From Paraburkholderia aromaticivorans (GTDB lineage Bacteria; Pseudomonadota; Gammaproteobacteria; Burkholderiales; Burkholderiaceae): a stretch of 64,000 nt of DNA. The stretch lies in NCBI RefSeq assembly GCF_012689525.1, contig NZ_CP051516.1, positions 930,001 to 994,000 of the forward strand, written 5' to 3'. A program made the position numbers and the translations under genes. Positions within the stretch are counted from its first letter, which is position 1. Each line of letters begins with the position of its first letter. Positions 1 to 64,000 of the stretch are shown one piece after another. A model generated the notes under the pieces. The model saw only the letters and a program-made list of their open reading frames with translations, did not search any database and was not told the DNA's origin.

Positions 1-553
1 TCATCAACGGTTGATCCCACACCTGATAGAACACGCTGACGGGCGGACGGCTCGCATACTGGTTGCGTAGCTTCGCGATGTCCTGACGGTAGGCGGCCGC
101 AGCCGCATCCGCCGTCGATGACGTGCCGAGCAATTGTCCGAGCTTCGTCAGCGACACGGCCACGTCGTCGAGATGATGCGGCTCGCTGAAGAACAACGGA
201 ATGTGCATCTCGCGCAGGCGATCGAGCTGACGCTGCGCATTGCCATGCCGCCACACCACGATCAGATCGGGCTTGAGCGCGACGATGCGCTCGAGATCGA
301 GCGCCTTGTTATCGCCGACGCGCGGCAACTGTTTCGCCTCGGGCGGATAGTCGCTGTACGACACGGCGCCGACCACTTTCGCGCCGCCACCCGCGGCATA
401 CAGCAATTCGGTGACGTGCGGCGCGAGGCTGATGACACGTTGCGCGGGGGCGGGCAACGTGACGATTGCGCCGGTATCGTCAATGACGGAGATGGCGGCA
501 TGAGCGTGCAGGGCGTTGATGAAGAGTGCGGAGGCGAGGGCGAGTCGGTTCAT
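1..553 (-). CDS. btuF: Cobalamin ABC transporter substrate-binding protein BtuF (C-terminus beyond window)
   Basis: An open frame runs from an ATG at 553 off the left edge with no stop (184 codons seen). It begins with a likely signal peptide (MNRLALASALFINALHAHA), then matches the periplasmic-binding fold of the BtuF/FhuD type: VISLAPHVTELLYAAG near residues 46-61, then SYSDYPPEAKQLPRVGD, then LERIVALKPDLIVVW near 88-102. The family captures vitamin B12 or corrinoid in the periplasm and hands it to a BtuCD importer. It follows cobD by 58 bp on the same strand, so it probably ends the cobU-cbiB-cobD transcript. That placement supports corrinoid rather than siderophore binding. The missing C-terminal lobe cannot be judged. 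Confidence 0.88.
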   Translation of the reverse strand, partial: MNRLALASALFINALHAHAAISVIDDTGAIVTLPAPAQRVISLAPHVTELLYAAGGGAKVVGAVSYSDYPPEAKQLPRVGDNKALDLERIVALKPDLIVVWRHGNAQRQLDRLREMHIPLFFSEPHHLDDVAVSLTKLGQLLGTSSTADAAAAAYRQDIAKLRNQYASRPPVSVFYQVWDQPLM

Positions 554-611
554 CGGGCGAGGCTGCGGGGCGCGGAGTTATTGTGGGAGTGAGGGTTTCG
601 TCTTCGTTGAA

Positions 612-1673
612 TCAGCCCGCTCGCGTGGGATCGATTTCTCGTACGGCTTCGCGCAAGCTCTCTTCGAAACGTGCCCATTCGGCTTCGCTCGCGGGCAAGC
701 CGAATCGAACGCTCCCCGGCGATGTGAATAGACGCGTCCACACGCCACGTCGTGCGAGGGCTTCGTGCAAAGCGGCGGCGCGTGGGTCGTCGGTCCACGC
801 GAAGAGCGGCGTGCTGCGTGTGTTGAAGCCTTGAGCATGCAACAGACCGACCAGCCGCGCGCTTTCGGCTTCGAGTCGTGTGCGCATATTCCGTTGCCAG
901 GCCTCGTCGGCGAATGCGGCTTTGACGGCGTGGCGGCCTGGACCACTGACCGTCCACGCGCCGAGCGTGACGCGCAAACTGTGAAGCAAAGCAGGCACGC
1001 CGAGTACGAACCCCGCGCGCACGCCGGCGAGGCCGAAGAATTTCCCCGGCGAGCGCAACACGATCAAGCCTTCGCGATGCGTGCTCGCCGCGAGCGACGC
1101 CGACGGCATCGTATCGGCGAAGGCTTCATCGACCAGCAGCGTGCCGCCGCGCGCGCTCAACTGCGCCTGCCAGTGCAGCAGCCTGGCGGCGCTCAGATGC
1201 GCGGCGGTCGGATTGTTCGGATTCACGACGACCACATGCATGAGCGCTTCGGGCAATGTTTCCCAGGCGGCATCGAGCGGCATCACTTCATGGCCGCTGC
1301 GTTCGAATGCAGGCGCGTATTCGCTATATGTGAGTGGCGCGATGCCGACGCATGCGCGCGGCAGCAGCGCGGGAAGCGCGCGAATCGCCGCCTGGCTGCC
1401 CGCGACGGGCAGCACATGTGCCGCATCGGGCGCGCCGTAATAGCGCGCGGCGCAGGCGGCGAAATCGTCGCCGTCGTCGGGCAGGCGACGCCATGCATCG
1501 GCGGGGACCGGCGGGACCGGATAGCCGTGCGGATTGATACCCGTCGACAGATCGAGCCACTGCGCGTACGGAATGTCATACCGTCTGGCCGCTTCGTGCA
1601 GATTGCCGCCGTGCACGATCGCCTCTATCGCGGCGTGGGTTTCGTCCACGTGGCCGCTCACTGAATCAACCAT
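612..1673 (-). CDS. cobD: Threonine-phosphate decarboxylase (CobD; CobC in Pseudomonas naming)
   Basis: 353 aa, fold-type I PLP aminotransferase-like enzyme. It makes (R)-1-amino-2-propanol phosphate, the linker between the corrin ring and the nucleotide loop of B12. Visible signatures are STGINPHGYPVP near residues 43-54, VVNPNNPTA near 149-157, LLVDEAFAD near 178-186 and the PLP-lysine segment LRSPGKFFGLAGVRAGF near 206-222. The ATG at 1673 lies 8 bp inside the end of cbiB, so the two are probably translationally coupled. Naming conflicts between species: the Salmonella name is cobD, and the Pseudomonas denitrificans name is cobC. Histidinol-phosphate aminotransferase is the nearest alternative, but the cobalamin context argues against it. 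Confidence 0.9.
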   Translation of the reverse strand: MVDSVSGHVDETHAAIEAIVHGGNLHEAARRYDIPYAQWLDLSTGINPHGYPVPPVPADAWRRLPDDGDDFAACAARYYGAPDAAHVLPVAGSQAAIRALPALLPRACVGIAPLTYSEYAPAFERSGHEVMPLDAAWETLPEALMHVVVVNPNNPTAAHLSAARLLHWQAQLSARGGTLLVDEAFADTMPSASLAASTHREGLIVLRSPGKFFGLAGVRAGFVLGVPALLHSLRVTLGAWTVSGPGRHAVKAAFADEAWQRNMRTRLEAESARLVGLLHAQGFNTRSTPLFAWTDDPRAAALHEALARRGVWTRLFTSPGSVRFGLPASEAEWARFEESLREAVREIDPTRAG

Positions 1674-2604
1674 GAAACGGCACGCTCAACAACGCCAGCA
1701 CGATCAGCACCGCGAGCCACAGAATGACCGTGCGCTCGACCAGCATCAATGCGGCGGTCACATGGCTGGCTTTCGCGGTATGCCCGAAGCCGAGTGTCGG
1801 CCTGTGTTCCAGCGCGCCGTGATACACCGCCGGTCCGCCGATCAGCACGTTCAGACTGCCCGCGCCAGAAGCCATCACCGGCCCGGCGTTCGGGCTGTCC
1901 CACCGTGGCGCCTGCTCGCGCCAGCAGCGCCACGCGGTGCGCGTGTCGCCGAGGAGTGCATAGCTGGCGGCGGTCAGACGTGCGGGAATCCAGTTGAGCA
2001 CGTCGTCGATACGCGCGGCGGCCCAGCCGTAGCGCAAATAGCGTGGCGTGCGATAACCCCACATTGCGTCGAGTGTGTTGGCGAGGCGGAACGCGAGCGC
2101 GCCCGGACCGCCCGCGATGGCGAACCAGAACAGCGCGCCGAAGATCGCGTCGTTGCCGTTTTCGAGCGCTGACTCGACGGCGGCGCGCGATAACGCACCT
2201 TCGTCGGCATCCGCAGTTTCGCGCGAGACGATGCGTGCGGTCAGCAAACGCGCTTGCGGAAGATCGCGCTGCGCCAACGCCAGCGCGATCGGCGCGATGT
2301 GCTCGTGCAGACTGCGCGCGCCGAGCGCGAACCACAGCAGCAGCACATGCACCACGCAGGCCGCGTAAAACGGCAGCACGGCGACCAGACACCATGCGAT
2401 CAGCACCGGCGGCATGACGGCCAGCGACCACGCCAGCAGACCTTTGAGCCGCAAGCGCCGGCCGGTGTTGTAGCGCGTTTCGAGACGCATCGCCCATTTG
2501 CCGAAGCCCACCAGCGGATGCGCCGCGCGCGGCTCGCCGAACCATCGGTCGACGACGACGCCCGCAGCGGTCAGCGTCACGAGAAGCGGGAGCGAGAGCA
2601 TCAC
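1666..2604 (-). CDS. cbiB: Adenosylcobinamide-phosphate synthase CbiB
   Basis: 312 aa integral membrane protein that amidates adenosylcobyric acid with aminopropanol (phosphate) to give adenosylcobinamide (phosphate). Typical CbiB features are an early VVVDRWFGEPRAAHPLVGFGK stretch (residues about 16-36), several hydrophobic helices, RETADADEGALSRAAVESALEN in the middle and LGFGHTAKASHVTAALML near the C-terminus. Start choice: a GTG at 2604 gives a 4-bp overlap with the cobU stop, and the ATG at 2601 immediately follows and is equally plausible. The gene sits between cobU and cobD, whose products act just after and just before it in the pathway. Confidence 0.92.
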   Translation of the reverse strand: MMLSLPLLVTLTAAGVVVDRWFGEPRAAHPLVGFGKWAMRLETRYNTGRRLRLKGLLAWSLAVMPPVLIAWCLVAVLPFYAACVVHVLLLWFALGARSLHEHIAPIALALAQRDLPQARLLTARIVSRETADADEGALSRAAVESALENGNDAIFGALFWFAIAGGPGALAFRLANTLDAMWGYRTPRYLRYGWAAARIDDVLNWIPARLTAASYALLGDTRTAWRCWREQAPRWDSPNAGPVMASGAGSLNVLIGGPAVYHGALEHRPTLGFGHTAKASHVTAALMLVERTVILWLAVLIVLALLSVPFHG

Positions 2605-3155
2605 ACGTGGCTCGCGGTTTTCAGCGCGAGCGGCAAACCGGCGACCATCATCGTGGACTCGGTGCTCAATGCGGCGATACGCTGATTGAGTCGGCCGAGT
2701 TCATCGACGTAAAGACGCGTGGCCGCGCCGAGCGGCACCACGCCCAGGCCGATTTCGTTGCTGACCACGAGGAGCTTGCCTTTGGCGTTGACGAGCGCCG
2801 CTTCGAGCGCGGCGACGTGCGCGTGATAGCGATCGAGCGGCAGAGCGTCGCCTTCCGGCGGACACAGCAGATTGGCGAGCCACAGCGTCAAGCAATCGAT
2901 CAGGATGCAGTGGCCGGACGCGTCGTTTTGCGTCACGGCGCCGGCGAGATCGACGCCCGCTTCGAACAGTTGCCAATGCGCCGGACGCCGTTCGCGATGA
3001 TGCGCGATGCGCGCGCGGAATTCGACGTCATCCGTCACGCGCGCGGTGGCGATGTAGGTGACGGGCAGGGCGCTGTCGGCGGCAAGCTGTTCGGCGTGCA
3101 CGCTCTTGCCCGAACGGGCGCCGCCGAGTATGAAGGTAAGGTCGCGGGGAGTCAT
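2601..3155 (-). CDS. cobU: Adenosylcobinamide kinase / adenosylcobinamide-phosphate guanylyltransferase CobU
   Basis: 184 aa from the ATG at 3155. The frame stays open upstream to 3275, but that part is arginine-rich low-complexity coding from a 9-bp repeat and is not family-like. MTPRDLTFILGGARSGKS begins exactly as CobU/CobP proteins do, with the P-loop GGARSGKS at about residues 10-17. Next come YIATARVTDDVEFRARIAHH and RERRPAHW (guanylylation region), LIDCLTLWLANLL and SNEIGLGVVP. The enzyme phosphorylates adenosylcobinamide and then transfers GMP to it. It is first gene of the minus-strand cob block, divergent from cobQ, with 234 bp between the two starts. Confidence 0.93.
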   Translation of the reverse strand: MTPRDLTFILGGARSGKSVHAEQLAADSALPVTYIATARVTDDVEFRARIAHHRERRPAHWQLFEAGVDLAGAVTQNDASGHCILIDCLTLWLANLLCPPEGDALPLDRYHAHVAALEAALVNAKGKLLVVSNEIGLGVVPLGAATRLYVDELGRLNQRIAALSTESTMMVAGLPLALKTASHV

Positions 3156-3223
3156 CGCGTGATTGTACCGGCGTGCAGCGTGGCCCGGCGCGATGGGATA
3201 ATGCCGCGTTTGACGGGCTCGGC

Positions 3224-3264
3224 GCGAACGACGCGAACGACGCGGACGACGCGAACGACGCGAA
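3224..3264. repeat. 9-bp tandem repeat, consensus GCGAACGAC
   Basis: Four full copies run from 3224 to 3259, the third with one substitution (GCGGACGAC), and a partial fifth runs to 3264. It lies in the cobU-cobQ intergenic region, 70 bp upstream of the cobU start. No regulatory role can be read from the sequence. Confidence 0.8.
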
Positions 3265-3389
3265 ACGAGTTCCATGCGTTAGCCGCGTTCCACACACCGC
3301 ACACACCGTCGCTGCGTCAACGCGGCGTTGCCGCTTGCTTCACTGATTAACCTGATTGATTCACTGTTCACTGCCAAGCCCGAGATTCC

Positions 3390-4904
3390 GTGACCACCAC
3401 TTCGACCCCGCCTGACGCCGTACCCGTGCCACGCGGCACGCTGATGATTCAGGGCACCACGTCCGATGCCGGCAAGAGCACGCTGGTCGCCGGTTTGTGC
3501 CGCCTCGCGCGCCGCGCCGGGGTGCGGGTCGCGCCGTTCAAGCCGCAAAACATGGCGCTCAACAGCGCGGTGACAGTGGATGGCGGCGAGATTGGCCGCG
3601 CTCAGGCTTTGCAGGCGATCGCCGCCGGCATTGCCGCGCACACGGATCTGAATCCGGTGCTGCTCAAGCCGACCAGCGACCGCGGCGCGCAAGTGATCAT
3701 CCACGGCAAGGCGCGCATGAATCTCGACGCGCGGGCGTATCACGACTACAAGCCCGTCGCGTTCGAAGCGGTGCTGGAATCGTATGCGCGTCTGCAGGCG
3801 GCGTACGAGACGATTTTCGTTGAAGGCGCGGGCAGCCCCGCCGAAATTAATCTGCGCGATCGCGATATCGCCAACATGGGTTTCGCGGAAGCGGTCGATT
3901 GTCCGGTCGTGCTGGTGGCCGATATCGACCGCGGCGGCGTGTTCGCCCATTTGACGGGCACGCTCGCGTGTTTGTCGGAGAGCGAGCAGGCGCGGGTGCG
4001 CGGTTTCATCATCAACCGCTTTCGCGGCGACGTCAGTTTGCTGAAGCCCGGCTTGGACTGGCTCGAAGCGAAGACCGGCAAGCCGGTGCTCGGCGTCGTT
4101 CCCTATCTGCACGGCCTGACGCTCGACGCCGAAGATATGCTGCCGCCCGAATTGCGCGCGGCGCACAGCGGCGGCGCGGGGCGCATGTTGCGGGTGGTCG
4201 TGCCGGTGCTGCCGCACATCAGCAATCACACGGATTTCGACGCGCTGCGCGCGCATCCGCAGGTCGATTTTCACTACGTGCGCAGCGGCACACCACCGCC
4301 CCCGGCTGATCTGATCATTTTGCCGGGCTCGAAGAACGTGCCCGGCGACCTGGCGTTTTTGCGCGCGCAAGGCTGGGACGCGGTGCTGCAAAAGCATTTG
4401 CGTTATGGCGGCCGCGTGATCGGCATTTGCGGCGGCATGCAGATGCTCGGGCGCGAAGTGGCCGATCCGCATGGCGTGGAGGGCGCGCCGGGGACGTCGG
4501 CGGGACTGGGCTGGCTCGATTACTCGACGGTGCTCACGCGCGACAAGACGCTCAAGAATGTCACCGGACACCTCGCGTTGCCGGGCGCGCCCGAAGTGGC
4601 CGGCTACGAGATCCATATGGGCGAGACGCGCGGCCCGGCGCTCGACACGCCCGCGCTGCGCCTGGGCGATGCCCAGGCGGCGCATCCCGATGGCGCGATT
4701 TCCGCCGACGGCCAGATTCTCGCGACTTACGTCCACGGGTTGTTTGACACACCGGCCGCGTGCGCCGCGTTGCTCGCTTGGGCGGGTTTGAGCGATGCCG
4801 AGGAAATCGACTATCCGGCGTTGCGCGAAGCGTCGCTGGAACGGCTCGCGGATACGCTGGCGGAGCATCTCGATCTGCCGAAATTGTTTGCGGCGATTGG
4901 GTGA
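3390..4904 (+). CDS. cobQ: Cobyric acid synthase CobQ (CbiP)
   Basis: 504 aa from a GTG start. It catalyses the four amidations (b, d, e and g side chains) that turn adenosylcobyrinate a,c-diamide into cobyric acid. The N-terminal dethiobiotin-synthetase-like ATPase domain begins [19 protein letters not shown] (P-loop near residues 17-25), followed by [13 protein letters not shown] and [20 protein letters not shown]. The C-terminal class I glutamine amidotransferase domain carries [14 protein letters not shown] and the nucleophile motif [12 protein letters not shown] (Cys near residue 348), with a late His in YVHGLFD. Length is normal for CobQ. The Shine-Dalgarno is weak. It is divergent from cobU-cbiB-cobD and works in the same pathway. 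Confidence 0.95.
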
Positions 4905-5048
4905 TCCGGCGCCAAGCGTGCGGCGGGCGATTAAATCCTGTTGAGAAATAATCAAAGCCTGTAAGGCGGTTTTTCACCTCATAGGGTTCGAATAGAGTTC
5001 CGATATCGACGGCCGCTTCCGGGCTGTCCCTCTCTCAAGGATCTCGTC

Positions 5049-5465
5049 ATGAACTCGAACCGCTCCGCCGATCTGGCCGCTCTACTTCTTCGCGTCGCCT
5101 TGGGCGTGCTGTATCTCGCTCACAGTCTGCAGAAGATCTTCGTCTTCACGCTGCCCGGCACGGCGCAGTTCTTCGTTTCGCTCGGCTTGCCGGGTTGGCT
5201 CGGCTATGTGACGGCGTTCGTCGAACTGTTCGGCGGCATCGCGCTGCTGCTCGGCGTGCAGGTCCGCTGGGTCGCACTGGTGCTGCTGCCGTTCATGCTC
5301 GGCGCGATGTCGCAGCATCTGCATAACGGTTGGGGTTTTGCGTCGCCGAACGGCGGCTGGGAATATCCGGCGTTCTGGGCGGTGACGTTAGTGGTGCAGT
5401 CGCTGCTCGGCGGCGGGGCGCTGGCGTTCCGTGGGGCGAGGGCGCCTCGGGCGGTGGCTGCCTGA
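5049..5465 (+). CDS. DoxX family membrane protein
   Basis: 138 aa with four predicted membrane helices and the DoxX/DoxD layout. LLLRVALGVLYLAHSLQKIF lies near residues 11-30, followed by FFVSLGLPGWLGYVTAFVELFGG and a conserved-type HNGWGFASPNGGWEYPAFW loop. Members are small inner-membrane proteins of uncertain function; some associate with thiosulfate or quinone redox, others with thiol stress. It stands alone, 144 bp after cobQ, and is followed by a strong terminator, so it is probably monocistronic. Confidence 0.8.
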   Translation: MNSNRSADLAALLLRVALGVLYLAHSLQKIFVFTLPGTAQFFVSLGLPGWLGYVTAFVELFGGIALLLGVQVRWVALVLLPFMLGAMSQHLHNGWGFASPNGGWEYPAFWAVTLVVQSLLGGGALAFRGARAPRAVAA

Positions 5466-5484
5466 TCGGCCTGGCCCAGTAATG

Positions 5485-5518
5485 AAAAGCACGCGCCCGG
5501 AAGGCCGCGTGCTTTTTT
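5485..5518 (+). terminator. Rho-independent terminator after the doxX-like gene
   Basis: An 11-bp stem AAAAGCACGCG / CGCGTGCTTTT (5485-5495 with 5506-5516) has a 10-nt loop and a T run. The A run on the other side means it could also stop the converging thioesterase transcript. Confidence 0.8.
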
Positions 5519-5554
5519 CATGGCGCCGCACTGCGTGGCGCCACGTTCATGCAA

Positions 5555-5974
5555 TCAATACAACACCATCTGCGTACACCGAAACAGCGCCATCGTCTTG
5601 CCGTTCGGATCGGTGACCGTGGCGTCCCACACTTGCGTGCTGCGCCCAAGATGCACGCCCGTCGCGACCGCGCGGATCGTTCCCTCCGTCGCCGTGCCGA
5701 GAAAATTGCTTTTCAGCTCGATGGTCGTGAAATTGCGCGCCGTCTCCGGCAAGTGGGCGAGGCAGGCGTAGCCGCAGGCGGTGTCGGCGAGACCGATCAC
5801 GGTGGCGGCATGCAAAAAGCCGTTCGGCGCGAGTAATTCCTTGCGCACGGTCAATTCCGCGGTCAGGACGCCTTCTTCCAGCGACAGCACATGCACGCCC
5901 AGCAAGCCGGGCAACGAGCCTTTCTGGCGTTCGTGGAGATGTTCGACGGTGCATTCCGGGCGGAGTTTGCTCAT
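5555..5974 (-). CDS. PaaI-type hotdog-fold thioesterase
   Basis: 139 aa from the ATG at 5974 (MSKLRPECTVEHLHERQKGS). The frame extends upstream to 6052, but the extra residues are unlike the family. The hotdog/4HBT core is visible as LPGLLGVHVLSLEEGVLTAEL, followed by NGFLHAATVIGLADTACGYA near residues 49-68, the region where PaaI-like enzymes place their catalytic Asp or Asn. The later part NFTTIELKSNFLGTA and ATGVHLGRSTQVWDATVTD is also typical. It should hydrolyse acyl- or aromatic-acyl-CoA thioesters; the substrate is not evident. It converges with the DoxX gene and is divergent from parA. Confidence 0.82.
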   Translation of the reverse strand: MSKLRPECTVEHLHERQKGSLPGLLGVHVLSLEEGVLTAELTVRKELLAPNGFLHAATVIGLADTACGYACLAHLPETARNFTTIELKSNFLGTATEGTIRAVATGVHLGRSTQVWDATVTDPNGKTMALFRCTQMVLY

Positions 5975-6195
5975 GAAATTCGGGTCCTCGATGGAAAAAT
6001 CGGCGGGGCACCACAGCCGTTTACCCGTTTGGGGGCTTCGGCCAAAGTGCATTTGTCGATATTATCAACGGCTGGATCCAGAGGTGGGCCCGAACCCGGC
6101 ACGAGTCCGGCGCGAATCCGGGCACACTTGAGCATGTCAGAGCAACTACGCGGCAAACCGGCTGGCGGCGCCCAGCCTTCTTTCCGGGAGAATTC

Positions 6196-6834
6196 ATGAC
6201 GGTGATCGTGGTGGCGAATCCGAAGGGCGGCGTGGGTAAAAGCACGCTGTCGACCAATCTGGCCGGCTATTTCGCCGCGGCCGGCGAATGGGTCGCATTG
6301 GCGGACCTGGACAAACAGCAGTCCGCGCACGCGTGGCTGTCGTTGCGGCCCGACACGCTGCCGGCCATCGAAACCTGGGAAGTCAATCAGGACGCGCCGG
6401 CCAAACCGCCCAAAGGCCTGGAGCACGCGGTCATCGACACGCCGGCCGGGCTGCACGGCAATCGTCTGAGTATCGCGCTCGACCTGGCCGACAAGGTGAT
6501 CGTGCCGCTCCAGCCGTCCATGTTCGATATTCTCGCCACCCAGGAATTCCTCGAGCGGCTGGCCAAGGAGAAGGCCGTCAGGAAAGGCGCGATCGAAATC
6601 GGCGTGGTCGGCATGCGCGTCGATGCGCGCACGCGCTCGGCGGAGCAACTGCATCGTTTTGTCGAGGGGTTGAAGCTGCCGGTGCTGGGCTTTTTGCGCG
6701 ACACGCAGAATTACGTGCAACTCGCGGCCCACGGGCTGACCCTGTGGGACGTCGCGAAAAGCCGTGTGGAGAAGGATCTGGAGCAGTGGCAGCCGATTAT
6801 CGAATGGACTAACGGAAGCGGCAAGAAGGGATGA
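6196..6834 (+). CDS. Orphan ParA/MinD-family ATPase
   Basis: 212 aa, short for chromosomal ParA. It has a deviant Walker A KGGVGKST near residues 11-18, VALADLDKQQSAHAWLSLR (Walker A' Asp region) near 33-51, and VIDTPAGLHGN as the Walker B-type segment. No parB-like gene or obvious centromere repeats lie beside it. That size class (ParA-like proteins of about 210 aa) includes plasmid partition, chemotaxis-cluster and cellulose-cluster positioning ATPases, so the cargo is unknown. The start is supported by GGGAG 8 bp upstream. It is divergent from the thioesterase and is followed by 199 bp without a gene. Confidence 0.85.
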   Translation: MTVIVVANPKGGVGKSTLSTNLAGYFAAAGEWVALADLDKQQSAHAWLSLRPDTLPAIETWEVNQDAPAKPPKGLEHAVIDTPAGLHGNRLSIALDLADKVIVPLQPSMFDILATQEFLERLAKEKAVRKGAIEIGVVGMRVDARTRSAEQLHRFVEGLKLPVLGFLRDTQNYVQLAAHGLTLWDVAKSRVEKDLEQWQPIIEWTNGSGKKG

Positions 6835-7033
6835 AGCGGCAGAGCAGGCGGCCGTGCCGCCCGCTACATGGTGATGCAGCCCACGTTGTAAATCCCTGGG
6901 CGCTTCGCGCGGGGCGCGCGCGTCAGTGGACTACCAAGGGCTCAGGTCCAGCCTAACGCCCCCACGACGTAGCCCGCCCAAAGGGACGTTCTGCGCAGCG
7001 AGCAGACGAAGGCTCAAGCGAGCTACAGGGCGT

Positions 7034-7420
7034 TCAGGTCCAGTTCTGCGTCGGCACGTGATCGCGGCTGCCCTTGATCTTGTTGTTGTCATCCACGAAT
7101 ACCAGGTCCGGCTTCCAGCCGGCCTTCAGTTCCGCCTCGTCGACTACCGCGAACGCCGCGATGATCACCAGATCGCCCAGTTGCGCGCGCCGCGCGGCCG
7201 AACCGTTCAGCGAAATCATGCCGCTGCCGCGTTCACCCTTGATCGCGTAGGTCGAGAAACGCTCGCCGTTGTTGATGTTCCAGATGTCGATCCGCTCGTT
7301 TTCGACAATATTCGCCGCGTCCAGCAAATCCTCGTCGATCGCGCACGAGCCTTCGTAGTGCAGCTCGCAGTGCGTGACCGCGACGCGGTGGATCTTCGAC
7401 TTCAGCATGTTGCGTTGCAT
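7034..7420 (-). CDS. panD: Aspartate 1-decarboxylase PanD
   Basis: 128 aa from the ATG at 7420 ([12 protein letters not shown], the usual family start); a TTG six bases upstream is less likely. It makes beta-alanine from aspartate for pantothenate synthesis. The self-cleavage site that generates the pyruvoyl cofactor is visible as YEGSCAID, with Gly24-Ser25. [15 protein letters not shown] and [10 protein letters not shown] follow as in other PanD proteins. It lies 50 bp downstream of panC on the same strand, so the two enzymes of this branch are probably cotranscribed. Confidence 0.96.
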
Positions 7421-7470
7421 GACCAATCCTGTGTGATTTCCTGTCCGTGTCTACGTTGTCTAAGACGGCT

Positions 7471-8379
<909 letters not shown>

Positions 8380-8490
8380 TCACTGGTAATGACAGGTTCG
8401 GAGCGCCGGATTGTAGTGGATTTGCGTGACTGCCGCACCCAAAAGAGGCAGCTTGTCCCGCGGAGCGGAATTGCGCCCGGTTCGAGCGCT

Positions 8491-9366
8491 TCAGGCGGGC
8501 AGATAGGCAAGGCGCACATAAATCGGCGCGAACGGTTCCGCCTGGGTGATTTCGACGAGCGTTTCGCGGCACAGTTCGAGCATGGCGATGAAATTCACCA
8601 CCACCACCGGCACGCCCTTGCTCGTGTCGAACAGGTCGCAGAATTCGATGAAGCGCGCGTTCTGCAGCTGCCGCAGGATCGAGCTCATATGCTCGCGCAC
8701 CGACAACTCTTCGCGCGAAATCTTGTGATGCTGGACCAGCTTGGCGCGCTTGATCACGTCGGCCCACGCGGCGCGCAGGTCTTCGCTGTTCACGTCCGGA
8801 AAACGCGGCGTGATGCTTTGCTCGATGTAGACCTCGGCGCGCAGGAAATCGCGCCCGAGTTGCGGCAACTGGTCGATACGCTGTGCAGCAAGCTTCATCT
8901 GCTCGTATTCGAGCAGGCGCCGCACGAGTTCGGCGCGCGGATCTTCGGCTTCGTCGCCGCTGTCGGCCTTCTTCACCGGCAGCAGCATGCGCGACTTGAT
9001 CTCGATCAGCATCGCGGCCATCAGCAGATACTCGGACGCGAGTTCCAGATTGGTCTGGCGCAACTGGTCGACGTAGCCGAGGTATTGCACGGTGACGTCC
9101 GCCATCGGGATGTCGAGCACGTTGAAGTTCTGCTTGCGGATCAGGTACAGCAACAGATCCAGCGGTCCTTCGAACGTTTCGAGAAACACCTCGAGCGCGT
9201 CCGGCGGGATGTACAGGTCCGTCGGCAGCTTGAAGAGCGGCTCGCCGTACAGGCGTGCAAAAGCAATGCCGTCGACGGTGTCCGGGGTCGAATCGGTGGC
9301 GGGCGCGGCGAGCGCGGCGTCGGCGGGGGGCGGCGGCGCGCCGTGGGCCTCGTCGGCGTGACTCAC
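8491..9366 (-). CDS. scpA: Segregation and condensation protein A (ScpA)
   Basis: 291 aa, GTG start. This is the kleisin subunit of the SMC-ScpAB condensin. Visible are FEGPLDLLLYLIRKQNFNVLDIPMADVTVQYL (N-terminal helical domain, residues about 69-100), LASEYLLMAAMLIEIKSRMLLP, and the C-terminal winged-helix part ending in EPFAPIYVRLAYLPA. The first 40 residues are Ala/Pro-rich and poorly conserved. It starts 4 bp after the stop of the DUF3460 gene, with no clear Shine-Dalgarno of its own, so translation is probably coupled. scpB is not seen nearby. Confidence 0.92.
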   Translation of the reverse strand: MSHADEAHGAPPPPADAALAAPATDSTPDTVDGIAFARLYGEPLFKLPTDLYIPPDALEVFLETFEGPLDLLLYLIRKQNFNVLDIPMADVTVQYLGYVDQLRQTNLELASEYLLMAAMLIEIKSRMLLPVKKADSGDEAEDPRAELVRRLLEYEQMKLAAQRIDQLPQLGRDFLRAEVYIEQSITPRFPDVNSEDLRAAWADVIKRAKLVQHHKISREELSVREHMSSILRQLQNARFIEFCDLFDTSKGVPVVVVNFIAMLELCRETLVEITQAEPFAPIYVRLAYLPA

Positions 9367-9370
9367 GCGC

Positions 9371-9556
9371 TTAGAAGTTTTGATAGTACGAGTAAGGCGT
9401 CTGTTCTACACGCGAGGCTTTCTCCTCGGCGCGTTCATCCAGATCGATCGGCTGTTTGTCCCACAGCAGCGCGCGGCCGCGGCGTTGTTCGGCTTCCAGA
9501 TTGGGTTTCTGTTGCTTGAGCTGGTTCAGGAACTGGGTAATGTCCGATTGATACAT
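9371..9556 (-). CDS. DUF3460 family small protein
   Basis: 61 aa: MYQSDITQFLNQLKQQKP, then an LWDKQP core and the ending YSYYQNF. It matches the short DUF3460 proteins that sit immediately upstream of scpA in Burkholderiaceae. Function is unknown. It is charged, has no membrane segment or signal, and probably folds as helices. The tight 4-bp spacing to scpA suggests joint expression. Confidence 0.82.
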   Translation of the reverse strand: MYQSDITQFLNQLKQQKPNLEAEQRRGRALLWDKQPIDLDERAEEKASRVEQTPYSYYQNF

Positions 9557-9895
9557 GGCTCGACGTCCGTGGTGTGGGAATTGGCGGCTGCCCGGCGCGC
9601 ATTTGCGTTGCTCGCATTTGCGTTGCTTCGCTCGGTGCCGCTGCTATTCCATAATTTTACCGCATGCGCGGCGCGGGGTCGAAAAACGGCGGCCGAGCCG
9701 GGCGGGCGGTGCATGAAAATAGCTGGAACCCGCGTCGCGCGGTGTGCGTCAAAGGCGGGCGCGTTGGCGGCTGGCGCGCCGCGAACGCTGTTTTAGAGAT
9801 CTCGCGGTGTCCCGCCGATGTGGTCAAATAGCGTGCTTCGGCCGCTGCGGCGCGCCTGAGCGACAAAATTCATTAACCACGGCCGGAGGTCCTGT
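9557..9895. other. Intergenic region between divergent DUF3460 and tamA
   Basis: 339 bp without a credible gene. It should hold the promoters for both directions. An AT-rich spot at 9650-9660 (CATAATTTTACC) is the only obvious -10-like stretch, and no partner -35 is clear. Confidence 0.5.
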
Positions 9896-11731
9896 TTGGC
9901 GGGGTGTGCGATCGACAAGCCGCGGCTGCGGCGCGGCAAGGCCGGTTTCGGGCCAGGGCATCGCACGTCCATACGGCACTGGCTGCGCACGTGGCTGGCA
10001 TTCGGCCTCGTCATGCTGACGCTGGCAACCGGCAACGCCCATGCCGCGAAAGCGGCGGCCAGCTACAAGGTCGACATCGAAGCGACGCCGCGCTCGCTGC
10101 GCAAGCTGCTCGAAGCGCACCTGGATATCGCGCGTTTCGCCAAACGCCCCGACATCAGCGACGACCAGTTCGAGTTTCTGATCACCGCCGTGCCCCAGCA
10201 AGTGCGAGATCTGGCCTCCACGCAGGGCTATTTCACGCCGGTCGTGCGCACCGACGTGCGCACCGTCGACAATGCGAAGCGCGTCACGGTGAGCGTCGAT
10301 CCCGGTCCGCAGACCGTCATCTCATCGATTTCGCTGTCGTTTCGCGGGCCGGTGCTGACCGAGGATCCGGAGCAGGAAAACACCGCGCGCTTCGCATTTT
10401 CGCTGCACGAAGGCGATCCGTTCTCGCAGGGCGATTGGGACGATGCGAAAAACGCGTCGCTCAAGGCCTTGCAGGCGCGCCGCTATCTGGGCGCGAAGAT
10501 TTACCACTCGGAGGCGCGAGTCGATCCGCGCACGCACGAGGCGAAACTGTCGGTCACGTACGACAGCGGGCCGACCTTCACGATGGGCAAGCTCGACGTA
10601 TCGGGCACGCGGCGCTATCCGGAACAGATCGTCGACAACGTGAACCCGATTTCGGTGGGCGATATCTACGATGTTCAGCGCATCACCGAATTGCAGCGGC
10701 AGTTGCAGAACACGCCGTACTACGCGAGCGTCGCGATCGACGTGGACAACGACCCGGCCAAGCCGGCCGACACGCCGGTGCACGTGAAGGTGTCGGAATA
10801 TCCGTACAACAGCATTCGAGGCGGGGTGGGCTACTCGACGGACAACGGTCCGCTGGTCCAGGGTTCCTATTCATATCTCGACACGTTCGGCAAAGCGTGG
10901 CCGTTCACCATTCAGGGTCGCGTCGACCAGATCCAGCAATACGGGCAAATTCAGCTCGCCATGCCGCCGGGGCCGCGTGCGTGGACCAATAGCGTGCTGG
11001 CGTCCTACACCACGACCGACGTATCCGACACGCGCATTTACAGTATCCGCGGCGGTGTGCAACGGGCCCGGACCTCGCAGTTCATCGACTACAACTACTC
11101 GCTCCTGTACTACCAGGATCGGCTCGATCAGAACGCGGCGGCGCCGACCACGAGCCGCGCGCTGGTGCCGGCCTGGTCGTGGACCCGGCGCAATACCGAC
11201 GACCCGTTGTTTCCGCGCAGCGGTAACCTGATTCACGTCGAGGCGGGTTTCGCGGTCAAAGGCGTGCTGACCGACCAGACCTTCATTCGCGGCTACGCGC
11301 GCGGTCAGCAGTATCTGCCGATCGGCAAGGAAGACCTCGTGCTGATTCGCGCCGAACTCGGCGGCGTGTTCACGAGCGGCCCTTCGAGCGGCATTCCGGC
11401 GTCGCTGCTGTTTCGCGCGGGTGGCTCGAATTCGGTGCGCGGCTATGGTTATCAGAGTATCGGTAACAGCGTCGATGGTTCGGTGCTGCCCACCAAGTAT
11501 CTCGTCACAGGCTCGGCCGAGTACCAGCATTGGTTCAGTCACGACTGGGGCGCGGCCGCGTTCTTCGACGTCGGCACCGCCACCGACACATGGGGCGAAA
11601 AAGTTTTTTATCCCGGCGTCGGCGTCGGGGCGCGCTGGCGCAGCCCGGTCGGCCCGGTCAACGTCGATGTCGCCTACGGAATTCGCAACAAGAGCGTGCG
11701 GCCGTATCTGACGCTGGGCATCGCTTTCTGA
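9896..11731 (+). CDS. tamA: Outer-membrane translocation module TamA (Omp85/BamA family)
   Basis: 611 aa. The TTG start at 9896 is chosen because GGAGG lies 8 bp upstream and because it leaves an N-terminal signal-like segment (TWLAFGLVMLTLATGNAHA near residues 32-50). Three POTRA-like modules precede a 16-strand barrel: VRDLASTQGYFTPVVRTDV, ALQARRYLGAKIYHSEARVD and GKLDVSGTRRYPEQIVDNV. The barrel holds the Omp85 lid-loop signature in RAGGSNSVRGYGYQSIG (residues about 504-520) and ends ...RPYLTLGIAF with a terminal Phe. With TamB it helps insert outer-membrane or lipid cargo. tamB begins 28 bp downstream. Confidence 0.9.
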   Translation: MAGCAIDKPRLRRGKAGFGPGHRTSIRHWLRTWLAFGLVMLTLATGNAHAAKAAASYKVDIEATPRSLRKLLEAHLDIARFAKRPDISDDQFEFLITAVPQQVRDLASTQGYFTPVVRTDVRTVDNAKRVTVSVDPGPQTVISSISLSFRGPVLTEDPEQENTARFAFSLHEGDPFSQGDWDDAKNASLKALQARRYLGAKIYHSEARVDPRTHEAKLSVTYDSGPTFTMGKLDVSGTRRYPEQIVDNVNPISVGDIYDVQRITELQRQLQNTPYYASVAIDVDNDPAKPADTPVHVKVSEYPYNSIRGGVGYSTDNGPLVQGSYSYLDTFGKAWPFTIQGRVDQIQQYGQIQLAMPPGPRAWTNSVLASYTTTDVSDTRIYSIRGGVQRARTSQFIDYNYSLLYYQDRLDQNAAAPTTSRALVPAWSWTRRNTDDPLFPRSGNLIHVEAGFAVKGVLTDQTFIRGYARGQQYLPIGKEDLVLIRAELGGVFTSGPSSGIPASLLFRAGGSNSVRGYGYQSIGNSVDGSVLPTKYLVTGSAEYQHWFSHDWGAAAFFDVGTATDTWGEKVFYPGVGVGARWRSPVGPVNVDVAYGIRNKSVRPYLTLGIAF

Positions 11732-11759
11732 TGAAAACCTGCTTCCACATGATCCACGC

Positions 11760-14700
11760 ATGACCACGGACGTTTCCACTCAACCTCCCGTGCAGCCTCC
11801 CGGCGCTCAACCGCCAGGACAGCCGCCGGGACAACAGCCGCCACCCGAGGCGCCGCCGCCCAGGCGCCGCCTCGGCCGGTTGCTGCTGAAAACGTTCGCG
11901 TGGATGGTGGCCGTGCTGGTGCTGTTGCTCGCGTCGGGGGTGGGTTTGCTGTACGGCGCGCTGACGACCGAGCGCGGCACCGCCTATGCGTGGCAGGCGG
12001 CGGTGAAGCTGCTGGGCGGCAAACTGAGCGGCACGCTGGAGCGCGGCGCGCTCGCCAACGGCCTGCAATTGCGGCAAGTACGCTGGCGCAGCCTCGACGG
12101 CAGCGGCACCGATATTCAGATCGACCGTGTGGCGGGCCATTGGGCGCTCGCGCGCGAACCGTGGCGATTCACCATCGATTATCTGCATATCGGCACGGTG
12201 GACGCGCGTATCGGTTCTTCGTCGTCGAGCAGCAGCGGGCCGGTGAAGCTGCCGCGGGACTTGCGTTTGCCGATGCAACTCGACGTCCGCGACGTCCAGG
12301 TCGACAAGCTGCTGCTGCGTCAGGGCGCGTCGACGACCGAATTCTCGCGCTTCGACTTTCATGGTCGCAGCGACGGGCGCCATCACGAGGCCGCGATCGA
12401 ACGGCTGGACACGCCGTTCGGCGCGGTGACGGCGGCCGCCAAACTCGACGGTGTGCGGCCGTTTCCGTTGAGTGGGGACATCGGCTATTCGGGGAAGGTG
12501 AACGACGAGGCGGTGCAGGTGGGCGGCCATCTGAGCGGCTCGTTGGAGAATCTCATCGCGGAACTCGATGCTAGCGGCATGAAGCTCGCCGGTCATGCGC
12601 GGGTCGAGGCTACGCCGTTCGGCGACGTGCCGCTACAGCGCGCCACGCTGACCTTCGACCACATCAACCCACAGGCTTTTGCGCCCGGTGCACCGCTGGC
12701 CGATCTGGCCGTGCGGGCGGAGTTGCAGCCGGTGGGGCAGGGTGCGGCGGGGGAAGTTGTGCTGGGCGCGAGTGGGGTAGCCGGGGCGAGTGCCGCGAGC
12801 GCGACTGGCGCTGCGCGCGGGGCAGTTGCTGCAAGTGGGGCGGAGGCAGTGAGAAAGGCCGCGAGTTCGGAGAGTACTGGTAATGCCACGAACACCGCCA
12901 ACACCGCCAACACCGCCAACACCGCCAACACCGCCAACACCGCCAACACCGCCAACACCGCCAACACCGCCAGCGGGCGCATTGCCTCAAGTGCAGTCGG
13001 TAGCGGCCGCGTTGCCAGCGAAAGCGCTGTCGCGGACGCAAGTAAAGCCGCCAGCACGACACAAACGCATGCCGCCACAAACGGAAAAAGCAACACCCAA
13101 CCCGCCGCAACTTTCGCAGTCGCCGGCCACGTTTCGATCGTCAACGCCAAACCCGGCGCGATCGACCAGAACCTGCTGCCGCTGATCGACGCCAACGCGG
13201 ACGTGCGGCTCGACGCCCAGGCGCAGCGCATCTCGAATCTGAACGTGCGGCTCGTGAAGAATGCCACGCTCACCGGCGCCGGTACGCTATCCGGCAAGCG
13301 CGGACAGTTCGATCTACAGGTCGCCAACCTCGACCTGAACGCGCTGCAAGCGACGGTGCGGCCCACGCAGCTCTCCGGCCCCATCGGCGTGCGCCTGAAC
13401 GACGACGTGCAGAGCCTCACCCTCGATCTCGCCGACCCGAAAGCGGCGCTGCGCGCTCAAGGCAAAGTGACATTCGATCCCGCCCGCATGAGCTTCAACG
13501 ACGTGCGCATCACGTCGGGTAAAGGCCGCATCGATCTGTCCGGCGCGCTCAAGCACGACGCGAATTCCACCTACAACCTGAAAGCGCAACTGACCGATTT
13601 CGATCCGTTGACGCTGACTTCGCAGATGCCGTCGCGCAAGCCGGTAGCCGAAGCGGCACCGGCGGCGAGTCGCGCGAAAAACGGCAAAACCGCACAGGCT
13701 GCCGCCGCGCAAGCGGGCAGCACGGCCGGCGCAAAGTCCGCGGCGCCCGCCGACAAAGCCGCCGCCGCCGTGAAAAACACCGCCAAGGCGGCTGTCAAAA
13801 CCGAAGTAGTCGAGCGCAAAACGCCGCCGCCGAAGAAACGCGGTGCCCCGCCTGCCCGCAAGATCGAGGCGCGCGTGACCGGCACGCTCACCGCGGCCGG
13901 CATGCTCGGCCCGGTCTTCACGACCAAGGCCGAATTCAAGCTCGGACCGAGCGTCTACGACGGCCTGCCGTTGACCGGCGGCGGAACGATCCAGTTAGCG
14001 GGCTCGCGGATTCTGCCGAGCCGCGCAAACCTCTCGGTCGCGGGCAATCAGGTGGATCTGCAAGGCAGCTTCGGCGCACGGGGCGACCGGCTGAAATTCC
14101 GCGTCGACGCGCCGGAACTGGAGCGCCTCGGCTTCGGTCTTGCGGGACTCATCGCGGCCGATGGCGACGTCACCGGCTCGTTCGCGCATCCGAACGTCGT
14201 GCTGAACTACAAGGCGGACAGCGTGGTGTTCAGCAGCAACCGCATCGGCCATGCGGAAGGGCACGCGGAACTGCGCGACGGTGCGAACGGCGCGCTCGTC
14301 TTCACCACCGACGCGCACAATCTCAGCGCGGGCGGCGTCGATCTGAGTACGCTCACGGCGCGTCTGTCCGGCACGCGCGCCAATCACACGCTCGAGGCCG
14401 CGGCCACCGGCAAGCTGCAGGACCGTCCGCTCGATCTCACGCTCGCCGCCAACGGCAAGCTGACCGAAGCGCGCGACGGTACGCGCTGGGACGGCACCGT
14501 CACGCGCCTGCAGAACCGCGGCACACCTGCGTTGAATCTCGAGTCGCCGCTCGCCGTCAGCGCCGGGCCGGACCGCCTGACGCTCGGCACGACGCGGCTC
14601 ACGCTCGAAGGCGCGGTGCTGAGCCTGAAAACCTTTGCCTTCGATCACGGCAAGGTTCAGTCGGCAGGCAGTCTGACCGGCATCTCAGTCGCGCGTCTGC

Positions 14701-16334
14701 AGGACCTGCGGCGCGAGATTACCGGCGAGCCGCCGCACGTCAAAACCGATCTGGTGTTCGACGGCGACTGGGACTTCGCGCTCGGCAGCACGGCGACCGG
14801 CCACATCCAGTTGCAGCGTCGCAGCGGCGACGTCACGGTTGAAATCGGGCGGGGGCTCGCTTCTCTGGGTATTTCAAATATCGCCGCGCGCGCCGAATTC
14901 AGCGGCGGCAACCGTCTCAACGCCACCTTGCACGCGCAGGCGAGCCGCATCGGCGTGATCGACGCCGACGCGCACACCACGCTGGTGATGCGCGACGGCT
15001 TCCTGACCGTCAGCGAAGACGGCGCGCTCACCGGCGATGTGAACGCCAACGTGCCGTCGCTGAAAACGACCGGCGGCCTGTTCGGTCCGAGCTATTTGCT
15101 CGACGGCCACCTCGCGCTCAAGCTCGCGCTCGGCGGCACGGTCGCCAAACCGAACCTGACCGGCTCGCTGCTCGGCGACGGCCTGTCCGCGACTATGGTC
15201 GATCAGGGCGTGCAGTTGAAGGACGGCGTGGTGCGCATCGCGCTTTCACACAATCTGGTGGACTTCCAGCAGGTCGAATTTCACGGCGCAAGCGGCACCT
15301 TGCGCGCCACCGGCCGTGTGCGTCTGGACGGCGATCAACCGGATCTGACCGCGAGCATCGTCGCGGACAAGCTCGAACTGTTCGCGGCGCCGGATCGTAA
15401 CTTGTCGCTGTCGGGCAGCGCGAGCGTCGCGAACGCCGGCACGCAGGGCGGCATGGCGATCAACGGCAAATTCGTGGTCGATCACGCGTTGTTCGACATG
15501 CCGGAGCAGTCCGCGCCGAAGCTCGGCGACGACGTCGTGGTGGTGCGCCCGGACGGTTCGGTGGCGGGCGAGCGACCGCGGCCCGTGCCCGGCACGAACA
15601 AGCCGATCGGTCCGTTCGCGCCGCGCGCCAATATCGACATCAGCCTCGGCAACAACTTCCGTTTCCGCGGGCAGGGCGCCGACCTGGGCCTGACTGGCAC
15701 GATCACCGCGATGAGCGCGCCGAATCTGCCGCTGCGCGCGGTGGGGAACGTGCGCGTCACGCCGGGCTCGACTTACACGGCGTTCGGCCGCAAGCTCAAC
15801 ATCGAGAACGGCTTCTTCACGTTCAACGGGCCGGTGGCCAATCCCGGCATCAATATCCTGGCCATGCGCCGCAATCAGCAGGTCGAGGCGGGCGTGCAGG
15901 TCACAGGCACGGTTCAATTTCCGACGGCGAAGCTGGTGTCCGAGCCGTCCGTGCCAGACAACGAAAAGCTCTCGTGGCTGCTGTTCGGCCACGGCACGGA
16001 TCAGGGTAACAACCTCGGTCAGCAAAGCACCATGACGACGGCGCTCGCACTGCTCGGCAGCGCGAGCGGCAAGCGGATCGCGCAGACGTTCGGGCTTGAC
16101 GAATTTTCGGTCGGACAAAGCGAAGTCGGCTTGACCGACCCGCAAGTGGTGATGGTGTCGAAGGCGATCAACGAGTGGCTCGTGATCGGCTACGAACAGG
16201 GGCTGCAGTCGGCGAGCAATGCGATCAAGGCGACGGTCAACCTGACGCGGTACTGGTCGGTCGGGGCTTACGGCGGCACGTTCACCGGTGTCGAACTGTT
16301 TTACACGCGGCGCTTCGACCGGATCCGGTGGTGA
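11760..16334 (+). CDS. tamB: Translocation and assembly module protein TamB (AsmA-like / DUF490)
   Basis: 1524 aa. A Pro/Gln-rich N-terminus of about 40 residues precedes one membrane anchor (FAWMVAVLVLLLASGVGLLYGAL, about 45-67). A long beta-helical, lipid-transfer-type body follows, and the TamB C-terminal domain ends in LFYTRRFDRIRW. That domain contains NLPLRAVGNVRVTPGSTYTAFG and SWLLFGHGTDQGNN. Two low-complexity inserts interrupt the body: an Ala/Ser/Thr region near residues 325-445 with nine NTA repeats, and an Ala/Lys-rich region near 630-700. The insert makes this protein longer than the roughly 1260 residues of E. coli TamB. It is paired with tamA and ends before a strong terminator. 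Confidence 0.9.
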   Translation: MTTDVSTQPPVQPPGAQPPGQPPGQQPPPEAPPPRRRLGRLLLKTFAWMVAVLVLLLASGVGLLYGALTTERGTAYAWQAAVKLLGGKLSGTLERGALANGLQLRQVRWRSLDGSGTDIQIDRVAGHWALAREPWRFTIDYLHIGTVDARIGSSSSSSSGPVKLPRDLRLPMQLDVRDVQVDKLLLRQGASTTEFSRFDFHGRSDGRHHEAAIERLDTPFGAVTAAAKLDGVRPFPLSGDIGYSGKVNDEAVQVGGHLSGSLENLIAELDASGMKLAGHARVEATPFGDVPLQRATLTFDHINPQAFAPGAPLADLAVRAELQPVGQGAAGEVVLGASGVAGASAASATGAARGAVAASGAEAVRKAASSESTGNATNTANTANTANTANTANTANTANTANTASGRIASSAVGSGRVASESAVADASKAASTTQTHAATNGKSNTQPAATFAVAGHVSIVNAKPGAIDQNLLPLIDANADVRLDAQAQRISNLNVRLVKNATLTGAGTLSGKRGQFDLQVANLDLNALQATVRPTQLSGPIGVRLNDDVQSLTLDLADPKAALRAQGKVTFDPARMSFNDVRITSGKGRIDLSGALKHDANSTYNLKAQLTDFDPLTLTSQMPSRKPVAEAAPAASRAKNGKTAQAAAAQAGSTAGAKSAAPADKAAAAVKNTAKAAVKTEVVERKTPPPKKRGAPPARKIEARVTGTLTAAGMLGPVFTTKAEFKLGPSVYDGLPLTGGGTIQLAGSRILPSRANLSVAGNQVDLQGSFGARGDRLKFRVDAPELERLGFGLAGLIAADGDVTGSFAHPNVVLNYKADSVVFSSNRIGHAEGHAELRDGANGALVFTTDAHNLSAGGVDLSTLTARLSGTRANHTLEAAATGKLQDRPLDLTLAANGKLTEARDGTRWDGTVTRLQNRGTPALNLESPLAVSAGPDRLTLGTTRLTLEGAVLSLKTFAFDHGKVQSAGSLTGISVARLQDLRREITGEPPHVKTDLVFDGDWDFALGSTATGHIQLQRRSGDVTVEIGRGLASLGISNIAARAEFSGGNRLNATLHAQASRIGVIDADAHTTLVMRDGFLTVSEDGALTGDVNANVPSLKTTGGLFGPSYLLDGHLALKLALGGTVAKPNLTGSLLGDGLSATMVDQGVQLKDGVVRIALSHNLVDFQQVEFHGASGTLRATGRVRLDGDQPDLTASIVADKLELFAAPDRNLSLSGSASVANAGTQGGMAINGKFVVDHALFDMPEQSAPKLGDDVVVVRPDGSVAGERPRPVPGTNKPIGPFAPRANIDISLGNNFRFRGQGADLGLTGTITAMSAPNLPLRAVGNVRVTPGSTYTAFGRKLNIENGFFTFNGPVANPGINILAMRRNQQVEAGVQVTGTVQFPTAKLVSEPSVPDNEKLSWLLFGHGTDQGNNLGQQSTMTTALALLGSASGKRIAQTFGLDEFSVGQSEVGLTDPQVVMVSKAINEWLVIGYEQGLQSASNAIKATVNLTRYWSVGAYGGTFTGVELFYTRRFDRIRW
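12891..12971 (+). repeat. Nine tandem copies of a 9-bp unit (AACACCGCC) inside tamB
   Basis: Nine perfect consecutive copies encode Asn-Thr-Ala nine times. The period is a multiple of three, so gain or loss of units changes length but not frame. It lies in a poorly conserved linker of TamB, so it is probably tolerated. Confidence 0.97.
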
Positions 16335-16376
16335 TGGGCTGATCGGCGGGGCTCGAATCGTCGCGCCGAGTGCCAG

Positions 16377-16414
16377 AAAAAACGGCACGCCTTTTCGGGG
16401 CGTGCCGTTTTTTT
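16377..16414. terminator. Bidirectional terminator between tamB and metG
   Basis: A 13-bp stem AAAACGGCACGCC / GGCGTGCCGTTTT has an 8-nt loop, with an A run on the left and a T run on the right. It serves the converging tamB (+) and metG (-) transcripts. Confidence 0.88.
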
Positions 16415-16446
16415 ATGCGTGCTTGCAGCGTGAGACGCCGCGCGCT

Positions 16447-18582
16447 TTACTTCACGCGCATACCCGGCTTCGCGCCGCTATCCGGTTCGAGCACATACAG
16501 GCCCGGTTCCGCCTTTTCGTCGGTGGCGGAGGCGGCCAGCACCATACCTTCAGACAAGCCGAACTTCATCTTGCGCGGCGCGAGGTTAGCGACCATCACC
16601 GTCAGCTTGCCGATCAGTTGCTCCGGCTGATACGCCGACTTGATGCCCGAAAACACGTTGCGAGTTTTCTCGTCGCCGACGTCGAGCGTGAGTTGCAGCA
16701 GTTTGTCCGAACCTTCCACCGCCTTGCAGTCGACGATCTTCGCAATGCGCAAATCGATCTTCGCGAAGTCGTCGATCGAGATGATGCCGGGTGTTTCGTC
16801 CTTGTCGGCGGCGGCTGCTTTCGCTGCCTTCGACTTGCCTTTGGCATCGGCCGGCGCGGCCGCTTCCGGCGTGGCTTGCAACGAGTCGCGATTGGCGACG
16901 ATCAGCGCTTCGATCTGCTTCGGATCGACGCGCGTCATCAGATGCTTGTACGCATTGATCGGGCGCGTGGAGCTGAGCGGCACGTTGGCGTCGGCCCACA
17001 CCAGCGGTTCGATGCCGAGGAAGGCTTCGACCGCTTCGGCGAGCTTCGGCAGCACCGGCTTGAGCGCCAGCGACAGCAGACGGAACGCCTCAATGCTCAC
17101 GCTGCAGGTTTCATGCAGCGCGACGCCGTTCGCCGGGTCTTTGGCCTGATCCCACGGCTTGGCGGTGTCCACGTACGCGTTCACGGCGTCGGCCAGATCC
17201 ATGGTCTGACGCAGCGCACGGTTGTACTCGCGGGCTTCGTAGTTCGCGGCGATTTGCGGCACGGCGGCGCGCAGCGAAGCGAGCAGCGGATGCTGCATCG
17301 CGCTGTCCTGCACGCGGCCGTCGAAGCGCTTGATCAGGAAGCCGGCGGCGCGGCTCGCGATGTTCACGTACTTGCCGACCAGATCGCTGTTCACGCGCGC
17401 CTGGAAGTCGTCGAGGTTCAGGTCGAGGTCTTCCATCGTGCTGTTCAGCTTGGCCGCGAAGTAGTAGCGCAACCATTCCGGATTCAGCCCCGTGTCGATC
17501 ACGCTCTGCGCGGTGATGAAGGTGCCGCGCGACTTCGACATCTTCGCGCCGTCCACGGTCAGGAAGCCGTGCGCGAACACGTTGGTCGGCGTGCGATGGC
17601 CCGAAAACTCGAGCATGGCCGGCCAGAACAGCGTGTGGAAATACAGAATGTCTTTGCCGATGAAGTGATACTGCTCGGCCGTCGAACCCTTGCGAACCCA
17701 CGCGTCGAAGTCGAGGCCGCGTTTTTCGGCGAGGTTCTTGAAGCTCGCGTAGTAGCCGACCGGCGCGTCCAGCCACACGTAGAAATACTTGCCCGGCGCG
17801 CCCGGAATCTCGAAGCCGAAATACGGTGCGTCGCGCGAAATGTCCCAGTCGGCGAGCTTGGCTTCGCCAGCGTCGCCGAGCCACTCGCGCATCTTGTTGG
17901 TGGCTTCCGGCTGCGCCAGACCGCCCACCCACGCGCGCAGGAAATTCTCGCAACGCGGATCGGAGAGGCGGAAGAAATAGTGCGTCGACCTCTTGCGAAT
18001 CGGCGTGGCGCCCGAGACGACCGAATACGGATTGATCAGCTCGGTGGGCAAGTAAGTCGAGCCGCATACTTCGCAGCTGTCGCCGTACTGGTCTTTGGCG
18101 CCGCATTTCGGGCATTCGCCCTTGATGAAGCGATCCGGCAGGAACATTTCCTTGACCGGGTCATACGCCTGTTCGATGTCGCGCGCCTCGATCAGGCCCG
18201 CTTCCTTGAGCGCCAGATAGACGTTTTCGCTGAGAACGCGGTTCTCTTCAGAGTCGGTCGAGTAGTAATTGTCGAACGAAATTCCGAAGCTGTCGAAGTC
18301 GCGCTTGTGTTCCTGCCAGACGCGGTCGATCAGTTGCTTCGGCGTGAGACTTTCTTTCTCCGCGCGCAACATGACGGGCGTGCCGTGCGTGTCGTCGGCG
18401 CCCACGTAATAGACCTCGTGTCCGTGCATTCGCAACGTCCGGACCCAGATGTCCGTCTGGATATATTCGACCAGATGGCCAATATGGATTTGCCCGTTCG
18501 CATACGGAAGGGCCGACGTGACGAGAATCTGGCGACGGCCTGACGGCGCGCCTGCGGAGAGATCGGTTGCGGGTGCTGACAT
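16447..18582 (-). CDS. metG: Methionyl-tRNA synthetase MetG
   Basis: 711 aa class I synthetase of the long, dimeric type. The HIGH motif is in [14 protein letters not shown] (near residues 27-40), and the zinc-knuckle cysteines are in [18 protein letters not shown] (about 156-173). The KMSKS loop is [11 protein letters not shown], and an anticodon-binding helical domain follows. After an Ala/Lys-rich linker (about 568-600) comes a C-terminal EMAP/Trbp111-like tRNA-binding domain ([20 protein letters not shown], ...[13 protein letters not shown]). It charges tRNA-Met in the cytoplasm. It converges with tamB. Confidence 0.97.
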
Positions 18583-18970
18583 AAGGATGGTGGGAGCCTG
18601 CGGTGGGACGAAAGGTTGATTCTAGCAGGGCAGGCGCCCGGCGCGGGGCGGGCCGCTTGGGGCGCGGCCTGAGTCGTTGCGAGCTGGGGAAGGTCCGCCG
18701 AGGAAACTTCCTGGGGGCGTAAACCGAGCGCCCAAAAAAAACCGGGGCTATTAACCCCGGAGCAACAACGACAAGAGGAGAATGGTGACGCGGCGGCATC
18801 GCCAGCCACGTACCGTAAAGACAGACAGCGGATTTTCGGCAGAGTTCGAAATTTTTTTCGTTCCCGTGCGAGATTCCTTTTCCTCCGCCTTCCACGGCGT
18901 GCTAAAGCGTAACGATCGCCGGCGATGCAGCTCCGGCGACCGGCTTCCTCAATCTCCCGAACTCTCGTCC
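18583..18970. other. Intergenic region between metG and the OmpA-like lipoprotein gene
   Basis: 388 bp with no credible gene. It contains the metG leader, a minus-strand terminator at 18733-18760, and about 200 bp downstream of the lipoprotein gene in which nothing else is recognised. Confidence 0.6.
18733..18760 (-). terminator. Rho-independent terminator (minus strand)
   Basis: Read on the minus strand, CCGGGG-TTAATAG-CCCCGG with flanking pairs is followed by eight T. It lies 210 bp beyond the stop of the OmpA-like lipoprotein gene and upstream of metG, so it probably separates these two transcripts. Confidence 0.82.
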
Positions 18971-19624
18971 TTATTGCGGGGCGTGCTGAGCCGTGGCGCG
19001 CAGATAGATTTCCACGCGGCGGTTCGCGGCACGGCCGGCTTCGGTGTTGTTGTCGGCGATCGGCTGGGTCTGGCCCAGGCCTTGTGCCGACAGGCGCTGC
19101 GGCGCGACGCCGCGTTGGCCCAGATAGCCCGTCACGCTTTCCGCGCGGTTGACCGACAGCGTCTGGTTGTACGCCGGCTGGCCCGTGCTATCCGTGTGGC
19201 CGACTACCTGAGCGATCAGTTCCGGATTCTGCTGCATGGTTTGCGCCAGTTGGTCCAGCACCGGCGCGAACGACGGCTTGACTGCATAGCTGTTGGTGTC
19301 GAACGTCACCGAGCTCGGAATGTTCAGCTTGAGCGAGCCGTCCGGCTGTTCGGTGATCTGCGTGCCGGTGCCCTTGGTGGCGCCCGACAGCTTGTTGTGA
19401 ATGGCTTGCCAGTTGTAGCCGGTGACGCCGCCTACGGCCGCGCCAACGCCCGCGCCGATCGCCGCGCCCTTACCGCCGCCGAAGATCGCGCCCAGCGCAG
19501 CACCCGTGCCGGCGCCCACGCCCGTACCAACAGCCGTATTGGTGCCCTGTTCGGTAGCGCAACCCGCCAGCAATGAACCGGCAACGGCAAAGACTGCCAG
19601 GCGAGTCATGATTTTTGCATTCAT
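18971..19624 (-). CDS. OmpA-family lipoprotein with glycine-zipper domain (YiaD-like)
   Basis: 217 aa from the ATG at 19624 (MNAKIMTRLAVFAVAGSLLAGCATEQ). The open frame runs further upstream, but this start gives a clean lipoprotein signal with lipobox LAGC and Cys22. Residues 30-65 form a Gly/Ala zipper (GTGVGAGTGAALGAIFGGG...), a probable membrane-associated helix pair. The C-terminal OmpA domain binds peptidoglycan: VTFDTNSYAVKPSFAPVLD, VVGHTDSTGQPAYN, LSVNRAESVTGYL and a final GRAANRRVEIYL. It should tether the outer membrane to the cell wall. It is divergent from apbC. Confidence 0.9.
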   Translation of the reverse strand: MNAKIMTRLAVFAVAGSLLAGCATEQGTNTAVGTGVGAGTGAALGAIFGGGKGAAIGAGVGAAVGGVTGYNWQAIHNKLSGATKGTGTQITEQPDGSLKLNIPSSVTFDTNSYAVKPSFAPVLDQLAQTMQQNPELIAQVVGHTDSTGQPAYNQTLSVNRAESVTGYLGQRGVAPQRLSAQGLGQTQPIADNNTEAGRAANRRVEIYLRATAQHAPQ

Positions 19625-19973
19625 TTTTGATTCCTCTTGAGTGAAGCGAGTCAGGCAAGCAAGGTGGCGACTTGCGGCAAATTTATACGGCGAACATGAC
19701 GGCAGTAAAGCCGCTGGCTCGCCCATAGGAAAAGTCTTGCACCTTGCTCAGCCTCGGTCCGACAGTAAAAAAGGGTCTTCCGGCACGGCTTGGCGCCAGC
19801 CACTACAATAATGACTGAAACACGAAGCGATGCGGCCCCACGACGTCCCGCGTGCCCGAAGGGTGCCCGGCACGCCTGGTTTTCGCAATGCTGTCTAACA
19901 ATTTCTTTCAAATTCCGGCGCGTGGCCGAGCTTTCGATTCCGCTGCGCCGCAGGTGTTCCCCACGGAGTGTCA
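19625..19973. other. Divergent promoter region, lipoprotein gene / apbC
   Basis: 349 bp without a gene. It holds the candidate minus-strand promoter at 19682-19709. The last 10 bases carry the GGAG Shine-Dalgarno that fixes the apbC start. Confidence 0.55.
19682..19709 (-). promoter_or_regulatory. Candidate sigma-70 promoter for the OmpA-like lipoprotein gene
   Basis: On the minus strand TTTACT and TATAAA are separated by 16 bp, about 58 bp upstream of the start codon. The -10 is five of six to consensus; the -35 is weak. Confidence 0.42.
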
Positions 19974-21062
19974 ATGAGTATCGATCGGGCTTTGGTCGAC
20001 GCTGCCCTCGCGGCCGTCGCTGACCCCAACACCGGCCGGCCGTATGCGGCCGCCAAGAACATCAAGAACGTCGCGGTGCAGGGTGACACGGTTAGCGTCG
20101 ACGTGGTACTCGGCTATCCGGCCATGCGCCAGTTCGACGCCATCCGCGCGCAATTCTCCGATGCCCTGCGCGCCGTGCCGGGCGTGGCCGACGCGCGTGT
20201 CCAGGTGTCGCAGCAGATCGCCGCGCATACCGTGCAGCGTGGCGTGAAACTGTTGCCGAACGTCAAAAACATCGTCGCGGTGGCGTCGGGCAAGGGGGGT
20301 GTCGGCAAGAGCACGACTGCAGTGAATCTCGCGCTGGCGCTGGCGAGCGAAGGCGCGTCGGTCGGTATCCTCGACGCGGACATCTACGGCCCGTCGTTGC
20401 CGATGATGCTCGGCATCGTCGGCCGCCCCGAATCGCCGGACGAGAAGTCGATGAACCCGATGACCGGTCACGGCTTGCAGGCCAACTCGATCGGCTTCCT
20501 GATCGAGCAGGACAACCCGATGGTCTGGCGCGGCCCGATGGCCACTTCAGCATTGGAACAACTGCTGCGGCAGACCAACTGGCACGATCTCGACTACCTG
20601 ATCGTCGACATGCCGCCGGGCACCGGCGACATTCAACTAACGTTGTCGCAACGCGTGCCGGTGACGGGCGCCGTGATCGTCACCACGCCGCAGGACATCG
20701 CGCTGCTCGACGCGAAGAAGGGCCTCAAGATGTTCGAGAAGGTCGGCATTCCGATCCTCGGCATCGTCGAGAACATGGGTATGCATATCTGCTCGAATTG
20801 CGGCCACGAAGAGCATATCTTCGGCGCCGGCGGCGGGGAGCGGATGGGCAAGGAATATGGCGTCGACGTGCTCGGCAGCCTGCCGCTCGACATCGCGATC
20901 CGCGAGCAGGCCGACTCGGGCAAACCGACCGTGGTGGCCGACCCACAGGGACGCATCGCGGAGATCTACCGCTCGATCGCGCGCAAGGTGGCGGTCCATA
21001 TCGCCGAACGCGCTCGCGACATGACCTCGAAGTTTCCCAATATCGTGGTCCAGAACACCTGA
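19974..21062 (+). CDS. apbC: Iron-sulfur cluster carrier ATPase ApbC (Mrp)
   Basis: 362 aa. The ATG at 19974 is preferred because GGAG ends 5 bp before it; the in-frame GTG at 19968 overlaps that Shine-Dalgarno. The N-terminal DUF59/MIP18-like domain (about 1-95, including DPNTGRPYAAAKNIKNVAV) precedes a P-loop domain with deviant Walker A GKGGVGKST (about 106-114), LDADIYGPSLPMMLG and IVDMPPGTGDIQLTLSQ. The CxxC pair in HICSNCGHEEHIFG (near residue 272) binds the Fe-S cluster transferred to apo-proteins. The gene is monocistronic in appearance. Confidence 0.95.
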   Translation: MSIDRALVDAALAAVADPNTGRPYAAAKNIKNVAVQGDTVSVDVVLGYPAMRQFDAIRAQFSDALRAVPGVADARVQVSQQIAAHTVQRGVKLLPNVKNIVAVASGKGGVGKSTTAVNLALALASEGASVGILDADIYGPSLPMMLGIVGRPESPDEKSMNPMTGHGLQANSIGFLIEQDNPMVWRGPMATSALEQLLRQTNWHDLDYLIVDMPPGTGDIQLTLSQRVPVTGAVIVTTPQDIALLDAKKGLKMFEKVGIPILGIVENMGMHICSNCGHEEHIFGAGGGERMGKEYGVDVLGSLPLDIAIREQADSGKPTVVADPQGRIAEIYRSIARKVAVHIAERARDMTSKFPNIVVQNT

Positions 21063-21264
21063 GAGACCGCCAGGCGCCCCAAGTTTCCGCACCCTCTGCG
21101 GGAGAGGCTGGCGTGAACCGACAGGTTTTGGGGGCCACTCTTGGCCAGCCGTTCGGACAAGGGGCCAAGGCGTCTGTTTTCGCCTGGTCTCGCGGTATCA
21201 TGTCGACTTCACAAGTTCGGCTCGGCGGCCGCAGGGGCGGCTACCAGGCCGGCAAGAGGATCGC

Positions 21265-21798
21265 ATGGGAAAACGAATCGACGGGCAGGCGGTGCATGCG
21301 TTCATCGTCCTGGCTGCCAGCAGTGTGCTGTTATGCGGCTGTAGCGCGTTCCTGAGACCACAGGAAAAACGTGCGGACGCGCAGTTGCTGCCCACCGTGG
21401 GCAATCAGGCGCGCGGTCTCGTCACGTTCATCGAGCGCTCGGACGGCGTGCAGGTCACCTACAACCTCGCGGGCATGCCGCCCAATAGCGACCACGCGTT
21501 GCAAGTGCACGAGCGCGGCGACTGCAATGCCGCCGACGGCTCCAGCGCCGGCCAGGTGTTCTCGCCGGCCGCCGAGCGTCTGAAATCGGGCGCGCGCGTC
21601 GAGGGCGACCTCGGCAATATTCACGCGGACGCGAACGGCGTGGCCACGGGCTTCATCGTCGCACCGGACGTCTCGCTCGACGGCATCCGTTCAGTGTTGC
21701 AGCGGGCGGTTCTGCTGCACCACGACGCGACCGATCCGTACGCCTATCCGCAGCATGGCGCGGGCCCCGCGCTCGCCTGCGGATTGATTCGCCAATGA
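21265..21798 (+). CDS. Degenerate Cu/Zn superoxide dismutase-like lipoprotein
   Basis: 177 aa with a lipoprotein-type signal (AASSVLLCGC, Cys26). The body aligns by eye with SodC: GLVTFIERSDGVQVTYNLAGMPPNSDHALQVHE, GDCNAADG, SSAGQVFSP, GDLGNIHADANG and the ending GPALACGLI. Cys87 and Cys172 match the conserved disulfide pair. Several metal ligands do not match. The HVH pair reads Q80-V-H82, the bridging His of GGHFNP is V98, and the zinc histidines after it are missing. D115, H82 and the His in RAVLLHH remain. SOD activity is therefore doubtful. A structural or metal-sensing envelope role is possible. Confidence 0.78.
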   Translation: MGKRIDGQAVHAFIVLAASSVLLCGCSAFLRPQEKRADAQLLPTVGNQARGLVTFIERSDGVQVTYNLAGMPPNSDHALQVHERGDCNAADGSSAGQVFSPAAERLKSGARVEGDLGNIHADANGVATGFIVAPDVSLDGIRSVLQRAVLLHHDATDPYAYPQHGAGPALACGLIRQ

Positions 21799-22143
21799 GC
21801 GTTGGGCACGCTGCGTAATTGAGGGCGGGGCGCACGCTGCCAGCGTTCAGCCGGGCGGCCTTGAGGCTGGCGTCGGGCCGCTCCTGAACCCAACCTGCGG
21901 CAGCATTCTCACGATCGCGTAAAATAAGCGCCTTTCGCTCGGCTGCCTCGCCGGAGCGCCTGTCCTGCCGCATGCATAGGCGGGACAGTCAGCAGAGCGA
22001 GCGTAGGGCGCCTGAACGGCACGCCGCCTTGCCCGCCCGCGAAGTCAGCGCAAAGCAGGCGCGCAGTAAGTCAAAAGTGACCCGGCCGTTACCGGGTTGT
22101 TATCCGTCACACCTCTGTCATTCACGTCGAGCAGCGTTCACCT
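21799..22143. other. Intergenic region upstream of dcd
   Basis: 345 bp. No open frame with family-like composition, no RNA gene and no strong hairpin was recognised. The dcd promoter should be here. Confidence 0.5.
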
Positions 22144-22713
22144 ATGACTATCAAATCCGACAAGTGGATCCGGCGCATGGCCGCGTCACACAACATGATC
22201 GAGCCGTTCGCGCCCGATCAGGTCCGCGTCTCCGAAGACGGCCGGAAGATTGTCAGCTACGGCACGTCGAGCTACGGCTACGACATCCGCTGCGCCGACG
22301 AATTCAAGATCTTCACGAACATCAACTCGACCATCGTCGATCCGAAGAACTTCGACGAGAAGTCGTTTGTCGACTTCAAGGGCGATGTCTGCATCATCCC
22401 GCCGAATTCGTTCGCGCTCGCGCGCACGGTGGAGTATTTCCGCATTCCGCGCAGCGTCCTGACCGTGTGTCTCGGCAAGTCCACGTATGCGCGTTGCGGG
22501 ATCATCGTCAACGTGACGCCGTTCGAGCCGGAATGGGAAGGGCACGTCACGCTCGAATTCTCGAATACGACACCTTTGCCTGCGAAAATCTACGCGAACG
22601 AAGGCGTCGCTCAAGTGCTGTTTTTCGAAAGCGACGAGATTTGTGAAACGTCGTACGCGGATCGCGGCGGCAAATATCAAGGTCAGCACGGCGTCACGTT
22701 GCCCAGGACGTGA
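22144..22713 (+). CDS. dcd: dCTP deaminase Dcd
   Basis: 189 aa. It deaminates dCTP to dUTP in thymidylate supply. The trimeric dUTPase-like fold is visible: [13 protein letters not shown] near residues 42-54, [35 protein letters not shown] (109-143) with the catalytic Glu138 in TLEFSN and Arg117, and a C-terminal [12 protein letters not shown] tail. Length fits the family. A hairpin follows at 22749 before the next gene. Confidence 0.96.
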
Positions 22714-22748
22714 CGTCGGCAGCGTATTGACCCACCAGCTATTCGGGT

Positions 22749-22787
22749 GACCGCTGCAATTTTCAGAATGCAGCGGTCGTTCTTTTT
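22749..22787 (+). terminator. Terminator-like hairpin directly before the decarboxylase ribosome binding site
   Basis: A perfect 10-bp stem GACCGCTGCA / TGCAGCGGTC (22749-22758 with 22769-22778) has a 10-nt loop and is followed by GTTCTTTTT. The T tract runs straight into GGAGAATCGCCC and the ATG at 22800. It may simply end dcd transcription, or act as an attenuator for the downstream gene. Confidence 0.75.
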
Positions 22788-22799
22788 GGAGAATCGCCC

Positions 22800-25085
22800 A
22801 TGAAGTTTCGTTTTCCCGTCGTCATCATCGACGAAGATTTCCGCTCCGAGAACATCTCGGGTTCCGGCATCCGGGCCTTAGCCGAAGCCATCGAGAAAGA
22901 AGGCGCGGAAGTGCTCGGGTTGACGAGCTACGGCGATCTGACGTCGTTCGCGCAGCAGTCGAGCCGCGCGTCGTGCTTCATCCTCTCGATCGACGACGAC
23001 GAGCTGCTGCCGTACGTCGATAACGTGGTGGTGGAAGGCGAGACGCCGGAGCTGGCCGCCGCGATCGTCGCGCTGCGCGCGTTCGTGACCGAAGTGCGCC
23101 GCCGCAACGCCGACATTCCGATCTTCCTGTACGGCGAAACGCGCACCTCGCGCCACTTGCCGAACGACATCCTGCGCGAACTGCACGGCTTCATCCACAT
23201 GTTCGAGGACACGCCGGAGTTCGTCGCGCGCCATATCATCCGCGAGACCAAGGTGTATCTGGATTCGCTCGCGCCGCCGTTCTTCAAGGAACTGGTGCAG
23301 TACGCGGACGAAGGCTCGTACTCGTGGCACTGTCCGGGCCATTCGGGCGGCGTAGCGTTTCTTAAGAGCCCGCTCGGCCAGATGTTCCATCAGTTCTTCG
23401 GCGAGAACATGCTGCGCGCGGACGTGTGCAATGCCGTCGACGAACTCGGCCAGTTGCTCGATCACACCGGTCCGGTGGCGGCTTCCGAACGCAACGCCGC
23501 GCGCATCTTCAGCGCGGACCACGTGTTCTTCGTGACCAACGGCACGTCCACGTCGAACAAGATCGTCTGGCACGGCACGGTTGCGCCGGGCGACATCGTG
23601 CTGGTGGACCGCAACTGCCACAAGTCGATCCTGCACGCGATCACCATGACCGGCGCGATTCCGGTGTTCCTCACGCCCACGCGCAACAACTTCGGCATCA
23701 TCGGACCGATTCCGCGCAGCGAGTTCGAACCGGAAAATATCAAGAAGAAGATTCTCGCGAACCCGTTCGCCCGCGAAGCGCTTGCGAAGAATCCGGACCT
23801 CAAGCCGCGCATTCTGACCATCACGCAGAGCACGTACGACGGCGTGATTTACAACGTCGAGATGATCAAGGAAATGCTGGGCGACTGGCTCGACACATTG
23901 CACTTCGACGAAGCCTGGCTGCCGCACGCCGAATTCCACGAGTTCTATCAGGACATGCACGCGATCGGCGCGGGTCGTCCGCGCATCGGCGCGCTGGTGT
24001 TCGCCACGCACTCCACGCACAAGCTGCTGGCCGGCATTTCGCAGGCTTCGCAGATCGTCGTGCAGGATTCGAAGAACAGCCGCTTCGACAAGCATCGCTT
24101 CAATGAAGCGTATCTGATGCACACGTCGACCAGCCCGCAGTACGCGATCATCGCCTCGTGCGACGTGGCCGCGGCCATGATGGAAGCGCCGGGCGGCCCC
24201 GCGCTGGTGGAAGAATCGATTGCCGAAGCGCTCGATTTCCGCCGCGCCATGATCAAGGTCGACGCCGAATACGGAGACGACTGGTTCTTCAAGGTTTGGG
24301 GCCCGGACCAGTTCGCCGAAGAAGGCATCGGTTCGCGCGAAGACTGGATGCTGCGCCCGAACGACAAGTGGCACGGCTTCGGCCCGCTCGCCGACAACTT
24401 CAACATGCTCGACCCGATCAAGGCGACCATCGTCACGCCGGGTCTGGACATGGACGGCGGCTTCGGCGAGACCGGCATTCCGGCTGCGATCGTCACGAAG
24501 TATCTGGCGGAGCACGGCATCATCGTCGAGAAGACCGGGCTGTATTCGTTCTTCATCATGTTCACGATCGGCATCACCAAGGGCCGCTGGAACTCGATGG
24601 TCACCGAACTCCAGCAGTTCAAGGACGACTACGATAACAACCAGCCGCTGTGGCGTGTGCTGCCGGAGTTCGTCTCGCATCATCCGATGTACGAGCGGGT
24701 CGGCCTGCGCGATCTGTGCCAGCAGATTCACAGCGTCTACCGCGCGAACGACATTGCGCGTCTGACCACCGAGATGTACCTGTCGAGCATGGAGCCGGCC
24801 ATGAAGCCGTCGGATGCGTTCGCCAAGCTCGCGCACCGCGAGATCGACCGCGTGCCTATCGACGAACTCGAAGGCCGTGTCACGTCGATTCTGTTGACGC
24901 CGTATCCGCCGGGCATTCCGCTGCTGATTCCGGGCGAGCGATTCAACAAGACCATCGTCAACTATCTGCGTTTCGCGCGCGAATTTAATGAGCGTTTCCC
25001 GGGTTTCCATACGGATATCCATGGGCTCGTCGGCGAAACGATCAATGGGCGCATCGAATACTTCGTCGATTGCGTTCGCGGCTGA
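22800..25085 (+). CDS. PLP-dependent Arg/Lys/Orn decarboxylase (group III)
   Basis: 761 aa, the size of inducible AdiA/CadA/SpeF enzymes. A response-regulator-like wing domain occupies about residues 1-130. Next comes the PLP fold: YSWHCPGHSGGVAFLKSP, NAVDELGQLLDHTGP, THSTHKLLAGISQ with the Schiff-base Lys in HK (near residue 403), and a C-terminal specificity domain. Substrate (arginine, lysine or ornithine) cannot be settled by eye. Products would feed polyamine synthesis or acid resistance. GGAG lies 8 bp before the ATG. The terminator-like hairpin just upstream leaves no room for a promoter between it and the gene. Confidence 0.9.
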   Translation: MKFRFPVVIIDEDFRSENISGSGIRALAEAIEKEGAEVLGLTSYGDLTSFAQQSSRASCFILSIDDDELLPYVDNVVVEGETPELAAAIVALRAFVTEVRRRNADIPIFLYGETRTSRHLPNDILRELHGFIHMFEDTPEFVARHIIRETKVYLDSLAPPFFKELVQYADEGSYSWHCPGHSGGVAFLKSPLGQMFHQFFGENMLRADVCNAVDELGQLLDHTGPVAASERNAARIFSADHVFFVTNGTSTSNKIVWHGTVAPGDIVLVDRNCHKSILHAITMTGAIPVFLTPTRNNFGIIGPIPRSEFEPENIKKKILANPFAREALAKNPDLKPRILTITQSTYDGVIYNVEMIKEMLGDWLDTLHFDEAWLPHAEFHEFYQDMHAIGAGRPRIGALVFATHSTHKLLAGISQASQIVVQDSKNSRFDKHRFNEAYLMHTSTSPQYAIIASCDVAAAMMEAPGGPALVEESIAEALDFRRAMIKVDAEYGDDWFFKVWGPDQFAEEGIGSREDWMLRPNDKWHGFGPLADNFNMLDPIKATIVTPGLDMDGGFGETGIPAAIVTKYLAEHGIIVEKTGLYSFFIMFTIGITKGRWNSMVTELQQFKDDYDNNQPLWRVLPEFVSHHPMYERVGLRDLCQQIHSVYRANDIARLTTEMYLSSMEPAMKPSDAFAKLAHREIDRVPIDELEGRVTSILLTPYPPGIPLLIPGERFNKTIVNYLRFAREFNERFPGFHTDIHGLVGETINGRIEYFVDCVRG

Positions 25086-25837
25086 TGATGTTGCGGGTGA
25101 CGTCCCTGTTGGCGGCCGGTGTCGGCGCCGGCGTTCGCGTCGCGCGTCGCGCGTTCGTCGCATTGGCGCTGGCTTCGGCGGCGATGTTCGGTGCGGTGTC
25201 GTTGCCGGCGCATGCCGAAGTCGCCGCCGCCGATCCGATCGATGCGTCGATGCGTACGTGCCTTGCGCGCAGCGACATGTCGTCGACGACGGGGCAAGTG
25301 CAGTGCATGGACAATGCGCGGATCGGCTGGAAGACCGCGTTGGACAACGCGTGGCAGCAGCTTCAGCAGAAGTTGCCGCCCGCGCAGCGCAAGCAGTGGG
25401 AAAAGAGCCAGGCGAGTTGGCAGGCGTCACGCGATGCGGAGAAGCAGTTGCTCGCGGCCGTGTTCGCCACGACGCGCGGCTCGATGTACGTGCTTGCCGA
25501 AGCCGATTTGCAGTTGCAGCCGGTGCGTGATCGCGCGCTCGCGCTGCGCAGCGCGGTGGCGAAGGCGAGCGCCGGCGGCGATCCGCCGCGCCGGGTGCGT
25601 GCGTGCAGTGCGGACGCACAGTGCGAGCATGCGATGTTCGATCTGAACCGCTATTACCGACGCTTGCAGTCGAAGATGCCGGCGCATACGCGTCCGACGT
25701 TGACGCGCGCGCAGAAGGCGTGGACTGCGTATTTGAACGCTACGACGCCGGTGGTCGATGAACGCGGCCGAATCGATATCATCGGCGCGCGGGTCGCGAC
25801 GCTCAAGCGTTTGTCGGAAACGGTCGGCAATAGCTGA
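25085..25837 (+). CDS. Secreted LprI-like (DUF1311) protein
   Basis: 250 aa from the ATG at 25085, which overlaps the decarboxylase stop by one base (TGATG); an in-frame TTG at 25070 is less likely. A long N-terminal hydrophobic segment ends ...SLPAHA-EVAAADP, a plausible signal peptidase I site. Two modules follow. The first, DASMRTCLARSDMSSTTGQVQCMDNARIGW...LDNAWQQLQQKLPPAQRKQW, is typical of DUF1311/LprI lysozyme-inhibitor-like domains with paired Cys. The second half repeats the pattern (CSADAQCEHAMFDLNRYYRRLQSK). It is probably a periplasmic envelope protein. Coupling to the decarboxylase is by overlap; a functional link is not evident. Confidence 0.72.
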   Translation: MMLRVTSLLAAGVGAGVRVARRAFVALALASAAMFGAVSLPAHAEVAAADPIDASMRTCLARSDMSSTTGQVQCMDNARIGWKTALDNAWQQLQQKLPPAQRKQWEKSQASWQASRDAEKQLLAAVFATTRGSMYVLAEADLQLQPVRDRALALRSAVAKASAGGDPPRRVRACSADAQCEHAMFDLNRYYRRLQSKMPAHTRPTLTRAQKAWTAYLNATTPVVDERGRIDIIGARVATLKRLSETVGNS

Positions 25838-25863
25838 GCGGTGCGCTTCGGGCGCGAGGGTGC

Positions 25864-26790
25864 TTAATTGAGTATGTAGCCTTCCGCTTCCGGGTTCGGC
25901 AACTGGACAGCCGGTTCGCCGAGCATATCGCGCATTGCGTCTTCAATGACTACGGACATCATGGTGAGTGCGAGGTCGTTGTCATCGGTGCCGAAAGGTT
26001 CTTCGATCTGCGACGCAATGGCTTCGTGCGCCATGAACGTGTACGCCACGAAGACCGCGAAGATGGGCGTGAAGATGCCGATGCTGTCTACCAGTCCGAA
26101 CGGCAAGGACGCGCAGAAGAAGTACACCGTACGGTGAATCATCACCGAATAGGCGAACGGCAGCGGCGTCGACACGATGCGCTCGCATCCGCCGATCACA
26201 TCCGAGATTCCATTTAGATTCCGATCGAAGGCGATGACCGCCATGGGATCGATTGCGCCTGCCTGCGCGTGACGTTGTAACCATTCGCCGAGGTAAAGCA
26301 TCAAGGTGGCGGGTTTGTAGCGCGACGCTATGACGCGGTCGAAGAGGGCTGGCGGCAGGCGCGCGGCGAGGTCTTCGCGCGGGTCGCTCTTGCGGAGTTG
26401 GTGACGCAGCGCGTGCGGGAGGGCGCTGAGCGCTGTGAAGAATTCTTTGATGTCTTCTGGTGGGAGTTGCCTTGTCGGCAACGTGAGTGTCTGGCGGATG
26501 AGTGAGCGTGACTCGTTCAGCAGTTGGCCCCAGAGTTTGCGGGCCTCCCACCAGCGGTCGTAGCTGGCGTTGTTTCTGAAGCCCAGGAAGACTGCTAGCG
26601 CGATGCCTATTAGCGAGAAGGGCGCTGTGGTGTTCAGGTTCAGCGAGATCGGGAGTAGGTGGTCGTGGGCTGCAACCGCGATGATCGAGATGCAGAAGAT
26701 CAGGAATAGCCGCGGAAGCAACTGCGGGAGCACTGAGCCTCGCCAGGCTAGCAGCATGCGGAACCAATGGAGGTGGGGGCGGATGATCAT
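25864..26790 (-). CDS. Bestrophin-family (UPF0187) membrane channel protein
   Basis: 308 aa. N-terminal MIIRPHLHWFRMLLAWRGSVLPQLLPRL is followed by four hydrophobic segments. The family signature is FRNNASYDRWWEARKLWGQLLNESRSL near residues 71-97, followed by PCERIVSTPLPFAYSVMIHRTVYFF-like residues (here GCERIVSTPLPFAYS). Bacterial homologues form pentameric ion channels in the inner membrane. Nothing nearby hints at the physiological role. It converges with the LprI-like gene. The IS and its flanking inverted repeat lie just upstream, so its promoter may be close to the left repeat arm. Confidence 0.88.
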   Translation of the reverse strand: MIIRPHLHWFRMLLAWRGSVLPQLLPRLFLIFCISIIAVAAHDHLLPISLNLNTTAPFSLIGIALAVFLGFRNNASYDRWWEARKLWGQLLNESRSLIRQTLTLPTRQLPPEDIKEFFTALSALPHALRHQLRKSDPREDLAARLPPALFDRVIASRYKPATLMLYLGEWLQRHAQAGAIDPMAVIAFDRNLNGISDVIGGCERIVSTPLPFAYSVMIHRTVYFFCASLPFGLVDSIGIFTPIFAVFVAYTFMAHEAIASQIEEPFGTDDNDLALTMMSVVIEDAMRDMLGEPAVQLPNPEAEGYILN

Positions 26791-26892
26791 TGGGATGTGT
26801 GCTTTTTTGCCTGCGGCGCTTTGGGGTTTCTATTATCGCTTTTTTGGGTTTTTGGCGGGGGGCTGGGCTGGGCTTGTTCGGTGTCGGGCTTG

Positions 26893-26964
26893 GGCCTTTC
26901 CTTGCTTTGTTAGTGGTCTATTAGCGTTGCCCCTGTGCGGGGCGGCACCTACTTTTCTTTGCCG
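26893..26964 (+). repeat. Left arm of a perfect 72-bp inverted repeat flanking the IS
   Basis: Identical to the reverse complement of 28626-28697 over all 72 bases. It lies outside the IS terminal repeats, 8 bp from the IS end. It looks like a dispersed intergenic element rather than part of the transposon. Confidence 0.95.
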
Positions 26965-27000
26965 GCGGTGTGTGTCAAGGTAGTTGTCGCCAGAACCGCG

Positions 27001-28023
27001 TTACGCTGCCTGCCTGTACATTTTGGCTGAGGCCGAGGTTCGTTCCGGATTCAGATAGACCGCGTCTGTCAGGTGCCAGTTGCGGATGGCCCCTGACCAG
27101 CGCGCCGGGTTTTGCATGCGCGCGCTGCGGTACAGCGCACGCCGTCGGGCCAGCAGGTCGTTGGCTTCGCCGCGATGCCGCTGGCCCGGGCTGACATACT
27201 TCAGGCCGCTGTGGCAGTGCTCTTCGTTGTACCACTGCACGAAGCGCTGCACCCATTCCCGAGCCGCCTCCAGCGTGTCGAACGGCTGCTCGGGCCACAA
27301 CGGACAGTACTTTGCCGTGCGGAATAGCGACTCGGCAAACGCGTTGTCGTTGCTCACGCGCGGCCGGCTGAACGAAGGCTGCACACCGAGATCGATCATC
27401 GCCGCGCGCATGGTGGCACCTTTCATCGCACTGCCGTTATCCGAATGCAGCACCAGCGGCCGCCCGGCGAGGCCTTCACGCAAACATCCCTTGGCCAGCA
27501 GGACGCTCGCATGCTCGGCCGACTCCTGCTCCCAGACCTCGTTCATCACCAGTTTGCGGCTGTAGATGTCCTTCATCATGTACCAGTAGAAGTACCGGCC
27601 CCTGACTGTGGTCGGCATCCACGTAATATCCCAGCACCACACCTGATTCGGACCCTGCGCACAATGCGTCGTGAGCGTGCGTCGTCGCGGGGCTCGCGCA
27701 CGGCCTCGACGCTGGCTTTGTCCTGCCGCTTTCAGCACCCGGTAAAACGTCGATTCGGATGCCAGATAAATCCCTTCATCCGCCAGTTTCGGCACAATCT
27801 GGTGCGGCGTCAGACTCGCGTAGCCCGGGCGGTTGGCTGCGTCGAGCACGGCCTGACGCTCGGCCTCACTGAGCTTGTTGGGCGGTGCCGCACGCTTCAC
27901 CTGGGTGCGCCCGTCCTGCGGCGACAGGCGCCAGCGCTGGACACTGCGCACGCTGAGCCCCAACTGCTCGCATGCACGCGAGCGGCGTGCCCCATGCTGT
28001 ACCGCTTCATCGATCAACTGCAT
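27001..28023 (-). CDS. IS3-family transposase OrfB (DDE integrase core)
   Basis: 340 aa. It starts with an HTH-like segment (RSRACEQLGLSVRSVQRW). The rve-type catalytic core carries the DDE residues in VWCWDITWMPT, LHSDNGSAMKG and NAFAESLFRTAK, followed by the IS3-type YNEEHCHSGLKYVSPGQRH. The -1 frame is open from the slippery A-run at 28092 through to this start, so a fused OrfAB transposase can be made by frameshifting. Translation may also start at ATG 28023. Confidence 0.92.
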   Translation of the reverse strand: MQLIDEAVQHGARRSRACEQLGLSVRSVQRWRLSPQDGRTQVKRAAPPNKLSEAERQAVLDAANRPGYASLTPHQIVPKLADEGIYLASESTFYRVLKAAGQSQRRGRARAPRRRTLTTHCAQGPNQVWCWDITWMPTTVRGRYFYWYMMKDIYSRKLVMNEVWEQESAEHASVLLAKGCLREGLAGRPLVLHSDNGSAMKGATMRAAMIDLGVQPSFSRPRVSNDNAFAESLFRTAKYCPLWPEQPFDTLEAAREWVQRFVQWYNEEHCHSGLKYVSPGQRHRGEANDLLARRRALYRSARMQNPARWSGAIRNWHLTDAVYLNPERTSASAKMYRQAA

Positions 28024-28049
28024 GGCTTCATCGCGATCCGGGCTGCTGA

Positions 28050-28550
28050 TCAGTCTTCCTCTTCCTTGCCCCAGATCGCTTCGGCTTTTTTTCGCAGGTT
28101 CAGCAACGCCGCTGCCTCCGCCCGCGCGGCATCGCTGCGCCTGAGCTGGCGCTCCAGCTCACGGATGCGTTTGTGAGCGGCCTTTGCTTCATTGCGCTGG
28201 GCAGCCGTTGGCTTTGTTTCAGGCGCTACGTTGGCCTGCTCGCACGCCTCGCGCCACTGCCGGATCTGCTCCGGATAGATGCCCTTGCTGCGACAGTACT
28301 GGGAGGTCTCGGCCTCGTTGAGCGACGCCGTCTCCAGCACCACCCTGAACTTGTCGGCGCTTGACCACTGATCGCTGGTTCTGCCATTACCCGGCATGAA
28401 TACCCCTGCATCCCTTGCATGTTGCCGCCAGGTCCGTAGCGTCACCGTGGTGATGCCCGTCGCTCCCGCCAGCTCAACGACCGCACGATTAAACGGCGGC
28501 ATCATCTGTTTGATTACCCACTCCCGGGTTTCCGCTGAATAGCGTTTCAT
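28050..28550 (-). CDS. IS3-family transposase OrfA (DNA-binding)
   Basis: 166 aa. Two helix-turn-helix-like regions are visible: VVELAGATGITTVTLRTWRQ near residues 24-43, and a second around NEAETSQYCRSKGIYPEQIRQWREA (77-101). They are followed by a leucine/coiled-coil-like helix (KAAHKRIRELERQLRRSDA). A slippery run of seven A followed by G at 28092-28085 near its end is the expected -1 frameshift site to OrfB. The start codon lies 50 bp inside the right IS end. Confidence 0.9.
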   Translation of the reverse strand: MKRYSAETREWVIKQMMPPFNRAVVELAGATGITTVTLRTWRQHARDAGVFMPGNGRTSDQWSSADKFRVVLETASLNEAETSQYCRSKGIYPEQIRQWREACEQANVAPETKPTAAQRNEAKAAHKRIRELERQLRRSDAARAEAAALLNLRKKAEAIWGKEEED

Positions 28551-28625
28551 CTTCCATTCGCTGTCCGCCCCCCATCTTTACACTAATCGGTTCGGGTGAG
28601 GCGACAACTAGCCTGACATGGAGGG

Positions 28626-28697
28626 CGGCAAAGAAAAGTAGGTGCCGCCCCGCACAGGGGCAACGCTAATAGACCACTAACAAAGCAAGGAAAGGCC
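28626..28697 (-). repeat. Right arm of the perfect 72-bp inverted repeat flanking the IS
   Basis: Exact reverse complement of 26893-26964. It lies 7 bp outside the right IS end and 49 bp beyond the stop of glk. Confidence 0.95.
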
Positions 28698-28746
28698 AAC
28701 AAACCGCAAACCCAGCAACCAGCCCAGCGGCGCAGCCAAACCAACA

Positions 28747-30663
28747 TCAATCCCGTGCCGAAGAAGCCGCCCCATGACTCAACCAATCGAGCACAGCACT
28801 GGCATCATCATCAGCCCCTTGCCTGGCTTTGGCAACCGTCTCCGCGACATCAGCGCTAGGCACAGCGCGCCGAATAGCGACCCCAACAGCAAGAATATCA
28901 ATCATAACCAGATGCAAAATCCGCGAAATCATGGACAACTGCGACTCGCGAATCTCGATATGATCAGTCTCAAGCGCAACCGTCGCCCGCTTAGCCAAAG
29001 GCGTATTGCTCGAAGTAATAGCAATGACCTTAGCCCCAGCCTGCATAGCGACATCAAGAACACGCAGCAACTCAGGCGCACGCCCTGACTTCGACACAGC
29101 GACGATCACATCACCTTTCCCCAGCAAAGCCGCCGACGCCGCCTGCATATACAAATCGCCGTAGGCAATCGTAGGAATCCCAAACCGGAAGAACTTGTAA
29201 TGCGCATCCTGCGCGACGATATTCGAATTCCCGAGCCCATAAAACTCGATCCGCCGCGCGCCATTCAGAAGATCGATAGCCCGCTCGACCTGCTCGAAAT
29301 TCAAATGCTCGCGCAACTGCAAGATCGCCGACACAGTGTTATCCAGCACTTTTGCGCCGAAGTCCGTCGCCGTATCGCCGAGATGCACCTGGCTATGGCT
29401 CACCGGAATCGTGCCAGTCAAACCCGTCGCCAGCTTCAGCTTGAAATCCGACAACCCCTGACACCCGAGCGACCGACAAAATCGGATCACCGTCGGCTGA
29501 CTCACATCGGCCTTGCGCGCGATATCGACAATAGGATCATTGATAATCGACCGCGGATGATTCAGCGCGAGATCGGCCACGCGTCGCTCGGCGGGCGTCA
29601 ACGCATCGCGCATCTGCCGAATCCGCTCGAACACCGCCGATGAACTGCCGCCCGCGCGATTCGACAACTGCTCGGCAAGAATCGCCGAGACGCCCAAAAA
29701 CGCGGGATATTCAGCGGTAATCACATACGTCGGCACGTTCTGCAGATAAGCCTCGAACCGGCCTTTAGCCTCGAAGCGCTTACGAAACGACGAACGTGAA
29801 AAGAACTCGCCAAGCCGCGGCACGACACCGCCGCCGATATAGATCCCGCCCAACGCTCCAAGCGTCACCGCAATGTTGCCCGCGAAGGTGCCGAGAATGC
29901 CGCAGAACACATCGACGGATTCGGCCGCCAGCGGCTCGCCTTCCAGCGCGCGCTTGACGACTTCGACGGTATCGACGTTAGCCGCCACGCGCTTCTTGTC
30001 GCGTCCCGCGAGCGCGCGATAAATCACTTCGATGCCAGGACCCGCCGCCACGCGTTCGAACGACACATGCGACCACTTCTTGCGCGCATATTGCAGCACG
30101 ATGTCTTCGCGTTCATCGGCCGGCGCGAAAGTGGCGTGACCGCCTTCACTGCCGAGCGCGATCCAGCGATCATCGGCGGGAATCAGGCCGGACACGCCCA
30201 TGCCGGTTCCCGGACCGAGCAGGCCGATCACGCTATTCGGCCGACGCGTGCCGCCGCCCACCTGCACGCGCTGCTGATCGGTAAGCCCGGGCAGTGCCAT
30301 CGCCAGCGCGGTAAAGTCGTTCACCACCAGCAGCGTGTCAAAACCGAGCGCGCGACGCGTGGCTTCGATCGAAAAGCTCCAGTCATGATTCGTCATGCTC
30401 ACCTGATCGCCGTCGACCGGGTTGGCAATCGCAATCGCCGCATGATTCACGCGGCCGATCTTGGTGTCCTTCAGATACTTCTTGATGACTTCGGCAACGC
30501 CCGGATAGTCCGCGCACGGATAGACCTTCACCGAGCCGATTTCGCCCGGGCTCGTCTCCAGCGCGAAGCGCGCATTGGTGCCGCCGATGTCGGCCAGCAG
30601 CCTCGGTCCATCGGCGTGCTGGCCCGCGCCCGGAACAGCCTTAGTTTGCACACCAGTAGACAT
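28747..30663 (-). CDS. glk: Bifunctional glucokinase / RpiR-type (HexR-like) transcriptional regulator
   Basis: 638 aa fusion. Residues about 1-340 are a glucokinase of the E. coli Glk type: [15 protein letters not shown] near 22-36, [32 protein letters not shown], and [17 protein letters not shown]. Residues about 355-425 are an RpiR HTH ([40 protein letters not shown]). About 470-600 is a sugar-phosphate SIS domain ([38 protein letters not shown]). The enzyme makes glucose-6-phosphate; the regulator half should sense an Entner-Doudoroff sugar phosphate, as HexR does. It overlaps pgl by 23 bp and belongs to the zwf-pgl-glk block. A likely operator lies at 33071. Confidence 0.94.
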
Positions 30664-31345
30664 CGAGTCTCACTCCCTTGTCGTTTGCCAACTGCGAGAT
30701 GGCATTTTTTTGTAGCGAAGCGGACGCGGCATTGAGCACGTCCATCTTGCGCGGTCCTGCGATCAGCAAGAACAGGTGCTTGACTTCTTTCAACGCGGAC
30801 ATGGACCAGCTCACGCGCGCATGCGGCGCGCTGCCGGGATGCACGGCAACGAAGCGCTCAGTCGTCGTGATCGCATGGTCCCATTCGGGCGAGTCGGCGA
30901 AGATCGACGCGGTGTGGCCGTCTTCGCCCATGCCGAGAATCGCGACGTCCGGCACGGCGCTAAAGCGCGCATCGGCGTTCAGCGCGGCGACATGCGCGTT
31001 CAGATCTTGCGTGGTGTCCACGAGTGGCCAGAAGGTCGCATCCTTCGCGGCGTTCTGCAGCAGCGTGGCGTGCGCCAGTTGCGAGTTGCTCGCGCTGTCC
31101 GTCTCCGGCACCCAGCGGTCGTCGACCAGCGTCACGGCAATGCGCGCCCAGTCGAAGGTCTGCGTGGACAACGTCTGCAGGAACGGGCGCGGACTGCTGC
31201 CGCCGGACACTGCAAGCATTGCGGGGCGCGCGGTGGTGGAACCGGCGGCCTGTGCGGCGAGCGACGCATGCAACGCGTCGCCGACCGCTTTCGCCAACGC
31301 GTCGGATTGGGCGCGTTGATCGTCGAAAGCGTGAAGCTCGATCAC
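30641..31345 (-). CDS. pgl: 6-phosphogluconolactonase Pgl (DevB type)
   Basis: 234 aa from the GTG at 31345, chosen because a perfect GGAGGAG lies 3 bp upstream; the frame remains open to 31414 but with non-family residues. It hydrolyses 6-phosphogluconolactone to 6-phosphogluconate. Motifs are [55 protein letters not shown] and a late HLFLLIAG. It lies between zwf and glk, the enzymes before it in the pathway, and its end overlaps the glk start. Confidence 0.95.
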
Positions 31346-31482
31346 TTCTCCTCCGTGCTGCTTTTTTGTGTGATCTGCGGAATCTGCCGTACTGCTCTTA
31401 CGCGATGCCTGCAAGATGGATGACCTGCAGGCGCCCTCGTAATACCGGCGCCATTCCGTTCAGTTCGTCGGTGGGTCTTACG

Positions 31483-31520
31483 GGCGGCACGTCATATTCC
31501 ATTCAATACGACGTGCCGCC
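31483..31520. other. Hairpin in the zwf-pgl intergenic region
   Basis: A perfect 11-bp inverted repeat GGCGGCACGTC / GACGTGCCGCC (31483-31493 with 31510-31520) has a 16-nt loop, starting 5 bp after the zwf stop codon. There is no T tract, so it is more likely a processing or mRNA-stability hairpin than a terminator. Confidence 0.7.
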
Positions 31521-31525
31521 GTGAT

Positions 31526-32989
31526 TCAATTCTCTTCTTCGAGCCAGTAGGTGCCGTGCTGCGCCAGCATCGCGCTCGATGCAGCCGGTCCCCACGTGCC
31601 CGATGCGTACGGCTTGGGCGGCTTGTTCGACGCCTTCCATTCGTTCAGGATCGGTTCGACCCAACGCCATGCGGCTTCCTGCTCATCGCGCCGCACAAAC
31701 AGCGCAAGGCGGCCGTTGATGACGTCGAGCAGCAACCGCTGATACGCCTCCATTTGTCCTTCGCGGAAGAACTGGTCGAACGCGAGATCGAGGTGGACGC
31801 TGGCGAGGTTCATGCCTTCGCCGGGCTGCTTCGCGAGACAGTAGAGGCGAATGGTTTCGTTCGGCTGCAGGCGGATCACCAGACGGTTCGCGCCGGCGCG
31901 CAATGCAGAGGCGCCGAGCGCCGAATGCGGCACTGCACGAAAGTTCACCACGATCTCGGCGACGCGATCGGCGAGACGCTTGCCGGTGCGCAGGAAAAAC
32001 GGCACGCCGGCCCAACGCCAGTTTTCGATCTCGACCTTCAGCGCAACGAACGTTTCGGTCGCGCTTTCGTGCTTCACGCCGGGCTCCGTTGCATACGCCG
32101 GCACGGACGTGCCGCGGATCACGCCCGAATGATACTGCCCGCGCACGGCGACCTTGCCGATATCGCGCGGATCGATGGGCTTGAGCGCGCGCAGCACGCG
32201 CAGCTTTTCATCACGCACCGAATCCGAATCCATGGAGTGCGGCGGTTCCATCGCAACGATGGAAAGCAGTTGCAGCAAATGGTTCTGCACCATGTCGCGC
32301 AGCGCGCCGGTATTGTCGTAGAAGTCGCCGCGTGCTTCCACGCCGAGTTCTTCGGCAATCGTGATCTGAATGCTCTCGACCCACTCGCGACGCCACAGCG
32401 GTTCGAACAGCGCATTGCCGAAGCGCAGCGCCAGCAGGTTCTGCACCGGTTCTTTACCGAGGTAGTGGTCGATCCGGTAGATCTGTTCTTCAGCGAAGAT
32501 TTCGCCGACCGCATCGTTGATCGCATTCGACGACTTGAGGTCGTAGCCAAGCGGCTTTTCCAGCACGATGCGCGAATTCTCGTTCAGCCCGACCGATGCC
32601 AGCGCATGGCAGATCGGCACGAACAGCGACGGGCCCGTTGCCAGATAGAACACGCGGATGCCAGGCAAGTCCTGGATGGCGTCGCGCAAATGCACGAAGT
32701 CTTCCGCTTTGCCGAGGTCGATGTTTACGAACTCGATGCGCTCCAGAAAGCTCGCCCATGCCGTTTCGTCCACACCGTTCTTCGACACGTGCGGTTTGAC
32801 GTGCTCGTTCACCCACTGGATGTACTCGCCGCGATTCGTAGCGTGCCGCGCCACCGCGACGATCTTGCCGCTGTCGGCCAGCATGCCGCCTGCACGGTGT
32901 GCTTCAAACAGTGCGGGCAGAATCTTGCGCATCGACAGATCGCCGGTGCCGCCGAAGAGAACGAAGGTGAAGCTTGAATCGGTTTGCAT
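31526..32989 (-). CDS. zwf: Glucose-6-phosphate 1-dehydrogenase Zwf
   Basis: 487 aa from the ATG at 32989 (MQTDSSFTFVLFGGTGDLSMRK); the frame is open to 33097 without family-like residues. It oxidises glucose-6-phosphate to 6-phosphogluconolactone with NAD(P)+. Visible are the Rossmann motif VLFGGTGDLSMRKI (10-23), the active-site RIDHYLGKEPVQNLLALRFGN, and NWRWAGVPFFLRTGKRL. Length is normal. It is the first gene of the minus-strand glucose block and is divergent from gtsA. The probable regulator-binding palindrome is 82 bp upstream. Confidence 0.97.
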   Translation of the reverse strand: MQTDSSFTFVLFGGTGDLSMRKILPALFEAHRAGGMLADSGKIVAVARHATNRGEYIQWVNEHVKPHVSKNGVDETAWASFLERIEFVNIDLGKAEDFVHLRDAIQDLPGIRVFYLATGPSLFVPICHALASVGLNENSRIVLEKPLGYDLKSSNAINDAVGEIFAEEQIYRIDHYLGKEPVQNLLALRFGNALFEPLWRREWVESIQITIAEELGVEARGDFYDNTGALRDMVQNHLLQLLSIVAMEPPHSMDSDSVRDEKLRVLRALKPIDPRDIGKVAVRGQYHSGVIRGTSVPAYATEPGVKHESATETFVALKVEIENWRWAGVPFFLRTGKRLADRVAEIVVNFRAVPHSALGASALRAGANRLVIRLQPNETIRLYCLAKQPGEGMNLASVHLDLAFDQFFREGQMEAYQRLLLDVINGRLALFVRRDEQEAAWRWVEPILNEWKASNKPPKPYASGTWGPAASSAMLAQHGTYWLEEEN

Positions 32990-33070
32990 GAGTCTCCGTC
33001 GATATCCTGGGGCCGCGGAAGGTGAGCGAAAGCGCGACCGTAGTCCGATAAAATATTTTTTGACACTGAA

Positions 33071-33087
33071 TTGTAGTTTAACTACAA
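33071..33087. promoter_or_regulatory. Perfect 17-bp palindrome, candidate HexR/RpiR operator
   Basis: TTGTAGTTTAACTACAA is a perfect palindrome around one central base. Its inner 15 bases match 12 of 15 positions of the gamma-proteobacterial HexR box TGTAATTAAATTACA. It lies between zwf and the divergent sugar transporter, the expected place for the RpiR half of the nearby Glk fusion to bind. Confidence 0.65.
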
Positions 33088-33228
33088 TCCAAATCAAGAG
33101 GTAGCGCTAATTCGATGAAAAAAGCGTGCGCTAAGCGTCAAGATGCGCGTTTTCCCGAATCGGCAGGCGTCCCCTGCATGTTAACGGACATTGCGTGTCG
33201 GCACGTGCCAGCATGCCCCGGCGGCCCA

Positions 33229-33262
33229 TACGGAAAGCCGGGGAGTTGAGCGGCTTTCCGTA
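33229..33262. promoter_or_regulatory. 12-bp perfect inverted repeat upstream of gtsA
   Basis: TACGGAAAGCCG / CGGCTTTCCGTA has a 10-nt loop and no T tract. It lies 270 bp upstream of the gtsA start. It could be a leader RNA hairpin or a protein-binding site. Confidence 0.6.
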
Positions 33263-33532
33263 AGGGTCGGCACCAGGTTGACGTGCAAGGCACCTCGAGT
33301 CTGCCGCGCGAAGCGGGCAGGCAAAAATCAAAAGAGGAGACAGTCAGTTGCATCCCGAACCACTCATCTCTTGAGCTTCCAGCGGCCGAAAATCGGTCAG
33401 CCGGCACATGCCTCGCGCATGCGCCCGACCGTGCTCGATCGCCCAGTGTTTTGCCTGTTTGAACCAACCACAGCACCCTGGCGACATCAGGGGCCATTTG
33501 TTTTTTGTTCAGGTGTCTGGAGGAGATAAACA

Positions 33533-34780
33533 ATGAAATTTCGCGCGATCATGGGCGCTTTGTGCGCCGCAGGTCTGATGTGTGGCGTCTCGGCCGTGCA
33601 AGCTGCCGAGTCGATCGAAGTGTTGCACTGGTGGACCTCGGGCGGCGAATCGAAAGCCGTCGGCGTCCTCAAGGACGACATGACGAAGCAGGGTTACACG
33701 TGGAAAGACTTCGCGGTTGCGGGCGGCGCAGGTGCGGCTGCCATGACGGCACTCAAGACGCAGGTGATCTCGGGCAACGCGCCGAGCGCCGCGCAGATCA
33801 AGGGTCCGCTGATCCAGGACTGGGCGCAGCAAGGCGTGCTCGTGCCGATCGACTCGGCCGCTGGCGACTGGAAGAAGAACCTGCCGCCGGAAATCGACAA
33901 GATCATTCGCGCGGACGGTCACTATGTTGCAGCGCCGTTCTCGGTGCACCGCGTGAACTGGCTGTACATCAACAAGGCAGCGCTGGACAAGGCGGGCGGC
34001 AAGGCGCCGACCACGTGGCCTGAGTTCTTCGCGGTGGCCGACAAGATGAAGGCCGCGGGCATCCAGCCGATCGCGATGGGTGGCCAGCCGTGGCAAGACC
34101 TGACGCTGTGGGAAGACGTCGTGCTGTCGCAAGGCTCGGGCTTCTACAAGAAGGCGCTGGTCGACCTTGACGAGAAGACGCTGACGTCGGATCAGATGGT
34201 CGGCGTGTTCGACACGGTCCGCAAGATCCAGGGTTACTTCGACGCGGGCCGCACGGGCCGTGACTGGAACCTGGCAACGGCCATGGTCATCAACGGCAAG
34301 GCCGGCATGCAGTTCATGGGCGACTGGGCGAAGGGCGAATTCGCCAACGCCGGCAAGAAGTCGGGCTCGGACTACATCTGCGCCGCTGTGCCGGGCACGG
34401 AAAAGTCCTACACGTTCAACGTCGACTCGTTCGTGTTCTTCCAGCAGAAGGGCCAGAAGGCGGCAACGCCGGGTCAACTCGCACTGGCGAAGACGATCAT
34501 GTCGCCGGAGTTCCAGGAACAGTTCAGCCTGAACAAGGGGTCCATCCCGGTTCGTCTGGGCGTGTCGATGGCCAAGTTCGACGACTGCGCGAAGAAGTCG
34601 TACGCGGATGAACAAGTGGCGATCAAGTCGGGCGGCTATGTGCCTTCGCTGGCACACGGCATGGCGCAACCGGATGCAGCAGCCGGCGCGATCTCGGACG
34701 TGGTCACGAAGTTCATGAACTCGCAGCAGGATTCGAAGAGCGCAGTTGCCGCGCTCGCGAAGGCAGCGAAGACCAAGTAA
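33533..34780 (+). CDS. gtsA: Sugar (probably glucose) ABC transporter substrate-binding protein
   Basis: 415 aa with a clear signal peptide (MKFRAIMGALCAAGLMCGVSAVQA). The family 1 binding-protein fold is visible: SIEVLHWWTSGGESKAVGVLKDDM, VISGNAPSAAQIKGPLIQDWAQQG, FSVHRVNWLYINKAALDKAGG and KAGMQFMGDWAKGEF. These are typical of the GtsA/GltB-type periplasmic glucose receptors of proteobacteria. The position, divergent from zwf-pgl-glk, supports glucose. Mannitol or other hexoses cannot be excluded. A very strong hairpin follows before the permease genes. Confidence 0.88.
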   Translation: MKFRAIMGALCAAGLMCGVSAVQAAESIEVLHWWTSGGESKAVGVLKDDMTKQGYTWKDFAVAGGAGAAAMTALKTQVISGNAPSAAQIKGPLIQDWAQQGVLVPIDSAAGDWKKNLPPEIDKIIRADGHYVAAPFSVHRVNWLYINKAALDKAGGKAPTTWPEFFAVADKMKAAGIQPIAMGGQPWQDLTLWEDVVLSQGSGFYKKALVDLDEKTLTSDQMVGVFDTVRKIQGYFDAGRTGRDWNLATAMVINGKAGMQFMGDWAKGEFANAGKKSGSDYICAAVPGTEKSYTFNVDSFVFFQQKGQKAATPGQLALAKTIMSPEFQEQFSLNKGSIPVRLGVSMAKFDDCAKKSYADEQVAIKSGGYVPSLAHGMAQPDAAAGAISDVVTKFMNSQQDSKSAVAALAKAAKTK

Positions 34781-34790
34781 GTTGCGTCAA

Positions 34791-34842
34791 ACGAAGCGGC
34801 GCGCCCGGCGGTTCATCAGCGGGCGCCGGGCGCGCCCTTCGT
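34791..34842 (+). other. Long stable hairpin between gtsA and gtsB
   Basis: Six plus thirteen base pairs form (ACGAAG ... GGCGCGCCCGGCG with CGCCGGGCGCGCC ... CTTCGT), broken only by one bulged C, with a 13-nt loop. No T run follows. Such hairpins after binding-protein genes commonly shield the upstream mRNA, giving excess binding protein over permease. Confidence 0.75.
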
Positions 34843-34982
34843 GTCGCTGATTACCGGGGTTTTACTCGTTGCATTGGCAGGCGGCTTCACCCTGGTTTCA
34901 TAGAGTCACACCTATGTCGCTCCGGCCTCGCGTTTTTTCAGCGTGAAGGTCCCGGCGGCACAGTTTCAGCAGGAGTCGAGTA

Positions 34983-35921
34983 GTGACTGCTTCTATCAGC
35001 GGAAACGGGAAAACGGCCACCGTGACCCGCCGCACGTCGCCGATGGCGGCCCTTGCCGATCGCTGGATTCCGAAGCTGGTGCTCGCACCCAGCGTCGTGA
35101 TCAGCCTGGTCTTTGTGTATGGCTTCATCGCCATTACCGGCTTTCTGTCGCTGTCCAATTCGCGACTGATGCCACGGTATGAATTTGTCGGTCTCGATCG
35201 TTATCGCGAGCTGTTCGATAACGATGTGTTCTGGACGTCGGCTGCCAACCTCGGCTGGTTCGGCATCCCGTTCATCGGTATTTGTATCGGTCTCGGTTTG
35301 TTCCTCGCGATCCTGCTCGATCAGCAGATCCGCAACGAAGGCGCGCTGCGCGCCGTGTTCCTGTACCCGATGGCGCTCTCGTTCATCGTGACGGGTACGG
35401 CGTGGCAATGGATCATGACGCCGAGCATCGGCCTCGAGAAGGTGTTTCACGACTGGGGCTGGACGAGCTTTTCGTTCGGCTGGCTGGGCGACCCGGACAA
35501 GGCGATCTTCTGCGTCGTGATCGCGGCCGTGTGGCAATCCGTCGGCTTCGTGATGGCGCTGTTCCTCGCGGGCTTGCGCGGTGTCGACGCTGAAATCTTC
35601 AAGGCCGCGCAAATGGACGGCGCGGGCTTGCCCACCATCTACCGCAAGATCGTGATTCCGAGCATGCGCCCGGTGTTCTTCTCCGTGCTGCTGATTCTCT
35701 GCCACATCACGATCAAGACCTTCGACCTGGTCGTTGCGTTGACTGCGGGCGGTCCGGGCACTTCGTCGTCGTTGCCGGCTATTTTCATGTACACGTTTTC
35801 GTTCAATCGCGGGCAGCTGGGCGTCGGCGCGGCATCGTCAATGATGATGCTCGCCACTGTCGTGGCCGTGCTCGTGCCGCTGATGTATCTGGAATCGAGG
35901 AGCACCCGCAATGCAGCCTAA
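34983..35921 (+). CDS. gtsB: Sugar ABC transporter permease (first subunit)
   Basis: 312 aa from a GTG with AGGAG upstream. Six membrane helices and the MalF-like EAA loop are present: DAEIFKAAQMDGAGLPTIYRKIVIPSMRP near residues 200-228. TFDLVVALTAGGPGTSSSLPAIFMYTFSF is typical of the CUT1 family. It pairs with the next permease, whose start it overlaps by 11 bp. Confidence 0.88.
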   Translation: MTASISGNGKTATVTRRTSPMAALADRWIPKLVLAPSVVISLVFVYGFIAITGFLSLSNSRLMPRYEFVGLDRYRELFDNDVFWTSAANLGWFGIPFIGICIGLGLFLAILLDQQIRNEGALRAVFLYPMALSFIVTGTAWQWIMTPSIGLEKVFHDWGWTSFSFGWLGDPDKAIFCVVIAAVWQSVGFVMALFLAGLRGVDAEIFKAAQMDGAGLPTIYRKIVIPSMRPVFFSVLLILCHITIKTFDLVVALTAGGPGTSSSLPAIFMYTFSFNRGQLGVGAASSMMMLATVVAVLVPLMYLESRSTRNAA

Positions 35922-36768
35922 GATGACGATCAGCCGTGCCGTCATTTATGCGGCCTTGATTCTGTTTGCCCTGTACTTCCTGTTCCCGCTGTACGTGATG
36001 CTGTCCACGTCGTTCAAGGACATCGATCAGCTGCGCAGCGGCAACCTGCTCACGCCGCCTACGCACTGGACCATCGACCCTTGGATCAAGGCATGGAGCG
36101 GCGCTTGTACGGGCGTGCGTTGCGACGGCATGCAGCCGTTCTTCATGAACTCGGTGCGGATGGTGATTCCCGCCGTGCTGATCTCGTCGATCATCGGCGC
36201 GTTCAACGGTTATGTGCTCACGCACTGGCGTTTCCGTGGCGCGGATCCGATCTTCACGATGATTCTGGTCGGCTGTTTCATTCCGTTCCAGGCGATCCTG
36301 CTGCCGATGGCGCGCTTCGAAGGCTTCCTCGGCCTGTCGAACACGACCACCGGTCTGGTGGTGGTGCACGTGATCTACGGTATCGCCTTCACGACGATGT
36401 TCTTCCGCAACTTCTACGTCAGCATTCCGGCTGAACTCGTGAAGGCGGCGCGTATCGACGGCGCGGGTTTCTTCACGATCTTCACGAAGATCCTGATGCC
36501 GGTTTCGCTGCCCATTTTCATGGTGTGCCTGATCTGGCAATTCACGCAGATCTGGAATGACTTCCTGTTCGGGATTGTGTTCTCCGGTGTCGATTCGATG
36601 CCGATCACGGTGGCGCTGAACAACCTCGTGAACACCTCGACCGGCGTGAAGGAATACAACGTGGACATGGCCGGTGCGATCATCGCGGCGTTGCCCACGC
36701 TGCTGGTCTACATCATCGCCGGACGCTATTTCGTGCGCGGTCTGACGGCGGGCGCAGTGAAGGGCTAA
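35911..36768 (+). CDS. gtsC: Sugar ABC transporter permease (second subunit)
   Basis: 285 aa, MalG-like. The first helix is AALILFALYFLFPLYVMLSTSFK, and the EAA loop AELVKAARIDGAGFFTIFTKILMPVSLP lies near residues 174-201. A C-terminal helix (IAALPTLLVYIIAGRYFVRGLTAGAVKG) is typical of CUT1 permeases. It overlaps gtsB by 11 bp, so the two are translationally coupled. Confidence 0.88.
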   Translation: MQPKMTISRAVIYAALILFALYFLFPLYVMLSTSFKDIDQLRSGNLLTPPTHWTIDPWIKAWSGACTGVRCDGMQPFFMNSVRMVIPAVLISSIIGAFNGYVLTHWRFRGADPIFTMILVGCFIPFQAILLPMARFEGFLGLSNTTTGLVVVHVIYGIAFTTMFFRNFYVSIPAELVKAARIDGAGFFTIFTKILMPVSLPIFMVCLIWQFTQIWNDFLFGIVFSGVDSMPITVALNNLVNTSTGVKEYNVDMAGAIIAALPTLLVYIIAGRYFVRGLTAGAVKG

Positions 36769-36778
36769 ACCATCCGAG

Positions 36779-36812
36779 CGCGGCGGCGCGGCTTCGAGAC
36801 TCGGCCGCCGCG
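36779..36812 (+). other. Hairpin between gtsC and the ATPase gene
   Basis: A 9-bp GC stem CGCGGCGGC / GCCGCCGCG has a 16-nt loop, in the 93-bp gap before the ATPase gene, with no T tract. It is probably an mRNA-stability element. Confidence 0.5.
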
Positions 36813-36861
36813 ACCCGAAGAACGTTTTCAAGCAGTACCAGAGACAAAGAGGATTCACAGC

Positions 36862-37977
36862 ATGGCAAGCCTTTCCATCCGTGACGTGTACAAAACTTAC
36901 CCGAACGGGGTGCCGGTCCTGAAGGGTGTCAACATCGACATCGAAGACGGCCAGTTCCTGATTCTGGTCGGCGGTTCGGGCTGCGGGAAGTCGACGCTGC
37001 TCAACATGATCGCCGGCCTCGAAACCGTGACCAAGGGCGAGATCCAGATCGACGGCAAGACGGTGAACAACCTGTCGCCGAAAGATCGCGACATTGCGAT
37101 GGTGTTCCAGTCGTACGCGCTGTATCCGTCCATGACGGTGCGCGAGAACATCTCGTTCGGTCTGAACATCCGCAAGGTGCCGAAGAACGAGCAGAAGCAG
37201 ATCGTGGACCGCGTGTCGAACACGCTGCAGATCACGCATTTGCTCGACCGCAAGCCGGGTCAACTGTCCGGCGGCCAGCGTCAGCGCGTGGCCATGGGCC
37301 GTGCCTTGGCGCGCGATCCGGTGATGTTCCTGTTCGACGAACCGCTGTCGAACCTCGACGCCAAGCTGCGGATCGAGATGCGTTCGGAAATCAAGCTGCT
37401 GCATCAACGCCTCGGCACGACGATCGTCTACGTGACGCACGATCAGATCGAAGCCATGACGCTCGGCGACCGCATTGCGGTGATGAAAGACGGCGTCGTG
37501 CAGCAGTTCGGCGCGCCGCAGGAAATCTACGATTCGCCGTCGAACCTGTTCGTGGCCGGCTTCATCGGCGCGCCGCCGATGAACTTCATCCAGGGCAAGC
37601 TGGTCGAGCAGGGCGCGGGCGTCGGGCTCGAACTGGATACGGGTGTCGCACGCACGGCGGTGAACCTGCCGTTCGACTCGGCGAAGGTGAAATCGCATGT
37701 CGGCCGTGACGTGATTCTCGGCCTGCGTCCGGAGCGCATCACCGACGCGCGCGGCGCGCATGGCGACAACGCGAAGCTGCAGCCGATCGAAGTGAAGGTC
37801 GACGTGATCGAGCCGACTGGTCCGGACACGCTGGTGTTCGCGCAAGTCAACGGCAAGCGCATTGTGAGCCGCGTGCACCCGGCGTCGAATCCGCAACCGC
37901 TGACGAATACGACGCTGTTGTTCGATACGTCGAAGGCGGTGCTGTTCGATCCGTCGAATGAAGAGCGGATTGCCTGA
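36862..37977 (+). CDS. gtsD: Sugar ABC transporter ATP-binding protein (UgpC/MalK type)
   Basis: 371 aa. The nucleotide-binding domain has Walker A GGSGCGKST near residues 37-45, signature LSGGQRQRV near 134-142, Walker B LFDEPLSNLDA and switch His in VTHDQIEAMTL. The C-terminal TOBE/OB regulatory domain includes LGLRPERITD. It energises the gtsBC permease. Generic annotation would call it ugpC; the operon context supports glucose uptake. A strong terminator follows. Confidence 0.9.
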   Translation: MASLSIRDVYKTYPNGVPVLKGVNIDIEDGQFLILVGGSGCGKSTLLNMIAGLETVTKGEIQIDGKTVNNLSPKDRDIAMVFQSYALYPSMTVRENISFGLNIRKVPKNEQKQIVDRVSNTLQITHLLDRKPGQLSGGQRQRVAMGRALARDPVMFLFDEPLSNLDAKLRIEMRSEIKLLHQRLGTTIVYVTHDQIEAMTLGDRIAVMKDGVVQQFGAPQEIYDSPSNLFVAGFIGAPPMNFIQGKLVEQGAGVGLELDTGVARTAVNLPFDSAKVKSHVGRDVILGLRPERITDARGAHGDNAKLQPIEVKVDVIEPTGPDTLVFAQVNGKRIVSRVHPASNPQPLTNTTLLFDTSKAVLFDPSNEERIA

Positions 37978-38003
37978 TCACGAAGTCCGATTGCGTTAGA
38001 AGA

Positions 38004-38047
38004 GAAAAGCCCCATGCGTTTCGCAACGCATGGGGCTTTCTTGTTTT
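38004..38047. terminator. Terminator closing the gts operon (bidirectional)
   Basis: A 15-bp stem AAAGCCCCATGCGTT / AACGCATGGGGCTTT has a TCGC tetraloop and T-rich and A-rich flanks. It separates the transporter operon from the converging LysR gene. Confidence 0.92.
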
Positions 38048-38062
38048 ACGTGCTTCGCTTCG

Positions 38063-38977
38063 TTAGTTCGTGATGCGCAGATCCGGATTGTTGCGCGCCA
38101 GTTCTGTGACCCATTCGATGAATGCACGCAGCCGCGAACTCAGATTGCGGCGATGTGCGTAGAGCACCGAGAGCGGCGTGCCGGGGCTCGTATAGTCGGT
38201 GAGGATTTCCTTCAGCGCGCCTTGCGCGATCAGATCGGCGACCATGAAGCGTGACGGCTGGATGATGCCGTGACCGAGCGCGGCCGCGCCGATATAGACC
38301 GAGCCGTCGTTCACCGCGAGCACGCTCTTGAGCGACACCTTGGCGATCTCGCCGTCCACCTGGTATTCGAACGGGAACGTTCTGCCGGTGCGCGCCGACA
38401 CGTAGTTGACCGCGCGGTGCTCACTCAGTTCTTCGAGCGTGGTCGGCTCGCCGTATTTCTCCAGATATGCCGGCGACGCGCATGTGACGATCCGCGCCTG
38501 ACCGATCCGCCGCGCGACGAGACTCGACTCCTCGGGCGTGCCCATGCGGATCACGCAATCCACGCCGTCCTGAATCAGATCGATGTTGCGGTCGGCGAGG
38601 CCGAGCCGCACGTCGATCTCGGGGTATTGCCGGTAGAAATCGTCGAGCGCGGGCAGCAGCAGCGCGCGGGCCAGCGTGCCGGACGTATCCACGCGGATCG
38701 TGCCAGCCGGATTTTCGCGCTTGTTGGACAGTGACGATTCGGCGTCGGTGACTTCGGCGAGGATGCGCACGCAGCGCTCGTAGAACAGCGCGCCGTCTTC
38801 GGTGACGCTGACCTGGCGCGTCGAACGATTCAACAGACGCACGCCGACGTGTTCCTCCAGCGCCTGGATGGTACGGCTGACTTTGGCGCGGGGCAGGTCG
38901 AGCGACTCGGATACTTTGGTGAAGCTGTTCGCCTCGACCACACGCGTAAATATCTCCATGGCTTCGAAACGGTCCAT
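38063..38977 (-). CDS. LysR-family transcriptional regulator
   Basis: 304 aa. The N-terminal winged HTH reads MDRFEAMEIFTRVVEANSFTKVSESLDLPRAKVSRTIQALEEHVGVRLLNRSTRQVSVTEDG, the classical LTTR layout. A periplasmic-binding-like effector domain follows (about 90-300). It resembles the CrgA/AaeR-type subgroup that begins with MDRFEAM. The likely target is the neighbouring GST gene, which starts 797 bp upstream in the same orientation, or an unlinked gene. Nothing indicates the ligand. Confidence 0.9.
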   Translation of the reverse strand: MDRFEAMEIFTRVVEANSFTKVSESLDLPRAKVSRTIQALEEHVGVRLLNRSTRQVSVTEDGALFYERCVRILAEVTDAESSLSNKRENPAGTIRVDTSGTLARALLLPALDDFYRQYPEIDVRLGLADRNIDLIQDGVDCVIRMGTPEESSLVARRIGQARIVTCASPAYLEKYGEPTTLEELSEHRAVNYVSARTGRTFPFEYQVDGEIAKVSLKSVLAVNDGSVYIGAAALGHGIIQPSRFMVADLIAQGALKEILTDYTSPGTPLSVLYAHRRNLSSRLRAFIEWVTELARNNPDLRITN

Positions 38978-39114
38978 GTTTTGCCTTAAGGTTGATTGGC
39001 GGAATTAGGTTTCGATGTGAAGTGTATAGGTTGGGAAAATTGTTGTCGCAAACCGTTAAGGTTACGTGGCGCAGGCGCTCGTCTTTTGCGTGACACGAGC
39101 GCGCAGCCGTCCCT

Positions 39115-39774
39115 TTAATCGCGGTCCGGCGCGCCGAGCGGGAAATACGCGCGATACGGGCGCGCTTCGTCCACCGCGCGGGCGAACGACGGCCGCGCCA
39201 GCAGGCGCTTGCGGTAGGCGAGCACGTGCGGAAACGCCGAGCCGATGGCGTGCGTCCAGTCGGCGTAAAACAGGAACGGCGCGGCGCCGCAATCGGCGAG
39301 GCTGAAGGCGTCGCCGGCCGCCCATTCGCGTTCCGCCATCACGTTGTTCAGCCAGCCGTACGCGGTGTCGAGCATCGTGCGCGCATCGGTCACGGCGTGC
39401 GGGTCGCGCTCCGCCTCCGGGCGCATGCTGTCGTAGACGATCTTTTGCTGCGGCGTCGAGATGTAGTTGTCGAAGAAGCGGTCCATGCTGCGCACTTCCA
39501 GCGCGGCGCGGGCGTCGGCCGGCAATAGCGACACCGGGCCGGAGTGGTACAGGCCCAGGTACTCGATGATGATGCTCGCCTCCATCACCGTCCGGCTGCC
39601 GTCGACCAGCACCGGAAAGCGCTTGATCGGCCACAGCGCGGCGAATTCGGCCATGACTTGCGGGTCGTCGTGCGCCAGCAGGCGCAGCTCGAATGGCGTG
39701 CCGTTTTCGTAGAGCGCGGTCAAAACCTTCTGACAGTAGGAAGAGAAGGGATGGGCGTAGAGCTTCAGGGTCAT
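39115..39774 (-). CDS. Glutathione S-transferase family protein
   Basis: 219 aa. The ATG at 39774 is chosen because AAGG lies 8 bp upstream; an in-frame GTG at 39783 overlaps that site. The N-terminal thioredoxin-like domain reads LKLYAHPFSSYCQKVLTALYENGTPFEL, with a Ser/Tyr-containing PFSSYC active-site region. IKRFPVLVDG (cis-Pro) and VMEASIIIEYLG (Glu-Ser-type glutathione contact, here EAS) follow. The C-terminal helical domain holds GDAFSLADCGAAPFLFY. It conjugates or reduces small electrophiles; the substrate is unknown. Confidence 0.87.
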   Translation of the reverse strand: MTLKLYAHPFSSYCQKVLTALYENGTPFELRLLAHDDPQVMAEFAALWPIKRFPVLVDGSRTVMEASIIIEYLGLYHSGPVSLLPADARAALEVRSMDRFFDNYISTPQQKIVYDSMRPEAERDPHAVTDARTMLDTAYGWLNNVMAEREWAAGDAFSLADCGAAPFLFYADWTHAIGSAFPHVLAYRKRLLARPSFARAVDEARPYRAYFPLGAPDRD

Positions 39775-39964
39775 CGTGGTCACCTTGGGCGGTTGCTGAT
39801 TCTGGGGTGCGCTGCGGCGCGACGACGGCCAAACGGGCCGCGTTTACCTCACGACGAACGGCGGTGGCACCAATCGACAGCCTCGACGATTCATCCACCC
39901 GCATTCGTTACGACAAAACGTCACAAAACTATGAAGAAAGATGGTGTAATATTTGAAAACTTTG

Positions 39965-39990
39965 TAAGAGACGCCGACGTGACCGGATAA
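39965..39990 (+). promoter_or_regulatory. Weak candidate sigma-28 (FliA) promoter for fliD
   Basis: TAAG and CCGGATAA are 14 bp apart, compared with TAAA-N15-GCCGATAA. Two mismatches in the -10 and one in the -35 make this tentative. It lies 71 bp before the fliD ATG. Confidence 0.25.
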
Positions 39991-40061
39991 ATGGCGCAAC
40001 AGAAGCAGCCCGGGACGTCACTCAATGAATAACGAAAAATTCGACGTACGGGGAGCTTTAC

Positions 40062-41570
40062 ATGTCTACCATCACGTCCTCGGTGAATAGCGCGACGGCC
40101 AACGCGCAAAGCCAGGTCCAACAAGCAGCGCAATCCATTATCAGCGGTTCGACCGGCAATTCGTCGATGGATGTGTCGAGCCTGGTCTCGGCGCTCGTCA
40201 ATGCCAAAACGGCGGGTCAGGCGGCGTCACTGCAGGCAAGGCAGACCACCGACAACACCACCTTATCCGCCTACGGCGCGCTCACTTCGGCGTTGTCCGC
40301 CTTGCAGGCGGCGATCAAGAATCTGTCGGACGGGACCACGTTGTCCACCTTCGCGGCCACCGCGAGCGGCAAAGGTCTGGACCCGAAAGCGGGCCCGGGC
40401 GCGGTGGCTGGCAGCTATACGATCGACGTGACGCAGATCGCCTCGTCGCAGAGTCTTGCGTCGGCGGCGTTCGGCGCGACGACCCAACTCGGCACCGGCA
40501 CGTTGACGATCTCGGTCGGCGGCAAGTCGATGGACGTCTCGATCGACAGCACCAACAACACGCTGAGCGGTATCGCCACCGCGATCAACAAGGCGTCCAA
40601 CAACCCGGGCGTCACGGCGACGATCGTGACCGGCACCGGCGGCGCTCACCTCGTGCTGCGCTCGGCCACCACCGGCTCGGCCAACACGATCAACGTGGCC
40701 ACCAGCAACGTGCAGAACGACGCGGGCTTGTTGAGCCTCGGCGTCACCTCGACGCCCGGCGCGAACGGCGGGGCGTCCACGATCGTGTCGTCGGACGCTG
40801 GCAATGCGTGGCGTCAGAGCGAAGTGGCGCAGGACGCGTTGCTCACTATCGGCGGGATCGCGGCGCGCAGTGCCAACAACGCCGTCACCGATGCGATTGC
40901 CGGCGTGACGCTGAACCTGTCGAGCGCGTCGGTCAGCAATCCGCAAACGCTGACGATCGCGCCCGATACCACCGCGCAGAACACGGCCATCACGAACTTC
41001 GCGAACCTGTACAACACCGTCGTCACCACGATCAGCAAGCTGTCCTCGTACGACAAATCGTCGAAGACCGGCGGCGCGCTGCTCGGCGACTCGACGCTGC
41101 TGACGGTCAAGAATGCGCTGGCGTCGATCGTCGCCGGCGGCGTGGGTAAGGGCACTTCGGTGGTGAGCCTCGGGCATATCGGCATCACGCTGAAGGGCGA
41201 TCCCGCGGACGGCACGCTGGTCGTCAACAACGCGAAACTGACGACGGCGCTCAACACCAGTCCGGCGCAAGGTGCCGCCTTGTTCAACTCGACCGACGGT
41301 GTCGGCGCCAAATTGAACAAGAGCATCAACGAGTTCACGCGGACGGGCGGCATCATCGACACGCGCAACAGTGCGCTCAACGCCGACCTGAAGAGCGTCA
41401 CCGCGCAGCAGGGCAAGCTGAGCGACTACGCCACGCAATTGACGAAGCAGTATCAGAGCCAGTTCACTGCGCTGAACACGTTGATGGCGAGCATGAACAA
41501 CAACTCGGCCTACCTGACGGCGCTATTCGGCGGCTCGAAGAGCGCGGGCGCGCTGGCGACCAACAAGTAG
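40062..41570 (+). CDS. fliD: Flagellar hook-associated protein 2 / filament cap FliD
   Basis: 502 aa. FliD N-terminal domain: SSMDVSSLVSALVNAKTAGQAASLQARQTTDNTTLSAYGALTSALSALQAAIKNL near residues 34-88. The middle domains read SYTIDVTQIASSQSL and LTISVGGKSMDVSIDSTNNTLSGIATAINKASNNPGV. The C-terminal coiled-coil region contains NKSINEFTRTGGIIDTRNSALNADLKSV and YQSQFTALNTLMASMNNNSAYLTALFG, as expected for the cap protein. It caps the growing filament and directs flagellin assembly. No fliC, fliS or fliT flank it here, which is unusual. GGGGAG lies upstream of the ATG. Confidence 0.93.
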   Translation: MSTITSSVNSATANAQSQVQQAAQSIISGSTGNSSMDVSSLVSALVNAKTAGQAASLQARQTTDNTTLSAYGALTSALSALQAAIKNLSDGTTLSTFAATASGKGLDPKAGPGAVAGSYTIDVTQIASSQSLASAAFGATTQLGTGTLTISVGGKSMDVSIDSTNNTLSGIATAINKASNNPGVTATIVTGTGGAHLVLRSATTGSANTINVATSNVQNDAGLLSLGVTSTPGANGGASTIVSSDAGNAWRQSEVAQDALLTIGGIAARSANNAVTDAIAGVTLNLSSASVSNPQTLTIAPDTTAQNTAITNFANLYNTVVTTISKLSSYDKSSKTGGALLGDSTLLTVKNALASIVAGGVGKGTSVVSLGHIGITLKGDPADGTLVVNNAKLTTALNTSPAQGAALFNSTDGVGAKLNKSINEFTRTGGIIDTRNSALNADLKSVTAQQGKLSDYATQLTKQYQSQFTALNTLMASMNNNSAYLTALFGGSKSAGALATNK

Positions 41571-41635
41571 TTTGAATGAGGCGGCGGCGCGTTGCCTGTT
41601 TGCGGGTAATGCACCGCCGTTTGGCGATTCATGTG

Positions 41636-41832
41636 GTCAATGCGGCAAACGCACATTGAAGCGGAACGTCACGAGCCGCGCGAGCAGGATGAAGGCGGTG
41701 GCGATCAGCACGCTATAGACCGTGTCGAAATCGATGTAATCCAGCAGCACATACAGCCAGCAGCCCACGAACGCACACGTCGCGTAAGGCCGTGAGTCGC
41801 GCAGAATCAGCGGCACTTCGTTGCGCAACACG
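41636..41832 (-). pseudogene. Stranded 3' end of a TRIC/UPF0126 channel gene (left copy of 197-bp direct repeat)
   Basis: It matches 44064-44260, the 3' end of the intact gene, without indels. There is one mismatch (41781) in the first 189 bp and a few in the last 8. It encodes the last 63 or so residues (NEVPLILRDSRPYATCAFVG...) without the N-terminal two thirds. The frame runs upstream into unrelated sequence, so no functional protein is expected. It marks the left junction of the DUF262 segment. Confidence 0.93.
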
Positions 41833-42149
41833 ACTTTTTGATCGGTGCGCGTGTCTGCCAGCAAGAGCAGACCCGGCTAGCGCGTGCGCGGCATCTTTGC
41901 AACTTCGGGTAATTGCGGGAGGTTGCGGCCAAATGGTTCGGTTTTTCTCGCAAGGAGCGAACCCAAATGAGGTCGACGTTCGCCAAGGCCGCGGTTGAGC
42001 CTATCGGCCAAACGCCACCTGAATTCACCGAAGATTCATCGGCTGGATCGCTGTAGCTTTCTGAAAACGTGGAAATCCCCCAGTAATTGTCATATTTGAT
42101 TGCAGGATTTGCCGTTTGCTTAATTTTCCTTGCAAGCGGCGTTAGCATC
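41833..42149. other. Left part of the island without a recognised gene
   Basis: 317 bp. It contains a small potential hairpin (GTCTGCCAGCAAGAGCAGAC at 41852-41871) and AT-rich stretches near 42085-42130 that could carry the promoter for the downstream genes. A 114-codon minus-strand frame crosses it into the repeat but has no family-like features. Confidence 0.5.
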
Positions 42150-42263
42150 ATGGAGGTCCTGCTTCGTCATTCTCAAATGCCCGAGAAGATCGAGCTTGAG
42201 CCGGTTTTACTTGCGCTTGCTCACGAGTCGATAAGAGCACTTGTTATGACGATAAAGGAATAA
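42150..42263 (+). CDS. 37-codon ORF immediately upstream of the DUF262 gene
   Basis: ATG at 42150, TAA at 42261-42263, encoding MEVLLRHSQMPEKIELEPVL... and ending ALVMTIKE. It ends 2 bp before the TTG start of the DUF262 gene and contains that gene's AAGGA Shine-Dalgarno. It has a weak ribosome site of its own. It could be a small partner or antitoxin, a leader peptide that couples translation, or a chance frame. No family is recognised. Confidence 0.35.
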   Translation: MEVLLRHSQMPEKIELEPVLLALAHESIRALVMTIKE

Positions 42264-42265
42264 TT

Positions 42266-43984
42266 TTGTCCAAAGCAGAAGCATCCGTAGACGAACTTGT
42301 ATCGATGATTGAGCGTGGCGAACTTCGACTGCCTGAAATGCAACGCCAGTACGTTTGGCGTTCAACGCGAGTCCGCGATTTGCTCGACTCTCTTTATCGT
42401 GGGTATCCCTCCGGCGCGATCCTACTCTGGGAAACAAATGAAGAGATCGCGTTGCAGGATTTTGCGGTCGGCCAAAGCGCGAACCCGTATAAGAGCACGC
42501 GTCTGCTGCTCGACGGCCAACAAAGGCTTACGTCGCTGTCTGCGGTAATCAGAGGTGAGCCAGTCCGGGTGCGCGGGCGCCTACGGCCAATCGATCTCCT
42601 TTTTAATCTCGAACACCCTGACCAGCTTGCCTTGGTGACCGAGGTAGAAGAAAACGGCTCGAACACGGAAGACGTTGAAGAAGAGGACGACATCACGAGT
42701 GAGGACGCGGACTCTGATGAAGATGAACTTCTCAAGCGCTTTAACAAAATGACCTTTGTAGTATCCACGAGAAAGCTGGAACAGATGCCTCAGTGGGTGA
42801 AGGTCTCTGAGGTATTCAAGAATGACAGTGATGCGCCTTTTCTAAAACACGCCGGCGTTTCAGACTTTGACGACCCGCGTTATGAGCGGTATAGCCAGCG
42901 TTTAGCGAAACTGCGAGCCATCCGAAAATATGTGTATCGGATGGACGTACTAGAACGGACGTTGTCGTACGATGAAGTCACCGAAATTTTTGTTCGAGTG
43001 AATTCGTTAGGCGCGAAGCTCCGAAGTTCTGATCTGGCACTTGCTCAAATTACCGCTAAGTGGCGACATTCTTTGCAGATTTTTTTGGATTTTCAGGCGG
43101 ATTGTGCAAAAAGGGGCTTTGACCTGGATCTTGGGCTTCACCTTAAGAACTTGATGGCATTTGCGACGGGTCAGTCGCGCTTTCTCACAGTGGGAAGCCT
43201 GTCGGCTGACAAACTGAAGGCCGCCTGGAAGAGTTCCTGTGAAGGTATGCACTTCGCTTTGAATTTTCTGAAGAGCAACGTTGGGATCGAAAGTCCGGCT
43301 CTTCTATCTTCGCCTTTTCTGTTGGTGGTCCTTGCTTATTTTGGGCACCTGCATAAGTACAGAGTGAAATCTCAGGAGGCCACTCAGCTACGTCATTGGA
43401 TACTGGTAGCCAATGCCAAAGGGAGATTTTCTCGCGGATCGAGCGAGACGATCCTTGATCAAGATCTCGCAATCATCCGGGACGGCGGCAATGTCAGAGA
43501 CCTCATCGACAGGCTAAGATTGCAATTCGGTCGCCTCGACATCGCCCCGGAGGAGTTGGAAGGGCGGAGTCAGCGCAGCGCGCTTTTCAAAACGATGTTC
43601 CTCGCTTTTCGCGCAGCGGACGCAAAAGACTGGCACTCAAACCTTGCGATTGCGTTGGATCACTCGGGGAATCAGCATCAACTGCAGTTCCATCACATTT
43701 TTCCCAAGAAACAACTTTGCAGGGACTACTCTTCGCGAGAAGCCGATGACATTGCAAATTTGGCGTTTATCGGTGGAAAGACAAATCGTGCGATCAGTGA
43801 CAAGCTACCGTCAAAATATCTGCCGTCCTACATTGCAGAACACGGCCGGGAGCCATTTGTCGCTCAGGCAATTCCGACGAAGGACTCATTGCTCGAGCTG
43901 TCGGCGTACAAGCAATTTCTCGTCCAACGACGCAAATTGATCGCCGCCCGGCTTAATGATTTTTTGGAAACCAGCCGGACATGA
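42266..43984 (+). CDS. DUF262 protein with C-terminal HNH-like nuclease domain (GmrSD/type IV restriction-like)
   Basis: 572 aa from a TTG start with AAAGGA 6-7 bp upstream. The N-terminal DUF262 domain has LPEMQRQYVW near residues 22-31, LLLDGQQRLTSL with the nucleotide-related DGQQR motif (83-87), and IFVRVNSLGAKLRSSDLALAQI (241-262). The C-terminus (about 474-520) has a DUF1524/HNH-like pattern: QFHHIFPKKQL, then DIANLAFIGGKTNRAISDKLPSKYL. This domain pair is that of GmrSD-type, modification-dependent restriction enzymes and related phage-defence proteins. Residues about 126-154 form a strongly acidic stretch rich in Asp and Glu. Codon use (AGA, ATA, TTA) and base composition differ from the neighbours, suggesting recent transfer. 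The target is unknown. Confidence 0.85.
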   Translation: MSKAEASVDELVSMIERGELRLPEMQRQYVWRSTRVRDLLDSLYRGYPSGAILLWETNEEIALQDFAVGQSANPYKSTRLLLDGQQRLTSLSAVIRGEPVRVRGRLRPIDLLFNLEHPDQLALVTEVEENGSNTEDVEEEDDITSEDADSDEDELLKRFNKMTFVVSTRKLEQMPQWVKVSEVFKNDSDAPFLKHAGVSDFDDPRYERYSQRLAKLRAIRKYVYRMDVLERTLSYDEVTEIFVRVNSLGAKLRSSDLALAQITAKWRHSLQIFLDFQADCAKRGFDLDLGLHLKNLMAFATGQSRFLTVGSLSADKLKAAWKSSCEGMHFALNFLKSNVGIESPALLSSPFLLVVLAYFGHLHKYRVKSQEATQLRHWILVANAKGRFSRGSSETILDQDLAIIRDGGNVRDLIDRLRLQFGRLDIAPEELEGRSQRSALFKTMFLAFRAADAKDWHSNLAIALDHSGNQHQLQFHHIFPKKQLCRDYSSREADDIANLAFIGGKTNRAISDKLPSKYLPSYIAEHGREPFVAQAIPTKDSLLELSAYKQFLVQRRKLIAARLNDFLETSRT

Positions 43985-44063
43985 CGAAGCAAGAGAAGGT
44001 AAAGTTTTTGCGAATTTTCTAGAATTTACTGTCAGGTTAGGTGCGGCTCACGTGGCTTAAGGC

Positions 44064-44260
44064 GTCAATGCGGCAAACGCACATTGAAGCGGAACGTCAC
44101 GAGCCGCGCGAGCAGGATGAAGGCGGTGGCGATCAGCACGCTATAGACCGTGTCGAAATCGATGTAATCCAGCAGCACATACAGCCAGCAGCCCACGAAC
44201 GCACACGTGGCGTAAGGCCGTGAGTCGCGCAGAATCAGCGGCACTTCGTTGCACAGCACG
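44064..44260 (-). repeat. Right copy of the 197-bp direct repeat
   Basis: Same sequence as 41636-41832 with one mismatch in the first 189 bp. It begins one base beyond the stop codon of the TRIC gene and supplies its last third. It is the right junction of the DUF262 segment. Confidence 0.93.
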
Positions 44261-44688
44261 TCGCGAATCACGCCGCCGAAAACGCCCGTCAGCACGCCCA
44301 TCATCACCGAGGTGAACCACGGCATTTGGGCGTCGTGCGCGATCGACGTGCCCGCGATGCTGAACAGGCCAAGCCCAATTGCATCCGCCACCAGCAGAAC
44401 CCGCTCGGAAATCAGGCGCGACGTCATTTTCAACAGCGTCGGCGCGAACAGCGACATCACGAAGATCGCGATCAGATAACCCTGATGCTCGACCCAGTAG
44501 AAGGGCCGCCGCTCCAGCAGCACGTCGCGCAACGTGCCGCCGCCGAAGGCCGTGGCGATCGCCACGAGAAACGTGCCCACGGCGTCGAGCCGGCGGGTTT
44601 TGGCTTCGATGAAACCGGAAATGGCGTACGCGAAAATCGCCAGCGCCTCCATGATGGTCAGCGCGAGCGTCAGCCTCGGATGGATCAC
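44065..44688 (-). CDS. TRIC/UPF0126 (YadS-like) trimeric cation channel family protein
   Basis: 207 aa, seven predicted helices built as an internal duplication. The first half has AVGTFLVAIATAFGGGTLRDVLLERRPFYWV near residues 36-66; the second has MGVLTGVFGGVIRDVLCNEVPLIL. The repeated GGG/GGxxRDVL motif is the family hallmark. Homologues are trimeric potassium-type channels. The last third lies in the 197-bp repeat shared with 41636, so this end appears to have been supplied by the inserted segment. It starts 10 bp after the smr stop on the same strand. Confidence 0.88.
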   Translation of the reverse strand: MIHPRLTLALTIMEALAIFAYAISGFIEAKTRRLDAVGTFLVAIATAFGGGTLRDVLLERRPFYWVEHQGYLIAIFVMSLFAPTLLKMTSRLISERVLLVADAIGLGLFSIAGTSIAHDAQMPWFTSVMMGVLTGVFGGVIRDVLCNEVPLILRDSRPYATCAFVGCWLYVLLDYIDFDTVYSVLIATAFILLARLVTFRFNVRLPH

Positions 44689-44698
44689 CGTGGCTCCG

Positions 44699-45460
44699 TC
44701 AGGCTTTGGCGTGAGCCGGCATTGCGCCCGGCTGCAACAGCACGACCACCGCGCCGGCGCCGCCGTCGTGCGGACGTGCCTGGCAGAACGCGATGACCTC
44801 GGACTTCTGCACGAGCCACGCGCGTACTTTGCCCTTCAACACGGGCTCCTTGCCGATCGATCCCAGACCCTTGCCGTGAATCACGCGCAAACACCGCAAG
44901 CCGCGCTTCACCGACTCGCGGATGAATTCCGCCAGCGCCTCGCGCGCTTCCTCGCGCCGCATGCCGTGCAGGTCGATTTGCGCCTGCACGATCCAGTCGC
45001 CGCGCCGCAGTTTGCGCACGACTTCCTGACTCACGCCGGGGCGGCAGTACGACAACGTCTCGTCGGTTTCAAGCAGGATTTCGGGATCGAACTCGTCGGA
45101 GATCGCTTCGTGCAGCACGGCTTCTTCGTCGAGTTGGGTTTGGACCGGCAGCGGCGGCGGGGGATTGCGCGGCAGCGTAGCGCGCGGCGGCACGGCTAGC
45201 GGCGCGACCGCGCCGATCTCGCGGCGAAACAGATCGGCGTCCGCCGAGGCTTCGCGCTGCACGACCGCAGCGGCTACCCGTTCGCGCTCGCGCCGTTGCG
45301 TGTCGACTTTGAGTGCGTCGCGCAACGCGCCGAGGCCGGCGAGGCCGGCCGCCGGATCGAGCTTCGGCTCGGCGGCGGCGGGCGCAGCCGGTTCGGGCGC
45401 GGGCCGCGCGACGGCTCGCGCGCGCTTCGGTTCGCTCGGATGGGGCTGGTTTTTCGGCAT
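44699..45460 (-). CDS. Smr-domain (MutS2-type) nuclease family protein
   Basis: 253 aa. The first 150 residues are Ala/Pro/Arg-rich and charged, typical of YdaL/SmrA-like proteins. The Smr domain is at the C-terminus: IDLHGMRREEAREALAEFIRESVKRGLRCLRVIHGKGLGS (about 166-205), with the LDLHG and HGKG motifs of the nuclease fold, and EPVLKGKVRAWLVQ afterwards. Such domains nick DNA or cleave RNA at stalled or collided ribosomes; the substrate here is unknown. It lies between the trxB terminator and the TRIC gene. Confidence 0.87.
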   Translation of the reverse strand: MPKNQPHPSEPKRARAVARPAPEPAAPAAAEPKLDPAAGLAGLGALRDALKVDTQRRERERVAAAVVQREASADADLFRREIGAVAPLAVPPRATLPRNPPPPLPVQTQLDEEAVLHEAISDEFDPEILLETDETLSYCRPGVSQEVVRKLRRGDWIVQAQIDLHGMRREEAREALAEFIRESVKRGLRCLRVIHGKGLGSIGKEPVLKGKVRAWLVQKSEVIAFCQARPHDGGAGAVVVLLQPGAMPAHAKA

Positions 45461-45522
45461 AGGGCGTAAGACACGCAGAAAAAGTAGATCGGTCGCGCGA
45501 CGTTTTCCCGCGACCGGAATGC

Positions 45523-45558
45523 AAAAAGGCCGCCGGCTTGGCAGCCGCGGCCTTCTTT
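45523..45558 (-). terminator. Terminator downstream of trxB
   Basis: On the minus strand AAGGCCGC / GCGGCCTT forms an 8-bp stem with inner GC pairs and is followed by five T. It separates trxB from smr. Confidence 0.75.
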
Positions 45559-45649
45559 CAAGCTGGCGGCCGGGCGATGCCCAGCCGTCATTTTACCGTC
45601 GCGCTAATTTTCCGGCCGGTTCGCACACCGGCGCGGCCGCCGCCGGTGA

Positions 45650-46985
<1,336 letters not shown>

Positions 46986-49298
46986 ATGGCAAAAGCTCCC
47001 TATTCCGCGAGCGCGCAGGCATTGCCGCACCGCATGTCGCGCCTTTTCACCGAAATCCGCTGGATCCTGCAGGTGGCGCTCGGCGTATTCCTGCTCATGG
47101 CGCTTGTCAGCTATAGCCGACGCGATCCGAGCTGGACTCATGCCGCGCAGGTCGACCATATCGCCAACTGGGCGGGCCGCGTCGGCGCGTGGACGTCCGA
47201 CATCCTCCTGCTGCTGTTCGGCCTGTCCGCGTACTGGTGGATCGTGCTGCTCGGCCGCCATATCTCAGCGAACTACAAGCGCATCACTCGTCACGAGGAA
47301 GAGCAGGAAGATGCGCCGCGCGAGAGCTGGCTCGCCGACGCGTTCGCTTTCATGCTGGTCCTGCTGGCGTGTGACGGCATCGAGGCGCTGCGCATGTGGT
47401 CGCTGAAAGTGCAGTTGCCGCGCGCGCCGGGTGGCGTGATCGGCGAGGCCGTCGCGCGCGGCGTGTCGCATGCGCTGGGCTTCACGGGCGGCACGCTGGC
47501 GCTCCTGATCGCGCTCGGCATCGGCTTGTCGTTGTATTTCCGTTTTTCGTGGCTGTCGGTGTCGGAAAAGGTCGGCGAATCGATCATTTCCGCAGTGACT
47601 TTTGCCAAGCTGCGCCGCGAGGCCGGCCGCGACCGCAAGTTGGGCGAAGCGGCCGCCGTGAAGCGCGAAGGCAAGGTCGAGAAGGGCCGCGTGCGGATCG
47701 AGGAGCACGAGCCGGTCATGATCGTGCCGCCGGTCGTCACGCCGGCCAAGTCGGAACGCGTCGAGAAGGAGCGGCAAGTGCCGCTCTTCACAGACCTGCC
47801 GGGCGATTCAACCTTGCCGCCCATCTCGCTGCTCGATGCCGCGCCGGTCGCGCAGGAAACCATTTCGGCGGATACGCTGGAATTCACCTCGCGCCTGATC
47901 GAGAAGAAGCTCAAGGACTTCGGCGTCGACGTGAGCGTGGTCGCGGCGTATCCGGGGCCGGTGGTCACGCGTTATGAAATCGAGCCGGCCACGGGCGTGA
48001 AGGGCAGCCAGATCGTCGGTCTTGCCAAGGATCTCGCGCGTTCACTGTCGCTCGTGTCGATCCGCGTGGTCGAAACGATTCCGGGCAAGAATTTCATGGC
48101 GCTTGAGTTGCCGAACCAGCGTCGTCAGACCGTGAGCCTGTCGGAGATTCTCGGCTCGGCCGTTTATGCGGACGCCGCATCGCCGCTGACCATGGGCCTC
48201 GGCAAGGACATCGGCGGCAAGCCGGTGTGCGCCGACCTCGCGAAGATGCCGCACTTGCTGGTGGCGGGTACGACGGGTTCGGGCAAGTCGGTCGGCATCA
48301 ACGCGATGATCCTGTCGCTGCTCTACAAGGCGAGCGCCGAGCAGGTCCGCATGATCCTGATCGACCCGAAGATGCTCGAAATGAGCGTGTACGAAGGCAT
48401 TCCGCATCTGCTGTGTCCGGTGGTAACGGACATGCGTCAGGCTGGTCACGCGCTCAACTGGGCGGTCGCCGAAATGGAGCGCCGTTACAAGCTGATGAGC
48501 AAGCTCGGCGTGCGTAATCTTGCCGGCTACAACAACAAGATCGACGAAGCCGCCAAACGCGAAGAAAAGCTGCCGAATCCGTTCAGCCTCACGCCGGACG
48601 AACCGGAGCCGCTCACGCGCCTGCCGAACATCGTCGTGGTGATCGACGAACTGGCCGACCTCATGATGGTGGTCGGCAAGAAGGTCGAAGAACTGATCGC
48701 GCGGATCGCGCAGAAGGCGCGCGCGGCCGGGATTCACCTGATTCTGGCGACGCAGCGTCCGTCGGTGGATGTGATCACCGGTCTCATCAAGGCCAACGTG
48801 CCGACACGGATGGCCTTCCAGGTGTCGTCGAAGATCGACTCGCGCACCATTCTCGACCAGCAGGGCGCGGAATCGCTGCTCGGCATGGGCGACATGCTGT
48901 ATCTGCCGCCGGGCAGCGGCTTGCCGGTGCGCGTGCACGGCGCGTTCGTGTCGGACGAGGAGGTGCATCGCGTCGTCGACAAACTCAAGGAACAGGGCGA
49001 GCCAAACTATATCGAGGGCATTCTCGAAGGCGGCGTGACGGGCGAGGGCGACGAAGGCTCCGCGGGCGCCGGGGGAACCGGATCGGGCGATGGCGAGTCG
49101 GACCCGTTATACGACCAGGCGGTCGATGTCGTGCTGAAGAACCGCCGTGCGTCGATCTCGCTAGTGCAGCGGCATTTGCGCATCGGCTATAACCGCGCGG
49201 CCCGCTTGCTCGAGCAGATGGAGAACTCGGGCGTGGTGTCGGCGATGTCGTCGAACGGCAATCGCGAGATTCTGGCGCCGGCGCGGGAAGCGGAATAG
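46986..49298 (+). CDS. ftsK: DNA translocase FtsK
   Basis: 770 aa from the ATG at 46986 ([20 protein letters not shown]); the frame is open from 46821, but residues before this are not conserved. Four N-terminal membrane helices lie in about 30-190, followed by a short charged linker. The motor has Walker A in [18 protein letters not shown] (near 425-442), Walker [17 protein letters not shown], and [21 protein letters not shown]. The C-terminal gamma winged helix reads [37 protein letters not shown], which reads KOPS sites. It pumps DNA through the division septum and activates XerCD. The linker is much shorter than in E. coli. Confidence 0.96.
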
Positions 49299-49601
49299 AC
49301 CGAAGGGCCTCAGTTCCGCAGCGAGGCGAGCAGTGTGCCGTCGGTCGTGAAGCCGAGGCGCCTCGTTATCGCAACGGTGCGGACGGGGCAACCGGTACTT
49401 TGCCGCTTTCCGGCGCCGGCCGACCCGATAAGGCTCATTTAAGGCTGGTTGCCTAAGCTGATGGGCCAGGTAAGAGCGGCCGGCCGAAGGCAAGCCACCT
49501 GGCTTTGCGTCAGCCACTCGTCGCCGCAACGGGCACACAAGCATCGCCCATACGCCAGCGGTCACGACTGCTCAACGAATTCAATCAAGGGAGAAAACCA
49601 C
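49299..49601. other. Intergenic region ftsK-lolA
   Basis: 303 bp. Nothing recognised apart from the AAGGGAG Shine-Dalgarno just before the lolA ATG. Confidence 0.45.
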
Positions 49602-50336
49602 ATGCAGCTATTCGCGCAGCAGCACGCTCGAGAGAATGCTCAATCCAGCCGATTCGGCCAGCTCGCCCGGACCCTCGTGCGCGGCGTAGGCAGCGTGGCG
49701 ATCGGCGCGTCGGTGCTGTTCGCGTCGCAGGCGTTCGCGAGCGGCACCGAACAACTGAAGGCGTTCGTCGCGCAAGTGCATTCGGCGCGCGGCACCTTCG
49801 TCCAGCAGGAAGTGCGGGCGCCGAGCAAGGCGCAAGGTGCGAGCGGCACGTTGTCGACCACGGGTACCGGCAAGACCGGCACGTCGAGCGGCACCTTCAC
49901 GTTCGCGCGTCCCGGCAAATTCATCTGGCAATACGAAAAGCCGTATGCGCAACTTCTGCAGGCGGACGGCGACAAGCTGTACGTCTACGACAAGGATCTG
50001 AATCAGGTGACGGTGCGCAGTCTCGGCGGCGCGCTTGGCGCGAGTCCGGCGGCGATCCTGTTCGGCAGCAACGATCTCGACAAGAACTTCACACTGCGCG
50101 ACGCGGGCGTGAAGGCCGGCATCGACTGGCTCGAACTCACGCCGAAGGCGAAAGACACGCAGTTCCAGCGCGTCGGCATCGGCTTCAAGGACGGCAATCT
50201 CGAAGCGATGGAATTGCACGACGTGTTCGGCAACGTCACGCTGCTGACCTTCTCGAACATTCAGAAGAATCCGCCGCTGCCGGCCGATGCGTTCAAGTTC
50301 ACGGTGCCGAAGGGCGCGGACGTGATCAACGGATAA
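49602..50336 (+). CDS. lolA: Outer-membrane lipoprotein carrier protein LolA
   Basis: 244 aa from the ATG at 49602, with AAGGGAG upstream. The long N-region and hydrophobic core ([19 protein letters not shown], about 28-46) form a signal peptide. The LolA fold follows: [63 protein letters not shown] (about 102-144), then [19 protein letters not shown] and [34 protein letters not shown]. It ferries lipoproteins from LolCDE to LolB across the periplasm. It follows ftsK and precedes rarA and serS, a common order, though here a LysR-ureohydrolase-permease block is inserted before rarA. Confidence 0.94.
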
Positions 50337-50364
50337 GCCGTTACGCAGTTGGCGTGTGATCGCT

Positions 50365-50395
50365 AAAAAGCCACGGCATGCCGTGGCTTTTTTGT
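50365..50395 (+). terminator. Terminator after lolA
   Basis: A stem of about 14 bp, AAAAAGCCACGGCA / TGCCGTGGCTTTTT, is followed by further T. It has A runs on the other side, so it can act for both converging genes. Confidence 0.88.
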
Positions 50396-50414
50396 TGCGC
50401 GCGTTATTGGTCCA

Positions 50415-51335
50415 CTATTCGTCCACTTCCAGCACCTGCACCGGATGCGCGGCCTTCATGTCGTCGATAAACGCTTCGACGATATCCGTTCGATGCTGCC
50501 GCGCCCGCGTGACCATGTGAAACGCGACGCGATAACGCATCTGCGCCGGATTCAGCGCGGCGAGCAGCCCTTGCTTGACGAACGGCGCTGCGAAATGCCC
50601 CGGCAGATAACCGAGGTGATGCCCGGAGAGCACCAGCATCGCGACCGCTTCCATGTTGTCCGCGACGGCGGTGACATTCTGCGGCGTGGTCGAGCTTTCG
50701 GCCTCAGGCAGCGGATAGCTGCGCCACGCCCATTCATGCTGCGCAGCCTCGGCAGGCGGCACCTCGCCGGCCTGAGCGAACAGCGGGTGACCTTTCGCGC
50801 AATAGGCGAGCTGATCTTCCGCGAACACCTCGGTGTATTCGAGCGACGGCACGCGATGCCAGAAATAGCCGATACCGATCTGAATCCGCCCATTCAGCAG
50901 CAGCTCTTCCAGTTCGCCCGGCGAGCGCACCAGAATCGAAAACCGCACCGACTGATCGCGCGCCCGGAACCGGCCGATCGCGTCGCTGATGCGCGCGCTT
51001 GCCGACACCGGCGTGTGGCCTATCATGCCGATATCGAGTGTGCCGACCAGCTTGCGGCCCACATTGCGCGCCTGCATGCCGAAGGTATCGACGGCTGAGA
51101 GCAGGGCGCGCGCGGCGTCGATGAACTGCTCGCCGCGCGCAGTCAGGCTGAAGCCGCCGCGGCCGCGTTCGCACAGCCGGTAGCCGAGGCGCGTTTCCAG
51201 CGTGGCAAGCTGCGTGCTGATGGTCGACTGGCCGACGTTGAGGGTCGCCTGGGCCGGCGAGACGCCGCCCGCGTCGACAATGGCTAGAAATACGCGGATC
51301 AGCCGCAGATCGAGATCGGTGAGTTGGGAGAACAT
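50415..51335 (-). CDS. LysR-family transcriptional regulator, divergent from the ureohydrolase gene
   Basis: 306 aa. HTH at the N-terminus: LRLIRVFLAIVDAGGVSPAQATLNVGQSTISTQLATLETRLGYRLCERGRGGFSLTARG, typical LTTR with an unusual GVSPAQ start to the recognition part. The effector domain follows. It is divergent from the ureohydrolase with 170 bp between starts, the usual arrangement for an LTTR controlling its neighbour. By analogy with GbuR or GpuR of Pseudomonas it may sense a guanidino compound. That is inference. Confidence 0.88.
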   Translation of the reverse strand: MFSQLTDLDLRLIRVFLAIVDAGGVSPAQATLNVGQSTISTQLATLETRLGYRLCERGRGGFSLTARGEQFIDAARALLSAVDTFGMQARNVGRKLVGTLDIGMIGHTPVSASARISDAIGRFRARDQSVRFSILVRSPGELEELLLNGRIQIGIGYFWHRVPSLEYTEVFAEDQLAYCAKGHPLFAQAGEVPPAEAAQHEWAWRSYPLPEAESSTTPQNVTAVADNMEAVAMLVLSGHHLGYLPGHFAAPFVKQGLLAALNPAQMRYRVAFHMVTRARQHRTDIVEAFIDDMKAAHPVQVLEVDE

Positions 51336-51505
51336 ACGTCAGGATACATCGCTGAAGATCAATGTGAAGTTTATTCCGTTGGTATTTTAACTTCTGGGAA
51401 ACTGCTCAAGAATCGAGATTCGCCCGGCAAGGTGCGGTTTTGATGCTTCTCCTCGGCCGGTCTGCACGATTTTGCTTGCTGCCCCCTTTTCATTGCCGAG
51501 ACACG

Positions 51506-52495
51506 ATGAATACCTCTTCCTTCATTTCCCCAGAAGCCGGCGAACGGCCGCAACCGCTGTCGGGCAACGCCATGCCCCGCTGCGGCGGCATCGCGACGAT
51601 GATGCGGCTGCCCAACGTCGGCTCGGCCGAAGGCTTCGACGCCTGCTTCGTCGGCGTGCCGTTCGACCTCGGCACCTCGAACCGGACCGGCGCGCGCTTC
51701 GGGCCGCGCCAGATCCGCAGCGAATCCGTGCTGCTGCGTCCGTACAACATGGCGACGCGCGCGGCGCCGTTCGATTCGCTGCGCGTGGCCGATCTCGGCG
51801 ACGTCGCGATCAATCCGTATAACCTGCACGATTCGATCAAGCGCATCGAAACCGCGTATGACGAAATTCTTCAGCACGATTGCAAGCCCATCACGCTGGG
51901 CGGCGATCACACCATCGCGCTGCCGATCCTGCGCGCGATTCATCGCAAGCACGGCAAGGTCGGCCTGATTCACGTCGACGCGCACGCCGACGTCAACGAC
52001 ACCATGATGGGCGAGAAGATCGCGCACGGCACGCCGTTCCGGCGCGCGGTGGAAGAGGGCTTGCTCGATTGCGACCGCGTCGTGCAGATCGGTTTGCGCG
52101 GCACGGGTTACGCGGCGGAAGATTTCGACTGGTGCCGCGATCAGGGCTTCGAAGTGGTGCAGGCCGAGGCATGCTGGAACCAGTCGCTCGTGCCGTTGAT
52201 GGCGCGCATCCGCGAGCGCATGGGCGACGGCCCGGTGTACATCACGTTCGACATCGACGGGATCGATCCGGCCTTTGCGCCGGGTACGGGCACGCCGGAA
52301 ATCGCCGGCTTGACGGTGCCGCAGGCGCTGGAAATCATTCGCGGCTCGCGCGGGCTGAATATCGTCGGCTGCGATCTGGTCGAGGTCGCGCCGCCGTACG
52401 ATCCGTTCGGCACGACCGCGCTGCTCGGCGCGAATCTCGCGTTCGAATTGTTGTGCGCGCTGCCGGGCGTCGAGTATCGGGCGTCCACGCGTTGA
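51506..52495 (+). CDS. speB: Agmatinase / guanidinobutyrase-type ureohydrolase
   Basis: 329 aa from the ATG at 51506 (MNTSSFISPEAGERPQPLSG); the open frame begins at 51440 without conserved residues. The binuclear manganese arginase-fold motifs are all present: LGGDHTIALPI, HVDAHADVND and ITFDIDGIDPAFAPGTGTPE. SpeB cleaves agmatine to putrescine and urea. GbuA-type enzymes cleave 4-guanidinobutyrate and look alike. The divergent LysR and the converging NCS1 permease resemble guanidino-compound catabolic loci, so the speB symbol is a family-level label. Confidence 0.85.
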   Translation: MNTSSFISPEAGERPQPLSGNAMPRCGGIATMMRLPNVGSAEGFDACFVGVPFDLGTSNRTGARFGPRQIRSESVLLRPYNMATRAAPFDSLRVADLGDVAINPYNLHDSIKRIETAYDEILQHDCKPITLGGDHTIALPILRAIHRKHGKVGLIHVDAHADVNDTMMGEKIAHGTPFRRAVEEGLLDCDRVVQIGLRGTGYAAEDFDWCRDQGFEVVQAEACWNQSLVPLMARIRERMGDGPVYITFDIDGIDPAFAPGTGTPEIAGLTVPQALEIIRGSRGLNIVGCDLVEVAPPYDPFGTTALLGANLAFELLCALPGVEYRASTR

Positions 52496-52510
52496 AGTGA
52501 CATGAGCGAT

Positions 52511-52547
52511 GAGAAAAGGCCTGCATTTGCAGGCCTTTTCGCTTTTA
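52511..52547. terminator. Bidirectional terminator, ureohydrolase / permease
   Basis: A 13-bp stem GAAAAGGCCTGCA / TGCAGGCCTTTTC has a 2- to 4-nt loop and T/A flanks between the converging genes. Confidence 0.85.
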
Positions 52548-52576
52548 AGGGTGGCGCTTGCTCAATCAATCAAGTC

Positions 52577-53893
52577 TCAGGCATAAGCCGTCTTGCGCGC
52601 CGACACGAACACCAGATAACACACCGCACCGATCACCAGCGCGGGCAAGGTCGCGCCGAGATTCGGCAACCATTGATTGATCACCTGATACGCGACGATG
52701 CCGATGGCCCACGCAAGGAACGCGCTCAGATGCCAGCCGCCCGAGAAGCCGTAGCGGCCGCGTACGTCGGCGAGCGCGGCGGCTTCGATACGGCGCTTGC
52801 GGACGATGAAGTGATCCACCAGCACCACGCCGAACAGCGGCGCGAACACCGAGCCGATCAGCAGCAGGAAGTTCTGATACTTCGCCATCGGCACGGCGAG
52901 GGCGATCAGCGTGCACAGCGCGCCAAACGCCGCCGACAACAAAGGCACACTGCCACGCGCCCACACCGTGCCGGTCGATACCGCGGCCGAGTGGATATCC
53001 GCGAAGGCGTTGTCGACTTCATCGATCAGGATCAGCAGCAGCGCGAGGCCGCCGCCGGCTTGCGCCAGCGCGCCGGTCAGCAGCGCGTCGCCGCCGCCCG
53101 CCGCGAGGCCGTAGATCGCGCCGAGCGCGTAAAACCAGATGTTCGCGATGCCGTAGCCGAGTAGCGTGCCGCGGAAGGTTTCGCCGGGACGCCGGCCGAA
53201 GCGGGTGTAGTCGGCGATCAGCGGCAGCCACGACAGCGGCATGGCGACCACCAGATCGATGGCGCCGCCGAACGACATCTCACCCGTGCCCGGACGCTGC
53301 ATCAGCGCGGCCAGATCGTGCTTGGCAAGCAGATTCCACGTGAGCCACGCCGCGCCCGCGAGCAGCAGCCAGATGCCCCATGTGCGCAGAAAGCGCCGCA
53401 CGAACGACAGCGGGCCGCTGATCGCCAGCAGCGTCGCGAGCAAGCCGAAGATCACCGTCCAGATGAGCGGCATGGAGAGGCCGAAGGCCTGTTTGGCGAG
53501 AGCGTCGGCGGAATCGCGCATCACGATCACCTCGAACGAGCCCCAGCCGACCAGTTGCACCGCGTTCAGCACGGCGGGCACCGACGCGCCGCGTACGCCG
53601 AGCGTCGGCCGCAGCGACGACATGGCCGCGAGCCCCGTGTCCGTGCCGATCACGCCGGCCAGCGCCAGCAGCACCACGCCGATCACGCTGCCGATCACGA
53701 TGGCCAGCAACGCATGCGGCAGTGACAGTCCCGGCACCAGCAGCGCGCCCGCCTGCGCGACCAGCAGGCCGATGCCGAGCGAGAACCAGAGCGCGAACGC
53801 GTCGCCGGTGCGGAACGCGCGGCGCGCGTCGGGCACCGGCGTGAGCGGTGCGTAGGTGGAACCGGCGTCGCCGGCGAGTGGATCTTGTGCCAT
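52577..53893 (-). CDS. NCS1-family permease (cytosine/purine or hydroxymethylpyrimidine CytX-like)
   Basis: 438 aa with about 12 membrane helices. Typical NCS1 elements are FALWFSLGIGLLVAQAGALLVPGLSL near residues 32-57, GVRGASVPAVLNAVQLVGWGSFEVIVM, VAMPLSWLPLIADYTRFGRRPGETFRGTLLGYGIANIWFYALG and LIDEVDNAFADIHSAAVSTG. It imports a nucleobase-like substrate with Na+ or H+. The CytX subgroup is plausible, but no thiamine (TPP) riboswitch is visible upstream. Its neighbour is a ureohydrolase, so a guanidino or allantoin-like substrate is possible. Confidence 0.82.
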   Translation of the reverse strand: MAQDPLAGDAGSTYAPLTPVPDARRAFRTGDAFALWFSLGIGLLVAQAGALLVPGLSLPHALLAIVIGSVIGVVLLALAGVIGTDTGLAAMSSLRPTLGVRGASVPAVLNAVQLVGWGSFEVIVMRDSADALAKQAFGLSMPLIWTVIFGLLATLLAISGPLSFVRRFLRTWGIWLLLAGAAWLTWNLLAKHDLAALMQRPGTGEMSFGGAIDLVVAMPLSWLPLIADYTRFGRRPGETFRGTLLGYGIANIWFYALGAIYGLAAGGGDALLTGALAQAGGGLALLLILIDEVDNAFADIHSAAVSTGTVWARGSVPLLSAAFGALCTLIALAVPMAKYQNFLLLIGSVFAPLFGVVLVDHFIVRKRRIEAAALADVRGRYGFSGGWHLSAFLAWAIGIVAYQVINQWLPNLGATLPALVIGAVCYLVFVSARKTAYA

Positions 53894-54272
53894 CTGTTCT
53901 TGTCCCTGTTGATAGTGCTTGCCAACGTATTTGCCAGCTTATTTGCAAACTCGTTTGCCAACTCAGTTGCCAATCTAGCTGCGAAGTTGTGTCTGCTGTT
54001 ATGTCCGCGGTTAGGGCATGCGTTGCCTGCCCTGTCCGGGTGATCGTCCAATTGTTTCACCCGTTGCCGGATTCCGGCCTGCCGGGCCGCCTGAGTCGTT
54101 CCCGGCGCGCCGCGTGTCCTTCGTCCGGGCGCCGAGCGATTCTTGCCTGTGCGCCGTCACTGTCATAATGCAGGACGTTGCCCGCACCTTCGCGTGCTGG
54201 CGTGGTTCACCGGCAGTACGCCGCCTTCACACGGACCGCGTCCGGAAAAGCCGAGATTATCCCCAAAACGTC
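53894..54272. other. Divergent region permease / rarA
   Basis: 379 bp, with the six-unit 12-bp repeat next to the permease start. No gene or known riboswitch was recognised in the rest. Confidence 0.5.
53915..53986. repeat. Six degenerate 12-bp tandem repeats (core TTTGCCAAC)
   Basis: Units start at 53915, 53927, 53939, 53951, 53963 and 53975, each with a (T/C)TGC(C/A/G)A core. They lie 22-93 bp upstream of the permease ATG on its 5' side. They could be leader RNA repeats or phased protein sites. Confidence 0.75.
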
Positions 54273-55586
54273 ATGTTTGAAGAAACCCGTGCCAATGTTC
54301 CGCTCGCCGAACGCCTGCGGCCCCGCAATATCGACGAAGTGATCGGTCAGAAGCACCTGCTCGGCCCGAACAAGCCGCTGCGGGTCGCCTTCGAATCCGG
54401 CGAAGCCCATTCGATGATCCTCTGGGGCCCGCCCGGCGTCGGTAAAACCACGCTCGCCCGGCTCATGGCCGATGCGTTTGACGCGGAGTTTATCGCGCTG
54501 TCCGCGGTGCTCTCGGGCGTGAAGGATATCCGCGAGGCCGTCGAGACCGCGCAGATTCATCGCGCGAACGGGCATCAGACGCTCGTGTTCGTCGACGAAG
54601 TGCATCGCTTCAACAAGAGCCAGCAAGACGCGTTCTTGCCGCACGTCGAGTCGGGGCTGTTCGTGTTCGTCGGCGCGACGACCGAGAATCCGTCGTTCGA
54701 GGTGAATAGCGCATTACTCTCGCGTGCCGCCGTCTACGTGCTGAAAAGCCTGACCGACGAAGAGCAGCGTGAGTTGCTCGAACGCGCGCAGCAGGAACTC
54801 GGCGGCCTCACGTTCACCGATGAAGCCCGCGACGCGCTGATCGGTTCCGCCGACGGCGACGGCCGCAAGCTGCTGAACAACCTCGAAATCGTCGCGCGGG
54901 CGGCGGCGCAGCAAAAGACCACCGAAATCGACGGTGCCTTGCTCGGCAGTGCGCTGGCCGAAAATCTGCGTCGCTTCGATAAAGGCGGCGACGCATTCTA
55001 CGACCAGATCAGCGCGCTGCATAAATCGGTGCGCGGCAGCAGCCCGGACGGCGCGCTGTACTGGTTCTGCCGCATGCTCGACGGCGGCGCGGACCCGCGT
55101 TATCTGGCGCGCCGCATCGTGCGCATGGCATGGGAAGACATCGGCCTCGCCGATCCGCGCGCCGCGCGCATCGCGCTCGACGCCGCCGAAACCTACGAGC
55201 GCCTGGGCACGCCCGAGGGCGAGCTGGCGTTGGCGCAGGCGATCATCTATCTGGCGGTCGCGCCGAAGTCGAACGCCGGATACAACGCGTATAACGAGGT
55301 ACGCCGCTTCGTTAGCAAGGATCAGTCGCGCGGCGTGCCGGTGCATCTGCGCAACGCGCCGACCAAGCTGATGAAGGAACTCGGCTACGGTCACGAGTAC
55401 CGCTACGCACACGACGAACCCGATGCCTACGCGGCCGGCGAGACCTATCTGCCGGACAACATGCGCGATCCGCATTGGTACGAGCCGACGCCGCGCGGTC
55501 TCGAAGGCAAGATCGGCGACAAGATGGCGCGTCTGGCGGAGCTCGATGCGCAGTGGCGCAGTGAGAACAAGCCGAAGAAGGGGTGA
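54273..55586 (+). CDS. rarA: Replication-associated recombination protein A (RarA/MgsA)
   Basis: 437 aa from the ATG at 54273 ([31 protein letters not shown]). The open frame extends back to 54018, but the extra residues are not family-like. The AAA+ domain has [18 protein letters not shown] (Walker A near residues 52-59), [23 protein letters not shown] (Walker B) and [22 protein letters not shown] (sensor 1). The C-terminal tetramerisation part holds [37 protein letters not shown] and [21 protein letters not shown]. It acts at stalled replication forks. serS lies downstream. Confidence 0.95.
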
Positions 55587-55618
55587 GGTTTTCTGGCGCA
55601 TCTTGCGCTGCGGCTCGC

Positions 55619-55750
55619 TGTGCGCGTGGTTTCGCGCCTCGCTGCGGGCCTTGTTTCGCACGTGGCTGTGCGCCTCGTTTCGCGCCTCGCTTTGTGCTTC
55701 GACGTACGCCTTGTTTCATGCCTCGCCGTGAGGCTTGCTGTGCGCCTCGT
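55619..55750. repeat. Degenerate 24-bp repeats between rarA and serS
   Basis: Units such as TGTGCGCCTCGTTTCGCGCC at 55667 recur at 55619, 55643 and, with a 12-bp offset, around 55703-55750. The unit itself is two similar 12-bp halves. It fills most of the rarA-serS gap. Open frames across it are artefacts of the repeat. Confidence 0.7.
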
Positions 55751-55814
55751 TCCGCTCCTCGTTCCGCGCCGCAGCGCGCGCCGTGTCGGCATTCCGCGCA
55801 TGCCGGCCATCTAA

Positions 55815-57176
<1,362 letters not shown>

Positions 57177-57227
57177 TTGGAGCGCTGGTGATCGCCAAGT
57201 CCCTTTGAAAATTTTTTGACGAGGGGC

Positions 57228-57256
57228 TTGGAAATCGAATTCAGCTGTTCTATAAT
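57228..57256 (+). promoter_or_regulatory. Strong sigma-70 promoter for tRNA-Ser
   Basis: TTGGAA and a perfect TATAAT are separated by 17 bp. The predicted start near 57263 leaves a leader of about 60 nt before the mature tRNA. Confidence 0.82.
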
Positions 57257-57325
57257 CTTTCTCTCCCAAGCAACGACCCGCTTGGATCTGACGAAGCGGC
57301 CTTGTTGCTGCGAGTTAGAAGACCC

Positions 57326-57415
57326 GGAAAGGTGGCAGAGTGGTCGAATGCGCTGGACTCGAAATCCAGTGTACCTTTAGGGGTACCGTGAGTTCGAATC
57401 TCACCCTTTCCGCCA
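57326..57415 (+). tRNA. tRNA-Ser (anticodon CGA)
   Basis: 90 nt including an encoded CCA. The acceptor stem is GGAAAGG / CCTTTCC, and the anticodon stem CTGGA / TCCAG holds loop CTCGAAA, so the anticodon is CGA (reads UCG). The long variable arm TGTACCTTTAGGGGTACC is the class II feature of serine tRNAs, followed by GTGAG-TTCGAAT-CTCAC. It lies just after serS, with its own promoter and terminator. Confidence 0.97.
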
Positions 57416-57420
57416 ATTTA

Positions 57421-57448
57421 GAAAACAGGCCCTTCGGGGCCTGTTTTC
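57421..57448 (+). terminator. Terminator after tRNA-Ser
   Basis: A 12-bp stem GAAAACAGGCCC / GGGCCTGTTTTC has a TTCG tetraloop. Confidence 0.9.
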
Positions 57449-57693
57449 GTTTCTACACGGCGCGCGTTCAAAAATTCTCGTGGCGATCGATCAATGTATC
57501 GAGCCGTTGACCGCAGCGAGAGCACCCACGGCTAGCTCATCAGCTTCGTTTCGCGGTCGCCAAACTGAATCGACTGCGCAATCGCAGCCAAACGCATCCA
57601 TTCCCGCCCTCGCTGCGTAAATCCCTTCAAGGACGCGCACCCCCCGCCTCACCCCGCTAACCCACCGCGCGCCCCCGACCAGGAGACGCGCCC

Positions 57694-58995
57694 ATGCCCC
57701 ATTCCGCACCGACCTCACCACTACCGCGCGGCTCGCGGGTCGCGGTCATCGGCGCCGGTATCTCGGGTTTGGCGAGTGCCTATCTGCTGGCGCGCAACCA
57801 TCGGGTCACGCTGTTCGAATCGGCCGGCTACCTGGGCGGCCACACCAATACAGTGGATGTCACGCTCGGCGGCCACACGCATCCCGTCGACACCGGCTTC
57901 CTGGTGTTCAACGACCACACCTATCCGAACCTGATCGCGCTGTTCGCCGAACTGGGCGTGCAGTCGCATCCGAGCGACATGACCTTCTCGGTCTCGCTCG
58001 ACGAAGGTCGCCTCGAATGGGCCGGCACCAGTCTGAACACAGTGTTCGCGCAGCGCCGCAACCTTTTTTCGCCGACCTTCATCGGCATGCTGCGCGACAT
58101 CATGCGTTTTAACGGCAGCGCGCAACGCAACCTCGAACTGGCGATTGAAACGCGCGCGTCGATGGGCGATCTGCTGACGGAAGGCGGCTACGGCGGCGCG
58201 TTCCAGCGTCAATACTTGCTGCCGATGGCCGCCGCGATCTGGTCGAGCGCTACCGCCGACATCCTCGCGTTCCCGGCGACCACCTTCTTGCGCTTCTGCC
58301 TGAACCACGCGCTGTTGCAGGTGAATCGCCGGCCGCAGTGGAAGACCGTGGTCGGCGGCGGCCGCGCGTATGTGAAGCGTCTAACCAGCACGCTCGACGA
58401 CGTCCGCATCGGTACTGCAGTGCGCGGCGTGCGGCGCGACGCCGATGGCGTCGACGTGTTCACTGACAACGGCACCGAGCGTTTCGACGCGCTGGTGCTC
58501 GCCACTCACGCACCGACCACGCTGCGTCTGCTGGAGGACGCCGATCAGGATGAACGCAGCGTGCTCGCCGCAGTACGCTATCAACCGAACGTCGCGGTGC
58601 TGCATACGGATACGAATCTGCTGCCGCGTCGTCAGCGCGTGTGGTCGGCGTGGAATTATCTGGGCAGCCGGAGTGTCGACGGCACGCACCCGGTGTGCGT
58701 CAGTTATCTGGTCAATCAGCTGCAGCCGCTGCCGTTCAGGACGCCGCTCGTCGTCACGCTCAACCCGGTGACCCAGCCGGCGCCAGGCACCGAACTGCGC
58801 CGCTTCGTCTACGACCATCCGCTGTTCGATCTGGCCGCCATCGACGCGCAGCATCGTCTGCCGTCGCTGCAAGGCAAGCGCCGCACGTGGTTCGCGGGCG
58901 CATGGACGGGCTATGGTTTTCATGAGGATGGTCTGAAATCGGCGCTGAGCGTCGCCGCCGATTTCGACGCATCGCCGGCATGGGCCAAGCTATGA
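57694..58995 (+). CDS. FAD-dependent amine-oxidase-like oxidoreductase
   Basis: 433 aa. Dinucleotide-binding VAVIGAGISGLASAYLLARNHRVTLFE lies near residues 15-41, followed by LGGHTNTVDVTLGGHTHPVDTGFLVFNDHTYPNL. The C-terminal FAD contact is RTWFAGAWTGYGFHEDGLKSALSVA. It belongs to the flavin amine oxidase/desaturase-like group (COG2907) that heads DUF1365-Cfa clusters. It probably oxidises a lipid or acyl chain. It is first gene of a four-gene operon, AGGAG upstream, overlapping the next gene. Confidence 0.9.
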   Translation: MPHSAPTSPLPRGSRVAVIGAGISGLASAYLLARNHRVTLFESAGYLGGHTNTVDVTLGGHTHPVDTGFLVFNDHTYPNLIALFAELGVQSHPSDMTFSVSLDEGRLEWAGTSLNTVFAQRRNLFSPTFIGMLRDIMRFNGSAQRNLELAIETRASMGDLLTEGGYGGAFQRQYLLPMAAAIWSSATADILAFPATTFLRFCLNHALLQVNRRPQWKTVVGGGRAYVKRLTSTLDDVRIGTAVRGVRRDADGVDVFTDNGTERFDALVLATHAPTTLRLLEDADQDERSVLAAVRYQPNVAVLHTDTNLLPRRQRVWSAWNYLGSRSVDGTHPVCVSYLVNQLQPLPFRTPLVVTLNPVTQPAPGTELRRFVYDHPLFDLAAIDAQHRLPSLQGKRRTWFAGAWTGYGFHEDGLKSALSVAADFDASPAWAKL

Positions 58996-59843
58996 AACCG
59001 CCGAGCGACAACGCCGGCGCTGATCCAGCAGCCTGGCTTCTGACCGGCAAGGTGATGCACGAACGTCTGCGGCCAAAACATCATCGCTTCATGTATCCCG
59101 TGTTTTACGTGCGATGCGACCTGGATCGACTGGCCTCGCTCGATAGCGGCTGGTTCGGCATCGACCGATGGCGGCCGCTCAGTCTGTATCGACGCGACCA
59201 CGGTCCGCGCGACGGCAGCGACCTCGCAGCATGGATGCGTAAGCAACTATCGGCAACGGGCATTGAAGAAGCGAATGGCCGGATCTGGCTGCAAGCTTTC
59301 CCACGCGTGTTCGGCTACGCGTTTAATCCGGTCAGTTTCTGGTTCTGTCACGACCGCGACGGCCAACTGCGCGCGCTGCTGGCCGAAGTGCGCAACACAT
59401 TCGGCGAGCGCTACAGCTATCTGCTCAGCGCAAGCGGCAACGCGCCGATCGCCGCGAATACGCGGCTCATGTGCCGCAAAGTGCTGCACGTGTCGCCGTT
59501 TTGCCGTGTGGAAGGCGGCTACAGCTTCCGCGTCAAGGAAACGCCTGGCAGCGCGTCGGTCTCGATCGACTATCACGACGCCGACGGTCTGCTGATCCGC
59601 ACCGCACTGGGTGGCCGCCTGACGCCGCTCACGCGCGCGGCCGGGTTCGCCGCGCTGCTGCGTCAGCCGCTGCTGAGCGTGGGCGTCGTCGCGAGAATCC
59701 ACTGGCAGGCCTTGCGCCTTGCCCTCAAGAAAGCGCCGTTCCACGGCAAAAACCCCGCGCCGGCCCGCACCGACGACGCGTCCACCCACCACGCCGCAGC
59801 CGCCAAACCATCCGCCGCCGCGCGCCCCATTTCGTCCGATTGA
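58992..59843 (+). CDS. DUF1365 family protein
   Basis: 283 aa from the ATG at 58992, which forms an ATGA overlap with the preceding stop; an in-frame ATG at 58980 is the alternative. It starts ...AAWLLTGKVMHERLRPKHHRFMYPVFYVRCDLDRL and continues with WLQAFPRVFGYAFNPVSFWFCHDRDG and ALLAEVRNTFGERYSYLL, the DUF1365 signature. The last 40 residues are low-complexity Ala/Lys/Pro. Function is unproven; its constant pairing with Cfa-like methyltransferases and flavin oxidoreductases points to membrane-lipid modification. Confidence 0.9.
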   Translation: MKPPSDNAGADPAAWLLTGKVMHERLRPKHHRFMYPVFYVRCDLDRLASLDSGWFGIDRWRPLSLYRRDHGPRDGSDLAAWMRKQLSATGIEEANGRIWLQAFPRVFGYAFNPVSFWFCHDRDGQLRALLAEVRNTFGERYSYLLSASGNAPIAANTRLMCRKVLHVSPFCRVEGGYSFRVKETPGSASVSIDYHDADGLLIRTALGGRLTPLTRAAGFAALLRQPLLSVGVVARIHWQALRLALKKAPFHGKNPAPARTDDASTHHAAAAKPSAAARPISSD

Positions 59844-59855
59844 GGAGATCCAGTC

Positions 59856-61067
59856 ATGGCGCTTTCAAGAACCCTGAGCGGGCAGCAAACCGCCCCCGCG
59901 TCAGGCCGTCTGTTTCTGTCCTTGCTCGAACGGATCCAGGTGGGTCATCTGATCCTGATCACGCCCGACGGTCAGCAGCGCGTGTTCGGCGACCCGCACG
60001 CGGCGCCCGGCGCGCGTCTGGAGATGCGTGACTGGCGCGCGTGCGGCGCGATTCTGCGCAAAGGCGATATCGGTTTCGCGGACGCGTGGCGCTCCTTCTG
60101 GGTCGATACGCCCGATCTGGCCGCGCTGCTGCGCGTCGCGATCCGCAATGAGCGCGCTCTGCAACGCACGGTGTATGGCGGCTGGCTCGCGCAACTCTGG
60201 TACGGACTGCGTCATAAGCTGAGGCCGAACACGCGTTCGGGCAGCCGGCGCAACATTCACGCGCACTACGACATCGGCAACGCGTTTTACGCGCAGTGGC
60301 TCGACGCGACCTTTACCTATTCGAGCGCGGTGTTCGACGGCCATTTCCATCAATCACTCGAAGACGCGCAGCACGCGAAGTATCAACGCATCATCGATAC
60401 GCTCGGTTTGCGCGAAGGCATGCACATTCTGGAAATCGGCTGCGGGTGGGGCGCTTTTGCGCTGCACGCGGCGCGTCTGGGCATCCACGTGCATGGTGTG
60501 ACGATCTCGCCGGCACAACTCGAATTCGCCCAGCAGCGTGTGAACGAAGCAGGCCTGAGCGAGCGCGTGCAACTCGAACTGCGCGACTACCGCAGCTTGA
60601 CCGGTCAGTACGACGGCGTCGTATCGATTGAAATGTTCGAGGCCGTCGGCGAAAAATTCTGGCCGACGTACTTTCGCATTCTGCGCGAATGTCTGCGGCC
60701 GGGCGCTCGCGCGCTGGTGCAAACCATCACGATCGACGACTCGCACTTTGCCGCTTATCGCGCGACGAGCGACTTCATTCGCGAGTTCATTTTTCCCGGC
60801 GGCATGTTGCCGAGCCCGCAGCGTTTCGCGGAAGCGGCGCGGCGCGGCAAGCTCACGACGCGCACGTCGCTGGCGTTCGGCCGCGATTACGCGGAGACCT
60901 TGCGTCGTTGGCGCGGCGCATTCGAAGCGCAACTCGGCACGATCCGCGCGCAGGGTTTCGATGAGATTTTCGTACGCACGTGGCGGCTGTATCTGGCGTA
61001 TTGCGAAGCCGGCTTCGACGAAGGACGCACGGACGTGCTGCAGTTCGTGCTCTCGAAGGCCGACTGA
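59856..61067 (+). CDS. Cyclopropane-fatty-acyl-phospholipid synthase-family methyltransferase
   Basis: 403 aa. An N-terminal lipid-associated domain (about 1-110) precedes HAHYDIGNAFYAQWLDATFTYSSAVF, the Cfa substrate-site signature. The SAM-binding motif is HILEIGCGWGAFALHAARLG (about 189-208), followed by VSIEMFEAVGEKFWPTYF. It transfers a methylene or methyl group from SAM to unsaturated acyl chains. It may make cyclopropane fatty acids or another methylated lipid. Third gene of the operon, 12 bp after the DUF1365 gene. Confidence 0.9.
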   Translation: MALSRTLSGQQTAPASGRLFLSLLERIQVGHLILITPDGQQRVFGDPHAAPGARLEMRDWRACGAILRKGDIGFADAWRSFWVDTPDLAALLRVAIRNERALQRTVYGGWLAQLWYGLRHKLRPNTRSGSRRNIHAHYDIGNAFYAQWLDATFTYSSAVFDGHFHQSLEDAQHAKYQRIIDTLGLREGMHILEIGCGWGAFALHAARLGIHVHGVTISPAQLEFAQQRVNEAGLSERVQLELRDYRSLTGQYDGVVSIEMFEAVGEKFWPTYFRILRECLRPGARALVQTITIDDSHFAAYRATSDFIREFIFPGGMLPSPQRFAEAARRGKLTTRTSLAFGRDYAETLRRWRGAFEAQLGTIRAQGFDEIFVRTWRLYLAYCEAGFDEGRTDVLQFVLSKAD

Positions 61068-61068
61068 C

Positions 61069-61581
61069 GTGCGCGCGTTCGTGGCTCTCGCACTGGTCTT
61101 GTGGGCGAGCGCCGCTTGCGCGGACTGGCGCGGCGACGTGCAGTCCGCGCAACTCGTCGGCGAAGGCGATTTCAGCGTGCTCGGCTTCCGGCTCTATCGC
61201 GCGCAGATGTGGAGCGAACGCGTGCCGGTCGATTACGAGGCCCGCTTCGCGCTGCACATCGTCTACGCACACGGCATCAAACGCGAGCGCCTCGCGGACA
61301 CCGGTATCAGCGAGATCAAGCGTCTGGCGGGTGCACCGATTCCGGCCGACACGCTGGAACGCTGGCGCGCGGACATGCTGCAGGCCTTCGTGGATGTCGG
61401 TCCCGGCGACCAGTTGAGCGCGGTCTACCTGCCGGACAAGGGCGTGCGTTTTTATGCCGGCGAGCGCATGACCGGCGAGTTCGATGATCCCGCGTTCGCG
61501 CGCGCGTTCTTCGGCATCTGGCTCGATCCGTCGACGCGCGCACCGACTTTGCGTAAGCAATTGCTGGGCATGGCGCGGTAG
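61069..61581 (+). CDS. Secreted chalcone isomerase-like family protein
   Basis: 170 aa from the GTG at 61069, one base after the Cfa stop. That start gives a clean signal peptide, MRAFVALALVLWASAACA before DWRGD; the longer open frame back to 60628 lies inside the Cfa gene and is rejected. The body, FSVLGFRLYRAQMWSERVPVDYEARFALHIVY, YLPDKGVRFYAGERMTGEFDDPAFARAFFGIWLDP, matches the bacterial chalcone-isomerase-like fold, which binds fatty acids. It probably handles lipid products of the operon in the periplasm. Confidence 0.83.
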   Translation: MRAFVALALVLWASAACADWRGDVQSAQLVGEGDFSVLGFRLYRAQMWSERVPVDYEARFALHIVYAHGIKRERLADTGISEIKRLAGAPIPADTLERWRADMLQAFVDVGPGDQLSAVYLPDKGVRFYAGERMTGEFDDPAFARAFFGIWLDPSTRAPTLRKQLLGMAR

Positions 61582-61603
61582 TTCACGGCGGGTTGCAGCG
61601 GCG

Positions 61604-62680
61604 CTATTCGTTGATGCCCAAGTTGCTTTGCTTCTGGCAATCGGTGCCGGCGGCGGGCGCCCCTGTGGATGCCGCACCGTCACACGGCGCAGCGGCCGCC
61701 TTCGCGCGCTGCCGACGCAATTGATAAACGTTGCCTTGCGCGTCGAAAGAGGCGGCCGGCGATTGCGCGTCACCGCGTGCGGCACCACCACGCGAACGCC
61801 GCGCTTCATTGTTCGCCTGTTTGTCGATAAACGCGCTCGCATCGTCGAGCACGGGCGCAAAGCCGCGCAACGGCCCGGCGAACGCGCCCACCAGCAGCGC
61901 ATGCCCGACGCGCGGATAGTGCTTCACTTCGACATCCGCGTCGCCCGATGCACGCAGTTTCGCCGCGAGCCGGTCGGTGTTGCCCGGATCGACCGTCGTA
62001 TCGCGCTGGCCTGCCGCGAGAAACATCGGCGGCTCGTCGCCGGCGACAAAGTTGATCGGCTGACTCGCGGCAAGCAACGCACGCGGGAAAATTTCCTCGA
62101 GCGTGGCGTCGTGCAACGGCAGAAAATCATACGGGCCAGCCAGGCCAATCACGCCGCTGATATCGCTTTTGCTCATCTGCTGCGCGGCGAGATAGCGGCC
62201 GTCGGTGGCGAGCAGCATCACGATATGCGCGCCCGCCGAGTGTCCCATCAAAAAGATTCGCGACGGATCGCCGCCGAACTCGGCCGCGTGGTCGCGTGCC
62301 CAGCGCACGGCCGTGGCCGCGTCGTCGACGAAACCGGGGAACGCGGTGTCGGGCCACGTCCGATAGTCCGGCAGCACGGCGACGAAGCCGCGCGAGGCCA
62401 ATGCCGCGCCGACGAACAGATAGTTGCTGCGCGAACCGTTCTGCCAACTGCCGCCGTAGAAGAACACCACGACCGGGCGGCCGTGCGAAGCGGCTGTCGG
62501 CGCGCCGGCGGTGGGTACGTAGACGTCGAGTTTCTGGCGCGGCGCGTTGCCGTAAGCAAGGCCGTTTTCGGCGCGGAACTGCTTGTGCGATACGGCGGCG
62601 TTGAGCACGCCGGCCGCGCTGCAGCCGCCGAGAGCGGCGAAGGCCAGCGTGGCGGTCAAGGTAAGCAGGCGTCGAGGCAT
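61604..62680 (-). CDS. Lipoprotein alpha/beta hydrolase (esterase of the BD-FAE/HSL type)
   Basis: 358 aa from the ATG at 62680 (MPRRLLTLTATLAFAALGGCSAAG), which gives a lipobox LGGC with Cys20; the longer frame upstream is not coding. VVVFFYGGSWQNGSRSNY (oxyanion region), IFLMGHSAGAHIVML (nucleophile Ser in GHSAG, near residue 149), and late PRVGHALL (His) support a serine hydrolase. The C-terminal 55 residues are low complexity. Likely attached to a membrane; it would hydrolyse small esters or lipids. It converges with the lipid operon. Confidence 0.85.
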   Translation of the reverse strand: MPRRLLTLTATLAFAALGGCSAAGVLNAAVSHKQFRAENGLAYGNAPRQKLDVYVPTAGAPTAASHGRPVVVFFYGGSWQNGSRSNYLFVGAALASRGFVAVLPDYRTWPDTAFPGFVDDAATAVRWARDHAAEFGGDPSRIFLMGHSAGAHIVMLLATDGRYLAAQQMSKSDISGVIGLAGPYDFLPLHDATLEEIFPRALLAASQPINFVAGDEPPMFLAAGQRDTTVDPGNTDRLAAKLRASGDADVEVKHYPRVGHALLVGAFAGPLRGFAPVLDDASAFIDKQANNEARRSRGGAARGDAQSPAASFDAQGNVYQLRRQRAKAAAAPCDGAASTGAPAAGTDCQKQSNLGINE

Positions 62681-62769
62681 GGAAGTCGAGTCCGTCCGAA
62701 GAGATGCGTTCGAACAATGTACGCGCCAACTCCTCGAGCGGATGCAGATCGCGCTATGACCCGGCTGGC

Positions 62770-64000
62770 TCACGCGACATGAAACGGCGGCCACGGCGAA
62801 ATGCCGGCCACTTGCAGCAGCAGAATGAGATTGAGCGCCAGCACGACGATCGTGCCGAGGATCGCCGCGAGGGTCGTCGCACGACGATTCCGGTAGCGGC
62901 CCATCAGATCGCCGCGCGAGGTGAACCACACGAGCGCGATCATCGGCACGGGCAGGGCGATGCTGAGCACCACCTGGCTCAGCACCAATGCGCGCGTCGC
63001 GTCGACGCCGCAGGCCACCACCGCGAAGGCCGGCGCCATCGTGATCAACCGCCGCGCCCACACGGGAATATGAAAGCCGACGAAGCCCTGCATGATCATT
63101 TGCCCGGCCATCGTGCCAACCACCGAACTCGACACGCCCGACGCGATCAACGCGGCCAGAAAGAGACCCGCCGCCGCGCCGCCGAGCAGCGGCGTGAGCG
63201 TGCGCCACGCAGTCTCGATGCTGGCGATCTCCGGGTGCCCCGCATGAAACGCGCTCGAGGCCATGATCACCATCGCCATGTTGATGAACCCGGCCACGCC
63301 GAGCGCGACCACCACTTCGATATTGGAAAAGCGCAGCAGCCTCGCGCGCTCGCCGTCATTGCGCGGTTTCACGCGATTCTGCGTGAGCCCCGAATGCAGG
63401 AACAGCACATGCGGCATGACAGTGGCGCCGATGATGCCGACCGATATCGTCAACGCGTTGCTATCGGGCACGCGCGGCGTGAACGTGTGCGCGATCACCG
63501 ATGGCCAATGCACCGGTGCGATCAGCAACTCGGTGAGATACGACAGTCCGATCACGGCGATCAGCGCCGCGATCGCCAGTTCGAGCGGCCGGAAGCCGCG
63601 CTTTTCGAATTGCAGCAAGCCGTACGTGACGGCTGCGGTGATCAGCATGCTCGGTATCATCGGCAGATGCGTGAGCAACGACACACCGATCGCGCCGCCG
63701 ACGAATTCGGCCAGATCGGTCGCCATCGCCGCGATTTCGCTGATGCCCCACATTGCGAGGACAGAGCGGCGTGGCAGCGCCTCGCGGCATAACTCGGCGA
63801 GATTGCGCCCGGTTACGAGACCGAGCTTGGCCGACAGCGACTGGAACAGCATCGCGACGACGTTCGCCACCGCCACGACCCACAGCAGCGTATAGCCATA
63901 TCCCGCGCCCGCCTGAATATTGGTGGCGAAGTTGCCGGGGTCCATGTACGCGATTGACGCCACCACCGCCGGCCCGACGAACGGCAGCATCGCACGCACG
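62770..64000 (-). CDS. Nramp-family divalent metal transporter (N-terminus beyond window)
   Basis: At least 410 codons, open at the right edge. Visible Nramp elements are the TM1 metal motif in IAYMDPGNFATNIQAGAGYGYTLLW, and TM6 GATVMPHVLFLHSGL with the Met-Pro-His metal ligands. Several further helices (11 in all expected) are visible up to the C-terminal ...LQVAGISPWPPFHVA. It imports Mn2+ or Fe2+ with protons. The missing start hides the N-terminal segment; the region upstream may carry a manganese or iron control site. Confidence 0.9.
   Translation of the reverse strand, partial: VRAMLPFVGPAVVASIAYMDPGNFATNIQAGAGYGYTLLWVVAVANVVAMLFQSLSAKLGLVTGRNLAELCREALPRRSVLAMWGISEIAAMATDLAEFVGGAIGVSLLTHLPMIPSMLITAAVTYGLLQFEKRGFRPLELAIAALIAVIGLSYLTELLIAPVHWPSVIAHTFTPRVPDSNALTISVGIIGATVMPHVLFLHSGLTQNRVKPRNDGERARLLRFSNIEVVVALGVAGFINMAMVIMASSAFHAGHPEIASIETAWRTLTPLLGGAAAGLFLAALIASGVSSSVVGTMAGQMIMQGFVGFHIPVWARRLITMAPAFAVVACGVDATRALVLSQVVLSIALPVPMIALVWFTSRGDLMGRYRNRRATTLAAILGTIVVLALNLILLLQVAGISPWPPFHVA

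Follow-up and report, generated by a model that had tools for sequence, protein, structure and literature searches.

A Duplicated TRIC Gene End Around a DUF262 Gene in Paraburkholderia aromaticivorans, at a Core-Bounded Site That Occasionally Holds Defense Genes

Introduction

The background to the locus described here includes integrase-borne genomic islands and cis-mobilizable elements (CIMEs), the latter being without an integrase of their own. Sites of another kind are the core defense hotspots cDHS1 and cDHS2 of Pseudomonas aeruginosa, in which different defense systems, more than 20 per site, are described between the same core genes (PMC10250203). According to the same source, 29% and 47% of the cDHS1 and cDHS2 sites hold no detectable mobile gene, homologous recombination through the flanks has been suggested, and a known immune system is found in 15.2% of the cDHS2 sites. 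As to the entry of DNA, conjugation of molecules with one-sided homology into Escherichia coli was reported to yield duplications in 56 of 60 Lac- clones; the 14 lacZ duplications that were sequenced measured from 109 to 950 bp, and are attributed by the authors to a molecule that was shortened, recircularized, and integrated by a single crossover (PMC3240628). A third comparison is provided by the displacement arrays of type VI secretion system (T6SS) effector-immunity modules in Vibrio (PMC5361080).

The locus of Paraburkholderia aromaticivorans shares features with all three. Like the single-crossover (Campbell-type) products at lacZ of E. coli, it has foreign DNA enclosed by a partly duplicated gene end in direct orientation, without a recombinase; however, the E. 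coli case is a laboratory construct under selection, whereas this one is natural and carries a defense-type gene (PMC3240628). Like the Vibrio arrays as described, it has a new module beside an old allele, gene-end remnants, and no known integrase, although the anchor in Vibrio is the region upstream of the module and here it is the end of a membrane-channel gene (PMC5361080). Finally, as at cDHS1 and cDHS2, varied defense genes are found between fixed core genes (PMC10250203). In the open-licence PMC literature, to which this weak statement is confined, no description was found of a TRIC-linked defense site or of a gene-end scar at defense genes.

Anatomy of the Locus

The source genome (G000) has a size of 10.8 Mb in 4 contigs, and the window, that is, the whole stretch of DNA that was analyzed, comprises 64 kb of it (G000:C3:930001-994000). 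A direct repeat of 197 nt and 98% identity joins positions 41636-41832 and 44064-44260 at a spacing of 2428 bp, and this pair of TRIC ends is the sole direct repeat of at least 60 nt found in the window by a search with 16-base seeds. The homologous core is 189 nt long (41636-41824 and 44064-44252, both read on the reverse strand); in TRIC it spans codons 147-207 and the stop codon, together with two bases of codon 146 on one side and a single base past the stop on the other, and it is equal at 188 of the 189 positions, with the only mismatch at 41781. The original prediction of a TRIC end directly repeated 2428 bp apart is therefore correct, the true homology being these 189 nt. Past 41824 the left copy diverges from TRIC: the base of the intact gene is present in 39 of 39 relatives at repeat position 190, and in 36 of the 39 compared at position 193. 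At the mismatch, the left copy has the common base (34 of 39 relatives) and the intact gene a rarer one (4 of 39).

The left copy ends within TRIC and constitutes an orphan 3′ end. The right copy is the 3′ end of the intact TRIC/UPF0126 gene (44065-44688, reverse strand; 207 amino acids; PF03458 Gly_transporter, E 3.1e-45), which it completes, so that the description of one completing copy and one leftover fragment is confirmed. Direct repeats of the target gene, one complete segment and one truncated, are thus present at both ends of the foreign DNA, and the alignment to the sister-species locus L002 shows zero native loss. The cargo between them (41825-44063; 2,239 bp) has a GC content of 0.51 versus 0.63 for the whole window, and it holds one gene, at 42266-43984 on the forward strand, which encodes a DUF262/HNH-like protein of 572 amino acids; both the AT-richer DNA and the gene agree with what had been foreseen, the latter through a match to PF03235. 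The left part of the cargo (41825-42265), also with a GC content of 0.51, is without an assigned gene and without a match at E 1e-3 in the other 143 genomes of the genus, and the right end (43985-44063), according to the sequence comparison, abuts the TRIC stop codon. No RNA family was found in the segment at gathering score. The native neighbors are a fliD-like gene on the left (40062-41570, forward strand; Pfam FliD_N/FliD_C) and a Smr-domain gene on the right (44699-45460, reverse strand; Pfam).

Elsewhere in the window, a transposase element at 26893-28697, IS3-like by reading, contains open reading frames (ORFs) of 166 and 340 amino acids and is bounded by perfect terminal inverted repeats of 72 nt. 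Near-full copies are located at four other places in the genome, and the 72-nt end is also found solitary or paired in many copies (both among the 40 of 142 candidates that were scored); some of these pairs lie about 700 bp apart and resemble short non-autonomous derivatives.

Empty Sites and Rarity of the Duplication

In 29 relatives (L002-L030) the TRIC 3′ end occurs once at the site and the gene that comes after it is fliD, GST, lysR, or ugpC, with the Smr gene adjoining TRIC on the other side, and the DUF262 gene is absent; in L017 a transposase gene intervenes between the TRIC end and the next gene. The uninterrupted TRIC gene followed directly by fliD-side sequence, whose search had been advised, was found in L002, L004, L007, and others. 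When one repeat copy is omitted, the flanks of the window align to the sister species L002 as an uninterrupted block of 3.6 kb (92.1% identity), which indicates that no native DNA was lost. Outside the orphan copy, the adjacent 60 nt are 0.87 identical to L002 and 0.77 to L004, also a sister species, while those beyond the intact TRIC reach 0.65 at best, with none of 82 relatives at 0.7 or above (random pairs, 0.53). From this comparison it follows that the orphan copy is the native end and that the intact gene bears the end adjoining the cargo. The segment is a foreign insertion, as originally proposed: inserted DNA, an empty counterpart of the site, and a gene end in duplicate are all seen. 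Since the copies are nearly identical, the event is recent.

The duplication is also rare. Among the matches listed for 144 genomes of the genus (122 with any match; four candidates scored per genome in the DNA search), a second TRIC end occurs only in G000 and in a second genome, G091. In 398 genomes of the family (250 with a protein match at E 1e-15), two TRIC copies were listed in G000 only, G091 being outside that listing, and each of 60 loci of other genera contains one copy in about 6 kb. An old duplication common to related species is rejected by these distributions. Apart from the two repeat copies, the TRIC matches listed in the source genome by DNA search are short (53-71 bp). Relatives were sampled at one genome per species, and in this sample no donor genome was found.

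The DUF262 Gene

The DUF262 domain with a DGQQR motif is characteristic of the GmrSD type IV restriction enzymes as described in PMC4619093. The product of 42266-43984 matches PF03235 (GmrSD_N) with an E value of 1.5e-29, is assigned to HEC-05 by PADLOC, and has the DGQQR motif at residue 83. It shares with them the arrangement in a single long protein with an HNH-like C-terminus (FHHIFPKKQ...NLAFIGGKTN), a stretch that was spotted by eye; Pfam gave no match to DUF1524 at E 1e-3. It differs from the published enzymes in that the E/D of the described motif is H and in that DUF1524 is unreported at this threshold (PMC4619093). The DGQQR motif and the HNH-like stretch make a GmrSD-like nuclease probable, and, judging by its domains, the protein is probably a modification-dependent nuclease of the restriction type. 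It is weakly similar to the DUF262 protein of PDB entry 7p9k (E 8.9e-13; best stretch, residues 4-98), which we take to be BrxU.

The gene is widespread, with 68 loci in a contig collection (identity up to 80% for full-length matches and 82% for a partial match), and a relative at 72% is located elsewhere in the genome G077. DNA homology at these loci stays inside the gene, save for a few bases ahead of its start: in 63 of 69 loci, those aligned by DNA, nothing aligns beyond 42244-43962, and a general mobility of the gene by means of flanking repeats was rejected. Among the 60 loci with enough flank, a flanking repeat of any sort was found in 3, one of which is tight and direct. This is L156, from a proteobacterial metagenome-assembled genome, in which the DUF262 relative lies between apparently intergenic direct repeats of 140 bp (80%) and 81 bp (85%), at L156:6402-6785 and 8651-8863. 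In L151, L160, and L167 the DNA of the relatives matches in two pieces, being either split by an insertion or deprived of an internal part. A plasmid source of the segment was discarded, as the DUF262 gene alone was matched, at 64-66% identity, in two plasmids.

A Second Insertion at the Same Place

The genome G091 (locus L031) has the same architecture with other cargo. Its TRIC repeat measures 435 bp at 95.2% identity and starts at the TRIC stop codon, so that the inner breakpoints of the two cases differ (189 versus 435 bp). The left part of the locus reads ugpC, a gene of 116 amino acids, the TRIC fragment (5967-6401), an AbiU/AIPR gene, small proteins, and a Tle1-like gene; the right part continues with a second ugpC end and a second copy of the small gene (repeat 13349-14062), a 294-amino acid ORF without family, a PfkB/deoxyribosyltransferase gene, a QueC-like gene, and the intact TRIC. 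The ugpC end and the small gene form a second duplicated block of 714 bp at 90.9%.

Over both blocks, the left copies of G091 are 95.1% identical to the species G028 and 92.7% to the right copies, which suggests that the right-hand block may come from another lineage. In the approximately unbiased (AU) test, the copies of G091 as one clade are not rejected (p 0.156 jointly; 0.088 for block A); the TRIC block (block B) alone groups left and right copies with support 56/38, and a larger TRIC tree places the left copy with G028 with support 99/70. The identities of G091 suggest a different origin for its two copies, which the AU test (p 0.156) does not prove; the copies of the window differ by one mismatch.

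The Place Behind the TRIC Stop Codon

The place behind the TRIC stop is an accessory site, bounded by core genes, which occasionally holds a defense gene. The distance between TRIC and ugpC varies from 56 bp to 16.7 kb in the 84 genomes with both on one contig, values that are approximate because the ends of the ugpC matches vary. Among 88 loci, one per genome, the ORFs in the covered part of the gap match lysR in 31, fliD in 25, and GST in 21; the remaining loci have transporters, flagellin, hydrolases, or nothing. Defense-type genes were found in at least 5 of the 88: DUF262/HEC-05 (window), AbiU (G091), DRT3a/3b (G116), a dCTPase (G077), and an Mrr-type nuclease (G010). This count is a minimum, given that the analysis extended 1.5 kb downstream at 29 loci and about 5 kb at most of the remaining ones, and that PADLOC covered 15 cargo proteins. 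The other cargo at the same site whose existence had been anticipated is therefore present, as different defense genes in other species and, in G091, between similar repeats.

Three genomes beyond the window and G091 (those with DRT3, dCTPase, and Mrr) have unrelated defense genes behind TRIC, and it is a trait of core hotspots that different genomes carry unrelated systems within one pair of core genes. At cDHS2 a known immune system is reported for 15.2% of the sites; the TRIC site has defense-type genes in at least 5 of 88 loci, and its other loci contain metabolic, regulatory, or flagellar genes or nothing (PMC10250203).

Several individual loci deserve a description. In G116 the site has a DRT3a/3b pair of two reverse transcriptases (L091:15442-18670). 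In G077 the dCTPase-type gene adjoins a Mutator-family transposase between ugpC and TRIC (L093:11711-15009). In G130 (L032:8373-9221) TRIC matches over codons 138-207 only, directly beside the Smr gene, and lysR and GST are also in pieces; this locus is a case of gene decay at the same place.

How the Segment May Have Entered

The insertion-duplication is real and rare, and lies at a core-bounded accessory site. The explanation that we place first, at somewhat less than an even chance, is that a fragment with the DUF262 gene and a TRIC end was recircularized and entered by a single homologous crossover. The donor would have belonged to the same species or to a very close one, and foreign DNA would have lain immediately behind its TRIC stop. 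A DNA fragment carrying the DUF262 gene and the last part of TRIC would have been broken or trimmed within TRIC, which would set the inner edge of the repeat, and the joining of its ends would have given a ring. One RecA-type crossover in TRIC would then have brought the ring into the chromosome with no dedicated insertion enzyme, so that the recipient's own TRIC end stayed behind as a fragment and the intact gene acquired the end that arrived with the ring. Ring, crossover, and donor are all inferred. The duplicates of 189 and 435 bp are variable in length and both fall within the experimental range of 109-950 bp given in PMC3240628; different inner edges are what random breakage is expected to produce.

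The outer edge, which coincides with the stop codon in both cases, is the weak point of the single-crossover explanation. Between relatives and their nearest kin (82 cases) the TRIC coding end has a median identity of 0.92 and the 60 nt behind it one of 0.63, reaching at least 0.7 in 31 of the 82, so that at such closeness an unoccupied donor would leave a longer repeat. Mere divergence behind TRIC is insufficient for the window, where 188 of 189 bases are equal, and its stop-codon edge must therefore reflect cargo right behind the stop of the donor, or chance, or an element carrying exactly that end. In G091, with copies 5% apart, divergence alone could account for the edge. For G091, the single-crossover explanation must also assume either that one ring carried two pieces of cargo or that there were two events.

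That the segment is a small integrative element of CIME type, with the TRIC 3′ end as attachment site and an integrase lost or acting in trans, is unlikely. Such an element would suit the direct repeats around AT-rich cargo and the replacement gene end, whose limit in each case is precisely the stop codon, and the 99 matches to PF00589 in the whole genome (E 1e-3) could act in trans. However, there is no PF00589 match in the 64-kb window, as had been stated at the outset, and no integrase among the cargo ORFs. An HMM search of all ORFs of at least 50 amino acids found no integrase ORF in 96 stretches (L001-L096; 89 genomes of the genus, one stretch without TRIC), nor in 60 loci of other genera (4241 ORFs). 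The surveyed stretches measured 1.5-20 kb, and the HMM was built from 11 integrases of the source genome, so that distant types could be missed; two positive controls were matched in both surveys. Against an element speak also the different inner edges (189 versus 435 bp, in only two cases) and the shortness of the further TRIC matches listed in the genome. An attachment site borne by a phage is not indicated, as viral contigs contained no close TRIC relative and the segment was unmatched in a phage collection. With no recombinase in the window, in the stretches of the 89 genomes, or in the 60 other loci, and with TRIC broken at different points, the original reading as an integrase-type island in a gene 3′ end is not sustained; of its three entry options, homologous recombination fits best, and an integrase in trans or a lost one fits less well.

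As a separate observation, the tyrosine recombinase matches on contig C1 often appear as sets of three adjacent genes with equal scores (e.g., G000:C1 1025191-1027602 and 2331292-2333703), presumably akin to recombinase-in-trio elements.

Homology-facilitated illegitimate recombination, in which a linear fragment would pair homologously at its TRIC end, be joined illegitimately at its opposite end, and leave a duplication in place of a deletion, is distinctly improbable. It would begin from the same starting material with one-sided homology, and it has been proposed for the stepwise insertion of T6SS effector modules in Vibrio (PMC5361080); nevertheless, this process is described as generally giving an insertion with a deletion of similar size (PMC3240628), and nothing is deleted here with respect to L002.

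A local tandem duplication or staggered-break insertion of the TRIC end, with the gap filled by foreign DNA, is very doubtful: the identity of 188 of 189 bases, at which a donor copy is indistinguishable from a local duplicate, and the AU test that does not reject the copies of G091 as a clade are in its favor, but it requires that in two species one edge should have hit the stop codon accidentally, and the left copies of G091 resemble another species more closely, by identity, than they do the right copies.

Biological Significance

The building of core defense hotspots free of mobility genes, and homologous movement, are named as future work in PMC10250203. Ring closure and one crossover may be a recurrent natural route by which defense genes reach a core-gene site, though we consider this generalization rather unlikely; the newcomer would be added beside the resident allele, which would stay in place, and the gene-end repeat left by each arrival would permit its loss by RecA, giving a reversible immunity without a mobile element. 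If a ring entered by a single crossover, loss of the segment by recombination between the repeats should depend on RecA. The scars of the two natural insertions match the one obtained experimentally from ring formation and one crossover, and they offer a concrete, testable route by which a hotspot may be built.
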